Assembly (NCBI GenBank): GCA_000381625.1
Contig: KB906767.1
Span: 314,729-378,728 of the forward strand
DNA: 64,000 nucleotides
Source of the DNA: Bryobacterales bacterium KBS 96
GTDB lineage: Bacteria; Acidobacteriota; Terriglobia; Bryobacterales; Bryobacteraceae
Reading direction: 5' to 3'
The translations under genes were made by a program, and so were the position numbers. The notes beneath the pieces are model-generated. The model had not been told where the DNA came from and searched no databases. It saw only the letters and a list, made by a program, of their open reading frames with translations. How positions within the stretch are numbered: position 1 is the stretch's first letter; each line of letters begins with the position of its first letter. Of the stretch, positions 1 through 64,000 are shown one piece after another.

Positions 1-876
1 AGCTTGAGACGGGCGCTGGAGTTGAAGCCCGATTTCGAACGGGCTAAGTACACGCTGGGCATCGCGCTTCGAACGCAGGGGCAAACCGCGGAAGCGGCGG
101 CCGAAATGCGCGATATTCGCCAACTGCATCAATCGCGGCTGCAACTCGCGCAAAGCAAAAAACTGATTCTCGATGGCATCGATTTGTTGAAAAGCGGGGA
201 ATGGCAAAAGGCCGCACAAACATTCCAGCAATCGGCGCAGTTGAGTCCGGCCTTACCCATGAGCTATTACTATCTCGGCGTGGCGCGGGAAAAGCTAGGC
301 GTTCGGGATCAGGCGCTGGCGGCATACCAGAAGGCGCTGGAACTGAAACCCGATTATGCGGAAGCGCACATGCATCTCGGAGTGCTCTATGCGCGGGACC
401 AGGACGCAGGGAATGCGCTCGATCAATTCCATCAGGCCGTTCTGAGCGACCCCGACCTCGCGGAAGCCCATTACAATCTGGGCATGATGCTCGCCAATAC
501 CGGCAAGGCCGTGCAAGCGGGTCGCGAACTCACGGAGGCATTGCTGCTGCGGCCGGACTACACCGAGGCCCGGATGCTGCTGGGCAATCTTCTGGCGGGA
601 GAGAATCAGATCGACCGCGCGGCGAGTCTGTATCGGGAAGTCATCCGGCGCACGCCGCAGTTCGCGGAGGCATACAACAATCTGGGCTTACTCTGGCTTC
701 AGGCCGGCAAAATCGCCGATGCGAAATCGAAATTTCAAGAGGCGATTCGCCGCAAGCCGGACTACGCCGCTGCGCACTACAACTTAGGGCTGGCGTTAGA
801 GAAGGCGGGCGAACCACAAGCGGCGCACACCGAGTTCCAGACTGCCCGCCGGCTCGACCCGCGGATTCCCCGTTAG
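1..876 (+). CDS. TPR-repeat protein, 5' end outside window
   Basis: The reading frame is open from the first base and ends at the stop at 874-876, so this is the C-terminal part of a longer gene. About seven tetratricopeptide repeats are visible, each with the typical pattern of small and aromatic residues (for example YYYLGVAREKLG, AHYNLGMMLANTG, AYNNLGLLWLQAGK) followed by an acidic or proline-rich turn (LKPDY, RTPQF, RKPDY). TPR arrays are protein-protein interaction scaffolds, and no catalytic domain is seen in this part. Upstream residues are missing, so fusion to a kinase, protease or ASPIC-type domain cannot be excluded. The next gene is convergent, with about 110 bases between them. 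Confidence 0.85.
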   Translation, partial: SLRRALELKPDFERAKYTLGIALRTQGQTAEAAAEMRDIRQLHQSRLQLAQSKKLILDGIDLLKSGEWQKAAQTFQQSAQLSPALPMSYYYLGVAREKLGVRDQALAAYQKALELKPDYAEAHMHLGVLYARDQDAGNALDQFHQAVLSDPDLAEAHYNLGMMLANTGKAVQAGRELTEALLLRPDYTEARMLLGNLLAGENQIDRAASLYREVIRRTPQFAEAYNNLGLLWLQAGKIADAKSKFQEAIRRKPDYAAAHYNLGLALEKAGEPQAAHTEFQTARRLDPRIPR

Positions 877-984
877 TTGACCCGCGAGCCGCTGCAAGGC
901 GGCAAGATACAGGCCGCTTACGTTTCCGGTTCAGATCGCGAAAATTTCAGAATCACGCTAGGGACGAGCATCACTGCTCATGTG

Positions 985-1338
985 TCACACCGGTTCGGCG
1001 AATACGTAAAAGTCAAACACGGGCGTTTTATCGCCGCGGCCCCACCGGACCGCTTTCCATTGCGCGCGCACATATTCGACTTCGATATGTTGAGACAGAT
1101 CTACCAGAACCGAAGAGACGCCGGCATAAAACTTCTCTGGAAACACGGCCAGGCGTTCGGTCCAATCGGTTCCGTTGCGGGACCCCTGGATGAAGACGTG
1201 CAACAGTTCCTGCTCTACAGTTTTCACGATGCCGAGCGTGATCAACAGCGCTGGCGGCCGGTTGGGCGCGAGGGGCAGACCAGGTCCATCGCCATTCGCG
1301 TGAACGGTCGTTTGTGGGACCAGGAACGACGGCTCCAT
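985..1338 (-). CDS. conserved hypothetical protein, coupled to aminotransferase
   Basis: This is a 117-residue protein of unknown function. Its ATG (1338-1336) overlaps the stop of the upstream aminotransferase as TGATG, so translation is probably coupled. The open frame extends further upstream inside the aminotransferase gene, but the coupled ATG is the natural start. The protein has no signal peptide or membrane segment. It looks beta-rich, with alternating hydrophobic stretches (PPALLITLGI, EQELLHVFIQGS) and a C-terminal WGRG...PVFDFYVFAE stretch. I do not recognise a named family. The fixed pairing with a class I aminotransferase is the only functional hint. Confidence 0.7.
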   Translation of the reverse strand: MEPSFLVPQTTVHANGDGPGLPLAPNRPPALLITLGIVKTVEQELLHVFIQGSRNGTDWTERLAVFPEKFYAGVSSVLVDLSQHIEVEYVRAQWKAVRWGRGDKTPVFDFYVFAEPV

Positions 1339-2504
1339 CAGTGTGATAACCTCGCCAGGCGCTCTGCCGCGGCTTCCAGCGTTTCGGGCTTCTTCGCAAA
1401 GCAAAATCGAACCCAATCCTTGCCGAGACCAGGATCCGAGAAGAAACTGGAGCCGGGGACAGCGGCAACGCCGATCTCTTCGACAAGATAGCGGCAGAAA
1501 TCGACATCGTTGCCGGCGTTCAATCCTGCAATGTTCGCCATCACGTAATAGGCCCCTTGCGGAACCGAACAGATGAATCCTTGCCGTCCCAGAATATCGA
1601 GCAGCAGGTTGCGTTTCCGTTCGTAAGCGGCAGCTACATTCAAGAAATACGAATCCGGGAGAGCGAGCGCGTGAATTCCGGCTTGCTGAAGAGGCGCCGC
1701 CGCGCCTACGGTCAGAAAATCGTGGACTTTACGAATAGACGATGTGAGATCGGGCGGCGCGATCACCCAACCGACGCGCCATCCGGTCACCGAGAACGTC
1801 TTGCTCAAGCTGTTGACCAAAACCGAACGCTCACGCATCCCCGGCAACGTCATAATCGGGACGTGACGGGTTCCGTCGAACACGATATGTTCATAGATCT
1901 CGTCGGTAATGGCAAGGGCATCGAATTCGTGGCAGAGGCCGGCGATGACCTGTAACTCCTCAACCGAAAAGACGCGGCCGGTCGGATTGTTCGGGCTATT
2001 CAGAACAATCGCTCTTGTCCGCGGCGTGAACGCCGCTCGAAGCTCATCGGGATCGAAGGTCCAGCGCGGCGGGCGCAGCGGAACGTAGCGAACGGTGGCG
2101 CCGCTCAACTGGGAATCGGGCCAATAGTTTTCGTAGAACGGCTCGAAGACGACGATTTCATCTCCGGGATTCAGCAGGGCCAGCATCGTCGCCACCATGC
2201 CTTCGGTAGCGCCGCAACAAACGGCAAGTTCACGTTCCGGATCGAGGCCAAGGCCGTAAAAGCGGTCGTAGTATTTCGCGATGGCGTCGCGGAACGGCTT
2301 GGCGCCCCAGGTAATGGAATATTGATTAATATCCGCTTCAATCGCCTCGCACGCGGCGCGCTTCACCTCCGGCGGGGCGGGGAAGTCGGGAAAGCCCTGC
2401 GCGAGATTGACGGCTCCATGATGGAGAGCCAGCCGCGTCATTTCTCGGATGACGGATTCTTTGAATTGAGCGGTGCGGGCGCTCTGAAAACGGGTGGCAA
2501 GCAC
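1338..2504 (-). CDS. class I/II PLP-dependent aminotransferase
   Basis: A 388-residue fold-type I aminotransferase, the normal length for this family. Visible hallmarks are LAQGFPDF near residue 38, SPNNPTG (170-176), the DEIYEH motif (201-206) whose Asp contacts the PLP pyridine nitrogen, and SLSKTFSVTGWRVGW, in which Lys235 is the expected Schiff-base lysine. The sequence resembles the kynurenine/glutamine/methionine aminotransferase branch (Iβ/Iγ-like) more than aspartate aminotransferase, but the amino-group donor cannot be fixed from sequence alone. It probably works in the cytosol in amino-acid salvage or keto-acid transamination. It is followed without a gap by the small unknown gene at 985-1338. 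Confidence 0.9.
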   Translation of the reverse strand: MLATRFQSARTAQFKESVIREMTRLALHHGAVNLAQGFPDFPAPPEVKRAACEAIEADINQYSITWGAKPFRDAIAKYYDRFYGLGLDPERELAVCCGATEGMVATMLALLNPGDEIVVFEPFYENYWPDSQLSGATVRYVPLRPPRWTFDPDELRAAFTPRTRAIVLNSPNNPTGRVFSVEELQVIAGLCHEFDALAITDEIYEHIVFDGTRHVPIMTLPGMRERSVLVNSLSKTFSVTGWRVGWVIAPPDLTSSIRKVHDFLTVGAAAPLQQAGIHALALPDSYFLNVAAAYERKRNLLLDILGRQGFICSVPQGAYYVMANIAGLNAGNDVDFCRYLVEEIGVAAVPGSSFFSDPGLGKDWVRFCFAKKPETLEAAAERLARLSH

Positions 2505-2518
2505 GGTTATTTGTGATT

Positions 2519-4822
2519 TTAGCGTTTGCGTCGCGTTGTCCCGCCCGCCGGCTTCTTTGCAGCAGGCTTCTTCACAACTGATTTCTTCCGGACCGTGGTT
2601 TTGTGAACGGGCGCCTCGGCGCCATCCAAAGCCGGCAGGCCCTCGTACAAACGTTGGTACACCTCCGCATTTCGCAAGACGACTTGGACATACTCGCGAG
2701 TCTGTGTGAAGGGAATGGTTTCGATAAACTCGGCCGGCTCGCTATACGGACCCCAGGTGCTCCACAAGTCCACGCGGCTTTTCCCGGCGTTGAAAGCGGC
2801 CAGCGCTTCTTCCGGATGATCGCCGAGGGAATCGAGCAGCCAGCGGAAATACTTCGTTCCGAGTTGAACGTTGCGGTCGGGAGTGAGCAGTTGGTGGGTT
2901 GTAAAGTGGCGAATGCGCAACTGGCGCGCTAAGTCGCGGCCTGTGGCGGGGCGCACTTGCATCAGTCCATAGGCGTTTGCATAGGAAATGGCTTTGGGGT
3001 TGAACTCGGACTCCTGCCGGATCAAGGCACAGACGAGGAAAGGATCGATCTTCTGTGCACGGCTGTAGCGAAGGATCGCCGGGCGATACGGCATGGGAAA
3101 CGCCATGCGCCAGAATGCTGGAGGCACGTCGTTCGGCATCAGGCGCAGATAGCCGGGCGCATACGCTTTGATGTACCGGATGGCCTGATCGGCGTCGCCG
3201 CGCTGGCTTGCGAGTTTCGCCAGTTCATAAGCATAGACATACGGCTGATTGCCGTCGTTTTTGGCTCCGAAGGTCAGTTCCGTTTCCGCCCACTGATCGA
3301 GTTGGGCAAGCCGCAGCAGGCGGGCGCGCTCCAGCCGTTTTTGGGTGTCCCGATCGGGTTCGAGAGAGGCGAGGCGCCGGCGCTGCGGCCATGCGATGCC
3401 ACGAAGGAATTCGAGCACGGAGGGGGAGGGCTCCGCGGCATGAAGCTGCTTTCTCTTCAAACGCTCACGCGCCTGAAGCGCGTAGTATGTGTTCGGATAG
3501 TGATCGAGTATTGCGTCGAAATAGGCACGGGCTGCACGGTCGTCATCTTTCGATTCCGAGAGGCGAGCGAGGTAATAAAGCGACGCGTTGGCATCGTCCG
3601 ATTCGGGGAAATTCGTGAGAAACGCCCGGAGCAGATCGACGGCGCCCGCTTCGTGCCGGCGGTAATTCTCAAAGGCAACGCGCCAGTGGCACCGCTCGGC
3701 GCCTTCATCGGTCGGGAAGCTTGCCGCACAGGCGGAAAACAGGGGCATGAACGTTTTTGCGTCGTTCTGCACCAGCGCCAGGTTGGCGACCGTCATGAGC
3801 ACGTCGAGCCGCCACTTGGACTGCGGATACTTAACGCCCAGCGTTTGAAGATACGGCTTCACGTCCGCGTTGCTATCGATCTTGAGGATGCTGCGTATGA
3901 GGTAATCGAGCCGCTCTGCGTCAGCCTCGGGATCGTTGACCTGCAGGCCGCCCAGATATTCTTTCGCGACCTTATAATCGCGATTCAGGAAATCGACTTC
4001 GCCGAGCCGTACGCGGGCCAACTCGAGTTGCGTTCCTCCCAGTTGAGGGATGGCGGCCTTTAGCTCATCTCGCGCTGCGGGATAATCGCGCGCATCGATC
4101 AGCTTCATGGCCCGGGCCAGCATGGCGGTCGGCATGGGCGGTGGATAGTTCTCAGCCAGGCGTGTCTTCAGGTCGCTTAGATACTCCTCTGCCTTCTTGG
4201 CCCCTTGCGATTTCGGGTAGTTGTAATAGACCCGCTGGAAATAGGCGGCTGCCTGGGGAAGATCGCCCGTCGCATGGAAACATTGGGCGAGCAGGAAATC
4301 CGCCTGTGGCTGGGGAATGCGCTTGTAATACTTGCGGATCATGTCCAGCGCGCTCTTCGGCTTATCGCCGTCGAGCGAAGATTGCACGGCAAGGGCGGCG
4401 GCCGCGCCCGTCAGCGGCGAAACGGGATTGTGGGTGAAGACGTGAGCCACCGCTTTGTCGACTTCGCCGTAATGCCGCAGCTTATACTCGGCTTGCGCCC
4501 GGACGTAGTTGGCGTAATCATCGAGGGTGGGTGCTCGTTTGGAGGCCTCGCTGGCGTACTCCGAGGCGGCGGCGAAATCGCTTTGATTCAATTGGCGTTG
4601 AGCCACGGCCAGGAGCGCGGCGGCCCCGACGGCTTTCGGCTTTTCCGGCTGCTCCACTTTAGCCGTACGCGATTTGGAATGGGACCGCCTGGACGGGGCG
4701 GCCGCGGGGGCTGCGAGCGAGAATGCCAGAACCGCAGCCGCCGGAAGACTAAACCATCTGGCCAGGATAATCCGCTCCCAGGCGTGTTTCGTCTCTTTCA
4801 GCCAGAGTGCCGACCAGTTCAA
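2519..4822 (-). CDS. slt: soluble lytic murein transglycosylase with TPR domain
   Basis: A 767-residue Slt70-like enzyme cleaving peptidoglycan between MurNAc and GlcNAc. An N-terminal hydrophobic export segment is followed by a long alpha-helical TPR-type superhelix (about residues 60-580) and a C-terminal SLT domain. Catalytic Glu604 lies in ALIRQESEFNPKA, followed by YGLMQVRPATGR and ALAAFNAGKSRV, all family 1 hallmarks. The Lys/Arg/Ala-rich tail after residue 745 is low complexity. The frame can start at TTG 4822, which overlaps the upstream gene by 74 bases. A CTG at 4765, preceded by GGGAG, or another nearby codon would give a more ordinary signal peptide, so the start is uncertain. Confidence 0.9.
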   Translation of the reverse strand: MNWSALWLKETKHAWERIILARWFSLPAAAVLAFSLAAPAAAPSRRSHSKSRTAKVEQPEKPKAVGAAALLAVAQRQLNQSDFAAASEYASEASKRAPTLDDYANYVRAQAEYKLRHYGEVDKAVAHVFTHNPVSPLTGAAAALAVQSSLDGDKPKSALDMIRKYYKRIPQPQADFLLAQCFHATGDLPQAAAYFQRVYYNYPKSQGAKKAEEYLSDLKTRLAENYPPPMPTAMLARAMKLIDARDYPAARDELKAAIPQLGGTQLELARVRLGEVDFLNRDYKVAKEYLGGLQVNDPEADAERLDYLIRSILKIDSNADVKPYLQTLGVKYPQSKWRLDVLMTVANLALVQNDAKTFMPLFSACAASFPTDEGAERCHWRVAFENYRRHEAGAVDLLRAFLTNFPESDDANASLYYLARLSESKDDDRAARAYFDAILDHYPNTYYALQARERLKRKQLHAAEPSPSVLEFLRGIAWPQRRRLASLEPDRDTQKRLERARLLRLAQLDQWAETELTFGAKNDGNQPYVYAYELAKLASQRGDADQAIRYIKAYAPGYLRLMPNDVPPAFWRMAFPMPYRPAILRYSRAQKIDPFLVCALIRQESEFNPKAISYANAYGLMQVRPATGRDLARQLRIRHFTTHQLLTPDRNVQLGTKYFRWLLDSLGDHPEEALAAFNAGKSRVDLWSTWGPYSEPAEFIETIPFTQTREYVQVVLRNAEVYQRLYEGLPALDGAEAPVHKTTVRKKSVVKKPAAKKPAGGTTRRKR

Positions 4823-5636
4823 GATGTAAATAGTCGACGATAGTGGGCGTCGTCATGAATTGATTCCGAAATATTTCCCGCGCGTTATCGATGTCCTGCT
4901 TCAGATAGAGATAAAGGTTCTTTTGCTCGCGGCCGGCATTACAGGCTTCCGGTCGGTACAACTGCATTTCGGCAATCTTCACGCGCGCGAAGCGCTGAGC
5001 GCGCAGGTGAAGCGTGCGTTCGGGATCGGGCAAAGCTCCCCAGGCGGGCAGTGTACGTTCGACAGTTTGCGGAGGGTTGGCGGGCGAAGGCGACGGCGCA
5101 ATTTGAACGTGGACCGGATTTTGCGACTGCCGTTCGAGCATTGCCGCCGATATATTAGCGATGAGTTCAAGCGCATTGGCATCGACTTCGCCGCACGCGA
5201 ACAGAATCGCGGCAACTCGCTGCCCCTGCGCGATGGGCGCGAGCCACGCGCGATCTCCCGCTTTCGACATCAGCGCCTCAGACACTTCGGCGGGAGTCCG
5301 GAGGGCGATGACTGCATCTTTCGACTCGGCGGCATTTTGAAACGCCGCGGCGCTCGCCAGCGAGAACGAGAGATCGGGGGCAAGTGCAAGATCTCGAGCG
5401 CCTCGCAGTACAAGGCGTCCGTTTTCGAGAGCGAACAAAGCGATTTCCGCCGCAAAATGAGCTGCCCCGTCCAGTACGGCATCGCACCAGTCCACTTCTG
5501 TCCGGTACTGTTTCAAGCGCCGGGCAATCTGGTTCAACTGATCCGTTACTTCCGCGCGGGCTGTCCGCGCAGCTTGATCTTTGGCGGCGTCAAGCTCGCG
5601 GATGACCGCCTGCCAGCCGGGTTCGAGAGAATGCAT
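4749..5636 (-). CDS. hypothetical protein with GAF-like region and coiled coil
   Basis: A 295-residue cytosolic protein with an ATG start. The N-terminal 45 residues are helical and coiled-coil-like (RELDAAKDQAARTARAE). The middle region, about 45-165, reads like a degenerate GAF-type sensor fold, ending in RAWLAPIAQGQRVAAILFACG. A proline-rich linker (SPSPANPPQ) then leads to a C-terminal helical segment (RAQRFARVKIAEMQLYR ... LKQDIDNAREIF). Conserved acidobacterial proteins of this layout are unassigned. It ends inside the beginning of the lytic transglycosylase frame, so the two are probably co-transcribed. No enzymatic motif is seen. Confidence 0.7.
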   Translation of the reverse strand: MHSLEPGWQAVIRELDAAKDQAARTARAEVTDQLNQIARRLKQYRTEVDWCDAVLDGAAHFAAEIALFALENGRLVLRGARDLALAPDLSFSLASAAAFQNAAESKDAVIALRTPAEVSEALMSKAGDRAWLAPIAQGQRVAAILFACGEVDANALELIANISAAMLERQSQNPVHVQIAPSPSPANPPQTVERTLPAWGALPDPERTLHLRAQRFARVKIAEMQLYRPEACNAGREQKNLYLYLKQDIDNAREIFRNQFMTTPTIVDYLHLELVGTLAERDETRLGADYPGQMV

Positions 5637-5945
5637 ATCCGCAATTTGATTCTAACGAAGTGGGACGCGGAGAAAGGCAAATACACGATTGCGCGAAAAA
5701 ATGAATTTCGAAATGCCACTCACTGACGCTCGGGACGGGCATGCCCGTCCCCTACACGAAATCGTTCTCTGTTGTTCGAAGATTGGAACTCGGTCGACGG
5801 ATCGCCGGTCCGGCGCCGCATCGCCGCCATAGACGACAGCGTCGGCTTCCGAACTTAGGTGATCGTTACCCTCCGGATATGGCTCAGGTTTTAAGGGATC
5901 GCAGACTCATTTTCGAGATCGACATTGGGGGCGCTCGATCTATCC
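5637..5945. other. intergenic region with no gene recognised
   Basis: About 300 bases without a convincing gene. It holds the palindromic repeat at 5732-5780 and otherwise unremarkable sequence. The open frames crossing it are short and resemble no family. Confidence 0.5.
5732..5780 (+). repeat. dispersed palindromic element, copy 1 (partial)
   Basis: It begins with a perfect 20-base palindrome (GGGACGGGCATGCCCGTCCC, 5732-5751), followed by the spacer CTACACGAAATCG and TCTGTTGT. The same palindrome-plus-spacer arrangement occurs at 20238-20300 and, inverted, at 43868-43935. This copy lacks the second palindrome. Confidence 0.65.
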
Positions 5946-6068
5946 GCTCTCCACCGCCTACTCCTTCTCCCCATCCGTCTCATCCTCAAACTGAACCTTC
6001 GACACAGCCACGCGGTTCAGAGCGGCGTACTTGAGATTCGGGTTGCGAACCCCGCCGTTACAGGCGCC
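5946..6068 (-). pseudogene. truncated duplicate of lytic transglycosylase 3' end
   Basis: This segment repeats the last part of the gene at 9597-10781 in the same orientation. From 5955 to 6027 it matches 9594-9666 almost base for base, with one difference seen. It then lacks 54 bases (the equivalents of 9667-9720, an in-frame loss of 18 codons) and continues with about three differences up to position 6068, equivalent to 9761. The decoded remnant keeps NGGVRNPNLKYA and ALNRVAVSKVQFEDETDGEKE. It has no start or catalytic region and directly adjoins the end of the R-M gene. It is best read as a duplication scar left by insertion of that gene. Confidence 0.85.
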
Positions 6069-6093
6069 GGCATTGGCATCCGCGATAATGCGC

Positions 6094-9000
6094 CTAAAGA
6101 ACGTAGCGATTCTCGACCCGGCGGATCTGGCCGAGCGAGACAAGCGTCTCGGCTATCTCGCGGACGTCCGGCGTGCGGGCTTTCAGGAAGACGCGGGCCA
6201 GAGCATGCGCTTCGATCGGTTGGCGCTCTTCGGCAAGCACGGCGCGGATTGCACCGACGCGCTCCGGGAGAGACGCCGGCCACGGGCGGCGGGCGCTCAC
6301 CGGTGCGGCTTCTTCCATGTCGATGCCAAGGCCCGTCTGGCCGAGTTGCAGACGATCCTGGAACTCTGGGCGTAACCAGCGTATGACTCCCCGGCGCTCC
6401 TCGGCCTGGCGTTCCTCATTCAGGGCGACCAGGCGATAAAGAATATCTTCCGTGCCCAGACCGGCGGGCCAGCCGTAAGCGTCGAGCACCGCTGCGTCCA
6501 GGTTGTCGTGAATTTCTCGCAAAACTGAGACAAGGCCCTGCTCGTGAATGACGCGATCGTCTTCGTCCAATTCCGCGTCGCCGCGAAGCTTCTCGAGCAC
6601 GTTATACATGCCCGTCATCGTGAGCGTCGGGAATAACTGCTGCTGGCGCTTGCGGTGGGCGTCCAGTGCTTCACCAAGTTGGCGTATGCGCTCGCGGTGC
6701 TGTTCGTTCGCGACTGGGAATGGGAAAGGTTCGAAGCAGCGGGTTTTGTTATAACGTGGACGATCTTCGAGCGTGCCGCCGGCTGCGAGCGCCCAGGCGA
6801 CAGGAATGCGGCTGGATAGGACGCCAAGAAAATAGGCATCTTCGAGAGCGAAGTTAACAAGCATGTTGTCCGGAAGGACTGAATCGTCGAGGAAGACGAA
6901 GAAGCGGTGCTTGGACGTCTCAACGGTGGCGATATAGCGGCGCAGGCCGACTAAGGCGAGTCGCAACTCGCTACGTGGTTCACCGTGAACCCACCAGTTC
7001 TCTCGATAACTCTGCCGATTATTGTTATCGCGTTCCGGTTTCACCCGGTCGTGTATCCACTGAAAAACCTCTGGGAATTGCGCCCGCACCCGTTCCACTG
7101 TCAATCCAAACAGATCGATCACCATGACTCGTCGCGGATGCGAGGTTAAATCACGGCCGTTTCGGTACTCACGAATGTGACGCTCCAAACCTGGAATGCG
7201 GCCCAGTCCTAGTTGCCTCGCTTCGGCGGGTGTCACAATGAATCCGGAACCGTGAAGCTTCACGCCGGGGCAGCTTACACGTTCATTGGCTTTCAACGGC
7301 TGTGCGGCTGCAACGTTAGGCCCGACGGTCAAATCCGCATTGACGATTCCGCGACGCTCGGAGAGTTCTACTATCGCGTGATCCTCGCCAGGTATCTCGC
7401 CGACAACACGAGCCAGCACGCCCTCGCGCCGGCCACGTTGGCCGACAGTCATCGATATGCGGACATCGGCGCCGTCCCTTGCATCCACCCAGGGATGGTC
7501 CGGAATGGCGTAGACCAGCGATAACGGATTTTCCGGCTGCAGATGGTTGGACACGACGCGGCGGCTGAAGGTCTGCCGGAGGCTGTTTGTCGCGATGAAA
7601 CCGAAGCGGCGCGTGCGGCCGGAACGGACTGCCTCGGCGGCCCGATGCCACCAGTACATGACGTAGTCCGCGCTTTCCGGGACCTCCGGATAAGTCTCAC
7701 GCAGCGTTTCGGTATAACCGTCGCCGAGTTCGGTACGCATCATCCAGTTCCCAATGAAGGGTGGGTTGCCAATAATGAAATCGGCTTGAGGCCACGCCGC
7801 CGGGTGAGGATTCACATACCGAAAGACTGTTCGCCGCGCGGATTCATCGGGCACTTCTTCGCCGGTCGCCGGGTGGATGCGCATCGTGCGCTGATCCCAC
7901 TGGGTACGAATGGCGCCGCTCGCGTCCCGCGCCGGCTCTTCGCGATCGTAGGCCAGGAGCGCATCGCGGCTTTCGATGTTGTGGAAGCGCTTGATGACGG
8001 GCTCTGGCGGAAGGGCGGACGCGCCCCAGGTCCGGAAATACCATTGCAGATAACCGATCCAGAGCACGAGGTCCGTGATGACAGCGGCGCGCGGATTCAA
8101 CTCCAGGCCGAGCAACTGATGAGGATCGACCGTCATGCCGGTTTCGGCGAGAACGAATTGCGTTTCTCCGAGGCTTTCCAGTATTTCGACCACTTCGCCT
8201 TCCAGGCGCTTCAGGTGTTCGAGAGTTACATAGAGAAAGTTGCCGCTGCCGCAGGCGGGGTCCAGGACATTGAGGCGGCAGAGGTAGCGGCGGAACTCGT
8301 GGACGGCTTCGCGCGCGCCGTTCGTATCTCCGGAGCGGGCAAGGGTGACGGCGGCGGCTTGAACGGTTTTCCAATCGTCGCGAAGCGGCTGGATGATCGT
8401 GGGAACGACGAGACGTTCCACATATTCACGCGGCGTATAGTGCGCGCCGAGGCGATGGCGCTCGCGTTTATCGAGAGCGCGTTCGAGCAGGGCGCCGAAG
8501 ATGGCCGGTTCTACATCCTTCCACTCGGCTTTAGAGGCGCGGATCAGCAGATCGAGCTGTGCGGTGGTGACGGGCAGCGCCTCCACGCTCTCGAAGAGAC
8601 CGCCGTTGAACCTGAGGACGTGTTCCCGGACGATGGGCGAAAATCCACCGCTGTTCATGGTTTGCCAGAGCGATTCGACCATGGGGCGGAAGTTCGGGAG
8701 ATCGCCTCGCAAGCTTTCGAGCAGTTGGGTCCAACTGTTCTCCGGCAGTAAGTGAACATCTTCGGCAAAAGACGTGAAGATGCAGCGCATGAGGAAGCTG
8801 GCGACGCGGGCGGGCTCGTGCTCATGCTGCTCAAGGTCCTTTGCAAGTTCGGCAAGTTGTCCAGCCACTTCACGAGTGACACGGGCGCTGACACGCGTGG
8901 GGTCAAGCGATAGCGGATCGAGCCAGACAGCGCGGAGGCGGTCGCAAGCTTCCGGCAGCGTGAGCTCGTTGAGGAGAATACGGTAGCTGTTCTTATCCGG

Positions 9001-9507
9001 AAATTGCGCGTAGTTCTTGCCGGTAAGCGAGAAATCAGCGTAGAGTTCAATGCTGTAACCCACGTCAACGACGACCAGGAACGGCGGCCAGCCTTCGGGG
9101 ACGGCTTTGGCGTACAACTCGGCTTGGTTGCGAGCGGCGAGCATGGCTTCATCCCAGCCCGGCGTCTCACGAACGGCAGTGCCGCGGCGAGTCCGCAGAG
9201 AAGGCGCCCTTAGCTCGGCACCCTGGTGATTGCTGCCCTGTTTGGCTTCAAGGACGAAGCAGCGGCTTTTATATAGATCGATGCGGCCCGGGCTCGTGGT
9301 GCCGTCCCCGTTGTGGAACTGAACAGCGCGCTCAAAGACGTAGGCATTATGAGAATCATCCGGAACAGAGGGGTTCGGACGTGGAACGCCCAGGACGTCG
9401 CATAGCTCGGATAGAAAGAGCTGGTAGTTAGCGCGCTCGGCGGCGCCCGAACTTTCCCAGCGGCGGATGAATTCCGCCGTGTCCTCCCGTACGATTTGAT
9501 GGGGCAA
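6094..9507 (-). CDS. type IIL (MmeI-like) restriction-modification enzyme
   Basis: A 1137-residue single-chain restriction endonuclease and adenine methyltransferase. The N-terminal PD-(D/E)XK nuclease shows Asp77, nine residues, then Glu87-Ala-Lys89, the spacing known from MmeI. A helical connector follows, then the gamma-type N6-adenine methylase core: [12 protein letters not shown] (356-367), motif [10 protein letters not shown] (416-424, SAM binding) and motif IV NPPF (581-584, catalytic). The C-terminal third ([13 protein letters not shown], then PYNKTR-like and FPFPV stretches) should hold the target-recognition domain. There is no separate methylase, specificity or helicase gene nearby, consistent with a self-contained type IIL system. 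Direct repeats flank it. Both activities look intact, but the recognition sequence is unknown. Confidence 0.88.
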
Positions 9508-9586
9508 ACAGTCTAGTGTAACTGCGGTCCGTGTGCGTCTATGAAGGTTTTCGGCAAATGCGAAGGAATTTCAACAGCGCTGGCTC

Positions 9587-9766
9587 TCCCCGCCGCCTAC
9601 TCCTTCTCCCCATCCGTCTCATCCTCAAACTGAACCTTCGACACAGCCACACGGTTCAGAGCGGCGGCGCGGGCGATCACGCGCCGGGCGTAGCTCGCCA
9701 CAATTTCGACGCCTGCCGCGTATTTGAGATTCGGGTTGCGAACGCCGCCGTTATAGGCGCCAACCG
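9587..9766. repeat. parental copy of the direct repeat flanking the R-M gene
   Basis: The last 170 or so bases of the transglycosylase gene plus about ten bases beyond its stop are the intact counterpart of the remnant at 5946-6068. The homology starts just after the stop codon, in GCTCTCC, and the 54-base block 9667-9720 is missing from the other copy. The two copies lie about 3.5 kb apart in direct orientation, enclosing only the R-M gene. Confidence 0.85.
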
Positions 9767-10781
9767 CTTTGGCGACATCGCCCTGAAAACGGTCCAGCAG
9801 ATCGCGCAGCAGCAGCCCGGCATAGGTCGTCAAAGTCTCCGGAGCGACATCGTTGACATCGAGGCGCTTCGGAGGCCGCAGGCGCTCGGGAAGCTCCGAA
9901 TAATCGCGCTTGTCGTGCAGATACAGCGAGTGAGCGTAACGCAACGAGTGCCGCGTGATCTGCCAAACGCCGGAGGCGTAGTCGACCACCAGCACCCGCC
10001 TGCGTTTTCGCTCAAGCACAATGTCGCCGGGATCGGGACGCCGCTTCCAGATGGCGTGGTCCAGGTCGCCCGGGACGTTCATGTAGTCGTTCTCCATCGC
10101 GCCCACGCCGAGAAATAGATCGATCGGGATGTCGTAGAACTTTGAGACCGCGATAATATCGGCGGCCAGCCGTGTTGCTTGCGTTCGGGTCAGCGGCGAA
10201 GGAACGAGGCCTTCTCCGCTCCGGACGCGCGGATCTGTCATGGATTTGAAGCGAATGAATCGCCGCAGATAATTCTTCAATTCGTCGGGATGGAGATCGT
10301 CAAGGCTCTGGTTGACGGGACCCGCGTACGCATCGAGAAAGAGACGCGTCTGTTTCAGGTCGCGAACCATCTCGGATTCGGCAACCCAGTTGTAATCGAG
10401 CGCGGCCGTGAGTCCACTCGCTTGCAGATTTTCTAGAAGCGCGGCCCCTTCGAGCGTATCGTTCGGAAGCCGAAGCAAAATGTAGTAGACGGGTCTGCCA
10501 TTCTGCTCCCTCGATGTCAGCATCACCTGCTTGTCGCTCAGAACGCCGAGCGAGCGGTAATGGTCGAACATCAAGTAGGCAAACAGGTCATCATCGAATT
10601 TTGCCAATTGCCCGACCAGGGCTCTATTGGGGAAGGAAATGACGGGCGCGCTATCCTCCGCCAGCACCTCGGGCATACCGGACGGGAGCGTAATCCGCAT
10701 CTGCCGCGGCCAGTAGATGAATCCGAAGACACCGGCGGCGCCCGAAATTACCAGCGCGAGCGCGATCCAGACGATCCGCAT
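9597..10781 (-). CDS. membrane-anchored lytic transglycosylase-like protein
   Basis: A 394-residue protein with an N-terminal membrane anchor (residues 4-24, IVWIALALVISGAAGVFGF). The middle resembles an MltG-like or unassigned periplasmic region. A C-terminal lysozyme-like SLT domain has Glu230 in FLGVGAMENDYMNV as the probable catalytic acid, and later VGAYNGGVRNPNLKYA corresponds to the family's AYNAG motif. It should act on peptidoglycan in the periplasm. The acidic C-terminus (EDETDGEKE) is the part duplicated downstream of the neighbouring R-M gene. The gene is intact. I cannot assign it to a named Mlt subfamily. Confidence 0.8.
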   Translation of the reverse strand: MRIVWIALALVISGAAGVFGFIYWPRQMRITLPSGMPEVLAEDSAPVISFPNRALVGQLAKFDDDLFAYLMFDHYRSLGVLSDKQVMLTSREQNGRPVYYILLRLPNDTLEGAALLENLQASGLTAALDYNWVAESEMVRDLKQTRLFLDAYAGPVNQSLDDLHPDELKNYLRRFIRFKSMTDPRVRSGEGLVPSPLTRTQATRLAADIIAVSKFYDIPIDLFLGVGAMENDYMNVPGDLDHAIWKRRPDPGDIVLERKRRRVLVVDYASGVWQITRHSLRYAHSLYLHDKRDYSELPERLRPPKRLDVNDVAPETLTTYAGLLLRDLLDRFQGDVAKAVGAYNGGVRNPNLKYAAGVEIVASYARRVIARAAALNRVAVSKVQFEDETDGEKE

Positions 10782-10975
10782 AAATTGTTAGGACGTTTGA
10801 CGTACCCCAGTCCTCGAAATAGTTAAACTTTCCCGGTCGAAAGCTCGCCAGATTATACCAGCGGAAAATTGCCGCGCCATTTGCGAAGACTGGCTTCCCT
10901 TACTGATTAGACGAGCATAACCTTCATTGGGGTTGCCTCTGGAAGCCCGCGGGATCGCAAGTGGCGCGGCCGCTG

Positions 10976-13384
10976 CTATTTTTCGGCTGAAGTAGCCACA
11001 GGGACGCCGACAGGTGTGGGCAGAAGGCTGCTGGTGACGTGAATCTGCCGGTCGCCGCTGGCCAGATTGAAAACCAGTGTGCCGTCTGGATGGCTCGCAG
11101 CCGAGCCGCTCCATTGTTCTTCGCTTTGCGAGCCTTGTAAGCCGGTCAACGTTAGTTGAGGCCAACCGGCTTCAAACGACAGATTGAAGTGACCCGACAG
11201 ATTGTCAAACGCGACATCGGGCGACATCTCCAGGTCGCTGCCGTCGAAGGCGCCGGAAGCACGCAGGTTGGCGAGCGTATCCGCGCCGGTTCCGGAGCTG
11301 TCCAGATGCCCGCTCGCGGAAATCACACCATCGTTCCAGGGAAAACCGGATACCTCGCCCGTTAGACGATAACGAGGCAGGGCGCCGCCGAGCGCAATGG
11401 AGCCTCGTGCTTCGATTGCCCCTCCGGGAAGTTGCACGTCCAGAGCCGAAAGCTGCACGTTCGGCCCCGTCCAGATAATGTGGGCGCGTAACGCTCCAAA
11501 CGGGCTGCCGTCGATGGAAAATTTCGGAATGGTGATATCGCCTTCCAGATTTCTCGCAGTGAGCCAACCAGGCAAAGAACGCCGTCCGAAGCGGAAGCGC
11601 GCCAGAAATCCGGAAGGGCGAAGGGCCGGCGCGAGCGCCTGCTGCAGGTCGGCAATGTCGGCGGCATCCAATTTCAGGTGGATGCGTTCGGTACGCCCGG
11701 GGCCCGCGTTGTAGCGATAATCGCCCGTGATTAAGTGGTCGCCGGCCTTTGCCGATAGCCGCGTGACGCTGACGTCGCTTCCCGAGAGAGTGAAGTGCCC
11801 GCTAAACTGTTTGAGCGGTATCGTCAGTCCGGGCGGCTCAAATTCAGCTTTCGCAATCTGGAACTGGCCCGCCCATGTCGGATCGTCCGGCAGCTGATGC
11901 CGGTAAGCGAGTTGACCCGTAATCGAGCCATTCGAAAAAGCCGGCAGTATGGGGGGTGCGCTGAACCAGGGTTCGATCATCCGGCTGAAATCGTTCACAG
12001 GCGCATCGCTGACGTTCAGGATTGCGGCAACGCGCCGGGTGTCCGGAAAATAATCCCCGCTGGCTTCAAACTTGCCTCCGAAATCGGTATCGAGGGACAC
12101 GGGAGCGAAATGAATTCTTCCACCTTCCACACTAACGACGGCATCGGAAGCTTTCAACGGCGCAAGATCGGGCAGGGACGCCGTGAGGCCGGAGAATTCC
12201 AGGGCGCCGTTCCAGCCGTGGCGATTCGAATAGCCTACTGCTCCATTCGCCGCTCCGGTTATCGCCAGACCGTCAGGCAAGCCCAAACCCATGCGCCTGG
12301 CGAGAGGTAATAATCTTCCAGCGGGAGCGCTTTTAAATTGCGCAACAATCGCCCAGCCTGGCGCTCTCAGCAAGTCGCGTACACGAACGTGGAGGAGCAC
12401 GGGCGACGGCTCCGGCGGATCGGTAGGCAAAGTATCGAGTTCCAGGCGATGCCCCGACAGGTCGAGTGCGCCACCATAGCGCACTTCCCACTCTTCTCCG
12501 GATGAGGGCATCAAATCCCAGCGATGAACGTCTTCGAGCCGCAAATTTCCACGGATCTTCAGGTCGCCAGCGGGGCCGGAGATTACCGCGTGGGAACTCA
12601 CGTAGCCATGAACGCCGATATCGTAGCCTTCGAGGAGCGCCGTGATGTCGCTGAGGTTGCTCCGATCGAGCGTAAGATCCGCTTCGAGCTGATTGGATGC
12701 GGGCGTGGCCGGTTTCAGATACCAGTTGGCATCACCTCGCAGTGTTCCGAATCCGTGTCCCGGACGATCGGACCGGGCTGGAGATCCTTCGAAGCTAATG
12801 CGGAGTTTGCCGCCGCTTTCCGGGGACACAGAGAAATCGGAGCTATCTACATAGAACGTGCTTTTTCGATCGCCGAATTTGAAATTGATCCGTCCGTCCG
12901 AGACTTCCAGTGCAGGCAAGGACCTGGGAGCCCCGCTTCCGGGTGCGCTCAGGCGGTTGATCAGCTCGACGGCATTCCAGGAGCCATCACTACGCTTGAC
13001 GGCATTTAAGATGGGGTCCACCAGGCGGAGGCTCGAGAATTGAATTTTTCCGAGAAGCAGCTTGTCCAGGCGAACCCGCGCTTCGAGAGTCGGCACGTAC
13101 GCGCACGGCTCGATGCCGTAGCGGCGATCTTCTTCAATGGTGACGCTGTCTATAGAAAATCCAGGCCCGGAGAACAGCGTGTAGTGGACTTTACCGATTT
13201 CGACGCGGCGCCCCAGCGACGCTTCGAGTGCTTCTTTGATTTGCCGCCCGTACTTGCCCGCGCCGACAAACGGCGCGACAATCCCCACTGCAAGAAGAAC
13301 GGCAACCGCGATGAGCGCATATTTAAATAACCGGCGAAGAGCGGATCTTGCAGCCGTTGCAGGCGGTGATTGGTTCACTTTCAC
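10976..13384 (-). CDS. AsmA-like protein, probable inter-membrane lipid transport
   Basis: An 802-residue protein with a single N-terminal transmembrane segment (about 20-42, FKYALIAVAVLLAVGIVAPF), then a long beta-rich periplasmic region. Just after the anchor comes GRRVEIGKVHYTLFSGPGFSIDSVTI, the typical AsmA/DUF748 opening, followed by LLLGKIQFSSLRLVDP. Repeated amphipathic strands continue to the end (LDVQLPGGAIEARGSIALGG, ASGHLDSSG). AsmA/TamB/YhdP relatives form hydrophobic grooves that move phospholipid toward the outer membrane, and the same role is inferred here. It is divergent from the HAD gene, with about 105 bases between starts. Confidence 0.82.
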   Translation of the reverse strand: MKVNQSPPATAARSALRRLFKYALIAVAVLLAVGIVAPFVGAGKYGRQIKEALEASLGRRVEIGKVHYTLFSGPGFSIDSVTIEEDRRYGIEPCAYVPTLEARVRLDKLLLGKIQFSSLRLVDPILNAVKRSDGSWNAVELINRLSAPGSGAPRSLPALEVSDGRINFKFGDRKSTFYVDSSDFSVSPESGGKLRISFEGSPARSDRPGHGFGTLRGDANWYLKPATPASNQLEADLTLDRSNLSDITALLEGYDIGVHGYVSSHAVISGPAGDLKIRGNLRLEDVHRWDLMPSSGEEWEVRYGGALDLSGHRLELDTLPTDPPEPSPVLLHVRVRDLLRAPGWAIVAQFKSAPAGRLLPLARRMGLGLPDGLAITGAANGAVGYSNRHGWNGALEFSGLTASLPDLAPLKASDAVVSVEGGRIHFAPVSLDTDFGGKFEASGDYFPDTRRVAAILNVSDAPVNDFSRMIEPWFSAPPILPAFSNGSITGQLAYRHQLPDDPTWAGQFQIAKAEFEPPGLTIPLKQFSGHFTLSGSDVSVTRLSAKAGDHLITGDYRYNAGPGRTERIHLKLDAADIADLQQALAPALRPSGFLARFRFGRRSLPGWLTARNLEGDITIPKFSIDGSPFGALRAHIIWTGPNVQLSALDVQLPGGAIEARGSIALGGALPRYRLTGEVSGFPWNDGVISASGHLDSSGTGADTLANLRASGAFDGSDLEMSPDVAFDNLSGHFNLSFEAGWPQLTLTGLQGSQSEEQWSGSAASHPDGTLVFNLASGDRQIHVTSSLLPTPVGVPVATSAEK

Positions 13385-13489
13385 TTACGTTCGGCCGGCG
13401 CGCCGGCATGGCTTGTCGATTGATTATAGCGTTGAGAACGGGTCCGAAAGCGCCGGCTGCCAGGCGCTTCGCATGCTATCCTCTTCGCC

Positions 13490-14191
13490 GTGAAGGGTTC
13501 TCATCCGCCGCTGGCGTTTTTGTTCGATATGGACGGCGTGTTAATCAATTCCATGCCGCTGCACATGCAGGCTTGGGAGGATTACCTGCTGCCGTTCGGA
13601 ATGCGCGTAGACGATCTGGAAAGCCGTATGCACGGCCGCCGGAATCCGGAGTTGGTTCGCGATCTGTTCGGCGAAGGCCTGCCGGAAGATGTAGTGCTGG
13701 AGCACGGAGCCGCCAAGGAGCGGCTGTTTCGGAAATTGCTGGCGGAGGATATCGAGAGATTCCGGATTCCGGGCCTCGTTTCGTTCATCAGACGGCACGC
13801 GGATGTCCCGAAGGCGGTGGGTTCGAACGCGGAACGAGCGAACGTCGATTTTATATTGGACAGGCTTGCGCTCCGGACCTACTTCCAGGCGATTGTCGAC
13901 GGTTCGGAAGTAGCGAAGCCCAAGCCCTTTCCGGATATCTACCTATTAGCGGCGGAGCGCCTGCATATTGAGCCGTCGCGGTGCATTGTATTCGAAGATT
14001 CGCCGGCGGGGGCGGAAGCCGCGCGTGCCGCGAAGATGCGCGTCGTCGCCGTGGAGACGATTCCGACAGAATTTACAGGCGTGGACTTGGTGATCCGTGA
14101 TTTTGAAGACTCGAAGCTGGAACCCTGGCTGCTCTCGCAAACGTCCAGTGAAATAGAGACGCCGCCCGTTTCCACCGGCGTGGAACACTGA
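13490..14191 (+). CDS. HAD-superfamily phosphatase/phosphomutase
   Basis: A 233-residue cytosolic HAD hydrolase with a GTG start. Motif I is FLFDMDGVLINS, where Asp13 is the nucleophile and Asp15 the acid/base. The cap region follows (MPLHMQAWEDYL). Motif II/III elements are VGSNAERANVDFIL and VAKPKPFPDIYLLAAERL, and motif IV is IVFEDSPAGAEAARAAKMRVVAV. This is the beta-phosphoglucomutase/sugar-phosphatase subgroup with a helical C1 cap, and the substrate is not fixed by sequence. It is followed after four bases by an exported unknown protein, so the two genes probably share a transcript. Confidence 0.88.
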   Translation: MKGSHPPLAFLFDMDGVLINSMPLHMQAWEDYLLPFGMRVDDLESRMHGRRNPELVRDLFGEGLPEDVVLEHGAAKERLFRKLLAEDIERFRIPGLVSFIRRHADVPKAVGSNAERANVDFILDRLALRTYFQAIVDGSEVAKPKPFPDIYLLAAERLHIEPSRCIVFEDSPAGAEAARAAKMRVVAVETIPTEFTGVDLVIRDFEDSKLEPWLLSQTSSEIETPPVSTGVEH

Positions 14192-14195
14192 ACCC

Positions 14196-14684
14196 ATGGT
14201 TACTCGAAGACAGATTCTGGCAGCACTGGCGGGAGTGGCCGTGGCGTCGCGAACCGGCGTGGCGGCGGATAGTTACAGCGGCCCCGTCCCACCGAAGAAA
14301 GACGTTCCCTATCTTCTTCACGCGGATAACCTGATCGAAACAGAGGTTATTAACGCGTCGGAGTTGTCGCAAAAGAAGGACGTGACGTTTTCGGTGCCCG
14401 GCGCGACTTCACCCGCCAGAACTCCGTTGGCGGAACCGATTTTTTTGTTTGCCTCCGACCATATCACCCCCGATAGCCTTAGCCTGTATCAGTTCGAAGT
14501 GAAGAACGGCCACCGCGAAATCAAAATTCCGAGAAGCAAGGGCGGCGTGAAGTCGTTCCACACCTCGCTACGCACGCTTGCTCCGGGCTTGTTCCGGATT
14601 GAAGCGGCCGAATATCTCGAGAATGGCGAATACGCGCTCTCACCTGAGGGACAAAACATCGCATTCTGCTTTACGGTGTTCTGA
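14196..14684 (+). CDS. exported hypothetical protein (Tat-like signal)
   Basis: A 162-residue protein starting with a twin-arginine-like signal (VTRRQILAALAGVAVASRTGVAA), predicting cleavage near residue 24. The mature part is beta-rich with no known catalytic motif and no cysteines except one near the C-terminus (AFCFTVF). I do not recognise a family. Its start lies four bases after the HAD gene's stop, and it is followed by a haem-binding-domain gene, suggesting one transcriptional unit. Confidence 0.7.
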   Translation: MVTRRQILAALAGVAVASRTGVAADSYSGPVPPKKDVPYLLHADNLIETEVINASELSQKKDVTFSVPGATSPARTPLAEPIFLFASDHITPDSLSLYQFEVKNGHREIKIPRSKGGVKSFHTSLRTLAPGLFRIEAAEYLENGEYALSPEGQNIAFCFTVF

Positions 14685-14698
14685 TTCCGAGTGCTGCG

Positions 14699-15184
14699 TT
14701 GCATGTGAAGCTGTCACGAAAACGAACGTATTGGTGGTTGATTATCGTCGCGGCGCTCTTCTCTCTGTCGTGGTCATGGAGCGTGGCCGAGAACCCCGAA
14801 AGCGAGCCGAACGGCACATTGGAAGCGATGCTGCATCCACCTTCGCCGGTGGAAACAATATTGCGGGAATCCTGCTATGACTGCCATTCGAACTCGACCC
14901 ACTGGCCGTGGTTCGTTCACTTCCGTCCGTTCGCTTCGAAAATCCGCCGGGATGTCGAGGATGGCCGCAACAAATTGAATTTCTCGGAATGGCGGATGCA
15001 GACCGGCGGGAATGCGCAGTTAGAGAGCAGGACGCTCGCAACCTCGTGCTCGCTGATGGAAGCAGGCATGATGCCGCCACACTATTACACGTATGTACAT
15101 CCGGGAGCCGCTCCGTCGAGCGCGGAGGTGAAGCGTTTCTGCCAATGGGCGAACGCGGAAGCGAACCGGCTGGCCGCACGGTAG
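14699..15184 (+). CDS. exported haem-binding-domain protein (Haem_bd-like)
   Basis: About 160 residues with an N-terminal hydrophobic anchor or signal (RTYWWLIIVAALFSLSWSWS). The c-type haem motif CYDCH follows, in ESCYDCHSNSTHWPWF, the signature of the Haem_bd (PF14376-like) domain. A conserved downstream Met-rich stretch (MEAGMMPPHYY) may give the distal ligand. It should be a small periplasmic or membrane-tethered monohaem protein in electron transfer or oxidative catabolism. The frame opens at TTG 14699; GTG at 14705 is an equally good start. The gene ends in front of a palindromic repeat. Confidence 0.82.
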   Translation: MHVKLSRKRTYWWLIIVAALFSLSWSWSVAENPESEPNGTLEAMLHPPSPVETILRESCYDCHSNSTHWPWFVHFRPFASKIRRDVEDGRNKLNFSEWRMQTGGNAQLESRTLATSCSLMEAGMMPPHYYTYVHPGAAPSSAEVKRFCQWANAEANRLAAR

Positions 15185-15192
15185 CAGAGATG

Positions 15193-15230
15193 GCGCCGGC
15201 TTCCCGGTTCGCCGAGGCGAGTCCCGGCGC
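15193..15230. repeat. intergenic imperfect hairpin
   Basis: GCGCCGG at 15193-15199 pairs with CCGGCGC at 15224-15230, and the loop contains a second small stem (TCGCC / GGCGA). It lies between two convergent genes, so it may help termination in both directions. No T-run is present. Confidence 0.4.
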
Positions 15231-15276
15231 TGCAGACACGAGTATCCGCGCCGCGAGAGCCTGTCTTTGTATGTGT

Positions 15277-16020
15277 CTATATGCGCCCGAATTTCTTGAC
15301 CGCTTCGCGGATCGATTTGTATTTTTCGATATACGGATACATGCTGTGTTCGGAGTTGTCGAGTTGCTCCGCTTTCGTCAATACGGCGGCGGCTTTCTGC
15401 CGCGGCACGACGACGATGCCGTCCATGTCCGCCGATACGATATCGCCCGGATTCACCGTCACGCCGGCGCAGGTGATCGGGATGTTTTTACCGGCGAAAC
15501 GGTAATGATTCACCGTGGTGGATGGAACCGCTCCCCGGCTGAAGACCGGGAACTGCAGCTTTGCAATCTGAGGAGTATCGCGGACACCTCCATCGACGAC
15601 AGCTCCGGCGAGTCCTCGAAACTTCATTGCCGTGGACATTAGGCCGCCAATTCCCGCATAGTCCGCGCCGTCTTGCACGGTCATGACGTAGACCGAGCCG
15701 GCCGGGGCCTCATCGATTGCGTCCAACATTCCTTGCAGGGCCGCCGCGCCATCGTGATTCTCCTCGCGCTTCAGCAGAACCGTGACGGCCGGCCCGGCAA
15801 ATTTGGTGGCAGCAAGCGGCCGCATTTCATGCGACATGTATATCTTCTGCCCGTACAATTGTTCCATTGCGTCCGAGACGGACGCCACCTCGACCAGACG
15901 GTACTTCTCGCTCAGGCCCGTTTCATCCGGAGCCGGTTTCTGCATTGCGCGGGTCGAAAAGAGCAGGCAGAACAACGCGGCGGGCAGAGCCAGCATCAAA
16001 AGTTTCGTTTTACTTCGCAT
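15277..16020 (-). CDS. RraA-family protein with N-terminal export signal
   Basis: A 247-residue protein of the RraA / 4-hydroxy-4-methyl-2-oxoglutarate aldolase fold. The fold markers are VASVSDAMEQLYGQ, GPAVTVLL, ADYAGIGGLMSTAMKFRGLAG, AVVDGGVRDTPQI (the Arg-Asp pair used for metal and substrate binding) and VNPGDIVSADMDGIVVVPR. What is unusual is the signal-peptide-like start KTKLLMLALPAALFCLLFSTRA, since RraA and HMG aldolases are normally cytosolic. It could be an exported aldolase or carboxylyase, but the RNase E-inhibitor role is very unlikely. It is convergent with the haem-binding gene and divergent from the DUF362 operon. Confidence 0.82.
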   Translation of the reverse strand: MRSKTKLLMLALPAALFCLLFSTRAMQKPAPDETGLSEKYRLVEVASVSDAMEQLYGQKIYMSHEMRPLAATKFAGPAVTVLLKREENHDGAAALQGMLDAIDEAPAGSVYVMTVQDGADYAGIGGLMSTAMKFRGLAGAVVDGGVRDTPQIAKLQFPVFSRGAVPSTTVNHYRFAGKNIPITCAGVTVNPGDIVSADMDGIVVVPRQKAAAVLTKAEQLDNSEHSMYPYIEKYKSIREAVKKFGRI

Positions 16021-16154
16021 TTGTCACCTGTTTATAGATCGTACGAAACCAAAAGGTCAAGAGAGGACAGTCCGGCTGTATGCGATGGTATATCATGATC
16101 GAGTCGCAAGCGGAAAAATTGACGATCTGATTGTGAACTGGAGCGGATTGTCCC

Positions 16155-17270
16155 TTGGATAGACGTACTTTTCTTCAATTAGCGGCAGCCGCGCCTTTAT
16201 TGGGCGCTGAGATGCCGGTTCCTAAGTATCACATCGTAACCAGCTACAAAAGAATAGACGGTGGCGGCATGCCGGGGAAGTATCCCGCCAGGGCTGTTCG
16301 CGTGCATTCGGAAGGCGCGATCGACACGGCTGCGAATCGCGTGGACGGCGCCGTCGTGCGTAAGATGCTCACTGCCGGGATGCTGAAGTTGACTGGCGCA
16401 TCGAACGAGCGAGACGCATGGAGCCAGTTCATCTCGCCGAACGATGTGGTCGGCATCAAAGTGAATTGCTCAGGGGCGCCGGAGATCAACTCGAACCCGG
16501 AACTGGTCGCCGGTATCATCGACAATCTGATCGCCGTCGGCGTTCCCGCCGACCATATCTACATCTACGACCGCTTCCAGAACCAAATGCGGATCGTAAA
16601 TTTTCCTCCGCATGTCGCAAAGGGCGTCAACATCTGGGCGGCGGAGTCCTCGCGAGGCTCTATTCTCGGGTATGACCCGAATACATACGTCGAGGTCGAT
16701 TTCTTTGGCGAGGAAGATACGCGGTCGAATCTGATTAAACTCGTTTCGGAGAAGTTCACGAAGGTCATTAATGTTCCCACGATGAAAGAGCACCGCGCCG
16801 CCGGCGTGACGGGCTGCCTTAAGAACATTGCCTATGGAGATTTTTCGAACGTGGCCCGGTCGCACCACAGGGAGCACTCGAACACCTACTCGTTCATTGG
16901 AACGCTTGCTTCCGTGGAGCCTTTACGTTCGAGAACCGTGTTGAACATTATGGATGGTCTGCGGAGCGTTTGGCAGGGTGGCCCGTTCTTGCAAAGTCCG
17001 CGTTTTTTGTTTTTCCCGAAAATATTGATGTTCGGCACCGATCCCGTCGCGCTCGATCATTTGCTGATCAACCTGATCGAAAAGAAACGCAAGCAGGAAG
17101 GCGCGCCTTCGATTTTTGACCGCTCCGAGGCGCACGTACGATTTGGGCCGGAGCTGGACCCGAACTTCAACAGCTTCATCCGGGAACCCGCGCACGTCGA
17201 CTACGCTTCCCATCTCGGCCTCGGCGTATACGACATGGCCCGAATCAAGGAAAGCGAAATCAACCTGTGA
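16155..17270 (+). CDS. exported DUF362-domain protein
   Basis: A 371-residue protein starting at TTG with DRRTFLQLAAAAPLLG, a twin-arginine-type signal. The mature part has DUF362 character: PNDVVGIKVNCSGAPEINSNPELVAGIIDNL, then VINVPTMKEHRAAGVTGCLKN and FGTDPVALDHLLINL. DUF362 proteins are of uncertain function, and some relatives carry ferredoxin domains, but no 4Fe-4S motif is seen here. It is the first gene of a four-gene operon (DUF362, unknown, amidohydrolase, RidA), with a GTGA overlap to the next gene. Confidence 0.85.
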   Translation: MDRRTFLQLAAAAPLLGAEMPVPKYHIVTSYKRIDGGGMPGKYPARAVRVHSEGAIDTAANRVDGAVVRKMLTAGMLKLTGASNERDAWSQFISPNDVVGIKVNCSGAPEINSNPELVAGIIDNLIAVGVPADHIYIYDRFQNQMRIVNFPPHVAKGVNIWAAESSRGSILGYDPNTYVEVDFFGEEDTRSNLIKLVSEKFTKVINVPTMKEHRAAGVTGCLKNIAYGDFSNVARSHHREHSNTYSFIGTLASVEPLRSRTVLNIMDGLRSVWQGGPFLQSPRFLFFPKILMFGTDPVALDHLLINLIEKKRKQEGAPSIFDRSEAHVRFGPELDPNFNSFIREPAHVDYASHLGLGVYDMARIKESEINL

Positions 17271-18199
17271 TCGTTCTGGCGCTTGCTGTTCTGTTGCCTT
17301 CTCTTTTTTGGGACCAGAGTCCCGACACGGCAGCCGCGTTGCGCGATGCCGGAATTACGCATGTCTCGGTTCCGCAATCGATGGCGCAGGCGTGGCGGAA
17401 AGTGTCCGGCATCTCCGTTGACGTGGCCGATCCGGGGGGGATGAGGAAGCTGCCCACTCCCTCCGTTCAGTTCCGAATGAATGAGGCGTCCGCGACCCGC
17501 GCTCCCTGGGTGGATGCCAATGGCTGGCGCTATCTGCGCTACGCCGGTTCGAAATTTTATTGCGATGCCCCCGGAAAAGCGGCGGCTCTGGCGGCTGCCG
17601 AAGCATACACATACGGCGCCGGCACGCTAATTCACACAGACACGGATGGGCTGAAACCTCTAGGGCAGATGCTGCAATTCCTGGAGAAGCTGCCCCCGGC
17701 GGATTTGCCGGCCGTAAGCGATATCCGGTTTATCGACGACGGATCGCCGCAATCGGGTGAATTGATGAACCTTCTGATACGCCGGAACCTGCTGTTCCGA
17801 ATCGCCAAGCCCGGAGAATCGGGCAGCGGCCTGGTTGTACAGCTCGGCTCGAAAGAATATCCCAAAGCCGAAGCCGCCAATCCGAGCGTTCTCGCTGAGA
17901 AGGTCCGCGCGAACCTTACGGATGCGAAACGTTCTTTACGGATCTACGGCAGCGAAGTCGTCATCGGCCGGCTGCTCGCGCAGAACGGCTCGGCCCGGCT
18001 CTATCTCATCAATTATCAATCCGGACATCGCGCCGTGGAAGGTATCCGCGTGCGTGTCGCCGGCGACTACTCAAAGCATTCCGTTTCGGCGTATGACGCG
18101 CCGGGGCGCAGCTTGATGGATTACGGCATGAAAACCGGCGCTATCGAGTTCACGCTGCCGGAACTGAAGACCTACGCAGTGGTTGACCTAACACGTTGA
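17267..18199 (+). CDS. exported hypothetical protein in DUF362 operon
   Basis: A 310-residue protein of unknown function, translationally coupled to the DUF362 gene: its GTG overlaps the preceding TGA. A short hydrophobic signal (VLALAVLLPSLFW) begins it. The rest alternates alpha and beta, with no cysteine pair or known active-site motif. The C-terminal part (SARLYLINYQSGHRAVEGIRVRV ... YAVVDL) resembles the beta-sandwich tail found at the end of some glycoside hydrolase-like proteins. A TIM-barrel-like N-half is possible but not demonstrated. The amidohydrolase follows after 16 bases. Confidence 0.7.
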   Translation: MIVLALAVLLPSLFWDQSPDTAAALRDAGITHVSVPQSMAQAWRKVSGISVDVADPGGMRKLPTPSVQFRMNEASATRAPWVDANGWRYLRYAGSKFYCDAPGKAAALAAAEAYTYGAGTLIHTDTDGLKPLGQMLQFLEKLPPADLPAVSDIRFIDDGSPQSGELMNLLIRRNLLFRIAKPGESGSGLVVQLGSKEYPKAEAANPSVLAEKVRANLTDAKRSLRIYGSEVVIGRLLAQNGSARLYLINYQSGHRAVEGIRVRVAGDYSKHSVSAYDAPGRSLMDYGMKTGAIEFTLPELKTYAVVDLTR

Positions 18200-18215
18200 A
18201 AAAGAGATAGAAGAG

Positions 18216-19544
18216 ATGAAGCAAAAATCCGGTTCCTTGTCGAATTTGTTTCGCATTTCCATTGAGATCGGCCTATTTATCATGTCTATTGCATTAGCGT
18301 TCGGCCAGGGGCAGTACGACCTGCTATTGCAGGGCGGTCACGTTATTGACGCGAAGAACAAAGTCAGCGGCATCCGCGATGTCGCCGTCAAGGACGGGAA
18401 AATCGCTGCGGTCGCGGACCACATCGATCCGGCGAAGGCGTTCAAAGTCATCAACGTGAAAGGCCTTTATGTGACTCCCGGACTGATTGACATCCACGTT
18501 CATGTGTATGCCAGCACCGGGGAAGCTCACTCGTATGCGGGCGACAATAGCGTATTTCCGGACGGCTTTACCTTCCGCTGTGGGGTGACCACCGTAGCGG
18601 ATGCGGGTTGTTCGGGGTACAAGAATTTCGAAGATTTCAAAACGCACATCATCGATCGCTCGAAAACGCGGGTGCTGGCGTTCCTGAATATCGTCGGCGC
18701 CGGCATGCGTGGCCCGAAATACGAGGACAACCTGGCCGACATGGACCCCAAGCCGGCGGCCGCGATGGCGCTGAAGCATAAGGGTCTGATTATCGGAATC
18801 AAGACGGCTCACTTCACAGGACCCGAATGGACGCCTGTTGAGAACGCAGTGAAAGCCGGGACAATCGCCCATATTCCGGTGATGGTGGATTTTGGCGCGA
18901 ATCGTCCCGAACGGCCTATCTCTATCCTGCTGACCCAGAAGCTTCGACCCGGCGATATATACACACACATGTATTCGGGACTGAGAAACGAACTGGTCGA
19001 CGGCCACGCGAATCCAGCATTTTGGGAGGGCCGGAAGCGTGGCGTGATTTTCGACGTGGGACACGGCGGCGGCAGCTTTGCGTGGCGCGTTGCGGTCCCG
19101 ATTGTGCGCGAAGACTTTCTGCCGGATTCCATCTCGACCGACTTGCACATTGGCAGCATGAATTCGGGCATGAAGAATATGTTGAACCTGATGAGCAAAT
19201 TTCTGGCGCTCGGGCTTTCCGTGGATGACGTAGTCGTACGTTCGACATGGAACCCCGCGCGTGAAATCCATCACGAAGAACTTGGTAATTTGTCGGTCGG
19301 CTCGCCGGCGGATATCGCGGTGCTGCGGGTGCAGCATGGCGATTTCGGATTTCTCGATATGTATGGAGCGCGCATGGCCGGTCACGAAAAGTTCATCTGC
19401 GAATTGACGTTTCGTGATGGTAAGCTCGTCTACGATCTCAATGGCCTCGGCCGCCCGGATTGGACCACCTTGCCAAAGAATTACACGAACACGGGCGATG
19501 CGCGATGGGACGCCATCCGTCCCGCCCACAAGGGCTCCGAGTAA
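18216..19544 (+). CDS. exported amidohydrolase/deacetylase-family metallohydrolase
   Basis: A 442-residue amidohydrolase-superfamily enzyme preceded by GAAGAG. An N-terminal hydrophobic signal (about 17-30) is followed by the beta-sandwich opening LLLQGGHVIDAKNKVSGIRDVAV and the metal motif GLIDIHVHV with His94 and His96. Later metal-site candidates are KTAHFTG, YTHMYSG, DVGHGGGSF and SISTDLHIGS, where the last Asp is expected to be catalytic. It belongs to the dihydroorotase/N-acyl-D-amino-acid deacylase-like branch, so a cyclic amide or N-acyl substrate is likely. The operon with exported RidA suggests that hydrolysis products feed an imine or enamine step outside the cytoplasm. Confidence 0.87.
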   Translation: MKQKSGSLSNLFRISIEIGLFIMSIALAFGQGQYDLLLQGGHVIDAKNKVSGIRDVAVKDGKIAAVADHIDPAKAFKVINVKGLYVTPGLIDIHVHVYASTGEAHSYAGDNSVFPDGFTFRCGVTTVADAGCSGYKNFEDFKTHIIDRSKTRVLAFLNIVGAGMRGPKYEDNLADMDPKPAAAMALKHKGLIIGIKTAHFTGPEWTPVENAVKAGTIAHIPVMVDFGANRPERPISILLTQKLRPGDIYTHMYSGLRNELVDGHANPAFWEGRKRGVIFDVGHGGGSFAWRVAVPIVREDFLPDSISTDLHIGSMNSGMKNMLNLMSKFLALGLSVDDVVVRSTWNPAREIHHEELGNLSVGSPADIAVLRVQHGDFGFLDMYGARMAGHEKFICELTFRDGKLVYDLNGLGRPDWTTLPKNYTNTGDARWDAIRPAHKGSE

Positions 19545-19681
19545 AAGGGCTACCGGCGCGAATGGAAGCTCGCCTTTGTGGTATGACAATCTAAACGCCG
19601 TTTCGTGGAACGGTTTCTTTGTAGAGGTTGGGCGTGCCTAACCCGCTTTGGGAACTGAATTCATTACTTCAAGGACAGAAC

Positions 19682-20137
19682 ATGAAAGACAATCGTCGTA
19701 AATTTTTGACCAAAGGCATGGCTGCTTCGGCGGGCGTAGTTGCGGCGGCGGGCCCGGCAGCCGCAGCGAAAAAAGGCCCTGCGAAGAAAGTTCTCTGGAA
19801 GAATGGCAAAGCTCCGGAAAATCCACTATTCAGTGGCACGGTGCTCTATGGAAACCTGGTGTTTATCTCCGGTGTGGGCGCGCACGTTCCCGGCGATATT
19901 AAATCTCATACAAAGATCGTTCTCGATTCCATTCAGAAGCAGTTGGAAGAGGCGGGATCATCCATGGAGAAATGCTTGAAATGCAGTGTTTTTCTCGCGG
20001 ATTTGAAGGATTACGATGGCATGAACGAAGTGTTTCGAGGCCGCTTTGGCCCTGAGCCGCCGGTGCGCACGACGGTCGCGGCAGCAGGCGTTCCCGGCAA
20101 TTCGCTCGTCGAAATCGACGTGATTGCGTATAAGTAA
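19682..20137 (+). CDS. RidA-family protein with Tat-like signal
   Basis: A 151-residue RidA/YjgF/UK114-type protein. The start is the ATG at 19682, preceded by AAGGA; the frame continues upstream, but that extension lacks family similarity. The signal DNRRKFLTKGMAASAGVVAA is twin-arginine-like. The mature domain shows LFSGTVLYGNLVFISGVGA, then SSMEKCLKCSVFLADLKDYDGMN, PVRTTVAA and LVEIDVIAY, where the Arg in PPVRTT is the conserved carboxylate-binding residue. RidA proteins hydrolyse reactive enamine/imine intermediates from PLP enzymes. An exported version is unusual and probably acts on the product of the preceding amidohydrolase pathway. Confidence 0.88.
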   Translation: MKDNRRKFLTKGMAASAGVVAAAGPAAAAKKGPAKKVLWKNGKAPENPLFSGTVLYGNLVFISGVGAHVPGDIKSHTKIVLDSIQKQLEEAGSSMEKCLKCSVFLADLKDYDGMNEVFRGRFGPEPPVRTTVAAAGVPGNSLVEIDVIAYK

Positions 20138-20180
20138 ACAAGCCGGAAAGGAGCGCGGCACGAGAGAGTGCGCGGCTTGT
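20138..20180 (+). terminator. hairpin directly after ridA-like gene
   Basis: ACAAGCCG (20138-20145) pairs with CGGCTTGT (20173-20180), and inside it GCAC pairs with GTGC around a GAGAGA loop. It begins on the base after the stop codon. There is no T-run, so it may be a Rho-assisted terminator or a 3'-end stabiliser for the operon. Confidence 0.45.
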
Positions 20181-20237
20181 ACAGCTACCCGAATCCGTTT
20201 ACGCAAGCCGGCTCTCTTGAAAATTTCAGATCCACCC

Positions 20238-20350
20238 TCGGACCGGGCATGCCCGGCTCCTTCACGAAATTCGCAGTCTGTTGTAGGGGCAGGCATGCCT
20301 CGCCGGCTTCGGTTTCGATGATTTTCATCGCTTCGGCATGCAATGCGTCG
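20238..20350 (+). repeat. dispersed palindromic element, copy 2 (most complete)
   Basis: The element has a first palindrome CCGGGCATGCCCGG (20243-20256) and a spacer with CACGAAATTCGCAGTCTGTTG. A second palindrome, AGGCATGCCT, and a tail containing CTTCGGTTTCGATGATTTTC follow. The spacer recurs at 5752-5780 and, inverted, at 43888-43915. The second palindrome plus tail recurs at 28657-28715. The organisation is like a BIME: paired palindromes around a fixed spacer. Confidence 0.65.
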
Positions 20351-20361
20351 AGATTGCCCAT

Positions 20362-21108
20362 TCAAAGCCGATTGATCAAGCTCGCTACATAACCGGCGCC
20401 GAATCCGTTATCGATATTCACCACGGTCACGTTGCTGGCGCAGCTATTGAGCATACCGAGCAGCGCGGCAAGGCCCTGGAAGCTGGCTCCATAGCCGATG
20501 CTCGTTGGCACCGCGATCACCGGGCAGGAAACCATGCCGCCCACTGCGCTTGGCAGGGCGCCTTCCATTCCGGCGCACACGATGACCACTCGCGCCCGGT
20601 CAAGCCGTTCCTGCTGATGTAGCAAACGGTGAATCCCTGCCACCCCGACGTCGGCAATTGTTTCCACATGGTTCCCCATCACCTCGGCTGTGACGCGCGC
20701 TTCCTCGAGAACAGGGAGATCGCTTGTCCCCGCGCACACAACCGCAATGGTGCCCTTGCCGTGAATCGTGCGGTCGCGCCAAACGCGTACCGCACGGGCG
20801 GCGGGAAGGTGCTCCGCCTCGGGCGCGATGCTCTTTATGCGCTCGGCCATTTCAACCGTCGCCCGAGTCACAAGCAGATTGCTCGACTTTGCGAGCAGTG
20901 CACGCGCGATGTGCTCCACCTGCTCGATACTTTTACCGACTCCGAAGATGACCTCGGGCATGCCGTGGCGAAGAGCCCGGTGATGATCTACTTTTGCGAA
21001 TCCTAAATCCTCGAAGGGCATATGCCGCAATTGGTCGAGTGCTGAATTAACTGGAGTTTCACCGTCTCGAACCTGTTCGAGCAGGTCTTTTATCTGTTGG
21101 GGGTCCAT
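20362..21108 (-). CDS. larB: LarB, nickel-pincer nucleotide cofactor carboxylase
   Basis: A 248-residue protein matching LarB, which carboxylates and hydrolyses nicotinic acid adenine dinucleotide to start synthesis of the nickel-pincer cofactor of lactate racemase-type enzymes. The C-terminal half is PurE-like: [46 protein letters not shown] and [21 protein letters not shown]. The N-terminal part begins [21 protein letters not shown] and includes [14 protein letters not shown]. The ATG at 21108 gives the usual family length, although the frame stays open for another 100 codons. larC and larE are not in this window. It is divergent from mqnP. Confidence 0.9.
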
Positions 21109-21184
21109 TTGTCCGTGAGTGCCGGCTCCAGGAGCGAGACAGCATCTCTTAAGATGGTAACTGGAACGTTTTCTTTCACCGCGC

Positions 21185-22075
21185 ATGCAAGCTTTCTGGA
21201 AGCGCCTCCGGCTGACGCTGGACATGATCAAGTTCGAGCACTCGATCTTTGCCCTGCCGTTTGCCCTGACGGGAGCGTTGCTGGCCTGGCGCGACGCCGG
21301 GTTCCGGATTCCCGATCTGGCGATCCGCTTTGTGTGGATCGTGGTCGCGATGGTTGGCGCGCGCTCGGCCGCCATGGCGTTTAACCGCATTCTCGACGCT
21401 GATATTGACTCCCGCAATCAGCGCACCGCGAGCCGTCATCTTCCGGCCGGCCTGCTGTCGCGGCGTTTCGCCTGGGGTTTTACGGTCGTTTCATCGCTCG
21501 TATTTCTCTGGGCTGCGCGCGAACTCGGGACGTTGTGTCTGCTGCTTGCCCCGGTGGTGCTCTCGATCCTGTTTTTCTATTCGTTTTGCAAGCGCTTCAC
21601 GACCTTTTCGCACGTTGTACTCGGCTTTTGTCTCGGCATGGCGCCTGCAGGAGCCTGGATCGCGATGCGAGGATCGCTTGATCTTCGGATTTTATGGCTG
21701 ACCGCGGCAGTCACTTGCTGGACCGCCGGTTTCGACATTATCTATGCGTGCCAGGATTACGAATTCGATTGCACGCAAGGCCTCTGTAGTGTCCCAAGAG
21801 CAGTGGGAATCGCCCGATCGTTACTGGTGGCCCGTTTCCTTCATTTGCTGATGATCGGATGTCTGCTCGTCCTGCTGTACCTATTTCAACTCGGCGCGTT
21901 GAGCCTGGTGGGCGTCGGCCTAATTCTTGCGCTGCTGATCTATGAGCACGGCTTGGTCCGGCCCGACGATTTAAGCAGAGTAAATGCAGCATTCTTTACG
22001 ATGAACGGTTATGTCAGCGTCTTGTTTTTCGTTTTTTGGGCCGCTGACATCCTGTTGCACCGTAAGTTCATCTAA
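21185..22075 (+). CDS. mqnP: UbiA-family prenyltransferase, probable MqnP
   Basis: A 296-residue integral membrane prenyltransferase with about eight hydrophobic segments. The first Asp-rich motif is [16 protein letters not shown] (Asn67, Asp71, Asp75), and the second is [12 protein letters not shown]. These bind magnesium and polyprenyl diphosphate. It resembles 4-hydroxybenzoate octaprenyltransferases. The menaquinone assignment comes from its immediate neighbour mqnE, seven or more bases downstream, and from the family's frequent annotation as MqnP in futalosine-pathway organisms. It should prenylate 1,4-dihydroxy-6-naphthoate in the inner membrane. The arrangement argues for one transcript with mqnE. 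Confidence 0.88.
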
Positions 22076-22108
22076 ACGGACGTGATCTCCAGAACCGCAC
22101 TGAATTCA

Positions 22109-23227
22109 ATGGAACCCATAATTGACGATGTCCGTCTGAAGCCGATTTTCCAAAAGGTGAAAGCAGGCGAGCGCCTGAATTTCGAGGAAGGCGTGACACT
22201 CTATCGAAGCCCGGACATTCTGACCCTGGGCTACATGGCCAATCTGGTTCGGGAGCGTCTGAACGGCAACGTCACTTATTTCAACGTCAATCGCCATATC
22301 AATCCCACGGATGTGTGCGTGGCGAGCTGCCGGTTGTGCGCATTCGGCAAAAAGGCCAAGGATCCGCACAGCTACACGATGTCGTTGGAGCAGGTCTGGG
22401 AAACGGCCGGCCATGGTTACAACGAAGCAGTGACGGAGTTTCATATCGTGGGCGGCTTGCATCCGGAGCTGACGCTCGATTGGTTTTGCGAGATGATTCG
22501 CGGCCTCAAGCTGCGTTATCCGCAGGTTCATTTGAAGGCATTCACGATGGTGGAGGTCGCGTACCTGGCGAAGCGCGGCAAAATCCCGGTGCGCGAAACG
22601 CTGGAGCGCCTGAAGGAGGCCGGAGTGGATTCCATGCCGGGCGGCGGCGCGGAGATTTTCTCCGAGCGTGTGCGCCGCATCATCTGCGATCACAAAATCG
22701 ACGGCAACGAGTGGATCGAAGCGGCCCGTATCGCGCACCAGATCGGCCTGAAGAGCAATTGCACGATGCTCTACGGCCATATCGAAACGGAAGAAGACAG
22801 AGTCGATCACCTGATCCGGCTCCGCGCTTTGCAGGATGAAACCCACGGGTTCGTCACGTTCATTCCTCTTGCATTTCATCCCGCCAACACGGCGCTTAAT
22901 CACCTGTCGAGCACGTCGGGTTTTGACGATATCAAGCAGATTGCGATTTCGCGTCTGATGCTTGATAACATTCCGCATATAAAGGCGTACTGGATCATGA
23001 TGACGCCGAGTGTCGCGCAAATTGCCCAGCGCTTCGGCGCCAACGATCTCGACGGCACAGTTGTGGAAGAAAAGATTTACCACGACGCGGGGGCGCAGAC
23101 GAAACAACACCTGCACCGCCAGGAGTTGCTGCGTATCATCCGCGAAGCCGGTCGGGAGCCGGTGGAGCGCGATACGACGTATCGGCCTGTGCAGCGGACG
23201 GAATCGGCATTTACGGTTCTGGTGTAA
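22109..23227 (+). CDS. mqnE: aminofutalosine synthase MqnE (radical SAM)
   Basis: A 372-residue radical-SAM enzyme. The 4Fe-4S triad is Cys70-x3-Cys74-x2-Cys77, within PTDVCVASCRLCAFG. Other markers are EFHIVGGLHPELTLDWF, KAFTMVEVAYLAKRG, MPGGGAEIFSERVR and FIPLAFHPANTAL, all characteristic of the MqnE/MqnC group. It joins chorismate-derived 3-enolpyruvoyl benzoate to SAM to make aminofutalosine, the committed early step of futalosine menaquinone synthesis. The ATG at 22109 gives the usual length. A GTG nine codons upstream at 22082 is possible and would leave only six bases to mqnP. Confidence 0.93.
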   Translation: MEPIIDDVRLKPIFQKVKAGERLNFEEGVTLYRSPDILTLGYMANLVRERLNGNVTYFNVNRHINPTDVCVASCRLCAFGKKAKDPHSYTMSLEQVWETAGHGYNEAVTEFHIVGGLHPELTLDWFCEMIRGLKLRYPQVHLKAFTMVEVAYLAKRGKIPVRETLERLKEAGVDSMPGGGAEIFSERVRRIICDHKIDGNEWIEAARIAHQIGLKSNCTMLYGHIETEEDRVDHLIRLRALQDETHGFVTFIPLAFHPANTALNHLSSTSGFDDIKQIAISRLMLDNIPHIKAYWIMMTPSVAQIAQRFGANDLDGTVVEEKIYHDAGAQTKQHLHRQELLRIIREAGREPVERDTTYRPVQRTESAFTVLV

Positions 23228-23250
23228 AGGCCTGCTGGTGGCACAGATCC

Positions 23251-23280
23251 TCGCTCTACGGCGGCCTCCCAGGCCGCCCG
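23251..23280. repeat. GGCGGCCT palindromic repeat, copy 1
   Basis: GGCGGCCT (23260-23267), three bases, then AGGCCGCC (23271-23278) form a perfect 8-bp stem. The preceding CAGATCCTCGCTCTAC parallels the sequence before the same palindrome at 37949-37967. It is downstream of mqnE and could also act in 3'-end formation. Confidence 0.55.
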
Positions 23281-23386
23281 AAGCGGCTCGTCCTTAAGGT
23301 AGCCAACTCGCTGACGCTCGTGGCTCAGTTTCAGGGCAACTCGTCTCATTCGCGGTCGCCCGTGGAACAATGTGGAGACTGCGCCT

Positions 23387-25468
23387 ATGAAATCCTCCGC
23401 CCGTCTCCTCTGCGCGCTTGCGCCTCTCCTTGCCTGTGTTCTTCCGGCACACGCCTCATTCACCCTGGAACAGGTCATGAAGGCGCCGTTTGCGTCTGAA
23501 CTAACGGCGGCTCCAACCGGAGCGCGAGTGGCATGGCTCTTGTTCGAACAAGGCCGGAGAAACATTTACGTTGCGGACGCGCCGGCGTGGAAGGGCCGCA
23601 AAGTAACAGCATTCAATGACGACGACGGGCAGGAGATCGATCAGCTTGCGTGGGCGCCGGATGGGTCCACCCTTTACTTCACGCGAGGCGGCGATTTTGA
23701 GATGGGACGCGATAACCCGAATCCAGCCGTCCGTCCCGAGAAGCCGGAACAGTCGATTTGGGCTGTGAAGTTGGATGGCTCATCCGCAAAAAAGCTGGGG
23801 GAGGGAAAATCGCCGGCCGTTTCGCCGCATGGCGATCTCGTTGTCTTTCTGCGCAAGGGGCAGATTTATCGCATGGCTCCCGATGGCAGCAATGCGAGGT
23901 CAATTGTGAATGCGAAAGGTGAAATTAGCGATCTGACCTGGTCGCCCGACGGATCGCAGCTTGCTTTCGTGAACGATCGAGGTACACATGGCCTCATCGG
24001 AGTGTACCGGTTCACCGATAACACGCTCCACTATCTCGACCCGAGCGTCGATCACGACTCTAGTCCGGTCTGGTCTCCCGACGGATCGCGAATCGCATTT
24101 CTGCGTATTCCCACCAATAGCCGCGCGTTCGCATTCGGTCCGGTCCGGGAGGCGCAGCCGTTTTCTATTCGGATTGCGGACCCGACGAGTGGCGCAGGAC
24201 ATGAAATCTGGCGCGCCGAGGCCGGAGACGGCAGCGCTTTCCATGAAATCGTTGCCGATAAACAGGTGATGTGGGCCGCGAGGAACCGGATTGTTTTTCC
24301 TTGGGAAAAGACCGGCTGGGAGTGTCTCTATTCGGTATCGGCGGACGGCGGCTCGGCTACGCTTCTGACGCCGGGGAACGCCATGGTCGAGCATGTAGCA
24401 ATCACGCATGACCGCCGCACGATTTATTTTTCAACCAATCGCGACGACATCGACCGCCGCCATATCTGGAAAGTTCCGGTTGATGCCGGAAGCCAGCCTG
24501 CGCCAGTGACATCGGGGAAGGGAATCGAGTGGTCGCCAGAGCCAGCCGCGGATGGATCGGCGCTTGCCTACCTGACATCGGACTCACAGCATAAATCCCA
24601 TGCAGTTGTCCGGTCTGGCAATGCGGAGGCGCGCGATCTCGCGCCCGAAACCGAGCCTGCCGACTTCCCCGCTGCGCGACTGGTTGTTCCGCAACAGGTG
24701 ATTCTCTCGGCTTCAGACGGTATGCAAATACATGGGCAGTTATTTCTTCCCCAGGAGCAGGCGGGCGATGCCAAGCATCCGGCGATCGTATTCTTCCACG
24801 GAGGCTCGCGGCGGCAGATGCTGCTCGGCTTCCATTACATGTACTACTACTCGAACGCCTACGCCCTGAACGAGTATCTCGCGAGCAAGGGCTATATCGT
24901 GCTTTCGGTGAATTACCGCAGCGGCATCGGTTACGGTATGAAGTTTCGAGAGGCGTTGAACTATGGCGCGACCGGGGCAAGCGAGTTCAACGATGTCATG
25001 GGAGCGGGCCTCTATCTGCGCAGCCGGCCGGATGTCGATCCGCAGCGGATTGGTGTGTGGGGCGGTTCCTACGGAGGGTACCTCACGGCTCTCGCCCTGG
25101 CGCGTTCCTCCGATCTATTTAAGGCGGGCGTTGACTTTCACGGAGTACATGATTGGAGCGACGTGATTCACAACTTCGTCCCCAGCTATAACCCGCAAGA
25201 ACAGGTTGAAGCGGCCCGCGTGGCGTTTGCGTCGTCTCCGCTGGCTTCGATGGATACATGGCGGTCGCCGGTCCTGCTGATTCAGGGTGACGACGACCGC
25301 AACGTTCCGTTCGCTGAAACGGTGCATTTGGCCGAAGCGCTTCGCAAGCACCACGTTTCATTCGAGCTGTTGGTATTGCCTGACGAAATTCACGATTTTC
25401 TGCTGTACCGGTCATGGATGAAAAGCTACGCGGCCACGGCGGAGTATTTCGATCGCAAGCTCCGGTGA
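23387..25468 (+). CDS. exported S9-family prolyl oligopeptidase
   Basis: A 693-residue serine peptidase. ATG 23387 is chosen because GGAG lies nine bases upstream; a GTG at 23372 would add five residues. A signal peptide (SARLLCALAPLLACVLPAHA) precedes a WD40/beta-propeller domain with TolB-like blades such as ISDLTWSPDGSQLAFVNDRG and SSPVWSPDGSRIAFLR. The C-terminal alpha/beta hydrolase has Ser561 in WGGSYGGYLTALAL, Asp637 in GDDDRNVPF and His669 in DEIHDFLLY, a complete triad. DPP-IV/acylaminoacyl-peptidase-like enzymes of this type degrade peptides in the periplasm. It is a single gene, convergent with the ADOP permease. Confidence 0.93.
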   Translation: MKSSARLLCALAPLLACVLPAHASFTLEQVMKAPFASELTAAPTGARVAWLLFEQGRRNIYVADAPAWKGRKVTAFNDDDGQEIDQLAWAPDGSTLYFTRGGDFEMGRDNPNPAVRPEKPEQSIWAVKLDGSSAKKLGEGKSPAVSPHGDLVVFLRKGQIYRMAPDGSNARSIVNAKGEISDLTWSPDGSQLAFVNDRGTHGLIGVYRFTDNTLHYLDPSVDHDSSPVWSPDGSRIAFLRIPTNSRAFAFGPVREAQPFSIRIADPTSGAGHEIWRAEAGDGSAFHEIVADKQVMWAARNRIVFPWEKTGWECLYSVSADGGSATLLTPGNAMVEHVAITHDRRTIYFSTNRDDIDRRHIWKVPVDAGSQPAPVTSGKGIEWSPEPAADGSALAYLTSDSQHKSHAVVRSGNAEARDLAPETEPADFPAARLVVPQQVILSASDGMQIHGQLFLPQEQAGDAKHPAIVFFHGGSRRQMLLGFHYMYYYSNAYALNEYLASKGYIVLSVNYRSGIGYGMKFREALNYGATGASEFNDVMGAGLYLRSRPDVDPQRIGVWGGSYGGYLTALALARSSDLFKAGVDFHGVHDWSDVIHNFVPSYNPQEQVEAARVAFASSPLASMDTWRSPVLLIQGDDDRNVPFAETVHLAEALRKHHVSFELLVLPDEIHDFLLYRSWMKSYAATAEYFDRKLR

Positions 25469-25514
25469 TCAGCGGTTGCTCCAACCCGCCTTGAAACCTG
25501 CTCTGAACAAATGC

Positions 25515-28148
25515 TCACTCTGCTCGCAACGCAATCATCGGATCGATTCTCGACGCCCGCCGCGCCGGTAAATAACCTGCCGCGGCCGCCACGCCGGCCA
25601 GCAGAATCAGCATGCCGGCGAACGTGACCGGGTCGCTCGGCGTAATGCCGAACAGCATTCCTCTCATCGTCCGTGTCAGCAATCCCGAAGCTGCCGTGCC
25701 CAGCAGAAGCCCGATTGCGGCCAGGCTCAGAGTTTGCAGCAGGACGTTCTTCTGCAATTCTCCCGGCGTGGCGCCCAGCGCCATGCGGATGCCGATCTCC
25801 TGGGTCCGTTGTCCCACCGAATAGGAAATCACGGCATAGATGCCCAGTGAAGCCAAGATCAAAGCAAAGCAGGCGAAGCCCGACAGCAACAGCACAATGA
25901 ACCGTCGCGGCGACACAGACTGATCCACAATTTGCTGAAGTGGACGAAATTTTTCGCGGGGTAGGCCAGGATCGATAGGAAGCAGCACCGAACGGACGCT
26001 TACGCCCAAATCGTTGATATTCATTTTCGATCGAACCACCAGATCGATCGAAGCATAATCCCGAGTCTGGCGAATGGGGAAGTACATTTCGGGACCGGAC
26101 GCCTGCTCCAATCCGAGGTGCCGCACGTCGCTCACGACGCCAACCACATGTTTATCTTTGTCGTCGCCGGCTTTCATTAGGCGTCCAATCGGGTTCTGTC
26201 CGGAAAACAGGCGGCGGGCGAGCGTCTCGTTGATCATGATCACGGATTCGGTCGCGGTGGTGTCGCGCTCGCTAAAGTCGCGTCCGGCCTTTAGAGGGAT
26301 GCCCATCGCCTTCAGATATCCATCCGATACGATGTGCACAAAGGCCAAAGGAGCTTCGTTGCGTTTATAGACCACCCCCTTGGCGCCGGCGAACCATGTT
26401 CGATTGCGCCCGAGCGGCAGGGCGTCAGTAACGCCTGCGGCTTCCACGCCGTTGACTTCGCGCACGCGCCGCAGAGCCTCACTCAAATAACCGGTCATCT
26501 GCTGCGGAGTAGAAAACCTCGCGCTGGGATCGATACGCATGGCTGCCGCCTGCGCGGGCTGAAACCCGAGGTTCACATCCAGCACACGCAGGAAGCTTCG
26601 GAGCAGCAGTCCCGTGCCTACCATCAATACGCAGGCGAACACAATTTCCGAAACCACCAGGGCGCCCCGAATCCACGCGTGTTTCCGCGAGTTGGTGGAC
26701 CCGCGATGCTGTTCTTTGAGCGCGTCATTCACTGCCTTGGGAGCCTGCAGCGCTGGAGCCAGCCCGAACACCACGCCAGTCAGCACCGCCAGCACCAAGG
26801 TGAACAGCAAAGCGCCCATGTTCAGATGAACGTCGGACAACAACGGAATGCTGAACGTAGTCAGATGCGAAAGCGTCTGCGTGCCGGCCAGCGCGAGCAC
26901 AGCGCCCAATAACGCGCCGCAAGAAGAGAGCAGAATGCTTTCCGTCAGGATCTGGCGCACCAGCCGGCTTCTGCCCGCACCTAATGCGCTCCGAATGGCA
27001 AGCTCTTTCTGCCGGGTCGTGCTGCGCGCCAGCAGCAGATTCGATAGGTTCGCGCACACGATCAACATCACTACACCGACGGCAAACGCCAGCACAATCA
27101 GTGCAGGCCGAAGTTTGCCGCTGACGTGCTCCTTTAAGAGGCTGAGATGCGGCGTCAATCCGTTGCGGTTCGGCTGTTCTTTCGAAATGCGGTCGCCTAA
27201 AATGGTCGCCTCGGCTTGCGCGCTGGCGACCGTTGCGCCGGGTTTTAGCCGTCCCACAACCGCGATGGTGTTGCCCCAGCGGTCCGTTTCCTGCGTCAGA
27301 GGAAATGGGAAATAGAGATCCATGTGCGTGCCGGGCGCAAATACCGATCCGAAATCGAACGATGCCGGAAGCACGCCCACCACCGTCGCGGCAGCGTCAT
27401 CAAGGGTAATGCGGCGTCCGACGACATGCGGATCGGCGGCAAAGCGCTGCTTCCAGAGTCCATCGCTGAGCAAGACGGCTTTCGGCGCATTCCACTTGCA
27501 TTCTTCCGCCGTGAACGATCGTCCTAATTTAGGCTGCACGCCCAGCAGCGGGAAGAAGTTTTGGGATACCGGCAATGCGTTCAATCGCTCGGCTTCTCCA
27601 TGGATGGTCAGCTTGCTGTCGCCTTTTCCATAGAATGCGAAATAGGCCGCCATGTCCGAGAAGGAACGATTGCGTTCTTTGAAAGCGAGGAACGGCAATA
27701 CCTGCAGCGTCTGGCCGGATAAGCCTTCGTGGGAGCCCGCGTTTGCGATCCACACCAAGCTCTCGGGTTCATGAAAGGGTAGCGGCCGCACCAGCACCGC
27801 GTTCAGCATGCTGAAGACAGTGACGCTCGCGCCGACGCCGAGCCCGACAATCAGGATCGCGAACACCGTAAACCCAGGCTCTCGCCGCATGGTGCGCAGC
27901 GCATAGCGCAAGTCCTGTGCCAGGCATTCGAGAAAGGGCAGGGAGCGCGCGTCACGCTGAAGCTCTTTCGCGGCCTCGCGTCCGCCGAAGCGGATCATCG
28001 CCTGCCGCCGCGCTTCTTCGGGAGCCATTCCTCCACGAATGTATTCGTCGATGGCAAAGGCAATGTGAGATTCCACCTCCGCGTCTAACTCGCGGTCGTG
28101 GTCCGCCTTCTTAAAAAATGACGTGAGCCGGTGAAACAATTCGCGCAT
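25515..28148 (-). CDS. ADOP-type MacB/FtsX permease
   Basis: An 877-residue permease with duplicated MacB-FtsX halves. The acidobacterial-type N-terminal extension (HDRELDAEVESHIAFAIDEYIRG, EEARRQAMIRFGG) precedes DLRYALRTMRREPGFT and the first membrane helix. Extracytoplasmic MacB-PCD-like domains lie between membrane clusters, for example CANLSNLLLARSTTRQKELA, and SYSVGQRTQEIGIRMALGA with LPARRASRIDPMIALR at the end. There is no ATPase gene adjacent, hence orphan permease. The start at 28148 is preceded by GGAGG ten bases upstream; an ATG-less extension of seven codons would overlap PadR. The substrate is unknown. Confidence 0.9.
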   Translation of the reverse strand: MRELFHRLTSFFKKADHDRELDAEVESHIAFAIDEYIRGGMAPEEARRQAMIRFGGREAAKELQRDARSLPFLECLAQDLRYALRTMRREPGFTVFAILIVGLGVGASVTVFSMLNAVLVRPLPFHEPESLVWIANAGSHEGLSGQTLQVLPFLAFKERNRSFSDMAAYFAFYGKGDSKLTIHGEAERLNALPVSQNFFPLLGVQPKLGRSFTAEECKWNAPKAVLLSDGLWKQRFAADPHVVGRRITLDDAAATVVGVLPASFDFGSVFAPGTHMDLYFPFPLTQETDRWGNTIAVVGRLKPGATVASAQAEATILGDRISKEQPNRNGLTPHLSLLKEHVSGKLRPALIVLAFAVGVVMLIVCANLSNLLLARSTTRQKELAIRSALGAGRSRLVRQILTESILLSSCGALLGAVLALAGTQTLSHLTTFSIPLLSDVHLNMGALLFTLVLAVLTGVVFGLAPALQAPKAVNDALKEQHRGSTNSRKHAWIRGALVVSEIVFACVLMVGTGLLLRSFLRVLDVNLGFQPAQAAAMRIDPSARFSTPQQMTGYLSEALRRVREVNGVEAAGVTDALPLGRNRTWFAGAKGVVYKRNEAPLAFVHIVSDGYLKAMGIPLKAGRDFSERDTTATESVIMINETLARRLFSGQNPIGRLMKAGDDKDKHVVGVVSDVRHLGLEQASGPEMYFPIRQTRDYASIDLVVRSKMNINDLGVSVRSVLLPIDPGLPREKFRPLQQIVDQSVSPRRFIVLLLSGFACFALILASLGIYAVISYSVGQRTQEIGIRMALGATPGELQKNVLLQTLSLAAIGLLLGTAASGLLTRTMRGMLFGITPSDPVTFAGMLILLAGVAAAAGYLPARRASRIDPMIALRAE

Positions 28149-28152
28149 GGGA

Positions 28153-28497
28153 TTAGGCCTCCGGAGCAATCGCGAGCACGCGCGCCATCACGTTCGACAG
28201 GCGTTCCCAATACGCCATGTCGTCGGCCAGCCGTGCACGCCCACGAACGGTAATCGAATAGAACTTGGCTTTGCGGTTGTTGTCCGAAATGCCCCACTTT
28301 GCCGCAATCCATCCCCGTTGTTGCAGTCTCACAAGGGACGCATAGATCGTCCCCTGATTCAGCAGGACCTCATCGCCGCTAACCTGCTCAATTCGGCGCG
28401 CAATTCCATATCCGTGCTGCGAACCCAATGCCGCCAGCGTCTGCAACACCATGACGTCCAGCGTGCCTTGCAATAAATCGAGCTTCGAGTCTGCCAA
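28153..28497 (-). CDS. PadR-family transcriptional regulator
   Basis: A 114-residue PadR-type winged-helix repressor starting at TTG, with AGGAGG about six bases upstream. Typical elements are LLQGTLDVMVLQTLAALGSQHGYGIARRIEQ, then LLNQGTIYASLVRLQQRGWI (recognition helix) and RKAKFYSITVRGRARLADD (wing), followed by a dimerising C-terminal helix. It is five bases upstream of the ADOP permease and almost certainly regulates itself and that gene. A perfect inverted repeat at 28539-28555 is the likely operator. Confidence 0.93.
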   Translation of the reverse strand: MADSKLDLLQGTLDVMVLQTLAALGSQHGYGIARRIEQVSGDEVLLNQGTIYASLVRLQQRGWIAAKWGISDNNRKAKFYSITVRGRARLADDMAYWERLSNVMARVLAIAPEA

Positions 28498-28538
28498 GTC
28501 GCCTCCTGTGCGGTTGCCACATCAGAATAACACCTTTA

Positions 28539-28555
28539 CTGTGGTAGTGCCACAG
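28539..28555. promoter_or_regulatory. candidate PadR operator
   Basis: CTGTGG, five bases (TAGTG), CCACAG: a perfect 6-bp inverted repeat about 40 bases upstream of the padR start. On the coding strand it precedes TATTCT, a possible -10 element. PadR proteins typically autoregulate through such dyads. The link is inferred from position. Confidence 0.5.
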
Positions 28556-28571
28556 GAAAGTGAAGGCAAGT

Positions 28572-28868
28572 CTGAAACGGAGCCGCCCCACGTCAGTGGG
28601 CGGGTAAAAACGGTCGTTCGAAAACCCGCCTGTCCACAGAAGGCGGATCGCTCGCGGGTCGAGGCATGCCTCGACCGCTTTCGGTTCAATGATTTTCAGC
28701 GCCTTCGGCGTGCGATCCGTTTATCCATTACTGTGCCGCTGTAATCTAAACCGGATCTGCCGTATTGCAGCCAGCACAACCGCCGCCAGCTCTCTGACCG
28801 TGAGATTCGGTTTCTGCTGACGCGCACGGTTCCGTTCCGCTACGGAGCCCCAACCGCAAGGGAGCGTT
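28572..28868. repeat. mosaic of dispersed intergenic repeats
   Basis: This fills most of the 387-base gap between padR and the DUF2237 gene; no coding gene is seen. It holds ACGGAGCCGCCCCACGTCAG with a CCCAC/GTGGG dyad (28578-28604, related to 63290-63315). The perfect palindrome GGTCGAGGCATGCCTCGACC (28657-28676) follows, with the tail CTTTCGGTTCAATGATTTTC shared with 20300-20340. A GCTGACGCGC...ACGGAGCC element (about 28816-28868) completes it. The modules occur in different combinations elsewhere in the window. Confidence 0.6.
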
Positions 28869-28884
28869 CTTGACGGTCACAGTC

Positions 28885-29262
28885 TTAATTCGCTCGCGAA
28901 TGGTCCAGGCTTGCGCCCCTCAGCAGCATTTCCAGTGACACCACTTCCAGCGCTTGCTCGTGCGTCGCCTCCAGGCGGACCGGTCCAATGACGCCAGCAT
29001 CATAGGACGCTTTCCACAACTCGATGCAGACGCACCAATGGTCGCCCGCCTTCAACCCGGAAAAGCCGAACTCCGGGCGAGGCGTAATCAAGTCGTTGCC
29101 GATTGAGGCCTGATGCCGCAGGAATTCGTCGGTTAGCTGGACGCAAATCGTGTGTTTGCCAATGTCATCCGGACCGGTATTGCATTTCCCATCCCGATAG
29201 AAACCCGTCAATGGGTTGGTGCAGCAGGTCTGCAACGCGGTCCCAAGAACATTCTTAACCAT
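28885..29262 (-). CDS. DUF2237-family protein
   Basis: A 125-residue protein clearly of the DUF2237 family: KNVLGTALQTC, PLTGFYRDGKCNTGPDDIGKHT, LRHQASIGNDLITPRPEFGF, GLKAGDHWCVC and LEATHEQALEVVSLE are its signature blocks. The family is small, cytosolic, widespread and uncharacterised. Conserved cysteines and Asp/His suggest metal or redox chemistry, but nothing is established. It is divergent from the GH29-like gene, with 66 bases between starts that must hold both promoters. Confidence 0.88.
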   Translation of the reverse strand: MVKNVLGTALQTCCTNPLTGFYRDGKCNTGPDDIGKHTICVQLTDEFLRHQASIGNDLITPRPEFGFSGLKAGDHWCVCIELWKASYDAGVIGPVRLEATHEQALEVVSLEMLLRGASLDHSRAN

Positions 29263-29328
29263 GTATCACTAGCCTACCTTGAAGCTCTATTAGCTGGCCG
29301 TGCCGAGCTGCGATACAGTCGTCTAAGC

Positions 29329-30342
29329 ATGAGAGCTCGCACAGCCTCCAAAACGACGATTGCCGTTTTAACATTGGCCTTAGTCGCATCTGCCGCCCCT
29401 TTAGTACACGCCGAAGATCGCGCCGCCTGGATGACACAAGCCAAATGGGGCGTCATGAATCATTACCTCGCAGACTTGCAGGGTAAAGCATACAAGTTGA
29501 GGATGAGCGTTGACGAGTGGAACAAGCTCATCGACAATTTCGATACGGAAGCACTGGCGGAACAACTGCACTCAGTCGGCGCTTCTTACTATCAGATCAG
29601 CATAGGCCAGAACTCGGGCTACTATCTTTCGCCCAATCCCGTTTACGACAAACTGACTGGAATCCGCCCGAGTAAGTGCTCGCGTCGCGACCTGATCGCC
29701 GACCTATACGAGTCGCTGCGGAAACGAGGAATACGCCTGATGGTCTACTTGCCGTCGGGCGCCCCGGATGAGGATCGAGCGGCGGAGGCGGCTCTCGAAT
29801 GGCGCAAGGGCCCGTACCCCAACCGCGAATTCCAGCTCAAATGGCAGCAGATCGTTCGCTACTGGTCGGAGCGCTGGGGTAAAAAGGTTTCCGGTTGGTG
29901 GTTCGACGGCTGCTATTACCCGAATTCAATGTATCGGTCCGCAAAAGCTCCTAATTTTGCGAGTTTAGCGGCGGCGGCTCGCGCTGGAAATCCGGATGCC
30001 ATCGTCGCCTTCAATCCGGGCGTTTATTACCGAATTTTTGGGATGAGCCCTCATCAGGACTTCATGGCCGGCGAGATTGATAAGCCGGAGCTGGTGAAAG
30101 TCAGCCGATCCACCGCCGGTAAACTGGACGGCGTTCAGATTCACATGCTCAGCTATCTTGGCCAGACGTGGGGACAGGGAACGCCGCGCTTTACGAATGA
30201 GCAAGCGGTTAGTTATAGCAAACAGATCTGGGGCGATGGCGGAGCGGTGACGTGGGACGTGCCTGTACAGTTGAACGGCACAATGCCCGAATCGTTTCTT
30301 CCTCAACTGAGCGCAATCGGAAAGGCTGCGAAAGAACCATAG
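29329..30342 (+). CDS. exported GH29-like (alpha-L-fucosidase-like) protein
   Basis: A 337-residue exported protein with a signal peptide ending near VHAEDRAAW. The mature domain looks like a TIM barrel related to GH29: WMTQAKWGVMNHY at the first strand, VDEWNKLIDNFDTEALAEQL, a tyrosine-rich YYQISIGQNSGYY, and VSGWWFDGCYYP. The last motif matches the GH29 WFDG nucleophile. It is shorter than typical fucosidases and has no C-terminal beta-sandwich. Substrate specificity is therefore uncertain, and an inactive or divergent role is possible. ATG 29329 is chosen; the frame is open further upstream but that part overlaps the divergent DUF2237 gene. Confidence 0.75.
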   Translation: MRARTASKTTIAVLTLALVASAAPLVHAEDRAAWMTQAKWGVMNHYLADLQGKAYKLRMSVDEWNKLIDNFDTEALAEQLHSVGASYYQISIGQNSGYYLSPNPVYDKLTGIRPSKCSRRDLIADLYESLRKRGIRLMVYLPSGAPDEDRAAEAALEWRKGPYPNREFQLKWQQIVRYWSERWGKKVSGWWFDGCYYPNSMYRSAKAPNFASLAAAARAGNPDAIVAFNPGVYYRIFGMSPHQDFMAGEIDKPELVKVSRSTAGKLDGVQIHMLSYLGQTWGQGTPRFTNEQAVSYSKQIWGDGGAVTWDVPVQLNGTMPESFLPQLSAIGKAAKEP

Positions 30343-31617
30343 CTACGGCCGGTTCAAATACTTTTCATATAGTTGCGTCTGCCGGTTTTCCAGGGAAACC
30401 TGCTTGCCGTCGATGAATTCCATCTTGATATTGGTTTTCGCTTCAAGCGGGTCGCCGTCCGTCAGAATCAGGTCGGCTAGTTTCCCTTTGTCGATCGATC
30501 CCAACTGGCTGTCAACTCCCAGAATCTCAGCCGCGTTAATAGTCACGCCTTTTACTGCCGCATCGTAAGGCAAGCCGAAGGCAACCGCCGCAGCCGCTTG
30601 AAAACCTACGTTTCTCGCGAACTGGACATCGAATGTGCCAAAACAAATCTTCACGCCGGCTTTGTAAAATTCGTTCGGCAGCGTATACCGCGAATCGTAC
30701 GGACTGTCGTCATGCAGTGGCAGGGCAAGCGTGTCGCCGAGAATCACCGGAATCTGGCGCGCCTTTAACAGAGGCCCTGTATCTCCGATCTCTTCGGGTC
30801 CCGCAATGATGATTTTGATCTTCTGCCGGTCGGCGAACGCGACAGCCTCTTTGATCGCCCGCTCTCGGGCCGCTCGTACGAATACCGGCCGCTGGCCTTC
30901 GAGAACCGGAATCATTGCCTCGAACCGTGGGTCCGGTTTGAAATCGGAGTTCGCGGCCGCTTTCGCTTTTTGGTAACGGCGGGCATTCTCAAAGAAATCG
31001 GCGATCTGGTCCAATTTCTTCCGATATTCCTTTTCCATCTCCGGAAACGGCTTTGGCGGCGCGTTTCCGATCACAGGGAAATTCATGTCGAGAACCGCGC
31101 CCGCTTTCACCGTCATATCGTCCCAGGTCCAGCCATCCAGGCGCATTACGGCTCCCTGCCCATAAAAGACGGTTGCTTCGGGTCCCGGGCGGCCTCCGCC
31201 GCTTCCGGGCAGCGTCAGCACCGATGTAACTCCGGCCGATCGTGTCACGTCGATGTGCGAGCTGGACGGATTGAATGACATGCGCGCCATAAGTTGCGGA
31301 TTGAATTCGCCTATTTCATTCAAGTCGACGGTATCCCGTAACGATCCTATTTCTTCGAGGCCGATGTTCGTCGCCGCGTTGATCAGGCCGGGATAAAGAT
31401 CGAGGCCGTGCCCGTCGATGATTTTCGCGCCTCGCCCGGTCACCTTCTTGCCAACATCGGCGATTTTCCCGTCGACAATCAGCACTTGCCCGTTCTCGAT
31501 ATCAGGCGCCGTCACTGGATGCACGTGTACGTTCTTGATCACCAGCGAATCGCCGTAAGCCGCTGTGATAAGCAGCGAAAGAGCCGCGTATCGGATAGCA
31601 TTCGCAAGGCCAATCAA
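30343..31617 (-). CDS. amidohydrolase-like protein lacking HxH (3rd of tandem)
   Basis: A 424-residue paralogue of the next two genes. Its TTG start overlaps the preceding TGA as TTGA and has GGAGA about seven bases upstream. A signal peptide (YAALSLLITAAYG) is followed by LVIKNVHVHPVTAPDIENGQVLIVDGKIADVG, the composite-domain beta-sandwich. The barrel begins DLYPGLINAATNIG, where the metal-binding HxH is replaced (positions 81 and 83 are Ala and Asn). The later His ligands are also absent. The C-terminal LGSIDKGKLADLILTDGDPL is kept. It is probably a pseudoenzyme or partner of the middle gene product. Confidence 0.85.
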   Translation of the reverse strand: MIGLANAIRYAALSLLITAAYGDSLVIKNVHVHPVTAPDIENGQVLIVDGKIADVGKKVTGRGAKIIDGHGLDLYPGLINAATNIGLEEIGSLRDTVDLNEIGEFNPQLMARMSFNPSSSHIDVTRSAGVTSVLTLPGSGGGRPGPEATVFYGQGAVMRLDGWTWDDMTVKAGAVLDMNFPVIGNAPPKPFPEMEKEYRKKLDQIADFFENARRYQKAKAAANSDFKPDPRFEAMIPVLEGQRPVFVRAARERAIKEAVAFADRQKIKIIIAGPEEIGDTGPLLKARQIPVILGDTLALPLHDDSPYDSRYTLPNEFYKAGVKICFGTFDVQFARNVGFQAAAAVAFGLPYDAAVKGVTINAAEILGVDSQLGSIDKGKLADLILTDGDPLEAKTNIKMEFIDGKQVSLENRQTQLYEKYLNRP

Positions 31618-32993
31618 AGCACTTCTCCCGGCGCCTTCGGATTTTTCGGCCCGCTTGGCGCCTTCTTCTTGTCGGATTCCTGCCGCGCTTTCTCTTTTTC
31701 CAGCAGCACTTTCTTTTTGGCCGCGACGTCCGCCCGCGCTTTCAAATCGTCCGCCACGTCGAAGTACTTTGTGCCGTCTATCCAGACCTGCATCGCTTTG
31801 GAATAATTCGACAGCGGGTACTTGTTCCATAGCACCAGGTCCGCGTCCTTGCCGACATCGATGGAACCAACGCGCTTGTCAATCCCTAACTGTTTCGCCG
31901 GACTGAGGGTCACAAGTGAAAGCGCTTCTTCTTCCGTTAACCCGCCGTAACGCATGGTCTTTGCGGCTTCGTAGTTCAGGTGTCGCTGTAATTCGTCGGA
32001 ATCCGAATTCAGGGAAGTTACGATGCCTTTCCTTACACAGATCGCTGCATTGTAGGGAATCGCGTCCACGACTTCGATCTTGTAAGACCACCAGTCGCTG
32101 AACGTCGAAACGCCAATGTGACGCGCTGCAATCTCTTTGGCGACTTTGTATGCTTCGAGCGCATGCTGAAATGTCCGGATTTTGAAGCCGATCTCGTCCG
32201 ATAGCTTCATCAGCATCAAAAGCTCATCGCTGCGGTAGCTGTGGCAATGCAAGTAGCGCTTGCCCTCCAATACTTCCACCAGTGGTTCGAGTTGCAAGTC
32301 GCGCCGTGGGGGAATTGGGTTCTCGCCACGAGCGATACGCGCGTTGTATTCCGCCCACTCCTGCTGGTAGATTTTAGCCTTTGTGAAATCCTCGCGGATG
32401 ACATCTTCCACGCCGAGCCGCGTTCCCGGATAGCGCCGCTCGCGTGCGTTCGGGCCGCTGAAGATAGTGCGCGGATAACCCTGGCGCTTGGGGTTTTCGC
32501 CAAGCGCGAACTTGATGCCGGGAACCGCGCCCGCAAACAGCATGCCTTCGGCATCTTTGCCCCAGCGTAATTTGATAACCACTGTCTGACCGCCGATAGC
32601 ATTTGCGCTGCCGTGAAGCACATTCGAAACCGTCAGGCCGCCGGCCAGCGCCCGGTAAATGTTGACGTCGTATGGATTGATGACATCTTTGACGTTCACC
32701 ATTGCCGCATCCGACACGCTGCCTTCGTTCACATTGCCTTCAATCGCCGTATGCGAGTGGCAGTCGATCAGCCCAGGCGTCAGAAACATGCCGGTGGCGT
32801 CGATTACGGTCCCGTGAGCCGGAGCGGTGATGTCATGCCCGACTGCTGCAATTTTTCCGTTCTCGACCAGGACGCTGCCGTTCTCGATCTTGCCTTTCGA
32901 AACGGTCATTACCGTTGCATTTTTGATGAGGAACGTTTCCGCGCGCGCTCTGGCGATGGCGAAAGTGATTAGAAAAAAAATAGCGATTCGCAT
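31614..32993 (-). CDS. exported amidohydrolase with intact metal site (2nd of tandem)
   Basis: A 459-residue imidazolonepropionase-like amidohydrolase. A signal peptide (IAIFFLITFAIARARA) precedes FLIKNATVMTVSKGKIENGSVLVENGKIAAVG. The metal motif is GLIDCHSHT with His79 and His81; later candidates are YLHCHSYR, FQHALEAYK and the Asp in NSDSDE. A C-terminal lysine/alanine-rich tail (AAKKKVLLEKEKARQESDKK) is unusual and may form a coiled coil. Its ATG follows the upstream gene's TAG without a base between, and its stop overlaps the downstream start. The three genes form one tight operon, and only this member has the full set of metal ligands. Confidence 0.9.
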   Translation of the reverse strand: MRIAIFFLITFAIARARAETFLIKNATVMTVSKGKIENGSVLVENGKIAAVGHDITAPAHGTVIDATGMFLTPGLIDCHSHTAIEGNVNEGSVSDAAMVNVKDVINPYDVNIYRALAGGLTVSNVLHGSANAIGGQTVVIKLRWGKDAEGMLFAGAVPGIKFALGENPKRQGYPRTIFSGPNARERRYPGTRLGVEDVIREDFTKAKIYQQEWAEYNARIARGENPIPPRRDLQLEPLVEVLEGKRYLHCHSYRSDELLMLMKLSDEIGFKIRTFQHALEAYKVAKEIAARHIGVSTFSDWWSYKIEVVDAIPYNAAICVRKGIVTSLNSDSDELQRHLNYEAAKTMRYGGLTEEEALSLVTLSPAKQLGIDKRVGSIDVGKDADLVLWNKYPLSNYSKAMQVWIDGTKYFDVADDLKARADVAAKKKVLLEKEKARQESDKKKAPSGPKNPKAPGEVL

Positions 32994-34409
32994 CTATTCG
33001 CACGCCCTGATGGCACAGACACTCGTCTCGACGCCGTGGTCTGACATCGCGCGAACTGCGGGATACTGCGGGCCAAGCGCCGGAGGCGCACCAGTCGTCC
33101 GTAAAGCAGCCGTGTCCCCTGCCGCTTTCGCCGGCTCGTCTTCCGATGGCTTGAACTGCTGTCCATCGACGAACACATACTCGATCTTTGTTTTATCCGC
33201 GAAGGCGTCTCCCCGGGTCACCACGAGATTGGCGATCTTGCCCTTCTCAATCGAACCCATGCGGTCCGCGACGCCATATATCTCAGCCACGTTCAACGTG
33301 AGCGCCCGGATCGCATCGGCCTGTGCCAGGCCGGCGTCAATTGCCTTCCGCACGGCCTTCTTCAAGTCAGCGGTTTTGTCCACGCCGTCATCGTAGAACC
33401 CAAACGAAACTCCCGCCCTTGCAAGCAAGCCCGGAACACCCGGAGCCTGGTCCCGCATGACCAGAGTTCGATAATCCGGCACGTTCGCCGGGTCGCCGTC
33501 TTTCGGCGCGGCCGGCCATTTCAGGCTGACAAACACTGGAGTCTTCGATCGGCTCAGTTCGTCAATCCGGCGGTACGCTTCGTGCAGCCCGTAGATGATG
33601 AACGGCTGTTTCAACTCCACGCCAAAAGAAAGCATCCGGTCTATTTGCTGCGCCTCGGTCGCGGGCAAAAGAACGCGCGGCGAATTCCCAAGCGCTTCCA
33701 GATAGTGATCGTATCCTGGCCGCTTGTTGCCGCTGACATGCGCTGCGTACACTACGTTCGCCCGTTTATACCAGTCGAGATCCAGATATGTCTGGCGGAC
33801 ATACGCAATTACGCCCATCAACGAGTTCGGAAATCCGGCGGCGAAGCCGCGGGTTCGCAGCGCAATGTATTGACCGATAGGGCTTGCCACAACCATGTCG
33901 CGGCCTCGCGCGCCCGCCAGATCGACGATGGCGCCCTCGCCGCCAAAGATGCCACGCTCCGGAAAAGCCGCGGCCGTCGTGAAGCCGGCGTCCCGAGCCA
34001 TTTGCAATCGGCTGTCGCTCGGATTCATCAGGTCCGCCGCGCGCTCAAATGCGTCGTCTTCCGGCCGGTCCTCCGGACCCTGGGCGCGAGGCGGGGAAGC
34101 GGCGTTTGAACCAGCCGCCGGCTCCGGCCGTGGCGGCGGAGAAACGCCCCATGTGCTCAAACCATCGATGAAACCCGGATAGACTGTTAACCCCGCTCCG
34201 TCGATGACCCATGCGTCCGCCGGTATTGTAAGGTCGGGCCCTACATCTTCGATGAGGCCGTTCCGCAGCAGCACGGTTCCCCTAGGCAGATCGGGACCGC
34301 TCACCGGGACAATGCGCGCATCCTTGATGGCGATGGCCGAGGGCGCCGCCGCTCTTACGCAAACTGCGCAGACAAGTCCAGCCACGGCCACCGCCAGTGC
34401 TCTTTTCAT
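32994..34409 (-). CDS. amidohydrolase-like protein lacking HxH (1st of tandem)
   Basis: A 471-residue paralogue starting at ATG 34409 with a signal peptide (KRALAVAVAGLVCAVCVRAAA). The beta-sandwich opening AIAIKDARIVPVSGPDLPRG is followed by YPGFIDGLSTWG, where the expected HxH becomes Leu and Thr. A proline/alanine/glutamate-rich insert (about 89-115) follows. The C-terminal MGSIEKGKIANLVVTRGDAF and the residues after it are typical of the family. With both first-strand histidines and later ligands missing, classic metal-dependent hydrolysis is unlikely. The frame could start 21 codons earlier, but that part lacks signal-peptide logic. Confidence 0.85.
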   Translation of the reverse strand: MKRALAVAVAGLVCAVCVRAAAPSAIAIKDARIVPVSGPDLPRGTVLLRNGLIEDVGPDLTIPADAWVIDGAGLTVYPGFIDGLSTWGVSPPPRPEPAAGSNAASPPRAQGPEDRPEDDAFERAADLMNPSDSRLQMARDAGFTTAAAFPERGIFGGEGAIVDLAGARGRDMVVASPIGQYIALRTRGFAAGFPNSLMGVIAYVRQTYLDLDWYKRANVVYAAHVSGNKRPGYDHYLEALGNSPRVLLPATEAQQIDRMLSFGVELKQPFIIYGLHEAYRRIDELSRSKTPVFVSLKWPAAPKDGDPANVPDYRTLVMRDQAPGVPGLLARAGVSFGFYDDGVDKTADLKKAVRKAIDAGLAQADAIRALTLNVAEIYGVADRMGSIEKGKIANLVVTRGDAFADKTKIEYVFVDGQQFKPSEDEPAKAAGDTAALRTTGAPPALGPQYPAVRAMSDHGVETSVCAIRACE

Positions 34410-34566
34410 TTGGAGCAGATTCCAGTCACAGCTTTTCGAAAACTTCTTGATTTTGCCACATGCCCGCCGCAAAGCTCCAATTGCCAGATATTTACCTCAG
34501 CGTGGTAGCCGCGCGCGGGCGGCGTCCAGAGACCCGATCCGCTCGGCCCGATGCTACCGTCTGGGC

Positions 34567-34767
34567 ATGACAAGTAAAAATCGTCAGAACTCTTTCACGG
34601 CCGGCAAACTGAAGGACGTGATGGAGCTACATCAGGCAACCTTGCAAGCGGTAATGCCGAAGCCGGCTGGCGCTCCGAAACTGGGCTCTACCAAAGCCGG
34701 GGCTGCGGAGTTCGACCAGGATCCGGGAGCGGGTTACAATCCTGACCACACGTTTCCGCAGCGGTAA
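34567..34767 (+). CDS. small hypothetical protein
   Basis: A 66-residue frame from ATG to TAA with no recognised family. It is rich in Lys, Gln, Ala and Pro, with a helical start (TAGKLKDVMELHQATLQAV) and a polar, disordered-looking end (KAGAAEFDQDPGAGYNPDHT). No clear ribosome binding site is seen. A good terminator follows eight bases after the stop, which favours a real transcribed gene between two flanking operons. Expression remains unproven. Confidence 0.45.
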   Translation: MTSKNRQNSFTAGKLKDVMELHQATLQAVMPKPAGAPKLGSTKAGAAEFDQDPGAGYNPDHTFPQR

Positions 34768-34774
34768 TGGCGGA

Positions 34775-34801
34775 AGGGCGGGCCTTTCTTCGGTCCGCCC
34801 T
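34775..34801 (+). terminator. intrinsic-type hairpin before purM
   Basis: AGGGCGGGCC (34775-34784) pairs with GGTCCGCCCT (34792-34801), with one G-T pair, around TTTCTTC, and is followed by ATTTC. It separates the small gene from purM. Confidence 0.65.
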
Positions 34802-34847
34802 ATTTCAAAAATTTCCAATAAGCCTCTAGTCCGTTACACTGAGTTGT

Positions 34848-35888
34848 TTGGCGAAACAAATTCGTTACCGCGATGCCGGTGTGAATATCGACGAGGCAGA
34901 CCGTGCCGTTTCACTCATTAAGAAACATGCCGCCAAGACCCTCACTGCAGGCGTCCTGACCTCCATTGGGAGTTTCGGGGCCGGCTATTCTTTGAAAGGC
35001 TGGCGCAATCCCGTGCTGGTCAGTTCAGCCGATGGCGTCGGCACGAAGCTGAAGATCGCTTTTGCGACGGGCCGGCACGACACCATCGGCGAGGACCTCG
35101 TGAATCACTGCGTCAACGATATCGCCGTTCAAGGCGCCCGGCCCCTCTTTTTCCTCGACTATTTCGCGGTTGGTAAGCTCGATGCCGGGGTTTGCGGCAG
35201 CGTCGTCTCCGGTCTCGCAAGAGGGTGCAAAAACAACGGATGTGCGCTCATCGGCGGAGAGACGGCGGAGATGCCCGGTATGTACGCGCCCGGCGAATAC
35301 GATCTGGCCGGATTCATCGTCGGCGCCGTCGAACGCAAGAAAATGCTGACCGGCGAAACCGTCGCCGCGGGGGATCTGCTCCTCGGGTTGCCCTCTCAGG
35401 GCATGCACACGAACGGGTACTCGCTTGCCCGGAAGCTGCTTTTTGAAGTGGCGGGCTATCAACCCGAAAGCCGGGTGCCCGAGTTGGCATCGTCTGTCGC
35501 CGATGAACTCCTGAAAGTGCATCGGTCGTATCTGAAACCGATTCAGGCGCTGCACGAAGCCAAACTTCTGAAAGCCGCCGCCCATATCACCGGAGGCGGG
35601 CTTACGGACAATATTCCGCGCGTTCTGCCGCCCAATTGTGGTGTCGAAATCGATCCGAAAGCATGGCCCTCGCAGCCAATTTTCGAATTGCTGAAAGATA
35701 TCGGCCAAATGCCCGACGACGATTACCGCCGTACGTTCAACTTAGGAGTCGGCATGGTTTTGATCGTGCCGGCAAAGAAAATTGGGTTCGTATCGCAAAT
35801 TTTGAAGAAGCTCAAACAGCCCTGCTACGAAATCGGCCATGTCGTCGCATACACAGGCCGCAAGCAGCCCCGGGTGGCTTATCTATGA
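34848..35888 (+). CDS. purM: phosphoribosylformylglycinamidine cyclo-ligase
   Basis: A 346-residue AIR synthetase, step 5 of purine synthesis. It closes the imidazole ring of FGAM using ATP. Family blocks are IRYRDAGVNIDEADRAV, then VLVSSADGVGTKLKIAF, EDLVNHCVNDIAVQGARPLFFLDYF, GCALIGGETAEMPGMY, GMHTNGYSLAR and AHITGGGLTDNIPRVLP. The length is normal. The start is TTG, and no ATG or GTG lies close enough to preserve the N-terminus. purN follows after about 106 bases that contain a short palindrome, so co-transcription is likely. Confidence 0.95.
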   Translation: MAKQIRYRDAGVNIDEADRAVSLIKKHAAKTLTAGVLTSIGSFGAGYSLKGWRNPVLVSSADGVGTKLKIAFATGRHDTIGEDLVNHCVNDIAVQGARPLFFLDYFAVGKLDAGVCGSVVSGLARGCKNNGCALIGGETAEMPGMYAPGEYDLAGFIVGAVERKKMLTGETVAAGDLLLGLPSQGMHTNGYSLARKLLFEVAGYQPESRVPELASSVADELLKVHRSYLKPIQALHEAKLLKAAAHITGGGLTDNIPRVLPPNCGVEIDPKAWPSQPIFELLKDIGQMPDDDYRRTFNLGVGMVLIVPAKKIGFVSQILKKLKQPCYEIGHVVAYTGRKQPRVAYL

Positions 35889-35994
35889 CCTCCACGTGGC
35901 GCAGATACTTGTACTGTGGCGCACGATTCATCGTGCCGGCGGGCAGTTCACTGCCCGCTGTTTCATCTCGCCGCTTTCGTCTCCGAGGCTCCCG

Positions 35995-36597
35995 TTGAAA
36001 CCCAATCTGGGCATCCTTCTCTCCGGCCGCGGCTCAAACTTCGAAGCTATCGCCGCTAACGTACTCAGCGGCAAGCTCGATTGCGAAATTGGCTTCGTTT
36101 TTTCGAATCGCGCCAACGCCGCCGGGCTTGCGCGGGCCCGCGAACTCGGCTTTGCCTGCGGGACTCTCGAATCGAAGGGTATCGACCGCGACGAATACGA
36201 CCGCCAGGTGGCGGATCTCCTGCGCGAGCACGCCGTCGATTTTGTCTGCCTTGCCGGATACATGCGCCTGCTCAGCGGCCATTTTGTCCACCAATTCCGC
36301 AATCGCATTCTGAACATTCACCCGTCGCTGCTGCCGGCTTTTCCGGGTCTCGATGCGCAATATCAGGCATGGATACACGGTGTGAAAATCGCCGGATGCA
36401 CCGTTCATTTTGTGGATGAGGACCTTGATAGCGGTCCCATTCTCATGCAGGCCGCCGTTCCTGTTTTGGACGACGACACGCCGGAAACGCTTTCCGCGCG
36501 CATTCTCGTTGAAGAGCACCGGATCTACTCGGAAGCCATTGCCTGGGTTCTAACGGGCAATTACCGCATCGAGGGACGCCGGGTCATAAAAACATAA
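35995..36597 (+). CDS. purN: phosphoribosylglycinamide formyltransferase
   Basis: A 200-residue GAR transformylase. It transfers formyl from 10-formyl-THF to GAR in purine synthesis. Signature segments are LGILLSGRGSNFEAI (phosphate loop), DFVCLAGYMRLLSG, LNIHPSLLPAFPG (catalytic Asn-x-His region), AGCTVHFVDEDLDSGPIL (catalytic Asp) and RIYSEAIAWVL. The TTG at 35995 is chosen because GAGG lies eight bases upstream and the family begins at this point. The frame is open upstream into purM, but that part is unrelated. The gene lies between purM and the M23 peptidase. Confidence 0.94.
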   Translation: MKPNLGILLSGRGSNFEAIAANVLSGKLDCEIGFVFSNRANAAGLARARELGFACGTLESKGIDRDEYDRQVADLLREHAVDFVCLAGYMRLLSGHFVHQFRNRILNIHPSLLPAFPGLDAQYQAWIHGVKIAGCTVHFVDEDLDSGPILMQAAVPVLDDDTPETLSARILVEEHRIYSEAIAWVLTGNYRIEGRRVIKT

Positions 36598-36609
36598 GTT
36601 GAGATTTTG

Positions 36610-37917
36610 ATGCTGAAACGTCTGCTTGCCATTGTTGTCGCACTGGTTGTTCTTGCTTTTTTGGTGGTCTGGTTTCTCGGTAAGACCGTTACCCTCGAAC
36701 CGCAGCCCGACCCGATTGCCTTTATCGGAGTCTCTACGCCAGTCACAGTGGCCGCTCGCGGCCCAAATGGCGTCAAACAGTTCCGCGCCGTCGTCGAACA
36801 GAACGGACAAAGCAAAATTGTTTTCGAAAATGATAGTAAGTCGAAGCAGGCCGCGCGTACGTACTCCTTTGACATCGGGAACAAGAAAGCTGACTTCTTA
36901 AAGGAAGGCCAGGCGCAAGTGATCCTCGAAGCGAAATCGAACGATCTGCGCGGCGGCCAGACCCGCAAGGCGTACACCGTTCAGGTTGTTCTGCATAAAC
37001 CCTCCGTCACCGCCGATGGCCTGCAACACTACATCAATCAGGGCGGTTCGGAGCTTGTCACATTCGATATCAGCGGCCTTTGGTCGCAGGCTGGCGTCAA
37101 GGTTGGCCCGTACACGATTACCAGTTATGCTATGCCGGGCCAACCGGATAACAGCAATCACCGATTCTCGCTCTTCCCCTATCCGTGGGATCTCTCAAGT
37201 GGCGCCGAGCCTGTTGTATTTGCGCAAAACGCCGCGGGCGATCGTGCGACCGCCACGTTCTGGACCAAAATCTTTCCGAAGAGATTCCACGAAAGCACGA
37301 TTACCTTGACAGATCGTCTGATGCAGAAGATCGTGAGCGATATCGATCCGGACGGCAAGATTCCGGGCGACCTGCTCCAGCGATATCTCTATTGCAACCG
37401 CGAACTGCGGAAGCAAAACTCGAAGCAGCTTTACGATATGCGCCTGAAGACCGCGCACGAACGGCTCTGGAGTGGCCCGTTCGTCCGGCCTCCCACAAAG
37501 ACCGAATCTTACTTCGCGGACCGGCGCAGTTATATGTATAACGGCAAGAAAGTGGATGAAGAGGTACACCTTGGATTCGATCTTGCAAGCACGCAACACA
37601 TGCCCATCCTTGCGGCCAACGGCGGCAAGGTCATCTGGGCCGACAGGCTCGGCATTTACGGAAACTGCATCGTGCTCGATCACGGCTACGGTTTACAGAC
37701 CATTTATGGTCACATGAGCCGCATCGACGTGAAGCCTGGCGATATGATCAAGAAATCGCAACAAATGGGTCTGAGTGGCCAGACCGGCATGGCCGGCGGC
37801 GATCATTTACATTTTTCGATGCAGGTCGACGGAATTCAAATTAATCCGATTGAGTGGTGGGACGAGCATTGGATTAACGACCGCATCCTGAGCAAAATTG
37901 GAGCAGGGAAGACATAG
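36610..37917 (+). CDS. membrane-anchored M23 metallopeptidase
   Basis: A 435-residue LytM-type peptidase. An N-terminal anchor (LLAIVVALVVLAFLVVWFLG) is followed by an uncharacterised beta-rich region and a C-terminal M23 domain. Zinc-site motifs are HLGFDLA (His-x3-Asp) and HLHFSMQ (HxH), with ILAANGGKVIWADRLGIYGNCIVLDHG and IYGHMSRIDVKPGD between them, so all expected ligands are there. It should cleave peptidoglycan cross-links in the periplasm or scaffold an amidase. ATG 36610 is twelve bases after purN; a TTG one codon earlier is possible. Confidence 0.92.
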   Translation: MLKRLLAIVVALVVLAFLVVWFLGKTVTLEPQPDPIAFIGVSTPVTVAARGPNGVKQFRAVVEQNGQSKIVFENDSKSKQAARTYSFDIGNKKADFLKEGQAQVILEAKSNDLRGGQTRKAYTVQVVLHKPSVTADGLQHYINQGGSELVTFDISGLWSQAGVKVGPYTITSYAMPGQPDNSNHRFSLFPYPWDLSSGAEPVVFAQNAAGDRATATFWTKIFPKRFHESTITLTDRLMQKIVSDIDPDGKIPGDLLQRYLYCNRELRKQNSKQLYDMRLKTAHERLWSGPFVRPPTKTESYFADRRSYMYNGKKVDEEVHLGFDLASTQHMPILAANGGKVIWADRLGIYGNCIVLDHGYGLQTIYGHMSRIDVKPGDMIKKSQQMGLSGQTGMAGGDHLHFSMQVDGIQINPIEWWDEHWINDRILSKIGAGKT

Positions 37918-37926
37918 AAAGATCTA

Positions 37927-38030
37927 GTGGGGCAGGTCCTCGACCTGCGGCGGCCTCGTAGGCCGCCATCTCTGTGTGTCAAAACCAGGGGCGGCCTGGG
38001 AGGCCACCGCAGCCCAAGGGGCTGCCCCAC
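37927..38030. repeat. large nested hairpin / GGCGGCCT palindrome, copy 2
   Basis: The outer arms GTGGGGCAG (from 37927) and CTGCCCCAC (to about 38030) are inverted repeats about 100 bases apart. Inside are CAGGTCCTCGACCTG, then GGCGGCCT-CGT-AGGCCGCC (37949-37967), and a GGCGGCCTGGGAGGCCACCG imperfect dyad. The gene-free stretch between the convergent M23 and ADOP genes is almost wholly this element. The inner palindrome also occurs at 23260-23278. Confidence 0.6.
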
Positions 38031-38052
38031 ATAAACGCGAGTGACACAACGC

Positions 38053-40521
38053 CTACTCGTGCCTCAATGCCACAATCGGGTCTACCTTGGCTGCGCGCCG
38101 CGCCGGAACCAGACTGGCAAGGCAGACCGCCGCCATCAGTAACCCGCACGCGGCGGCAAACGTAGGAATATCGGTCGCGGTCACGCCGTAGAGAAAACTC
38201 GACAGCACGCGAGTGAGCGCCACCGCCGCCATCAATCCCAATACAACGCCGGTCAGCGCCATTCGCGATGCCTGACCAAGGATCATGCGCAGCACTGCCT
38301 GTTTCTCCGCGCCAAGGGCCAGCCGCACGCCGATTTCGCGAGTGCGGCGCGTCACCGAATAAGCCATTACGCCGTAAACGCCGATCAAGGCAATCAACAG
38401 AGCAACAAACGCAAAAGCTCCGAGCAGATAGGCCCTTTGACGGCGCTCCCCGAGCGACGACGACATGCGTTGGTCCAGCGACTCAACATTAAACACCGGC
38501 TGATTCCGATCGATACTTTGTACAGCTTTCCTCAGGGCTGGAGCTAACGCCAGTGGATCGCCGGAAGTACGGATCACGACACTCATCCAGAAACTGGGAA
38601 CCTGGGTGTAAGGCCGGAAGAGCTCCGCCCAAATTCTGCTATCCAGTGAGCGGTGCCGGATATCCGCGACGACGCCGACAACCGTGACCCATGCATCGCT
38701 TTCGTCTCCGGTTTTGATTCGGTGGCCCACGGGATCGCGGTCTTTGAATAAGGCTCGCGCTAGCGATTGATTGATGATCGCCACTCGTGGCGTTCCGGTC
38801 CGGTCGCGGTCATCATTGAAGAAACGGCCTGCGAGTAGTGGAATATGCAGCGCGCGGAAATAATCGGCGCTCGTGGAAGTGAAGACTACGGGCTCGCTTG
38901 ACTGGGGACCGCCATCGGGCTGCAGTCCACTGCCGATTTCGTTGAACGGAACAAGAGGCGTGGAACTGGATAATCCTATCGACTCAACTCCAGGCAGTTT
39001 TTCGGCCTTGCTGAGTAACCGATCGAAGAAATCGATTTGCCGCGGCTGCGAATACAATTCGAGCGGCGCAAGAGAGACGTCGCCGAGCAGCACGTTGTGT
39101 GGATCGAAACCCGGATTGACACCAAGGAGAAATACGAAGCTTCGAATCAGAAGACCCGCGCCAACCAGCAGGACGACCGATAACGCAAGCTGTGCAACGG
39201 CCAGAGCGGAGCGCGCGTTCCAACTGCGCCAGCGCCGTCCCTGGAATGGTCCTGCATCTTTCAGCGAGCTGCTTAGATCGAGCTTGGAGCCCGCAATCGC
39301 GGGAGCCAGACCGAACAACACGATGGTTGCCGCCGCACATAAAATTCCGAACGCCAGTACGCGCCAATCGAGGGCCACTTGGCCTTGCAGCACATCCGGC
39401 AAAAGAAACTGAAAAGCGGAACTCGCGAAGCAGGCAATGATAAAGCCGAGGACCGCGCCCATGCCGCCTAGCAGCGCGCTCTCACTCAGCAGCAGCCGAA
39501 CTAAACGGAAACGGGACGCGCCGATCGCCGCCCGTATCGCGATCTCCTTGTCCCGTGCTACCGCGCGAGCGAGAAAGAGGCTCGCGACATTGGCGCATAC
39601 GATCACCAGAATGAACGCGACCGCGCCCATCAAGACCAGAAGAGCGGTTTGCGAAGAGCTGGTCAGATGGCTCTGGAGCGAAACCACGCGCGCCTTCGCC
39701 GCCGCATGATACGAAGACCAGGGTTGCGGATATTGCCCATCCATGGACCGCGCAATCGTATTCAGATCCGCCGCTGCCTGTTGCGCGCTCATTCCCGGCT
39801 TCAAGCGGCCAATCACGGACACAAGGCTCATGCCTCGCGCGGGCGCCGCGTGAGCGGGGTCGATCGCGTCCGGCATCCAGATGTCCGTGTCCGCCCCATT
39901 CGGATCGAGAAATACCCGAGGCATCACGCCAACTACTGTGGCGGATTTGCCGTTAATCAGAATCTCTCGGCCGAGGACCTGCGAATCGGCATGGAAATAG
40001 CTGCGCCACAGTGCATCGCTGGCCACCGCAACGCCATTGTGGCCGGGTTGATCTTCATCGGATAGAAAGGACCGGCCTAGCTCGGGACGCGCCTGCAGCA
40101 TCGTAAAAAAGCCCGGCGTCACATGCCCTGCCTGTATCCTTTGCGCGGAGTGATTCGCTGCGGAGAGATTCACGCCAATGGTCATTCCAGCCGCTTCCAA
40201 CTGTTCAAACGAAGCGTTACGCCGGCGCCACGCCAGATACTCGGGAACGAAAACCATCGGACGGTTGAACTTCGGATAGAATTCCGTCGCCCAGACAAGC
40301 CGGTCGGACGCGTGAAAGGGAAGTGGACGCAGAAACGCTGCGTTCACCACAGTGAAGATAGCCGTCGTGGCTCCAATGCCAAGCGCCAGCGTGAGTACAG
40401 CGGCAATGGCGAAACCCGGAGTTTTGCTCAGTGCGCGCAGCGCGAACCGCAAGTCCTGAAGCGTGCTCTCCAGGAAGCGCCCATGGCTCGCTGGTTCCTG
40501 CTCAGCGTTCCGAGGTTTCAT
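38053..40521 (-). CDS. ADOP-type MacB/FtsX permease (short N-terminus)
   Basis: An 822-residue duplicated FtsX permease related to the one at 25515-28148. It lacks the helical PadR-linked N-terminal extension and begins with a short polar stretch before [21 protein letters not shown]. Membrane-helix clusters include [39 protein letters not shown] and [16 protein letters not shown]. No ATPase or PadR is adjacent. Its start overlaps the end of the SIMPL gene by 20 bases, so the two are probably translated from one message. The substrate is unknown. Confidence 0.88.
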
Positions 40522-41203
40522 AAGTGACGTTGATGCTCGCGTGTATCTGGATATTTCCCGGCGAGAGGGAAACCGAAGTGTTCGATTCGTCTTTCAGAGA
40601 GGAGATTTCGATTTCACGCGCCGGCGAGATGATGACCGGCTGTACCTCTTCAACATGCACGACTCTACCCAATTTCAATTGGAGAGAGGCAGCCAGCGCC
40701 TGCGCGCTGGAGCGAGCCTGGTCCGCCGCCTCCGATAACGCTTGCCCGCGTGCGGCGTTTTCGTTGCGGAGCGCGAATTGGAGCCGGTTGATGCTGGTGG
40801 CGCCGGATCGGGTCGCAAGCTCGATTAGTTTTCGCAGCAGGGAAAGATCCGCGAGTTCCAGGCGCACGGTGTTCGTCGCCGTATAACCGGTAATTGCAGG
40901 TGGACCGCCTTCTTTCGGATACCGGTAATTGGGATTCACCGAAAAATTGATGGTCTTGACGTTCGTCGAACGAAGAACGGTTTTCAATTGGCGCACCAAT
41001 TCCGCCGTGCGCTTCTCGTTTAGCTCGGTAGCCGCATCGGACGACGCCGCCTGGGTTGTCACCCCGATATCGATCTGAGCAACGTCGGGCGCGACCGCCA
41101 CGGTGGCTTCGCCGTGGACCACCAACGTTGATGGCGCCATCGCGGACTGTGCCGCGCCGGCGGCGATCGTCAGAAGCAAAGAGAATACCTGAACGATTCT
41201 CAT
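40502..41203 (-). CDS. exported SIMPL/DUF541-domain protein
   Basis: A 233-residue periplasmic protein of the SIMPL (DUF541, BP26-like) family. ATG 41203 yields a signal peptide ([19 protein letters not shown]). Family blocks are [21 protein letters not shown], then [45 protein letters not shown] and [13 protein letters not shown]. Oligomeric BP26/YggE-type proteins are linked to envelope or oxidative stress, but the biochemical role is open. It overlaps the ADOP permease downstream by 20 bases. It is divergent from the next gene. Confidence 0.88.
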
Positions 41204-41299
41204 CGGAAACGCAATTCCCGAATCCCAGTGTAGAAGACCACACCCTGAAGTTTTGAATTTGCGGCTTTGTATTGCCGTTCCATACAATTTGGACTGGGA

Positions 41300-42142
41300 A
41301 TGAATCGAGGCTTTTTTTACGTCCTCCTAATCGTGTTTTGTGTTCACGTCCATGCGAAAATTCCGAACGCGAGCGACCCGTTGCCCGAGCCAGAGCAACT
41401 GAAACAGCGAGTGATCGCCACCGAAAGGGCATCTGCCGCTGAGAGGGAGCGCTATTCCTGCTACGTTCAAGAGCAACTCGACAAGCTACGTGCCGATGGC
41501 GGTCTTGAACACCGTCAATCGAAAGCTTCGGAAAGCTTTTACGTCAACGGGCAGCAAATTGATCATTTGCTGAAAAAGGATGGAAAGCTCCTCAGCGCCT
41601 CTGCCGAGAAGAAGGAACAGGATCGAGTGGCGAAAGAAATTAAAAAGTACAGCGATCCGAAACAGGTGCGGAAAGCCGAAGAGGAATCGGAGAAGGAATT
41701 CGAAATGGTCCTGCGCGCACTTCGATATACGAACGGTCGTCGCGAGTGGCGCAACGGCAGAAGCACCGTAGTTTACGAGTTGTCGGGCGATCCAAGCTTT
41801 CACCCTCACAGCCTCCAGGAGCGATTCGTCAAAGCTCTGGTCGGCCGAATCTGGATCGATGAAAAGAGCGGCGAGGTGGTCGAGCTACATGTCAGAACGG
41901 ATCGCGATGTGAAGATCGCGGGTGGGTTGTTTGCGAACGTCCATAAGGGATTTGAATTCCATCTTCTGCAAGAGCGGCAACCAGATGGCGTTTGGATTAC
42001 AAACCTGGTCGAAGGCACGGGCAACGCACGAGCGGCGCTGTTTTTCCACCCGAGGTTTCGATTCAAGGAGACGACGACAAATTGCCGGCTTTATTCGGTG
42101 AATGCGACAACCGGATCGATGAAATTGAAGGACGCGCAATGA
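41300..42142 (+). CDS. exported hypothetical protein, lipoprotein-sorting-like
   Basis: A 280-residue protein with a signal peptide (FFYVLLIVFCVHVHA), then a charged helical region (AEKKEQDRVAKEIKKYSD) and a C-terminal beta-rich half (GRIWIDEKSGEVVELHVRTD). The beta half is reminiscent of the LolA/LolB-type or DUF-type outer-membrane sorting folds common in acidobacterial secretomes. There is no catalytic motif. It ends one base before the glucanase-like gene starts, so the pair is an operon. The fold assignment is tentative. Confidence 0.65.
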   Translation: MNRGFFYVLLIVFCVHVHAKIPNASDPLPEPEQLKQRVIATERASAAERERYSCYVQEQLDKLRADGGLEHRQSKASESFYVNGQQIDHLLKKDGKLLSASAEKKEQDRVAKEIKKYSDPKQVRKAEEESEKEFEMVLRALRYTNGRREWRNGRSTVVYELSGDPSFHPHSLQERFVKALVGRIWIDEKSGEVVELHVRTDRDVKIAGGLFANVHKGFEFHLLQERQPDGVWITNLVEGTGNARAALFFHPRFRFKETTTNCRLYSVNATTGSMKLKDAQ

Positions 42143-42143
42143 A

Positions 42144-43442
42144 ATGAAAACGCTGTCCCGGCGGGCATTTCTGAAGTCGGCCGTCGCCATTCCAGCCTGC
42201 GCAATGGGCGCGTATGAGCTGACACCTTCCGATCATACGTTTCTCGAGGATCTCTCGCGGCGAGCCTTCCTTTATTTCTGGGAACAGGCCGATGCGAATA
42301 CCGGACTCGTTCTAGACCGGGCGCAGTCGGACGGCGGCCGGCGTAAGAGCCGCTCTCGTAACGTGGCGAGCATGGCCTCGACCGGCTTCGGGTTGACGGC
42401 TCTGTGTATTGCGTTCGAGCGGCGTTGGAAGAATCCGAATGAACTGCGCGAACGAGTGCGCACTACGCTACGGCATTTTGCGTACGAACAGCCGCAACGC
42501 TTCGGCTGGTTTTATCACTTTGTCGATCGCGATACCGGGGAGCGCGCCTGGGGTTGCGAACTGTCGTCCATCGATACGGCGTTATTGCTGGCGGGTATTC
42601 TGACCGCACAAGAATGCTTCGGATTCGATCCGGAAATCCCGAGGCTGGCGCAGACGATCTACGAGCGCGTGAATTTTCAATGGATGCTCGATCCAGTTAC
42701 ACAATGCTTGCGAATGGGCTGGAAGCCGGAAACCGGATTTCTGCGAAGCGCCTGGGTTGCATATCGCGAAAATGTAATCCTGAATCTTCTCGCTCTCGGC
42801 TCTCCTACGCACCCGCTGCCGGCGTCGACATGGTACCGGTTCCACAGAGATCCAATTGCGTTTCAGAATTATGCGTATATCGGGCGAGGCGCTATCTTCA
42901 CACAGCAGTTTCCGCAGGCGTGGTTGCATCTTCAGAATCTTAGAGATGGGCCCCCGTTTGAAATCGATTACTTTCATAATTCGGCGATAGCCACACGGGC
43001 GCACCGGGCGTTCTGCCTGAGCCTCCGCAGCCTGTATCCGAGTTTTTCGGAAAACCTGTGGGGAATTACGCCGTCGGACAGCGATATCGGGTACGTCACA
43101 TGGGGCCGGGCCATGTTACGACGCTATTTCGACGGAAGCATTGTGCCGTGCGCGGCCGGCGGTTCGCTGATGTTCACGCCGGATATTTGTCTGCCGGCGC
43201 TGCGGTTCATGCACGAGAATTTTGCAAACGCGATCTACGGGCGTTACGGTTTCGCGGATTCTTTTAATCCGCAAACGCGGTGGGTGTCTCCCGATGTCCT
43301 GGGAATCGATCTGGGAATTACATTGCTCAGTGCCGAGAACCTGCGGAGCGGGCGAGTGTGGAACTGGTTTATGCAAGCGGATGCGGTGGAGCAGGCCATG
43401 GGACAAGTGTTCCGGCCAGCGGCGGCGTTCAACTGGCAATAA
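42144..43442 (+). CDS. exported glucoamylase-family (GH144-like) protein, paralogue A
   Basis: A 432-residue exported protein with a Tat motif (LSRRAFLKSAVAIPACAMGA). The mature (alpha/alpha)6 barrel matches the glucoamylase PF10091 group, known from GH144 endo-beta-1,2-glucanases and the central domain of cyclic beta-1,2-glucan synthases. It opens LSRRAFLYFWEQADANTGLVLDRA, then ELSSIDTALLLAGILTAQ, AHRAFCLSLRS, ENLWGITPSDSDIGY and GRYGFADSFN. Hydrolysis of beta-1,2-glucan in the periplasm is the best guess. The second copy is at 53084-54469. The catalytic acidic residues are not assigned. Confidence 0.85.
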   Translation: MKTLSRRAFLKSAVAIPACAMGAYELTPSDHTFLEDLSRRAFLYFWEQADANTGLVLDRAQSDGGRRKSRSRNVASMASTGFGLTALCIAFERRWKNPNELRERVRTTLRHFAYEQPQRFGWFYHFVDRDTGERAWGCELSSIDTALLLAGILTAQECFGFDPEIPRLAQTIYERVNFQWMLDPVTQCLRMGWKPETGFLRSAWVAYRENVILNLLALGSPTHPLPASTWYRFHRDPIAFQNYAYIGRGAIFTQQFPQAWLHLQNLRDGPPFEIDYFHNSAIATRAHRAFCLSLRSLYPSFSENLWGITPSDSDIGYVTWGRAMLRRYFDGSIVPCAAGGSLMFTPDICLPALRFMHENFANAIYGRYGFADSFNPQTRWVSPDVLGIDLGITLLSAENLRSGRVWNWFMQADAVEQAMGQVFRPAAAFNWQ

Positions 43443-43458
43443 TATTCTTCACTAACTG

Positions 43459-43827
43459 CTATTTGTGTGACGATCCTTTTCGGAGGCGCTTGTTCAGGAA
43501 TTCCTGTAAGGCCACTGCATTGTTATGTTCCGTGTCATGTGAACTGTAGATTAGTGTCACCGCCCCGTGCCGTGCCGCCTGTAGAATGGGTTCCCAGGCA
43601 TCCGGATTCGCCATTAGCTCGTCAAAGTAGCGCTTCTGGAACTCATCCCATTTGGCGGGATCGTGACTGAACCACTTCCTTAGCTCCGTGCTCGGGCCTG
43701 CATCTTTGAGCCAGGCTTCAATGGGGAGAGACGTTTTCTTGACGCCCCTGGGCCACAACCGCTCGATAAGGAACCGCGTGCCGTCGGAGGGTTCGGCCGG
43801 GTCGTACGCGCGCTTAAGATGGATCAT
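43459..43827 (-). CDS. DUF488-family protein
   Basis: A 122-residue cytosolic protein of the DUF488 group. The signature is IHLKRAYDPAEPSDGTRFLIERLWPRGVKK, then LKDAGPSTELRKWFSHDPAKWDEFQKRYFDEL and VTLIYSSHDTEHNNAVAL. The family is widespread, small and uncharacterised; nothing here fixes its role. It is convergent with glucanase paralogue A, with 16 bases between stops. A repeat-bearing gap of about 280 bases separates it from udgX upstream. Confidence 0.88.
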   Translation of the reverse strand: MIHLKRAYDPAEPSDGTRFLIERLWPRGVKKTSLPIEAWLKDAGPSTELRKWFSHDPAKWDEFQKRYFDELMANPDAWEPILQAARHGAVTLIYSSHDTEHNNAVALQEFLNKRLRKGSSHK

Positions 43828-43864
43828 TTGACCTCGGATCTATCCACTGTATACACCCAATGCC

Positions 43865-43940
43865 GAAAGCGGTCGAGGCATGCCTCTCCCTTACAACAGA
43901 CAGCAATTGCGTGTAGGGGCCGGGAATGCCCTGGCCGCGT
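43865..43940 (-). repeat. dispersed palindromic element, copy 3 (inverted)
   Basis: The order is GAAAGCGGTC, palindrome GAGGCATGCCTC (43875-43886), spacer TTACAACAGACAGCAATTGC, then GGGCCGGGAATGCCC. This is the reverse of copy 2 at 20238-20300. The rest of the 43828-44109 gap shows no recognisable gene. Confidence 0.6.
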
Positions 43941-44109
43941 GTGATCCTGAAAGGTTCGATTCTAAGCCGCGCAACGGCAGCAAGGGCAACGAGAAAGGCG
44001 CTGGGGAACACGCTGCCTGCGGGATGCCCAATGACAAAAGCAACGAACAGTACTGCACACGAGCCAACGTCCTTGAGAAACGACGTGTTTTGGAAGTTCC
44101 GCGCCGTCT

Positions 44110-44766
44110 TCAGCCGATCGGATGTTTCTTCAACCACTCGTTGATCATTCCGAGATCGCGCACGAAAAGCCCCCACTCGGCCTCTCTCCGATCGTGCTCC
44201 GGAATGCGAAGCAGCGCGGAAGGATGAACCGTGATTAGGGCGGATTCGGCCCGGTCGTGCGGAAGGAAATGCCCGCGCTCAGTCATCACACGGGTTTCGC
44301 GACCCATTACCGAGCGAGCGGCGGTAGATCCCATGGCTACGATCAGTTGTGGTTTTACCGCCGCAACTTCGGCCTCGAGCCACGGACGGCACGCCGATAT
44401 TTCCGCAACATTCGGTTTGGCATGGATGCGCCGCTTGCCTCGCGGCTCAAACTTGAAATGCTTGACGGCATTGGTGACGTATAGTTCAGAGCGGTCCACG
44501 GCAGCCGCCTCCAGCGCCCGATTCAATAGCTTCCCCGCCGGTCCTACGAATGGCCGTCCCTGTATATCTTCTTCGTCACCCGGTTGCTCGCCCACGAGAA
44601 TCACGCGCGCATTCCTGCCGCCTTCCCCAAACACCGTCCGCGTGGCATTTTGGTAGAGACCGCATCCTTCGCAATTTTTCGAAGCTTCGCGAAGCCGGTT
44701 CAAATTCCTGGTCTCCGGCACCCACGGCGCCGCCGATGGTTTTTGCTTTCGTTCCATTTCTTCCAC
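44110..44766 (-). CDS. udgX: UdgX-type uracil-DNA-binding glycosylase
   Basis: A 218-residue family 4-like uracil-DNA glycosylase of the UdgX kind. Motif A is GEQPGDEEDIQGRPFVGPAG, and the diagnostic R-loop is GKRRIHAKP, in which His115 corresponds to the histidine that UdgX links covalently to uracil-DNA. The motif B region is ITVHPSALLR. Iron-sulfur ligand candidates are Cys32, Cys35 and Cys126. UdgX captures deoxyuridine sites irreversibly and protects DNA in base-excision repair. A second ATG three codons downstream is also possible. The acyl-CoA synthetase ends 35 bases upstream. Confidence 0.93.
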   Translation of the reverse strand: MEEMERKQKPSAAPWVPETRNLNRLREASKNCEGCGLYQNATRTVFGEGGRNARVILVGEQPGDEEDIQGRPFVGPAGKLLNRALEAAAVDRSELYVTNAVKHFKFEPRGKRRIHAKPNVAEISACRPWLEAEVAAVKPQLIVAMGSTAARSVMGRETRVMTERGHFLPHDRAESALITVHPSALLRIPEHDRREAEWGLFVRDLGMINEWLKKHPIG

Positions 44767-44801
44767 AAGATCGCCATGACTTCGCGTAACGCGATTTACA
44801 G

Positions 44802-46730
44802 CTAGGGCGCTTCCGCCGCTAAATTTGCGAACGCATCCAATACGGACGCATCGGCAAGAGACGATACGTCGCCTAGGTCGCGCCCAAGATATCGTTCGCG
44901 GATCAATCGCCGCACAATTTTCCCGCTCTGCGTCTTTGGCACTTCCGCCACAATGTGCACTCTTTTGGGGCGGAAAGCGGCGCCCATTTGCTTTATCAGA
45001 TGTTCAGTAAAGACGTTCGGAGAGATCCTTTCGCTCGTCCCGGCTCGCTTGAGCACAATAAAGGCGACGATTTCTTCTCCCTTCAGTTCATCGGGTACGC
45101 CGATCACGGCCGCCTCGGACACTGCTGGATGCATGCATAGGATCTCTTCCAATTCAGCCGGTCCGACTTTGCGTCCCGACACGTTCATCGATTCATCCGC
45201 GCGGCCGTGCAGAAACCAGTAACCGTCGTCATCCACGCTGGCCCAATCGCCGTGATACCACCATCCAGGAAAACGAGACCAATAGGTTTCTAGATAGCGA
45301 GCCGGATCGCCCCAAATGCCGGTTGTCATCGAAGGACTCGGCCTGGTGCAAACGAGATAGCCTTTTTTGCCTCGCACGGGGCGTCCGGCTTCATCCACAA
45401 CCTCAGTGGCCATGCCTGGGGCCGGCCCTCCCAACGTGCAGGGCTTCAGAGGCTGTATTGGCAGGGGAAACAAAAAGCATCCAAGAATCTCCGTTCCTCC
45501 CGAGATATTGATGATGGGGCAGCGCTCTTTTCCCACATGCTTGAAGAACCACATCCAGGATGTCTCATCCCAGGGTTCGCCCGTCGATCCCAACAGTCGC
45601 AGGGCGTCGCCGGCATAATCTTCAGGGTGGCTGCCGCACATGAGCATACGGATGGCGGTGGGCGAAACACCGAAGGTTGTAATTTGCTCCTGATCCAGAA
45701 TTTGCCAGAGCCGATCCGGGCGTGGATAATCGACCGCGCCATCGTACATAAAAATCGTCCCGCCGAAATGGTGATTGCCGAAAATGGCCCAGACGCCCAT
45801 CATCCAGCCGATATCGCTCAACCAAAAGAACCGGTCGAAAGGCTTGCGGTCGAACGCCAGATATATCTCCTTCGCGGTCTGGAGCAGCGCGCCGGCATGC
45901 GTGTGAACACATCCCTTCGGCTGGCCTGTGGTGCCGGATGTGTACAGTAGCAGTGCAAGATCGCTGGATGCCATCTCGATTGTGAGCGGCGTCTCCGGCT
46001 GTCCGCCGATGAGTTTGGAAATCTCGCGCAGCTCGACAATGGCCTTGACGGAGTTGGAGCTCTCTAATGCCTCTTCCACTTTTGCGCGCAGCGGCAATTC
46101 CTTACCGCGCCTTCGAAGAGTTCGCGCGGTGAAGACCAGCCTGGCTCCTGAATCCTGGAGCCGCGAAGCAATGGCCGCGGGCCCGAAGCCTGAAAAGATC
46201 GGCACGGGCACGGCCCCGATCTTCAAACAGCCATAAATCACCGTCAAAATCTCGGGGTCCATCGGAGCGCAGAGCGCGACGCGATCGCCAATCTGAATGC
46301 CAACGCCGGCCAGATAGCGAGCAAGCTGGTTTGCCCTACGAGCCAAGTCAGAAAACGTAATCTCACGCCGTTCCCCATCTTCGTTTTGCCAGATACAGGC
46401 CAGGCGGTTCGAGCCGGCATACCGGTCCAGACAGTTGTGAGCGACGTTGAGCCGTCCACCGGTGAACCATTTCGTCCATTCAGGGCCATTCGAATAATCG
46501 ATTACCCTCGAGTAGGGCGCGAACCACTCCACGCCAATTGCCTTTTCCAATTCGCCCCAGAACGCTTCCGGGTGCTCGACGGAAAAATTCAGGAAATCGA
46601 GACGGTTATCGAAGCGCAGACGCTGCATAAAGCGCCATACGTTTGTCTCCTCAATCGCCTCTTGCGACGGCTCCCATACAAACGGCACTCTTCGTCTCCC
46701 TGTACCAAACACGAGCCAGTCTGTATCCAT
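44802..46730 (-). CDS. AMP-forming acetyl/acyl-CoA synthetase
   Basis: A 642-residue ANL-superfamily ligase activating a short carboxylic acid to acyl-CoA. The P-loop-like motif is LLLYTSGTTGQPKGCVHTHA. Further markers are ISGGTEILGCFLF, YWSRFPGWWYHGDWASVDDDGYWFLHGR, DESMNVSGRKVGPAELEE and the C-terminal KTQSGKIVRRLIR, where the Lys is the AMP-forming lysine. It resembles ACS and acetoacetyl-CoA synthetase more than medium-chain ligases. The ATG at 46730 is preferred, because the frame's earlier TTG (46778) lies inside a repeated sequence. It lies between hmgA and udgX. Confidence 0.88.
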   Translation of the reverse strand: MDTDWLVFGTGRRRVPFVWEPSQEAIEETNVWRFMQRLRFDNRLDFLNFSVEHPEAFWGELEKAIGVEWFAPYSRVIDYSNGPEWTKWFTGGRLNVAHNCLDRYAGSNRLACIWQNEDGERREITFSDLARRANQLARYLAGVGIQIGDRVALCAPMDPEILTVIYGCLKIGAVPVPIFSGFGPAAIASRLQDSGARLVFTARTLRRRGKELPLRAKVEEALESSNSVKAIVELREISKLIGGQPETPLTIEMASSDLALLLYTSGTTGQPKGCVHTHAGALLQTAKEIYLAFDRKPFDRFFWLSDIGWMMGVWAIFGNHHFGGTIFMYDGAVDYPRPDRLWQILDQEQITTFGVSPTAIRMLMCGSHPEDYAGDALRLLGSTGEPWDETSWMWFFKHVGKERCPIINISGGTEILGCFLFPLPIQPLKPCTLGGPAPGMATEVVDEAGRPVRGKKGYLVCTRPSPSMTTGIWGDPARYLETYWSRFPGWWYHGDWASVDDDGYWFLHGRADESMNVSGRKVGPAELEEILCMHPAVSEAAVIGVPDELKGEEIVAFIVLKRAGTSERISPNVFTEHLIKQMGAAFRPKRVHIVAEVPKTQSGKIVRRLIRERYLGRDLGDVSSLADASVLDAFANLAAEAP

Positions 46731-46811
46731 ATCCGAAGCCAATGCAATCGGCCGTGGAACGACAGCGCTCGCCGACAATTTGTAGATGAGGGCCTATTGA
46801 CGACCTTTCAC

Positions 46812-46855
46812 CTCAATTTGTAAAAGATCGCTCCTCAATTTGTAAACGATCGCTC
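46812..46855. repeat. two 22-base direct repeats upstream of acyl-CoA synthetase
   Basis: CTCAATTTGTAAAAGATCGC (46812 onward, 22 bases) is followed head to tail by a copy at 46834 with one difference (AAACGATC). A looser third copy (CAATTTGTAGATG) lies near 46776-46788. The 22-base period equals about two helical turns, as expected for cooperative operator sites. Confidence 0.6.
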
Positions 46856-46879
46856 CTCGGAGCCGACCAGGAATACCCA

Positions 46880-48013
46880 TTACTTTGCGCCTACGGGTTC
46901 CGGTTTCTTGGTTGATCCGGCGCCCCAACTGGCCCAGTAGTCCTTCCATTCCACGCGGTCGCCGGCAGGCAGAATATGAATGGGATTTAAGCCGTCCAAC
47001 ATCACGGCCGATTCATCGGTATGCGTCTTCTTGCCTTGGTTGGCCAGCGCTTTCGGGTGCGGGCCGTGATGGATGCCGCGCGGATGCAGCGTCGCCATGC
47101 CGGGCTTGATGTTGTCTTTACTGAAGAAATCGCCGTCATGGTAGAAGAGGAACTCGTCATAGTCCGTATTGCGGTGAAAGAATGGCACGCGCAGAGCCTC
47201 GGGATCCTCCTCGAGAGGACGTGGCAAGAAGCTGCAGACCACCGCGCCCTGCGTGACAAAGGTCGTGTGCGCGCTGGGCGGAAGATGCGCGCGCGGGCTC
47301 ATGATTGGCCGGATATCGCGCATGTTGATCTTCCAGACCGTGAGGTCGCCTTTCCAGCCGACGACATCGAGCGGGTTCCAGGGGTAGAACACCTTTGAAT
47401 ACTGGTCTCCGGTCTTGATTCGCACTTCCCACTCACGGTTGTCGTCGAGATTGGCCTGTGGCTCGGGCGTGACAATCACCGCCGGATCGTACAAGGCGTG
47501 CTGCCCCACCAGGCCTTTGTCGGGCTGTTCGAATTCCGCTTTCGACTGAATGATGAGAAAGAAATTGTCCGTCGTTCCGGGTACGACCCGATAAGTGACG
47601 GAACGGGGGATATTGATATAGTCGCCTCGCGTGAATTGCATTGGCCCGAAGTCCGTCTCGATTGTGCCTTCGCCCCGGTGAACGAAATAGAGTTCGTCGC
47701 CATCGGAGTTGCGGAAATAGAACGGCATCGGCTCCGAACGCCGCGAAACGCTGAGCACGACATCTTCGTTGCCGAGGAACGCCGCCGGCGCGCCCTCCGG
47801 ATCGTTTAAATCACCCGGTTCGATCAAATTCAGGTCGAAGCAGTGCGGCCGAAGACTGCCCTCGAACCGCACCCATCCTGTGGGCGGATGGGCGTGATAC
47901 AAATGAGCCGATTTACCGTAGAAGCCTTTACGGCCGTGCTCCTCTTCGTAGGTCCCCGTGGGCAATCCGACGTGGGCCTGTTTTGCAATACGTCCTTTTT
48001 GGAGGGGATACAT
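46880..48013 (-). CDS. hmgA: homogentisate 1,2-dioxygenase
   Basis: A 377-residue cupin-type ring-cleaving dioxygenase of the tyrosine/phenylalanine catabolic route, converting homogentisate to maleylacetoacetate. Visible family blocks are GWVRFEGSLRPHCFDLNLI, MPFYFRNSDGDELYFVHRGEG, DYINIPRSVTYRV, FYPWNPLDVVGWKGDLTVWK and NTDYDEFLFYHDGDF, the last with the metal-region acid, then HPRGIHHGPHP. The ATG at 48013 is taken because upstream codons lack similarity. fahA and maiA are not adjacent, so the rest of the pathway must lie elsewhere. Confidence 0.92.
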   Translation of the reverse strand: MYPLQKGRIAKQAHVGLPTGTYEEEHGRKGFYGKSAHLYHAHPPTGWVRFEGSLRPHCFDLNLIEPGDLNDPEGAPAAFLGNEDVVLSVSRRSEPMPFYFRNSDGDELYFVHRGEGTIETDFGPMQFTRGDYINIPRSVTYRVVPGTTDNFFLIIQSKAEFEQPDKGLVGQHALYDPAVIVTPEPQANLDDNREWEVRIKTGDQYSKVFYPWNPLDVVGWKGDLTVWKINMRDIRPIMSPRAHLPPSAHTTFVTQGAVVCSFLPRPLEEDPEALRVPFFHRNTDYDEFLFYHDGDFFSKDNIKPGMATLHPRGIHHGPHPKALANQGKKTHTDESAVMLDGLNPIHILPAGDRVEWKDYWASWGAGSTKKPEPVGAK

Positions 48014-48142
48014 ATCTTCAGCATAATGAAATTCAGCACACCACTGCACAGTGGGTGCAAAATGGCGTGTTTTTGAATTGTTGACTTCTTCCGCAGAGTC
48101 GCGACAATGAGAAAACCACCGATACTTTAGGAGTTCGTTTCG

Positions 48143-48538
48143 ATGTTCAAAACTAAGTTGTTCAGAACGCTGAGCGTTGTTGCCGCGCTTCTTCTCGCTG
48201 CTTTCACGCTGTCGGCGCAATCCAAGGCGAGCGATCAGGACCTGGTCGGGAAATGGAAGATGACCTCGTTCAGCCCGGACGGAGATCCGATTCCGTGGAG
48301 TCTGAACATCAAGGAAGCCGATGGCAAACTAGTAGCCACGCTCGATACCGAGAACCAGGGAGAAGTGCCCGCGAACGGTTTCACCGTAATCGGCGAGAAG
48401 GTCCACCTGAAAGCGCCGTATGAAGGCGAAGATTACGATATCGATCTGAAGCTGGATGCCGGCAAACTCACCGGGACCTGGAGCGGTAATGGCGACAGCG
48501 GCAAAACAACAGGCGAGCGCGCGGCAGCGGAACGCTAA
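48143..48538 (+). CDS. small exported beta-barrel-like hypothetical protein
   Basis: A 131-residue protein with a signal peptide (FRTLSVVAALLLAAFTLSAQ) and a short beta-rich mature domain: DLVGKWKMTSFSPDGDPIPW, GKLVATLDTENQG, KVHLKAPYEG and LDAGKLTGTWSGN. The pattern of Gly/Trp-rich strands resembles lipocalin-like or avidin-like mini-barrels common in acidobacterial secretomes. No functional residues can be assigned. It starts 130 bases from the divergent hmgA start. Confidence 0.75.
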   Translation: MFKTKLFRTLSVVAALLLAAFTLSAQSKASDQDLVGKWKMTSFSPDGDPIPWSLNIKEADGKLVATLDTENQGEVPANGFTVIGEKVHLKAPYEGEDYDIDLKLDAGKLTGTWSGNGDSGKTTGERAAAER

Positions 48539-48546
48539 CGGGTTGT

Positions 48547-50397
48547 TTACACGTGCAGCATCTGGCGCACGTTTCGTTCGATATCGGATGCGCTGGCGGC
48601 AAGCGGACTCGCGTAAAACACGTGGCTTAGCATTGTTTGCGTATTGTCGATGGCTCTCGTCAGTGTAATCACGCCGGCCCGGCGCTTCGTCACATTTTGG
48701 CCATCGGTTTTCAGTACATCCAGCCGGTCCGCTTTATCGGCGGACCACGCGCCCACCGCAAACGAATCCGCTCGTAGTAACGGCAAAGCGGTCGTGTACT
48801 CGCCGCCGAGCGGGGCGGAACCTTCGACGATCTCCATATCGTCCAGCGGTCCGTGAGCGGTCACGCGATGCTCACGAAGTTCGAAGTCGCCTTGAACCTC
48901 GATGCGGCTCGCGATTTCAAACTCAGTATTCGCTAGTTTCGTGGTCCAAGTGGTCGTAATCGCGCTGCCGTCAAATTCGCCACGCAGCACCCGCTCGCGA
49001 TATGCACATTGGCCAGTCGCCCGGTTACGGATCACCACGGCATTATCAGGCACAAACGAGTTTTCTTCCGCCGACAGATTAAACGGGAAATGAGATAAGT
49101 AAACGAATTTCGAATATTTGTCGCGATAGTGAATGCTACGGTTCACGTTGTGCGATTCGAGCCAGCGCACCTGTCCGGATTGCCGATTTCCCGTGAGCAT
49201 CATGCCAAGAGGATCGAACCGGCGCGTGAAGTCGCCGCGCTCGACCGGGAGTGGTTCGGGAGTGGCCGTCCAGAACGGATCGTCTCGCGGGATGAGAAGG
49301 AGCGCATAGGCTTGCATGCCCCAATACGGGTGGCCATTGTCAACGTAGGTTTCCTTTAGGAACTTCGATCCTTCCGGCGTGAACGTTTCAAGCAATTTGC
49401 CGTCCGCCTGGTCGAACGCCCCAATGTCCCAGAGATAATTGATGTTCTTCTCGACAATCGTCCGCAGCAGACCTGGCGAATAAGGCCAGAGCTTCTGCAG
49501 ATATGCCAACACTAGCGGGGTGACCACGGCCCAACGGTAAATGAGCGACCGGCCAAATAGGACGTGCGAGCCGTTCGCGCCAAAAAAGTATGGGGTGCTT
49601 TCGAGGAACTGGCGCAACCGCACGGTAAAGCGCTCGCGCCAATGTGGATACCGCTCGCCCGCAATGCGATTCCAATACAGAAAATGGCTGGCGAAGACCC
49701 AGAAATTGTAGTAATCGTAAACAGGCTCGGCCGTGGAATCGCTGTACCACCCATCGCCTTTGGCCAGCGTGTCCAGAAAGCGCACATCTTCTTCCATCCA
49801 CTTCACGTCGGGCTGGAACTCGTTCCAGCGTGAAGAGAGCGCAAGCCGTGAAGCCTGGTTCACCGCGGTAAACCATGCCCAGTTATTGTGCCGGACCGGA
49901 ACCTGCGTACAGCTTGCCAACCATGCTTGAATATTCGCTCGATCGCGAGAGTTGAGGCGGCCAAGAAATTTATCGCCGAGCAGAAAAATCGACCACGCCA
50001 CCAGCGATGACTCTACCTGCTTCTGGTGCTGGTGGTCGGCAGGAGAAGGACCCCAGTAATCCGGATTTTGCGGATCGAACGCGTGCCTGAACGTATCGAC
50101 CAGAACCTGCGTCAGGTCCGGATGGCGGCGTCCGCTTGCCCACCAGGCGCTCAGCGCGGGCATCATGCGCGAAACGGAATCGTAGGTTTTGCCGGATACG
50201 GCCACGCTTCCCGGCAAAATGGTCCCGTGCGGAAAATCGCACACGGCATAACTCGGCGATGTATTCCGACACGCGGCCAGATAGCCGTTCAGAATCTCCA
50301 GAAAATGCGGTTCAAACGGATTGACCTCGCGCTGCCGGCCGAATGCCGGAACCAGGGCGGCCGTTCCGAGCAGCCACTCACGGCGGCTCAACGCCAC
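48547..50397 (-). CDS. exported DUF2264-domain protein
   Basis: A 616-residue exported protein starting at GTG with a Tat-like signal (ALSRREWLLGTAALVPAFG). The N-terminal two-thirds is an (alpha/alpha)-barrel-like DUF2264 domain: NPDYWGPSPADHQHQKQVESSL, WLASCTQVPVRHNNWAWFTAVNQ, GDGWYSDSTAEPVYDYYNFW and GRSLIYRWAV. The C-terminal third is beta-rich. DUF2264 enzymes sit in polysaccharide-utilisation loci and look like uronyl hydrolase/lyase relatives, but the reaction is unknown. It is followed downstream, on the same strand order, by the sulfatase and isomerase, implying shared polysaccharide work. Confidence 0.88.
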   Translation of the reverse strand: MALSRREWLLGTAALVPAFGRQREVNPFEPHFLEILNGYLAACRNTSPSYAVCDFPHGTILPGSVAVSGKTYDSVSRMMPALSAWWASGRRHPDLTQVLVDTFRHAFDPQNPDYWGPSPADHQHQKQVESSLVAWSIFLLGDKFLGRLNSRDRANIQAWLASCTQVPVRHNNWAWFTAVNQASRLALSSRWNEFQPDVKWMEEDVRFLDTLAKGDGWYSDSTAEPVYDYYNFWVFASHFLYWNRIAGERYPHWRERFTVRLRQFLESTPYFFGANGSHVLFGRSLIYRWAVVTPLVLAYLQKLWPYSPGLLRTIVEKNINYLWDIGAFDQADGKLLETFTPEGSKFLKETYVDNGHPYWGMQAYALLLIPRDDPFWTATPEPLPVERGDFTRRFDPLGMMLTGNRQSGQVRWLESHNVNRSIHYRDKYSKFVYLSHFPFNLSAEENSFVPDNAVVIRNRATGQCAYRERVLRGEFDGSAITTTWTTKLANTEFEIASRIEVQGDFELREHRVTAHGPLDDMEIVEGSAPLGGEYTTALPLLRADSFAVGAWSADKADRLDVLKTDGQNVTKRRAGVITLTRAIDNTQTMLSHVFYASPLAASASDIERNVRQMLHV

Positions 50398-50424
50398 AGC
50401 ACATCTCCGCCTGTCACAGGGCCG

Positions 50425-51984
50425 TTATTTCGGTCGTGTCGCATCTTTCATTGTTAATCCGGTCTCATAGACAAGTTGGCGCGGCTCATAGCCGTCGTTT
50501 TCGCGCTGGCGAGTCATGCCCGAGTTCTCCCAGGAAACCGGAAAATCGCGCCGCCATTCACGGCGCCCCCAGTAATAGCCGCGGAACGGGTCGCGAGTCC
50601 GATTCATCCAATCGAGCAGCCGGTCGTGCAGTTCGTTGCGTTTGGCCGCATGTTCGGGAGAATCGATCAGATTCTTCATCTCGGCCGGATCGCTTTCGAG
50701 GTCGTACAGCGCATCGCTCGTCATCAGGTGGATCGAAAGCTTGTAGCGGCCGTCGAACACGCAGCGAATCGGTTGAAATCCGCCGAAGCCGTCGTGATCC
50801 ACTTCATACCGGCCGAACTCTATGAATACTTCGTCGCGCGGTTTCACCTTTGGGTCTTTGATCGTCGCCAGCATGCTGCCGCCTTCAAGGCTCTTGGGTA
50901 TATTGAACCCGAACAACTCCATCAGAGTGCCTGTTACGTCAATATGCGACACGGGGTGCGTGCATACGGCATTCGCGGGGGCGCGCCCGGGCCAGCGAGC
51001 CAGAAACGGAACACGCGTAATCTCTTCGTACATCGCCGGGCCCTTGCCCGTCAGCCGGTGCGATTCCAGGAAATCGCCGTGATCCGCCGTGTACAGCACG
51101 AGCGCATTCGGGGCATGCTGGTCAATCGCATCGAGAACGCGGCCAATCTCGCTGTCGATGAATGTCAGGCAGCCGAAGAACGCCGGATCTTTGATCGGCG
51201 GCTGCACTCGATCGAGCCGGCCATCCGCCCAGACACGCTGTTCTTCCGGCTTATCCGCAAGCGTGTCGTTGACGTTCGGACTGCCCGGGAAAACGAAGTC
51301 CTTGTACATCTCCGAATACGGCCTCGGGCAAAGGTACGGACCATGCGGCTCGTCGTAGGAAAGCACAAGAAGGAAGTCTTCGTTCGCATGTTTCGAGAGG
51401 AAATCGATCGCCCGATTCGAACAGCGATGTCCGAAGGTAAAGTCGGCTGTCAGGGAAGGATCGCGGTTCGTGGCCGTTTCCCGGGATCGCACCCGATCCT
51501 CAGGCGAAAGCTCATAGAGGTAGTCGCGCTGGTCGTACCAGTATTTGGGGTCCCAACCCGGAGCTGGCCGGCCGGTTCCGAAGTAATCCGAGCCGTCCAG
51601 GTGCCACTTGCCGATATAGGCAGTGTGAATGCCTTTGTCGTGAAGGCGCTGGCCGACGGTGTGTACGGTCTGCCCGAGCGGCAGGCTGTTCCCCCACGCT
51701 CCGTTGCTATGCGGGTAGGTTCCGGTGAAGAGCGCGGACCGCGCTGGGGTACAAACGGGCTGGCAGGTGTACGCGTGCTCGAATCGGACTCCCCCCGCCG
51801 CTAGCCGGTCCAGGTTCGGGGTATGCAGGCCGGTATGCCGGTAGCAATTCAGCATATCCGCCCGAATCGAATCGTTCATCAGAACGATTGCCTGCCGGGG
51901 CGCGCCATTCGCCACAGCGCCAGGTTCGGACGCGGCTGCTGCGCTCGCAATGCCGAGTGTCTTAACGAAATCCCGTCGATTCAT
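50425..51984 (-). CDS. exported formylglycine-dependent sulfatase
   Basis: A 519-residue type I sulfatase with a Tat signal (NRRDFVKTLGIASAAAA). The formylglycine motif is CTPAR (Cys78-Thr-Pro-Ala-Arg82), in PVCTPARSALFTGTYPHSNG, so maturation by FGE or anSME is expected. Metal-site segments are VLMNDSIRADML and VLYTADHGDFLESHRL. The C-terminal tail (WGRREWRRDF) is ordinary for this family. The sulfated substrate, perhaps a glycan, is unknown. It lies between the DUF2264 and TIM-barrel isomerase genes with short gaps. Confidence 0.93.
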   Translation of the reverse strand: MNRRDFVKTLGIASAAAASEPGAVANGAPRQAIVLMNDSIRADMLNCYRHTGLHTPNLDRLAAGGVRFEHAYTCQPVCTPARSALFTGTYPHSNGAWGNSLPLGQTVHTVGQRLHDKGIHTAYIGKWHLDGSDYFGTGRPAPGWDPKYWYDQRDYLYELSPEDRVRSRETATNRDPSLTADFTFGHRCSNRAIDFLSKHANEDFLLVLSYDEPHGPYLCPRPYSEMYKDFVFPGSPNVNDTLADKPEEQRVWADGRLDRVQPPIKDPAFFGCLTFIDSEIGRVLDAIDQHAPNALVLYTADHGDFLESHRLTGKGPAMYEEITRVPFLARWPGRAPANAVCTHPVSHIDVTGTLMELFGFNIPKSLEGGSMLATIKDPKVKPRDEVFIEFGRYEVDHDGFGGFQPIRCVFDGRYKLSIHLMTSDALYDLESDPAEMKNLIDSPEHAAKRNELHDRLLDWMNRTRDPFRGYYWGRREWRRDFPVSWENSGMTRQRENDGYEPRQLVYETGLTMKDATRPK

Positions 51985-52027
51985 AGAGTCTGAGGGACAG
52001 GTCCGGCGCCTTCGCCGGCCACGCTGC

Positions 52028-52951
52028 CTATTCTGTTTCCGCGCAGAACTGCCGTAAATAACGGCCGCTCTGGATGAGCGATGCTTTACGATTCTCGATC
52101 GAGCCCTCGTAAGCCCGGTCTTCTACCTCAATACATACTGGACCGTTATAACCCGAATCTCCGAGAACCGAGAAATACTTGCCCCAATCCACTTCTCCCA
52201 GGCCCGGCAGTTTCGGCGTGTGATATTCGAGCGGATGGGCCAGGATACCGACTTCATCCAGACGGTTCCGATCGAGCCGTGCGTCTTTGGCATGAGCGTG
52301 GAAAATGCGCGGCGCGAACTCGCGAATGGCGCGTAGATAATCCATCTGCTGCCAGACGAAATGCGACGGATCGAAGTTGAGGCCGAAAGACATGCTGGGA
52401 ATTTCGTTGAACATGCGACGCCAGACCGCCGGGCTCTGGGCCAGGTTTTTGCCTCCGGGCCACTCGTCTTTTGTGAAGAACATCGGACAGTTCTCGATCG
52501 CGATCTTTACGCCGTGGTCCTCGGCAAACTTGATAATCGGCGGCCAGACCTGGCGGAAACGTGGCCAGTTGTCATCCACCGATTTCGTCCAATCGCGGCC
52601 AATAAATGAGGTGACGACGCCGAGCCCCAGCAACTGGGCGGCCTGGATTACGTGCTTCAGGTGCGCCACGTAGACATCGGATTCGGCGGTATCGGGCGTT
52701 AGCGGATTTGGATAATAGCCGAGCCCGCTTATCTTAACCTTCTTCTTCGCGGTAAGTTCATTCACCTTGGCGGCATCGTCCTTAGTGAACGAAGTTACGT
52801 CGATGTGGGTGACGCCGGCATACCGGCGTTCGGCCTTGCCTTTCGGCCAGCACATCACTTCCACGCGGGAAAAGTCGCTAGCGGCGGCAAAATCAAGCAC
52901 TTCTTCGAAGGAAAGGTCGGGCAAAATCGCGCTGACGAAGCCAAGCTGCAT
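52028..52951 (-). CDS. sugar phosphate isomerase/epimerase (TIM barrel)
   Basis: A 307-residue xylose-isomerase-like TIM-barrel (AP_endonuc_2) protein. Typical metal-binding positions are seen in [11 protein letters not shown] (Glu), [13 protein letters not shown] (Asp, His), [12 protein letters not shown] (His) and [14 protein letters not shown] (Glu). It probably isomerises or epimerises a sugar or inosose-like compound in the cytosol, downstream of the exported sulfatase and DUF2264 enzymes. There is no signal peptide. Its start faces the glucanase paralogue at 53084, and a perfect inverted repeat lies between them. Confidence 0.9.
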
Positions 52952-53030
52952 GAGGCGATGCTATCACGCCGTGAAATTGCGCCCCTTCGGCAGAAAAATG
53001 GAGAAAAAAGTGCAAGTATCCTGGACGTTT

Positions 53031-53047
53031 TGTTGGGTGATCCAACA
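53031..53047. promoter_or_regulatory. candidate operator between isomerase and glucanase-like genes
   Basis: TGTTGG, five bases (GTGAT), CCAACA: a perfect 6-bp inverted repeat in the divergent promoter region. The size and spacing fit a dimeric repressor such as a LacI- or GntR-type protein. No regulator gene is adjacent. Confidence 0.45.
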
Positions 53048-53083
53048 TAATTGAGGAAAGTTCACTTTAGAAGTTGTACGGCC

Positions 53084-54469
53084 GTGCCTGAAAATACCTC
53101 GGGACAAGACCGGCGGGAATTCCTGTGCGCCCTTGTGGGGCTGGGTGTGCTCGCCACCACCGCTTCGGCTCGTTCGCCGCACGTCGATTACGACGTGAAG
53201 CTAGACGATACGTTTATCCTCAACGAATACGCGCGGCGTTCGTTCCGCTACTTTGTCGAACAGAGCAACGACTCGACCGGCCTGATTTTGGACCGCGCCG
53301 GCGCGGATGGGACTGTTCCCAAGAACCCGGTTTCCAGTATCGCCGCGACAGGCTTTGGACTGACGGCGTTCTGTATCGGCGCCGAACGTGGCTGGATCTC
53401 GGCGGAGGAAGCGCGCGAACGCACGCTGAAACTGCTGCGGTTCTTACGGAAAGAAGCGCCCCACGTCCACGGGTTCTTTCTGCACTTCATGAATCCGGAA
53501 ACGGGCGAGCCCCGGTTCAATTCGGAGTTCTCCTCTATCGACACGGCGATTTTGCTCGGCGGAGTGCTGATTGCCGCTCAATATTTCGCAAACGATTCGG
53601 AAATTCCGGTCTTAGCGAAGCAGATCTACGATCGCGTCGATTTCGGCTGGATGATGGACGGCAAAACGCTGCAGTTGAGGCACGGCTTCCGGCCGGGCGA
53701 AGGCTTCCTACGCTATCGATGGGACCGCTATAGCGAAGCGTCAATTCTCTACATTTTGGCGATGGGATCGGCAACTCATCCGATTCCTGGCCGAAGCTGG
53801 TATTCCTGGAGCCGGCCGCAGGTCCGATACGACAATTGGTCGTTCATTAGCGGCGGCCCGTTGTTCACACATCAGTTTTCGCACGCCTGGATCGATTTTC
53901 GGCAAATACGGGACGCGCAAGGCATGGATTTCTTCCAAAATTCCGTATACGCCACCTACGCGCATCGGGCGTTTTGCTTGAGTTTGCGGCATCGCTTCTC
54001 GGATTTCGGCCCGAACTTATGGGGCGTCACGGCATCCGACAGCCCAGGCGGCTACCTGGCATGGGGCGGTCCGCCGATTGAAGGCCCCATCAACGGAACC
54101 ATTGTGCCGTGCGCCTCGGCGGGTTCTCTCATGCTGGCCCCTGAAATCTGTCTGCCAGTGCTTCGGGAAATGCTGGCGAAATACGGTGATACCGCCTACG
54201 GGCGGTACGGTTTCGCGGATGCTTTTAATCCGCAATGGCAAGGGGGAGGGCTCTGGGTAGATCCGGATGTCGTGGGCATCGATATTGGCATCTCCCTGCT
54301 CAGCATCGATAACTTGCAAAACGGCCACACCTGGGAGTGGTTTATGCGGACACCGTATGCACAGCGCGGTATCCGGAAGGCGCGTTTCACCCAGGCGCCT
54401 TCGATTCAGGCGCCCGATTGGTCGCAGCGCCTGGCGCGGGCGGTGAAGCGGATCCCATCCGTGGAGTAA
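53084..54469 (+). CDS. exported glucoamylase-family (GH144-like) protein, paralogue B
   Basis: About 461 residues; GTG 53084 is preferred (TTG 53051 is possible). A Tat-like signal (DRREFLCALVGLGVLATTASA) is followed by the same (alpha/alpha)6 domain as 42144-43442: YARRSFRYFVEQSNDSTGLI, FSSIDTAILLGGVLIAAQYF, YATYAHRAFCLSLRHRF, NLWGVTASDSPGGYLAWG and YGRYGFADAFNPQ. Both copies retain the aromatic and acidic positions of the barrel. Endo-beta-1,2-glucanase or glucan beta-glucosidase activity is a family inference. Context with sulfatase, DUF2264 and deacetylase genes supports glycan processing. Confidence 0.86.
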   Translation: MPENTSGQDRREFLCALVGLGVLATTASARSPHVDYDVKLDDTFILNEYARRSFRYFVEQSNDSTGLILDRAGADGTVPKNPVSSIAATGFGLTAFCIGAERGWISAEEARERTLKLLRFLRKEAPHVHGFFLHFMNPETGEPRFNSEFSSIDTAILLGGVLIAAQYFANDSEIPVLAKQIYDRVDFGWMMDGKTLQLRHGFRPGEGFLRYRWDRYSEASILYILAMGSATHPIPGRSWYSWSRPQVRYDNWSFISGGPLFTHQFSHAWIDFRQIRDAQGMDFFQNSVYATYAHRAFCLSLRHRFSDFGPNLWGVTASDSPGGYLAWGGPPIEGPINGTIVPCASAGSLMLAPEICLPVLREMLAKYGDTAYGRYGFADAFNPQWQGGGLWVDPDVVGIDIGISLLSIDNLQNGHTWEWFMRTPYAQRGIRKARFTQAPSIQAPDWSQRLARAVKRIPSVE

Positions 54470-54502
54470 TGCTCTATTTGTTTGTTGGGTTCAAAGCTGC
54501 TG

Positions 54503-55093
54503 TTATGCCGCCGCCTCTGCCGGTCTACGGCGGAACAGCCGCCGTAGCGCCCTCCAGATGAAGCGGATTAGGATAACCGATATCATCAACCCGACGACGG
54601 CAAGGGTGGCGACGATCACCGGATGTTTGGCCATCAGCACCGAAAAGCCCACGGCGATCACATCTTCGATAAGGCTGAGGCCCATGTTCGAAAAGGGCTC
54701 GGGCGACGTGTTAGCGGCGAGCCTTGTCGCCGCCTTGGCGCCGTGCGAACTCAGCGCCAGCGTCCCGCCGAGCAGAAACGCCAGCAACCGGATTTTCGGA
54801 TCGAAATGGGCGAATGCGGAGGCCGCCAGCACCGCCCCGGCCGGAATACGAATGAATGTATGAATGAAGTCCCAAACCGAATCGACGGCGGGAACTTTAT
54901 CTGCGAGAAATTCCAGCGCAAATAGGGCCAGCGCGGCGCCGATCACCCAAGGGTGGCTTAGGTAACTAAGGTCGCCCGGAAGCCGAACGAAATGAAAGCG
55001 TTCGAGTAAGCCAAGAGTCGCCACAGTTGCATATAGATTGATTCCCGAGAGCCACGCCGACCCCATCGCAAAGCTGAGGGTTGTCAAATCCAT
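54503..55093 (-). CDS. DUF4126-family membrane protein
   Basis: A 196-residue inner-membrane protein with four or five hydrophobic segments. ATG 55093 gives the family start DLTTLSFAMGSAWLSGINLYATVATLGLL. Other conserved parts are LADKVPAVDSVWDFIHTFIRIPAGA, then LSSHGAKAATRLAANTSPEPFSN and LSLIEDVIAV. The tail is Arg-rich (RALRRLFRRRPAEA). DUF4126 has no assigned function. The frame continues upstream of the chosen ATG but overlaps the divergent deacetylase promoter and shows no similarity there. Confidence 0.88.
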   Translation of the reverse strand: MDLTTLSFAMGSAWLSGINLYATVATLGLLERFHFVRLPGDLSYLSHPWVIGAALALFALEFLADKVPAVDSVWDFIHTFIRIPAGAVLAASAFAHFDPKIRLLAFLLGGTLALSSHGAKAATRLAANTSPEPFSNMGLSLIEDVIAVGFSVLMAKHPVIVATLAVVGLMISVILIRFIWRALRRLFRRRPAEAAA

Positions 55094-55169
55094 AGCGTCT
55101 CTTGCCGCCCGACGCCAGTGTAGCAATTCCGAGGGGTATCTATTTTCGGCAAATGCTAGGCTGAGTGGC

Positions 55170-55922
55170 ATGGTGCTGGTTGCCGCAGGCGCTATTGCAG
55201 GAAGCTTGGCTGCCGCCGCCGCATACGGTATTGCCGCCCGCGGTTCGCAGTTGCTATCGAAGTCGGTATATCGCGGACCGGGCGCACGCAAATCCATCGC
55301 GCTCACATTCGACGACGGTCCAAGTGAATCTACCCCCATACTGCTCGATTACCTGGAAAAGCACGGAGTAGCCGCCACGTTTTTCGAATGCGGCATGAAC
55401 GCCCGTCGATTGCCGTCTGTTGCGCGCGAAGTTGTCGCGGCCGGCCATCAACTGGGGAACCACACCTGGTCGCACCCGCACCTTCTCTTCAAGTCGCCTG
55501 CATCGATCAGTCGCGAATTCGCCGACACGCAGCATTTGCTCATCGCCGAAACGGGAGCGGAGCCCGTCGTGCTCAGACCACCCTACGGCCTCCGGTCCAT
55601 CGGCCTCCGCGGAGTTGAGCGCAAGCTGGACCTTCTCGAAGTCCAATGGACGGTTATCGGGAACGACTGGAAGCTACCGGCCGCCGGCATTTCAGACCGG
55701 GTGCTGCGGCGAGCGTCGCCGGGCGGCATCGTCTGCCTGCACGACGGGCGCGGCGTTCGCGTAAGGCCGGATGTGTCTTCAATGCTGGCCGCAATACGCG
55801 AAATCGTGCCCGCTTTGCGGGATGAAGGCTACACGTTTGAGACGGTTAGTGAACTCCTGAGGCCGGATGCACCGCTCGAAGCGTTCGGTGGGCGAGGACG
55901 GCCCCGCCCTTACCAGGAATGA
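55170..55922 (+). CDS. NodB-type polysaccharide deacetylase
   Basis: A 250-residue carbohydrate esterase 4 enzyme. An N-terminal anchor (VLVAAGAIAGSLAAAAAYG) precedes the NodB domain. Motif 1 is IALTFDDGPSE (Asp48, Asp49), motif 2 is HTWSH (His98, His102, the metal ligands), motif 3 is LRPPYG, and motif 4/5 includes GGIVCLHDG. It probably removes N-acetyl groups from peptidoglycan or an exopolysaccharide at the periplasmic face. The ATG at 55170 is used because upstream codons overlap the divergent DUF4126 gene. Confidence 0.92.
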   Translation: MVLVAAGAIAGSLAAAAAYGIAARGSQLLSKSVYRGPGARKSIALTFDDGPSESTPILLDYLEKHGVAATFFECGMNARRLPSVAREVVAAGHQLGNHTWSHPHLLFKSPASISREFADTQHLLIAETGAEPVVLRPPYGLRSIGLRGVERKLDLLEVQWTVIGNDWKLPAAGISDRVLRRASPGGIVCLHDGRGVRVRPDVSSMLAAIREIVPALRDEGYTFETVSELLRPDAPLEAFGGRGRPRPYQE

Positions 55923-55944
55923 ACCCGATGGCCTACCGGTGACG

Positions 55945-56484
55945 TTACGAAGCCTTTCGATGGGCTAGCCGGCTGCAGGCATCGCCGGCTCCCAAAATCT
56001 TGATCGCATCTCCTCCCGATTCGGTGTACGAGATCTTACCCTCCTTATCGATCACAAAAGTGACGCGGTTAGCCACGCCATATTTTGGCAGGAGAACGCC
56101 GTAGGCCTTCGAAACTTTGCGATCGACGAAATCGCTCAGAAGCGGAAACGGGAGGCTGAGTTGCTCTGCAAAAGCCTTCAAGGAAGGAGTGTTATCCGTG
56201 CTAATGGCGAAGACTTTTGCGCCGGAATTCTGAAATTTTGCGATACCCAACTGGTACGCTTGCATTTCCTTGGTTCAGCCTCCGGTGAACGCCGCAACGA
56301 AGAACGCGAGAACCACTGTGTTCTTGCCGCGATAGTCCGCCAGGTGGACGTTGCCGCCTTGAGTCGAAGGCAACGTGAAATCCGGCGCCATATCGCCCTC
56401 TTTTAGCGTTGTTGGGGCGGCGCTCTCGGCGAGTAGGGGAATACCGGCGGCGCCAGCCAGTAGGAAACGCCTGCTCATGTTCAT
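55945..56484 (-). CDS. peroxiredoxin-like protein with in-frame UGA, probable selenoprotein
   Basis: A 179-residue AhpC/TSA-fold peroxiredoxin read through an in-frame TGA at 56277-56275. The start is ATG 56484 with AGGAGAG upstream, and the signal is SRRFLLAGAAGIPLLAESAA. The redoxin domain reads APDFTLPSTQGGNVHLADYRGK and VVLAFFVAAFTGG, then TGA at codon 70, then TKEMQAYQLGIAKF, VFAISTDNTPSLKAF and KISYTESGG. Codon 70 is exactly where the peroxidatic Cys of the TxxC motif belongs. A hairpin just after the UGA fits a bacterial SECIS element. It most probably inserts selenocysteine to reduce peroxides. A nonsense mutation is the alternative. Confidence 0.8.
56232..56268 (-). promoter_or_regulatory. 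candidate bacterial SECIS element
   Basis: On the mRNA, counting the base after UGA as 1, bases 16-22 (GCGTACC) pair with 28-35 (GGTATCGC, one bulged U at 32) around the loop AGTTG (23-27, genome 56252-56248). A lower stem joins 7-11 (GAAAT) to 39-43 (ATTTC). The apical loop begins 22 bases after UGA and has G in its second position, within the usual bSECIS rules. Confidence 0.65.
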
Positions 56485-56621
56485 GAAAGCTCTCCTTGTA
56501 TCAAGAACCTATCACGATACGTTTGAGAGAGAGTGAAACGTCCGGACGCCAGCACATTTGACCAGCGTGGCGCGCTGGCCCAAACTGGTAGATGAGCCAC
56601 CCGTAGAAGTCCCAGATCCAA

Positions 56622-57380
56622 ATGAATCAGCAAGGCAGTCGAGGAAAAGTGTTTCTCATCGGAGCAGGACCGGGTGACCCGGATTTGCTCACCGTGAAAG
56701 CGGCACGCGTGCTGGCCGGTTGCGACGTCGTGCTTTACGACCGTCTGGTGAGCGCCGAGATTTTGAGGCTTGCCCACCCCGATGCAGAGCTGATTTATGT
56801 CGGCAAGCATGAAGGCGAACAGCAGCGGGTGCAAAGGCGGATTTTCGATCTGCTTCTGCAGCACGCTCGGGCCGGCAAGATTGTCGTGCGTTTGAAAGGC
56901 GGGGACCCACTGGTCTTTGGCCGCGGCGCGGAAGAATGGGCGGTTGCACGCGAAAACGGGATCGATATCGAACTAGTCCCCGGCGTCACATCGGCTATTT
57001 CGGCTCCGGGGCTTGCCGGTATTCCGCTGACCTATCGCGAGATCTCCCAAAGCTTCGCCGTGATCACCGGACACTGCAAAGAAGGTCTTGCGCAAAATTG
57101 GGCCGATTACGCCCACATTGACACTCTCGTGATCTTAATGGGCGTCAAGAACCGTGCTTACATTGCTCAGGCCCTCATCGATGCAGGCCGCGCGTCCGAC
57201 GAACCCGCGGCATTTGTCGAACGAGCGACGTCAGAGAAACAGCGGGTTGTCATTACGACTCTTCGCGAAATCGCTAATGGACGGGTTGCTGCCGAGAATC
57301 CCGCCGTTTTTGTCGTCGGACACGTCGTGCGCGTGCGGGAAAGACTTGTCGAAGCAATGGAAGCGGTCGAGGTCTTCTGA
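56622..57380 (+). CDS. cobA: uroporphyrinogen-III C-methyltransferase
   Basis: A 252-residue SUMT that methylates uroporphyrinogen III at C2 and C7 with SAM, opening the siroheme/cobalamin branch. Family motifs are VFLIGAGPGDPDLLTVKA, VVLYDRLVS, YVGKHEGEQQRVQ, IVVRLKGGDPLVFGRGAEE, LVPGVTSAISAPGLAGIPLTYR and LVILMGVKN. The length fits the single-domain CobA/SumT type, not the fused CysG. It is convergent with hemD; two strong hairpins fill the gap. Confidence 0.95.
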   Translation: MNQQGSRGKVFLIGAGPGDPDLLTVKAARVLAGCDVVLYDRLVSAEILRLAHPDAELIYVGKHEGEQQRVQRRIFDLLLQHARAGKIVVRLKGGDPLVFGRGAEEWAVARENGIDIELVPGVTSAISAPGLAGIPLTYREISQSFAVITGHCKEGLAQNWADYAHIDTLVILMGVKNRAYIAQALIDAGRASDEPAAFVERATSEKQRVVITTLREIANGRVAAENPAVFVVGHVVRVRERLVEAMEAVEVF

Positions 57381-57410
57381 ACGGCTTCAGGCACGAGTGT
57401 CTGAAGCCGT
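57381..57410 (+). terminator. hairpin after cobA
   Basis: ACGGCTTCAG (57381-57390) and CTGAAGCCGT (57401-57410) form a perfect 10-bp stem, and CAC/GTG inside can extend it. It begins on the base after the stop codon. It has no long T-run. Confidence 0.55.
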
Positions 57411-57432
57411 TGCTATCGTAGCGCGGGGTTGA

Positions 57433-57468
57433 GCCTGCACCCTCGACACTCGCGTCGAGGGTGCAGGC
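57433..57468. terminator. 15-bp perfect hairpin between cobA and hemD
   Basis: GCCTGCACCCTCGAC (57433-57447), loop ACTCGC, GTCGAGGGTGCAGGC (57454-57468): a perfect 15-bp stem just downstream of the hemD stop on the minus strand. It is likely a bidirectional terminator or a member of the palindromic repeat class. Confidence 0.55.
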
Positions 57469-57473
57469 GGGTT

Positions 57474-58295
57474 TCAGACCTGGTGCTTGTTTTTTCCCAC
57501 TTCGTACGCCTGTGCGGCTTCCCGTGCCAGCAGTCCGATCTTCGGATGCGACGGTTCCATTGCAGGAATAATTCCGTGCTGCCGGAGGGCTTCCGAGCAG
57601 GTAGGCCCGATCGAACCCACGAAGACTTTCTTTAACGCCGCAATGGCAGCTCCTCCCTCACCGCTTTGCTCCGCGATTTGCAGCAGATGTTCAATCTGTA
57701 TGGAAGTGGTGAACAGGGTGACATCGATTTCGCCCGCAAGCAGCCGTCGTAGCGACTCGCGTAGTGGAGCAGTGTCCTCCGGGAATCGCCATTGATATAC
57801 GGGCACGGCGGTTACGCGGCGTCCTTGCGCCGCGAGACCCTCGATCAGGTTCTGGCTGTGCTCGCCATATTCCTGAACAGCGAGGGACTTTTCGGGGCGT
57901 CCTGCGACTCCTGCCAGAATCTCACGCCAGGTGCTTGGCTCAGGCGCAACAACTGCGACCGGAACGTTCCACTCACGCATCACAGCGCTCGGCTTCGGAC
58001 CGCGAACGACAATCGCGATTTTGCGCAAGGACTCGCGGAATTGGGCCTCCGGGAAACGGCTGGCAAGCACACGATCGAGAAACCGCGCACCCACACCGGT
58101 TAGAAAAATCATCATCTCGAATTCGCCGGCAAACAGCCGCTCGGCGAATTCGAACGCCTGTTCATTATGTTCCAAGGGAGCCTCAACAACGGCGGGGGCA
58201 ACGAACGGATTACCGCCGTTGATGCGAATCAGTTCGGCCATTTCCGCTGCGCGGCGGCTCTCGAAAGAAAGGACACTGGCGCCTGAGAAAGACAT
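57474..58295 (-). CDS. hemD: uroporphyrinogen-III synthase
   Basis: A 273-residue HemD-like protein that cyclises hydroxymethylbilane with D-ring inversion. The two-domain fold is suggested by VLSFESRRAAEMAELIRINGG, then MIFLTGVGARFLDRVL, KIAIVVRGPKPSAVMREW, VTAVPVYQWRFPED, IDVTLFTTSIQIEHLLQ and VFVGSIGPTCSEALRQHGI. HemD sequences are poorly conserved, and these blocks are the recognisable ones. Location beside cobA, with hemB two genes upstream, supports the tetrapyrrole assignment. The gene starts at ATG 58295. Confidence 0.88.
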   Translation of the reverse strand: MSFSGASVLSFESRRAAEMAELIRINGGNPFVAPAVVEAPLEHNEQAFEFAERLFAGEFEMMIFLTGVGARFLDRVLASRFPEAQFRESLRKIAIVVRGPKPSAVMREWNVPVAVVAPEPSTWREILAGVAGRPEKSLAVQEYGEHSQNLIEGLAAQGRRVTAVPVYQWRFPEDTAPLRESLRRLLAGEIDVTLFTTSIQIEHLLQIAEQSGEGGAAIAALKKVFVGSIGPTCSEALRQHGIIPAMEPSHPKIGLLAREAAQAYEVGKNKHQV

Positions 58296-58321
58296 GACCT
58301 ATTCTCGCAACCGGCAAGATG

Positions 58322-59236
58322 TTACGAAAACAGATTAACGAGATTGTCGTGCAGGATCAGGCGCGCCTGGTCGACATCGAGAGCCAACTCGTAGAGGATT
58401 TTGGACTGCTGCTCGAAAATAGCGGTATTCCAGCCGCGAGGGAAAAAGCTCGAATCCGTGCCGAAGAGAATCCGCTTGGGTCCGATCAGGTCGATAGCGC
58501 GGCGAAAGACGGTGCGCAGATCGAGATTCGAAGAATCGTATGCGATCCAGCGATTGCTGCTGGATGTATCCAGATAAACATTCGGCACAAGATCCGCGAG
58601 CATCAATGCTTCGCGGAGATAACCGGCTCCGAAATGAGGAATGATGAAGCGGATCTGCGGGAAATGCTGCGCGACCGGATGCAGATCGATGGGATTCGAA
58701 TAGCGAAGATCGGATTGCGGCGGCAGGCCAAGCTTTTTTCGCACGCCCATGCTGAATGCTCCGCAATGCACGAAAACGGCGGCGCGGCGATCGGCCGCTG
58801 CTTCAAAAATCGGAATTAGGCGCGAATCGGCTATCGAGTAGCGATGCATCGCAGGGAAAAAGCAGAGGCATCGGATGAGCTTGCGCTCGAACATGCCGCG
58901 CACCCGTTCGAGGGCATCCGGTTGTAGCGGATCGATCATGCAGTACCCGTAGAAGCGATCGGGGAAAGCGGAAACCGCGGCTTCCACGCTTTCTTCGTCA
59001 CCTGGCAAGCTGGCGATCAACGATGCGCGCTCGACGCCGCGGCGGTCCAGTTCAGCCGCCCAGGCTTGTGCCAGTTCCACAGGGTCTTGCGAGGGAATTG
59101 TCCATTCCAACACGGGGCCTAGCGCCGCCGCATCCTGAAATTTCTTCTGTATCGCGAGAGATGTGTAAAAGCGATGAGAGAAAAAGTGTACATGAGCATC
59201 GCAGACCGGCAGCTCTCCCCACGGGGTTTCAACCAT
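58322..59236 (-). CDS. amidohydrolase 2-family (decarboxylase-like) protein
   Basis: A 304-residue cytosolic amidohydrolase_2 protein. ATG 59236 has GAGGAG about nine bases upstream. Metal motifs are CDAHVHFF (HxH), AVFVHCGAF, RFIIPHFGAGYLREAL and KRILFGTDSSFFPRGW. These are hallmarks of the PF04909 family, which includes aminocarboxymuconate-semialdehyde decarboxylase and lactone hydrolases. Which reaction applies is not clear. It lies between hemD and hemB on the same strand with short gaps, but a tetrapyrrole role is not implied by the fold. Confidence 0.88.
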   Translation of the reverse strand: MVETPWGELPVCDAHVHFFSHRFYTSLAIQKKFQDAAALGPVLEWTIPSQDPVELAQAWAAELDRRGVERASLIASLPGDEESVEAAVSAFPDRFYGYCMIDPLQPDALERVRGMFERKLIRCLCFFPAMHRYSIADSRLIPIFEAAADRRAAVFVHCGAFSMGVRKKLGLPPQSDLRYSNPIDLHPVAQHFPQIRFIIPHFGAGYLREALMLADLVPNVYLDTSSSNRWIAYDSSNLDLRTVFRRAIDLIGPKRILFGTDSSFFPRGWNTAIFEQQSKILYELALDVDQARLILHDNLVNLFS

Positions 59237-59296
59237 CAATGTGTTCTCCTCGCGCGTGAAACATTCTCACTGTAGCGCAGCAAACCGCTTTCGCTG

Positions 59297-60268
59297 CTAG
59301 GGGAGCAAGTCTGCCGCGATCTTTGAGAAATAGGTCAGGATGAAATCGGCGCCAGCCCGGCGGATGCTTGTCAACACCTCGAACATCGTTCGCTCCAGAT
59401 CGAGCCAGCCCTTCTCGACCGCCGCCATCACCATGCTGTACTCTCCGCTAACGTGGTAGGCGCCGATCGGCACATCGAAACGCCGGCGCGCTTCATGAAT
59501 AATGTCCAGATAGGCGAGAGCCGGCTTCACCATGATCATGTCCGCGCCTTCCTCCAGATCGAGCTCAATCTCACGCATCGCTTCTCGGGAATTCGTCGGG
59601 TCCATTTGATAGCTGCGCCTGTCACCGAACTGCGGAGCGGATTCGGCCGCATCTCGAAACGGGCTGTAAAAGACCGACGAGTATTTCGCGGCGTAAGAAA
59701 GGATCGGAGTGTTGCTGAAACCGGCTGCGTCGAGACCTTTGCGGATTGCAGCGACACGGCCGTCCATCATATCGCTCGGAGCGACAACATCGGCTCCGGC
59801 GCGAGCATGCGATACAGCCGTCTTGGCAAGCCATTCGAGCGTGATGTCGTTATCCACATCGCCGTCTTTGATGAAGCCGCAATGACCGTGGCTCGTGTAT
59901 TCGCAATTGCAAACGTCGGTCATCACCAGCAGCTTCGGATGTGCCTTTTTGATGGCTCGAACCGCGCGCTGGGTAATGCCGTCGTCGGCATAGGCGCCCG
60001 ACGCCATCTCGTCTTTGTGCTCCGGAATACCAAATAAAATTACGCCCCCAAGTCCAAGCGCCAGGCACTCTTCGCATTCCGGGACGACATTATCGATCGA
60101 CAGTTGCGCGTGTCCCGGCATGGAGCCGATTTCGCGCCGGACGCCTTCGCCCGGGCAAACAAATAACGGCAGGATGAATTGCGAAGGCGCCAGTTGCGTT
60201 TCACGAACCAGGCGGCGAATCGGCTCGCCTGAGCGCAGGCGGCGTAAACGTTGAACCGGGAATGCCAT
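59297..60268 (-). CDS. hemB: delta-aminolevulinic acid dehydratase
   Basis: A 323-residue porphobilinogen synthase, condensing two ALA molecules. The Schiff-base lysines are Lys195 ([17 protein letters not shown]) and Lys248 ([12 protein letters not shown]). The zinc-type cysteines Cys120, Cys122 and Cys130 are in [15 protein letters not shown], indicating a zinc-dependent enzyme. ATG 60268 gives the standard start ([11 protein letters not shown]). The frame's earlier codons lack family similarity. It is divergent from the acylphosphatase, 47 bases away, and heads a minus-strand set with the amidohydrolase and hemD. Confidence 0.95.
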
Positions 60269-60315
60269 GCGGATGAATTCTTCTTTCAGTTTGGCAGAAG
60301 CAGGGTAGTGAAACA

Positions 60316-60600
60316 ATGAAATCGATGGGACGGAAAGAGGCCAAACGCTGGTTCATCAGTGGCCGGGTGCAAGGAGTCGGATTCCGGTATTTCGTTCAAA
60401 AACGGGCCGCAGAACTGGGCCTCCAGGGTTGGGCGCGCAATCTAGCGGATGGACGTGTTGAAGTCTACGCAGTTGGAGCGCCGAAGAAGCTATCGGACTT
60501 GGCGGCCTCGCTGCACGCGGGGCCCGCTTTCTCCGATGTGCGAAGCGTGGAGGAACACGAAGAAGAAGTGCGGCAATCCTCCGGGTTCCACGTCATGTAG
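60316..60600 (+). CDS. acyP: acylphosphatase
   Basis: A 94-residue cytosolic acylphosphatase that hydrolyses acyl phosphates. The active-site motif is [19 protein letters not shown], with the phosphate-loop Arg. The second catalytic element is [19 protein letters not shown] (Asn). The length matches the single-domain family. Its last eight bases overlap the end of the convergent glycosyltransferase gene. It has no apparent operon partner. Confidence 0.94.
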
Positions 60601-61765
60601 AGATGCAGGCCGGGGATTCGCCCATAAGGTTGAGTTGCCGCGAGAGCGATGAATAAAGGGTCTTCACGCGCTGAAAAAACTGCTGCTCACTAAATTTCTG
60701 CTCCACCTGAAGGCGGGCGGTTTCGGACAAGCGCCGCGCTTCTTCTGGATTTCGAATCAGCAGCAAGAGTGATTCCGCAAGCTTCTCCGGAGAGGCATGC
60801 GGTACGAGCAACCCGGAGTGATTATGGACAATCGCTTCCGAAACGCCCCCGACATCCGTGGCGACAACCGGCTTTGCATAGGACATGGCTTCGAGCAGCA
60901 CCAGCGGAAAGCCTTCCGAGTGGCTGGATAGGACAAATGTATCGATAGCCGAGTAAAAGCGGTTCATATCTTGTTCAAATCCGGCAAATATGAAGTGCTT
61001 GCAAAGTCCTGCCTGATTGATCAGCGCCGCCAACCGGCCGTAATGCTCGCGGTGGGCCGGTTCTTTCTGATGGTCGCCGGCGATGAGAAAGCTGCATCGG
61101 GGGAAAGAATCGACAATCTTTTTCGCGGCTACGATCAGAGTCTCGAAATCCTTGCAGGGGTGCACGCGACACGCCATGCCAACCACAATGGCGTCGGGAG
61201 CGATGCCATAATGCCGGCGCGCCTCGTCGCGCGAAGCGATAGATGTAGATATTGCGGGCAGCGTGATGCCGTCATAAAGGACATCGCCACGTAGCGCGCG
61301 CTTTCGCATCGCGAACGTATCGCGCGTCTGCCTCGACACAAACACGAATCTCTGTACGGGATATAAAAAACTCTGATCGCGCTTGCTGATATCGCATGAC
61401 TGACAACGCACGTGACTCATGACAAAGGCGCCGGATAGACGACCGGCGAGCGCCGCATAGTGGGCAGCCAGAACGTCGGAACAGTGGACAATCCGTACCT
61501 GGTGGCGGCGCAGTTCATGCACGAGAAAGTGCGTCGCCCTCAGGTATGGACCGGGATTATGGTAACTCGGCTCTACCTGGTCATAACACGAGGTCACAAA
61601 GCTATGATCATGAAACAGTTGCCTCAGCTGCGTCGAGCCAGACGGGCAAAACAGAATGCTCTCGTAACCCGCCATGGCTAAGGCGTCGGCAAGGCGCAAA
61701 GTAGCCAGTTCGGTGCCGCCGATGTTAGGAAACGGCAGTATGTGCGCGATTCGGATCGGATTCAT
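60593..61765 (-). CDS. GT4-family glycosyltransferase
   Basis: A 390-residue retaining glycosyltransferase of the GT4/GT-B fold. The N-terminal domain has [23 protein letters not shown] (donor-site Gly-Gly). The C-terminal domain has [21 protein letters not shown], then [51 protein letters not shown], including the [11 protein letters not shown] acidic motif. It probably adds a sugar to lipid-linked glycan or exopolysaccharide. There are no membrane segments, so it would be peripheral. The convergent acylphosphatase overlaps it by eight bases. Confidence 0.93.
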
Positions 61766-61878
61766 GGGACCGCTCCGTACCCGGACCGCTTTCCCGGGGG
61801 CTGTATCTCTAACATAAGCATAGCCGATTGAAACCCGGTCACCACCGGACAGTGTAGAAGTTTTTATACGATACGTAC

Positions 61879-61908
61879 TTGCCAGAAGTCGTTTGATAAG
61901 TTTATACT
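61879..61908 (+). promoter_or_regulatory. candidate sigma70-type promoter of the attenuator
   Basis: TTGCCA (61879-61884), 18 bases, TATACT (61903-61908). The predicted start is about 61915, only a few bases before the leader ATG at 61918, so the leader peptide may be translated from a leaderless message. The call is based on consensus only. Confidence 0.5.
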
Positions 61909-61917
61909 CCTAATTTC

Positions 61918-61995
61918 ATGGCTATCGTGGTCGCCAACTATTACTCGTTTCGATTTTGGTTTTGGCCAGCTTCGAGCCGAGTGGCGTCTGCGTAG
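61918..61995 (+). CDS. aromatic leader peptide of DAHP synthase attenuator
   Basis: A 25-codon frame whose centre reads YYSFRFWFW (Tyr8, Tyr9, Phe11, Phe13, Trp14, Phe15, Trp16), so seven of nine consecutive codons specify aromatic amino acids. It ends with TAG at 61993-61995. It is followed by competing RNA structures and then by the DAHP synthase gene, the first enzyme of aromatic amino-acid synthesis. The peptide itself is not expected to act; ribosome stalling on it is. No Shine-Dalgarno is visible, which fits a leaderless start. Confidence 0.82.
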   Translation: MAIVVANYYSFRFWFWPASSRVASA

Positions 61996-62034
61996 ACCTG
62001 GATAAAAGGTACAGGAGTTAAAAAGGCCCACTCG
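61965..62034 (+). promoter_or_regulatory. antiterminator region of aro attenuator
   Basis: CGAGTGG (61978-61984, leader codons 21-23) is complementary over seven bases to CCACTCG (62028-62034), which is the 5' arm of the terminator. A competing local hairpin can form upstream (GCCA at 61965-61968 with TGGC at 61982-61985, enclosing GCTTCGAGC). A ribosome stalled near Trp16 would leave 61978-61984 free, while one at the stop codon would cover it. Confidence 0.7.
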
Positions 62035-62060
62035 AAAGCGAGTGGGCCTTTTGCTTTTTG
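62021..62060 (+). terminator. attenuator terminator before DAHP synthase
   Basis: AAAAGGCCCACTCG (62021-62034), loop AAAG, CGAGTGGGCCTTTT (62039-62052): a perfect 14-bp stem followed by GCTTTTTG. It lies between the leader stop and the aroF start, so its formation would prevent aroF transcription. Confidence 0.88.
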
Positions 62061-62108
62061 CAAATCACGCTCGCGGGATTCGCGAAGCAGTTATTCGGTG
62101 AGGCTCAC

Positions 62109-63146
62109 ATGATCATCTCTATGAAACTACATGCCACCAGGGCGGAAATCGACGCGGTTTTCGAGCGCATCCGCGACTTCGGATATAAGGTGCACTCGAT
62201 CGAGGGAGAAGAACGCGTCGTCATCGGCGTGGTGGGCGTGGGCGATGTTACGCCCTGCCTCGAATCCCTCGAAGCAATGCCGCAGGTTGAAAAAGCGGTG
62301 CGCATCTCCGCCCCGTACAAATTCGTGAGCCGTGAATTCCGGCCCGGCAAGTCCGTGATTCGAGCGAACGGAACCGATATCGGCGGCGACGAACTCGTGA
62401 TGATGGCCGGACCGTGTTCGGTGGAAAGCGAAAAGCAGATCCTCGAGACGGCGCACTCGGTCGCGCGATCCGGCGCCAAGTTTCTACGTGGCGGAGCATT
62501 TAAGCCGCGTACGTCGCCCTACGATTTTCAGGGCCTCGAGGAAGAGGGCCTGAAGCTTCTGCGAAAGGCGAAGCAGGAAACCGGCCTCGGCATCATCACT
62601 GAGGTGATGAGCGACCGCGACGTTCCGCTGGTCGCCGAATACGCCGACATACTGCAAATCGGCGCGCGCAATATGCAGAATTTCGCTTTGCTGAAAACTC
62701 TCGGTAAAGCTGGTAAGCCGGTAATGCTGAAGCGCGGCCTTAGTTCCACAATCAAAGAGTTGCTGATGTCCGCCGAATACGTCGTCGCGCACGGTAACCC
62801 CCACGTCATCCTGTGCGAACGCGGCATCCGGACGTTCGAGACCGCCACGCGCAACACCTGCGATATCGCGGCGATTGCCGTATTGAACGAGCTTTCTCAT
62901 CTGCCCGTGATTCTCGACCCTAGCCATGCGACGGGCAAGCGTAGCCTGGTGCCGCCGCTGTGCCGTGCGGGTGTCGCGATTGGCGCGGACGGATTGATCG
63001 TTGAGTGCCATCCCAGCCCGGAGAAGGCGATGAGCGATGGCGTACAATCGCTCTCCCTGCAGCAATTCGCGAACATGATGAACGAATTGCAGCCCTACAT
63101 TGCGCTCTGGAAGGCGGCCCGTGTCAGCGAAGCGGTCGTGGCGTAG
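62109..63146 (+). CDS. aroF: DAHP synthase (type I-beta, with N-terminal regulatory domain)
   Basis: A 345-residue 3-deoxy-7-phosphoheptulonate synthase, joining PEP and erythrose 4-phosphate at the entry to the shikimate pathway. The N-terminal 70 residues are a ferredoxin-like/ACT-like domain ([30 protein letters not shown]) that in I-beta enzymes binds Tyr or Phe. The TIM barrel follows: [66 protein letters not shown] and [17 protein letters not shown] 62109 has GAGG about seven bases upstream and agrees with family starts. Expression is probably attenuated by the upstream leader. Confidence 0.94.
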
Positions 63147-63245
63147 CCGGGCGGGATGCTCCGTTGAAGACACCGTAAAAACGTCCGCTCCTTGACAGTC
63201 GCGGTTCGGTGCAGGTGACCGGGCGTTACACGGTCTCCCGAAAAC

Positions 63246-63320
63246 CCGCTTGCTGACAAGACGGCTCCGTGTCGAGGTTACCCGGAAACAGAGCCGCCGC
63301 ACGTGAGTGCGTGGGTCGAA
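63246..63320. repeat. dispersed repeat upstream of PadR
   Basis: It contains CTTGCTGACAAGACGGCTCC and ACAGAGCCGCCGCACGTGAG followed by TGCGTGGG, with a CGCAC/GTGCG dyad. The block parallels 28572-28606. The rest of the 63147-63447 gap has no gene I recognise. Confidence 0.5.
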
Positions 63321-63406
63321 AGGCGTCTTCATCCGGTTCTGCGATCCGCGGGGTCATGGGGACTCCATCTATGTAGCCGCAAGCCTTGTCGAAGTGACGA
63401 TGCCTC

Positions 63407-63447
63407 TTGACATAGGCCGCCATTACAATCACAATGTAGTGGTAATT
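63407..63447 (+). promoter_or_regulatory. promoter and dyad operator of padR2
   Basis: TTGACA (63407-63412), 17 bases, CACAAT (63430-63435). An inverted repeat overlaps the -10: ATTAC...CAC (from 63422) with GTG...GTAAT (to about 63446). The predicted start is within a few bases of ATG 63448, so a near-leaderless message is possible. Confidence 0.5.
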
Positions 63448-63777
63448 ATGCTTGGCGAGTTCGAATACCTGCTGCTCACTGCCGCCGTGCGGTTAGGCGA
63501 TGACGCGTACGGCGCGGCGATCCGGCAGGAGATGGAAACCACAACCAGCCGCCGATGCTCTATCGGAGCGCTCTATACAACTCTGGACCGTCTGGAAAAG
63601 AAGGGCCTGCTCAAAACCTGGATGGGTGAAGCTACACCGCAACGAGGTGGTCGCGCGAAGCGAATGGTTCGAGTGACTGCGAAAGGCGTTCAGGAGGCGA
63701 CCGCCTTTTATAACACCGTAGTGCGCGCGAGTCGAGGTGTTTCCTGGGAAACGAGCCGAGTCGTGGTCCGGTCATGA
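63448..63777 (+). CDS. PadR-family transcriptional regulator 2
   Basis: A 109-residue PadR-type winged-helix repressor. The ATG at 63448 fits the family start (GEFEYLLLTAAVRLGDDAYGAAI). The recognition region is SIGALYTTLDRLEKKGLLKTW, and the wing is GGRAKRMVRVTAKGVQEATAF. The C-terminal helix is present but short. A dyad overlaps its own -10 box, so autoregulation is likely. It overlaps the following membrane-protein gene by four bases (ATGA), an arrangement seen in acidobacterial PadR-ADOP modules. Confidence 0.92.
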   Translation: MLGEFEYLLLTAAVRLGDDAYGAAIRQEMETTTSRRCSIGALYTTLDRLEKKGLLKTWMGEATPQRGGRAKRMVRVTAKGVQEATAFYNTVVRASRGVSWETSRVVVRS

Positions 63778-64000
63778 ATCGAATCTGCTGGTCGCTGGTG
63801 GACGTCCTATCCCGCACGCTGGACCCCGACGAACGGGCAGCGGTGCTCGGCGATTTCTCGGAGTCGCGCGAGGCCGCCCCTCAGGCGCTGCGCAATCTGC
63901 TCGGGCTAGTCGTCCGCCGACAGGCGGCGCTGTGGAAAGATTGGCGGCCTTGGCTGGCTCTCGTTGGAGTGGTCGGCATACTCGGCCCGAAGTTGCTTTA
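63774..64000 (+). CDS. membrane protein coupled to PadR, 3' end outside window
   Basis: The ATG overlaps the padR stop (ATGA) and the frame runs to the window edge without a stop, giving 75 codons. It begins NRICWSLVDVLSRTLDPDER, then AVLGDFSESREAAPQALRNL, a basic cytosolic stretch (VVRRQAALWKDW) and the start of a membrane helix (PWLALVGVVGILGPKLL). Acidobacterial genes with this opening follow PadR regulators and encode small multi-pass proteins of unknown role. The C-terminal part is missing, so function cannot be read. Confidence 0.75.
   Translation, partial: MNRICWSLVDVLSRTLDPDERAAVLGDFSESREAAPQALRNLLGLVVRRQAALWKDWRPWLALVGVVGILGPKLL

Follow-up and report, generated by a model that had tools for sequence, protein, structure and literature searches.

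How is entry into the shikimate pathway controlled at this locus? In the 64,000-nt stretch of DNA that we analyzed (the window), a gene at 62109-63146 on the forward strand encodes an aroF-type DAHP synthase of type I-beta with a ferredoxin-like regulatory domain, as matches to PF00793, PF18152, NF006421 and TIGR01361 indicate; an earlier note had named it a DAHP synthase gene from the letters alone. The gene lies between a glycosyltransferase gene upstream on the minus strand and a PadR-like regulator downstream, and appears to be monocistronic. The DNA preceding it contains a leader frame with aromatic codons and three alternative stems, and we found conservation, compensatory changes, regular spacing and a recurrent promoter position among its relatives. 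It is very probable that aroF is controlled by a trp-type ribosome-mediated attenuator that senses the charging of tRNA-Phe, tRNA-Tyr and tRNA-Trp together.

The leader peptide ORF (MAIVVANYYSFRFWFWPASSRVASA) occupies 61918-61995 on the forward strand, with 25 codons, a TAG stop at 61993-61995 and a probable leaderless or near-leaderless start. Its seven aromatic residues all fall within codons 8-16 (YYSFRFWFW; 61939-61965), which include Tyr, Phe and Trp, and the earlier note had this frame and its codons correct at every coordinate. Among the 1,264 small frames (8-60 aa) on both strands of the 64,000-nt window, to which this chance count refers, only MAIVVANYYSFRFWFWPASSRVASA reaches seven aromatics per nine codons, the runner-up having five. 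A sigma-70-like promoter on the same strand (61879-61908) consists of TTGCCA at 61879-61884, an 18-nt spacer and TATACT at 61903-61908. It matches the consensus at 10 of 12 positions, where 0.4 such sites are expected from shuffles, and the AUG starts 9 nt after the end of the -10 hexamer.

The RNA downstream of this promoter can adopt mutually exclusive folds, all on the forward strand. The intrinsic terminator (stem 3:4; 62021-62052) is confirmed as the 14-bp helix first described, with 14 pairs, a 4-nt loop and a following GCTTTTTG, and folding of 62007-62056 gives -27 kcal/mol (z -5.6). Its U-tract is broken by GC in the window (CCTTTTGCTTTTTG), and most relatives have a stronger one; in the window, and conserved in relatives, the terminator sits between the leader ORF and the structural gene. 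The antiterminator pairs segment 2 (CGAGTGGCGTCT; 61978-61989), of which relatives keep GAGTGGCGTTGG, with segment 3 (AGGCCCACTCG; 62024-62034), which is also the 5' arm of the terminator. The previously proposed pairing of 61978-61984 with 62028-62034 is real, but folding lengthens the helix from 7 to 11 bp, interrupted by a single bulged base: 61978-61984 and 61986-61989 pair with 62024-62034, and the fold of this 60-nt stretch has an energy of -22.3 kcal/mol (z -3.7). All the stems named in the earlier note hold, but it had missed a fourth element, the protector hairpin 1:2 (61922-61995). Here, 61922-61935 and 61943-61947 pair with 61978-61995 around an inner hairpin (61949-61976) that holds most of the control codons, and the fold of 61918-62020 has an energy of -35.7 kcal/mol (z -2.8). 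The protector excludes the antiterminator, and the antiterminator, whose 5' arm lies near the end of the ORF, excludes the terminator. As predicted from these pairings, the protector, antiterminator and terminator make up a full four-segment design.

We compared the upstream regions of orthologues that had been picked by protein similarity alone. By our reading, the complete element is present in 21 of the 30 best orthologues (L001, L005-L033), the terminator alone is kept in L022 and L029, the aromatic frame alone in L031, and six of the 30 (L014, L017, L021, L023, L025 and L027) have no element. In a second family of the order, part of the members carry the element with a shorter aromatic run, and genus g38 is without it. 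We also scanned 84,980 species genomes with a pattern for segments 2-3-4 (GAGTGGYGT-N20..50-CCCACTC-N4..8-GAGTGGG) and obtained 81 hits. Records named as Acidobacteriota account for 79 of these, and most carry the name Bryobacterales or Bryobacteraceae. A DAHP synthase gene lies directly downstream in 76 of the 80 hits that were read, of which 78 are from Acidobacteriota; at L108 and L128, also from Acidobacteriota, the contig ends before the downstream gene. The remaining Acidobacteriota hit, L134, likewise shows this form of leader and terminator. Two hits in Actinobacteria (L075 and L120) have neither an aromatic leader nor aroF and were taken as chance. Conservation of segments 2-4 is partly selected in the scan hits, for the pattern fixes these segments; the orthology set is free of this bias. 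The leader codons, segment 1 and the promoter are omitted from the pattern and thus constitute independent evidence.

With a covariance model, the organism's own genome gives a single match (78 bits, E 6.8e-19). Across the class, 160 of 399 genomes have matches, a count that includes false ones in family f11. The six f11 matches that we read (L155-L160) are terminators alone, several of them beside rRNA genes and none before aroF, and were rejected as false. A minus-strand match at 62020-62110 was also set aside, since the terminator is palindromic and is simply read in reverse there. Within the class, families f1, f3, f6, f7 and f8 have genuine examples by our reading. The earlier note had named a lack of conservation in close relatives as grounds for giving up its reading; close and distant relatives alike keep the leader frame with its aromatic codons, the stems and the position of the promoter. 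In the protein tree, which has many weak branches, members without the element fall at some six or seven distinct positions, and such scattered absences among carriers would suit repeated loss.

The aromatic run is kept in 83 non-redundant leaders, in which aromatics account for 538 of 1,619 residues (33%; 286 Phe, 148 Tyr and 104 Trp), with a mean of 6.5 per leader and with Phe, Tyr and Trp all present in 68 of the 83. The aromatic fraction is 0.34 in frame versus 0.11 and 0.06 in the other frames, an enrichment that is partly built in by the rule used to collect the leaders (at least three aromatics in nine codons). This rule leaves the spacing, stop position and promoter position unbiased. 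Phe and Tyr codons alternate among synonymous forms in the relatives' leaders. The distance from the last aromatic codon to segment 2 is 16-20 nt in 61 of 81 leaders, with a mode of 17 nt, which would just let a stalled ribosome keep clear of segment 2. The stop codon is located no more than 2 nt from segment 2 in 38 of 81 leaders and 7-16 nt before it in 28 of 81, and in some leaders, the window's included, it lies 8-20 nt past the start of segment 2; a ribosome at such stop positions would cover segment 2 partly or wholly. With a 17-nt mode and with stops mostly on or just before segment 2, these positions fit the ribosome masking that the earlier note had proposed for stalling and for the stop codon.

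Might the peptide itself be the sensor, as a TnaC-like sequence-specific arrest peptide that responds through the exit tunnel to a free aromatic compound, rather than to tRNA charging? Conservation does go beyond aromaticity, since 65 of 83 leaders contain the motif [FYW]R[FYW], with FRFW as the most frequent four-residue version. However, the aromatics differ freely in number and order among leaders (YRYW, YWFW, WFYW and others), and the arginine is missing in some leaders. Its CGN codon is located in the 5' arm of the inner hairpin, which has a mean z of -2.5 in 81 leaders and a z below -1 in 62 of them, and this provides an RNA reason to keep the residue. Free-ligand arrest moreover normally raises expression when the ligand is abundant, which is the wrong sense for a biosynthetic gene. 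We consider an arrest peptide very improbable and tRNA charging the likely signal.

The stems were analyzed in a 72-row alignment. Stems 1:2 and 3:4 taken together have 93.4% of cells in standard pairs, versus 34-52% when the partner is slid by 1-3 columns, and contain seven pairs with double-sided changes, a score reached by 0 of 500 shuffles. Stem 3:4 alone is paired in 98.6% of cells in the 72 relatives, the 1:2 helix (columns 15-22/96-103) in 86.8%, with three pairs showing double-sided changes, and stem 2:3 in 96.5%, with five such pairs. Single compensations are rare because segment 2 must match segments 1 and 3, and segment 3 must match segments 2 and 4. In two relatives the whole set has been replaced together: GAGTGG/CCACTC/GAGTGG has become GAGCGG/CCGCTC/GAGCGG in L026 and CAGGCG/CGCCTG/CAGGCG in L036. 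The 1:2 duplex is weak or absent in some leaders, and a separate test of leader versus segment 2 duplexes gives a mean z of -1.6 over the leaders tested, with some values near zero, indicating that the strength of 1:2 is uneven among relatives.

These changes also bear on the proposal of a plain, unswitched intrinsic terminator that follows a small ORF unrelated to it. Each part is indeed common singly, and none of the others approaches the terminator in stability and invariance. Yet a plain terminator would not account for a segment 2 that is complementary to segment 3 at the level given above and that changes together with segments 3 and 4, nor for aromatic codons that hold a fixed distance to segment 2. 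We regard this explanation as very improbable and retain the attenuator.

We next consider where the leader message starts. The gap between the -10 hexamer and the leader start codon is 8-9 nt in 58 of 83 leaders, a peak somewhat sharpened by our choice of start codon, which was made partly by the -10 match where several were possible. The best -10 hexamer lies 6-12 nt before the start codon in 92.8% of leaders versus 14.8% of random positions, which would place the transcription start 0-5 nt upstream of the leader AUG. Shine-Dalgarno-like 4-mers precede only 5 of 83 leaders versus 67 of 80 aroF starts. By sequence, the position of the -10 hexamer and the absence of Shine-Dalgarno sites thus fit a leaderless reading, and the leaderless leader mRNA suggested in the earlier note fits both the gap and the scarcity of such sites. 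In L023, L027, L017 and L021, which lack the attenuator, the aroF start codon is preceded, at a distance of about 6-9 nt, by a -10-like hexamer, and aroF itself may be leaderless in several relatives without the element. The same short gap between promoter and leader ORF has no space for an extra aptamer, and the conserved parts are exactly those of a four-segment attenuator, which makes it exceedingly improbable that a T-box, riboswitch or protein-binding leader, frequent as these are upstream of biosynthetic genes, runs the terminator with the peptide incidental; an Rfam scan of 61000-63000 found no family at its gathering score (best Thr_leader, 24.1 bits versus 55).

We infer the transcription start, ribosome stalling, termination efficiency and amino acid response of the attenuator from this arrangement, as follows. 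Transcription would begin at or a few bases from the leader AUG, and the leaderless or near-leaderless mRNA would be translated. If any aromatic aminoacyl-tRNA is scarce, the ribosome would stall at codons 8-16 and mask or melt segment 1 and the inner hairpin, with segment 2 (from 61978) staying free. Segment 2 would then pair with segment 3, no terminator would form, and aroF would be transcribed. If all three tRNAs are charged, the ribosome would reach the TAG at 61993 and cover segment 2, 3:4 would pair, and transcription would stop near 62060. In an untranslated leader, 1:2 would form and again lead to termination. A ribosome at an early codon such as Tyr8 may be too far upstream to hold 1:2 open, and the three amino acids thus need not be sensed equally.

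The same genome contains two further DAHP synthase genes (52-54% identity), and no attenuator leader was found upstream of either paralogue; the attenuator can therefore not be the sole control of pathway entry. The paralogue at G000:C1:299519-300502 (L002) follows the apparent end of a chorismate mutase gene and has no attenuator, and DAHP synthase paralogues of family f11 (L176-L181) likewise follow an apparent chorismate mutase gene end with no attenuator. Upstream of the organism's own trpE-like gene, in a region read by eye, there is no such leader. Outside the class, a leaderless-looking leader with a WFWW run precedes another DAHP synthase paralogue in three genomes. In these loci (L169, L170 and L171), which belong to a further family beyond the class, the leader contains CANWFWWSWRFAEAAW or a similar run, comes right after a TTGACA/TACAAT promoter and is followed by the terminator CAACCCACCCGCGAGGGTGGG and then by the gene; they may be homologous to the window element or a product of convergence. 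At L168, from another Acidobacteriota class, bases 1-230 of the reverse strand carry a frame rich in Trp, YAWRWYSSTRWAVS, with the terminator CCCACTTCGAAAGAAGTGGG, ahead of a trpE-like gene, a probable Trp attenuator to judge by these parts.

A palindrome, CACCA-N8-TGGTG, was noticed upstream of aroF, with no more than one mismatch, in 5 of 10 loci without the attenuator versus 9 of 89 with it, the latter having been searched over a longer stretch. It is exact in L025, L027 and L035 and has one mismatch in L021 and L023, 78-106 nt upstream of aroF, and at L053 the inverted repeat and the attenuator are both present. The palindrome may serve as an operator in place of the RNA switch.

We compared the element to known attenuators. 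E. coli trpL and pheL follow the same 1:2, 2:3, 3:4 logic, likewise place their control codons inside 1:2 and end the leader ORF near segment 2, but they respond to a single amino acid, have Shine-Dalgarno sites and control a terminal branch rather than the pathway entry. At its shikimate entry, E. coli employs three separately regulated isozymes. Corynebacterium glutamicum aroR-aroF is described as a ribosome-mediated attenuator in which the leader peptide is aromatic (Phe-Tyr-Phe codons) and a DAHP synthase gene lies downstream (PMC4046766; PMC11802643 citing Neshat et al. 2014). As far as these accounts go, it differs in belonging to another phylum, in its three-residue control run and in its reported response under Phe limitation; compared by description, the Acidobacteriota leaders usually have 4-8 clustered aromatic codons and mostly include all three amino acids, Trp among them. 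In Sinorhizobium meliloti trpL/rnTrpL, the AUG of the leader ORF is also the 5' end of the attenuator RNA, and the leader peptide is leaderless (PMC7298713), as is predicted for the window element, but this system senses Trp only, precedes trpE(G), is found in Alphaproteobacteria and has a known trans-acting sRNA and peptide. Naville and Gautheret (2010) predicted premature terminators in Acidobacteria, of which, by their account, almost none has an associated function (PMC2965389), and the terms DAHP, aromatic and tryptophan are all absent from its main text by term search. Our search of the open-access literature found no description of the element. The claim that no such attenuator had been described in Acidobacteriota stands to this extent, but its novelty was somewhat overstated in view of the C. 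glutamicum and S. meliloti systems as reported. The mechanism is classical, and the family of this attenuator in Acidobacteriota appears to be undescribed. Its combination of a pathway-entry gene, three amino acids, a probably leaderless leader and a wide spread in one Acidobacteriota class is unusual.

These findings provide a functional assignment for a leader RNA in a phylum where the published survey had almost none (PMC2965389). Where the shikimate pathway begins, one RNA device would read all three end products, and the conserved absence of Shine-Dalgarno sites points to leaderless initiation as an integral feature of the attenuator. Its scattered losses represent a natural experiment on swapping an RNA attenuator for other control. 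On balance, we slightly favor a history in which the ancestor of several families of the class had a pan-aromatic leaderless attenuator at the pathway-entry gene, which was inherited and repeatedly lost, in some lineages with the palindromic DNA operator present instead, and in which, given that other classes have leaderless leaders of a similar kind ahead of a different DAHP synthase paralogue and a Trp leader ahead of a trpE-like gene, the phylum would use classical attenuation broadly.
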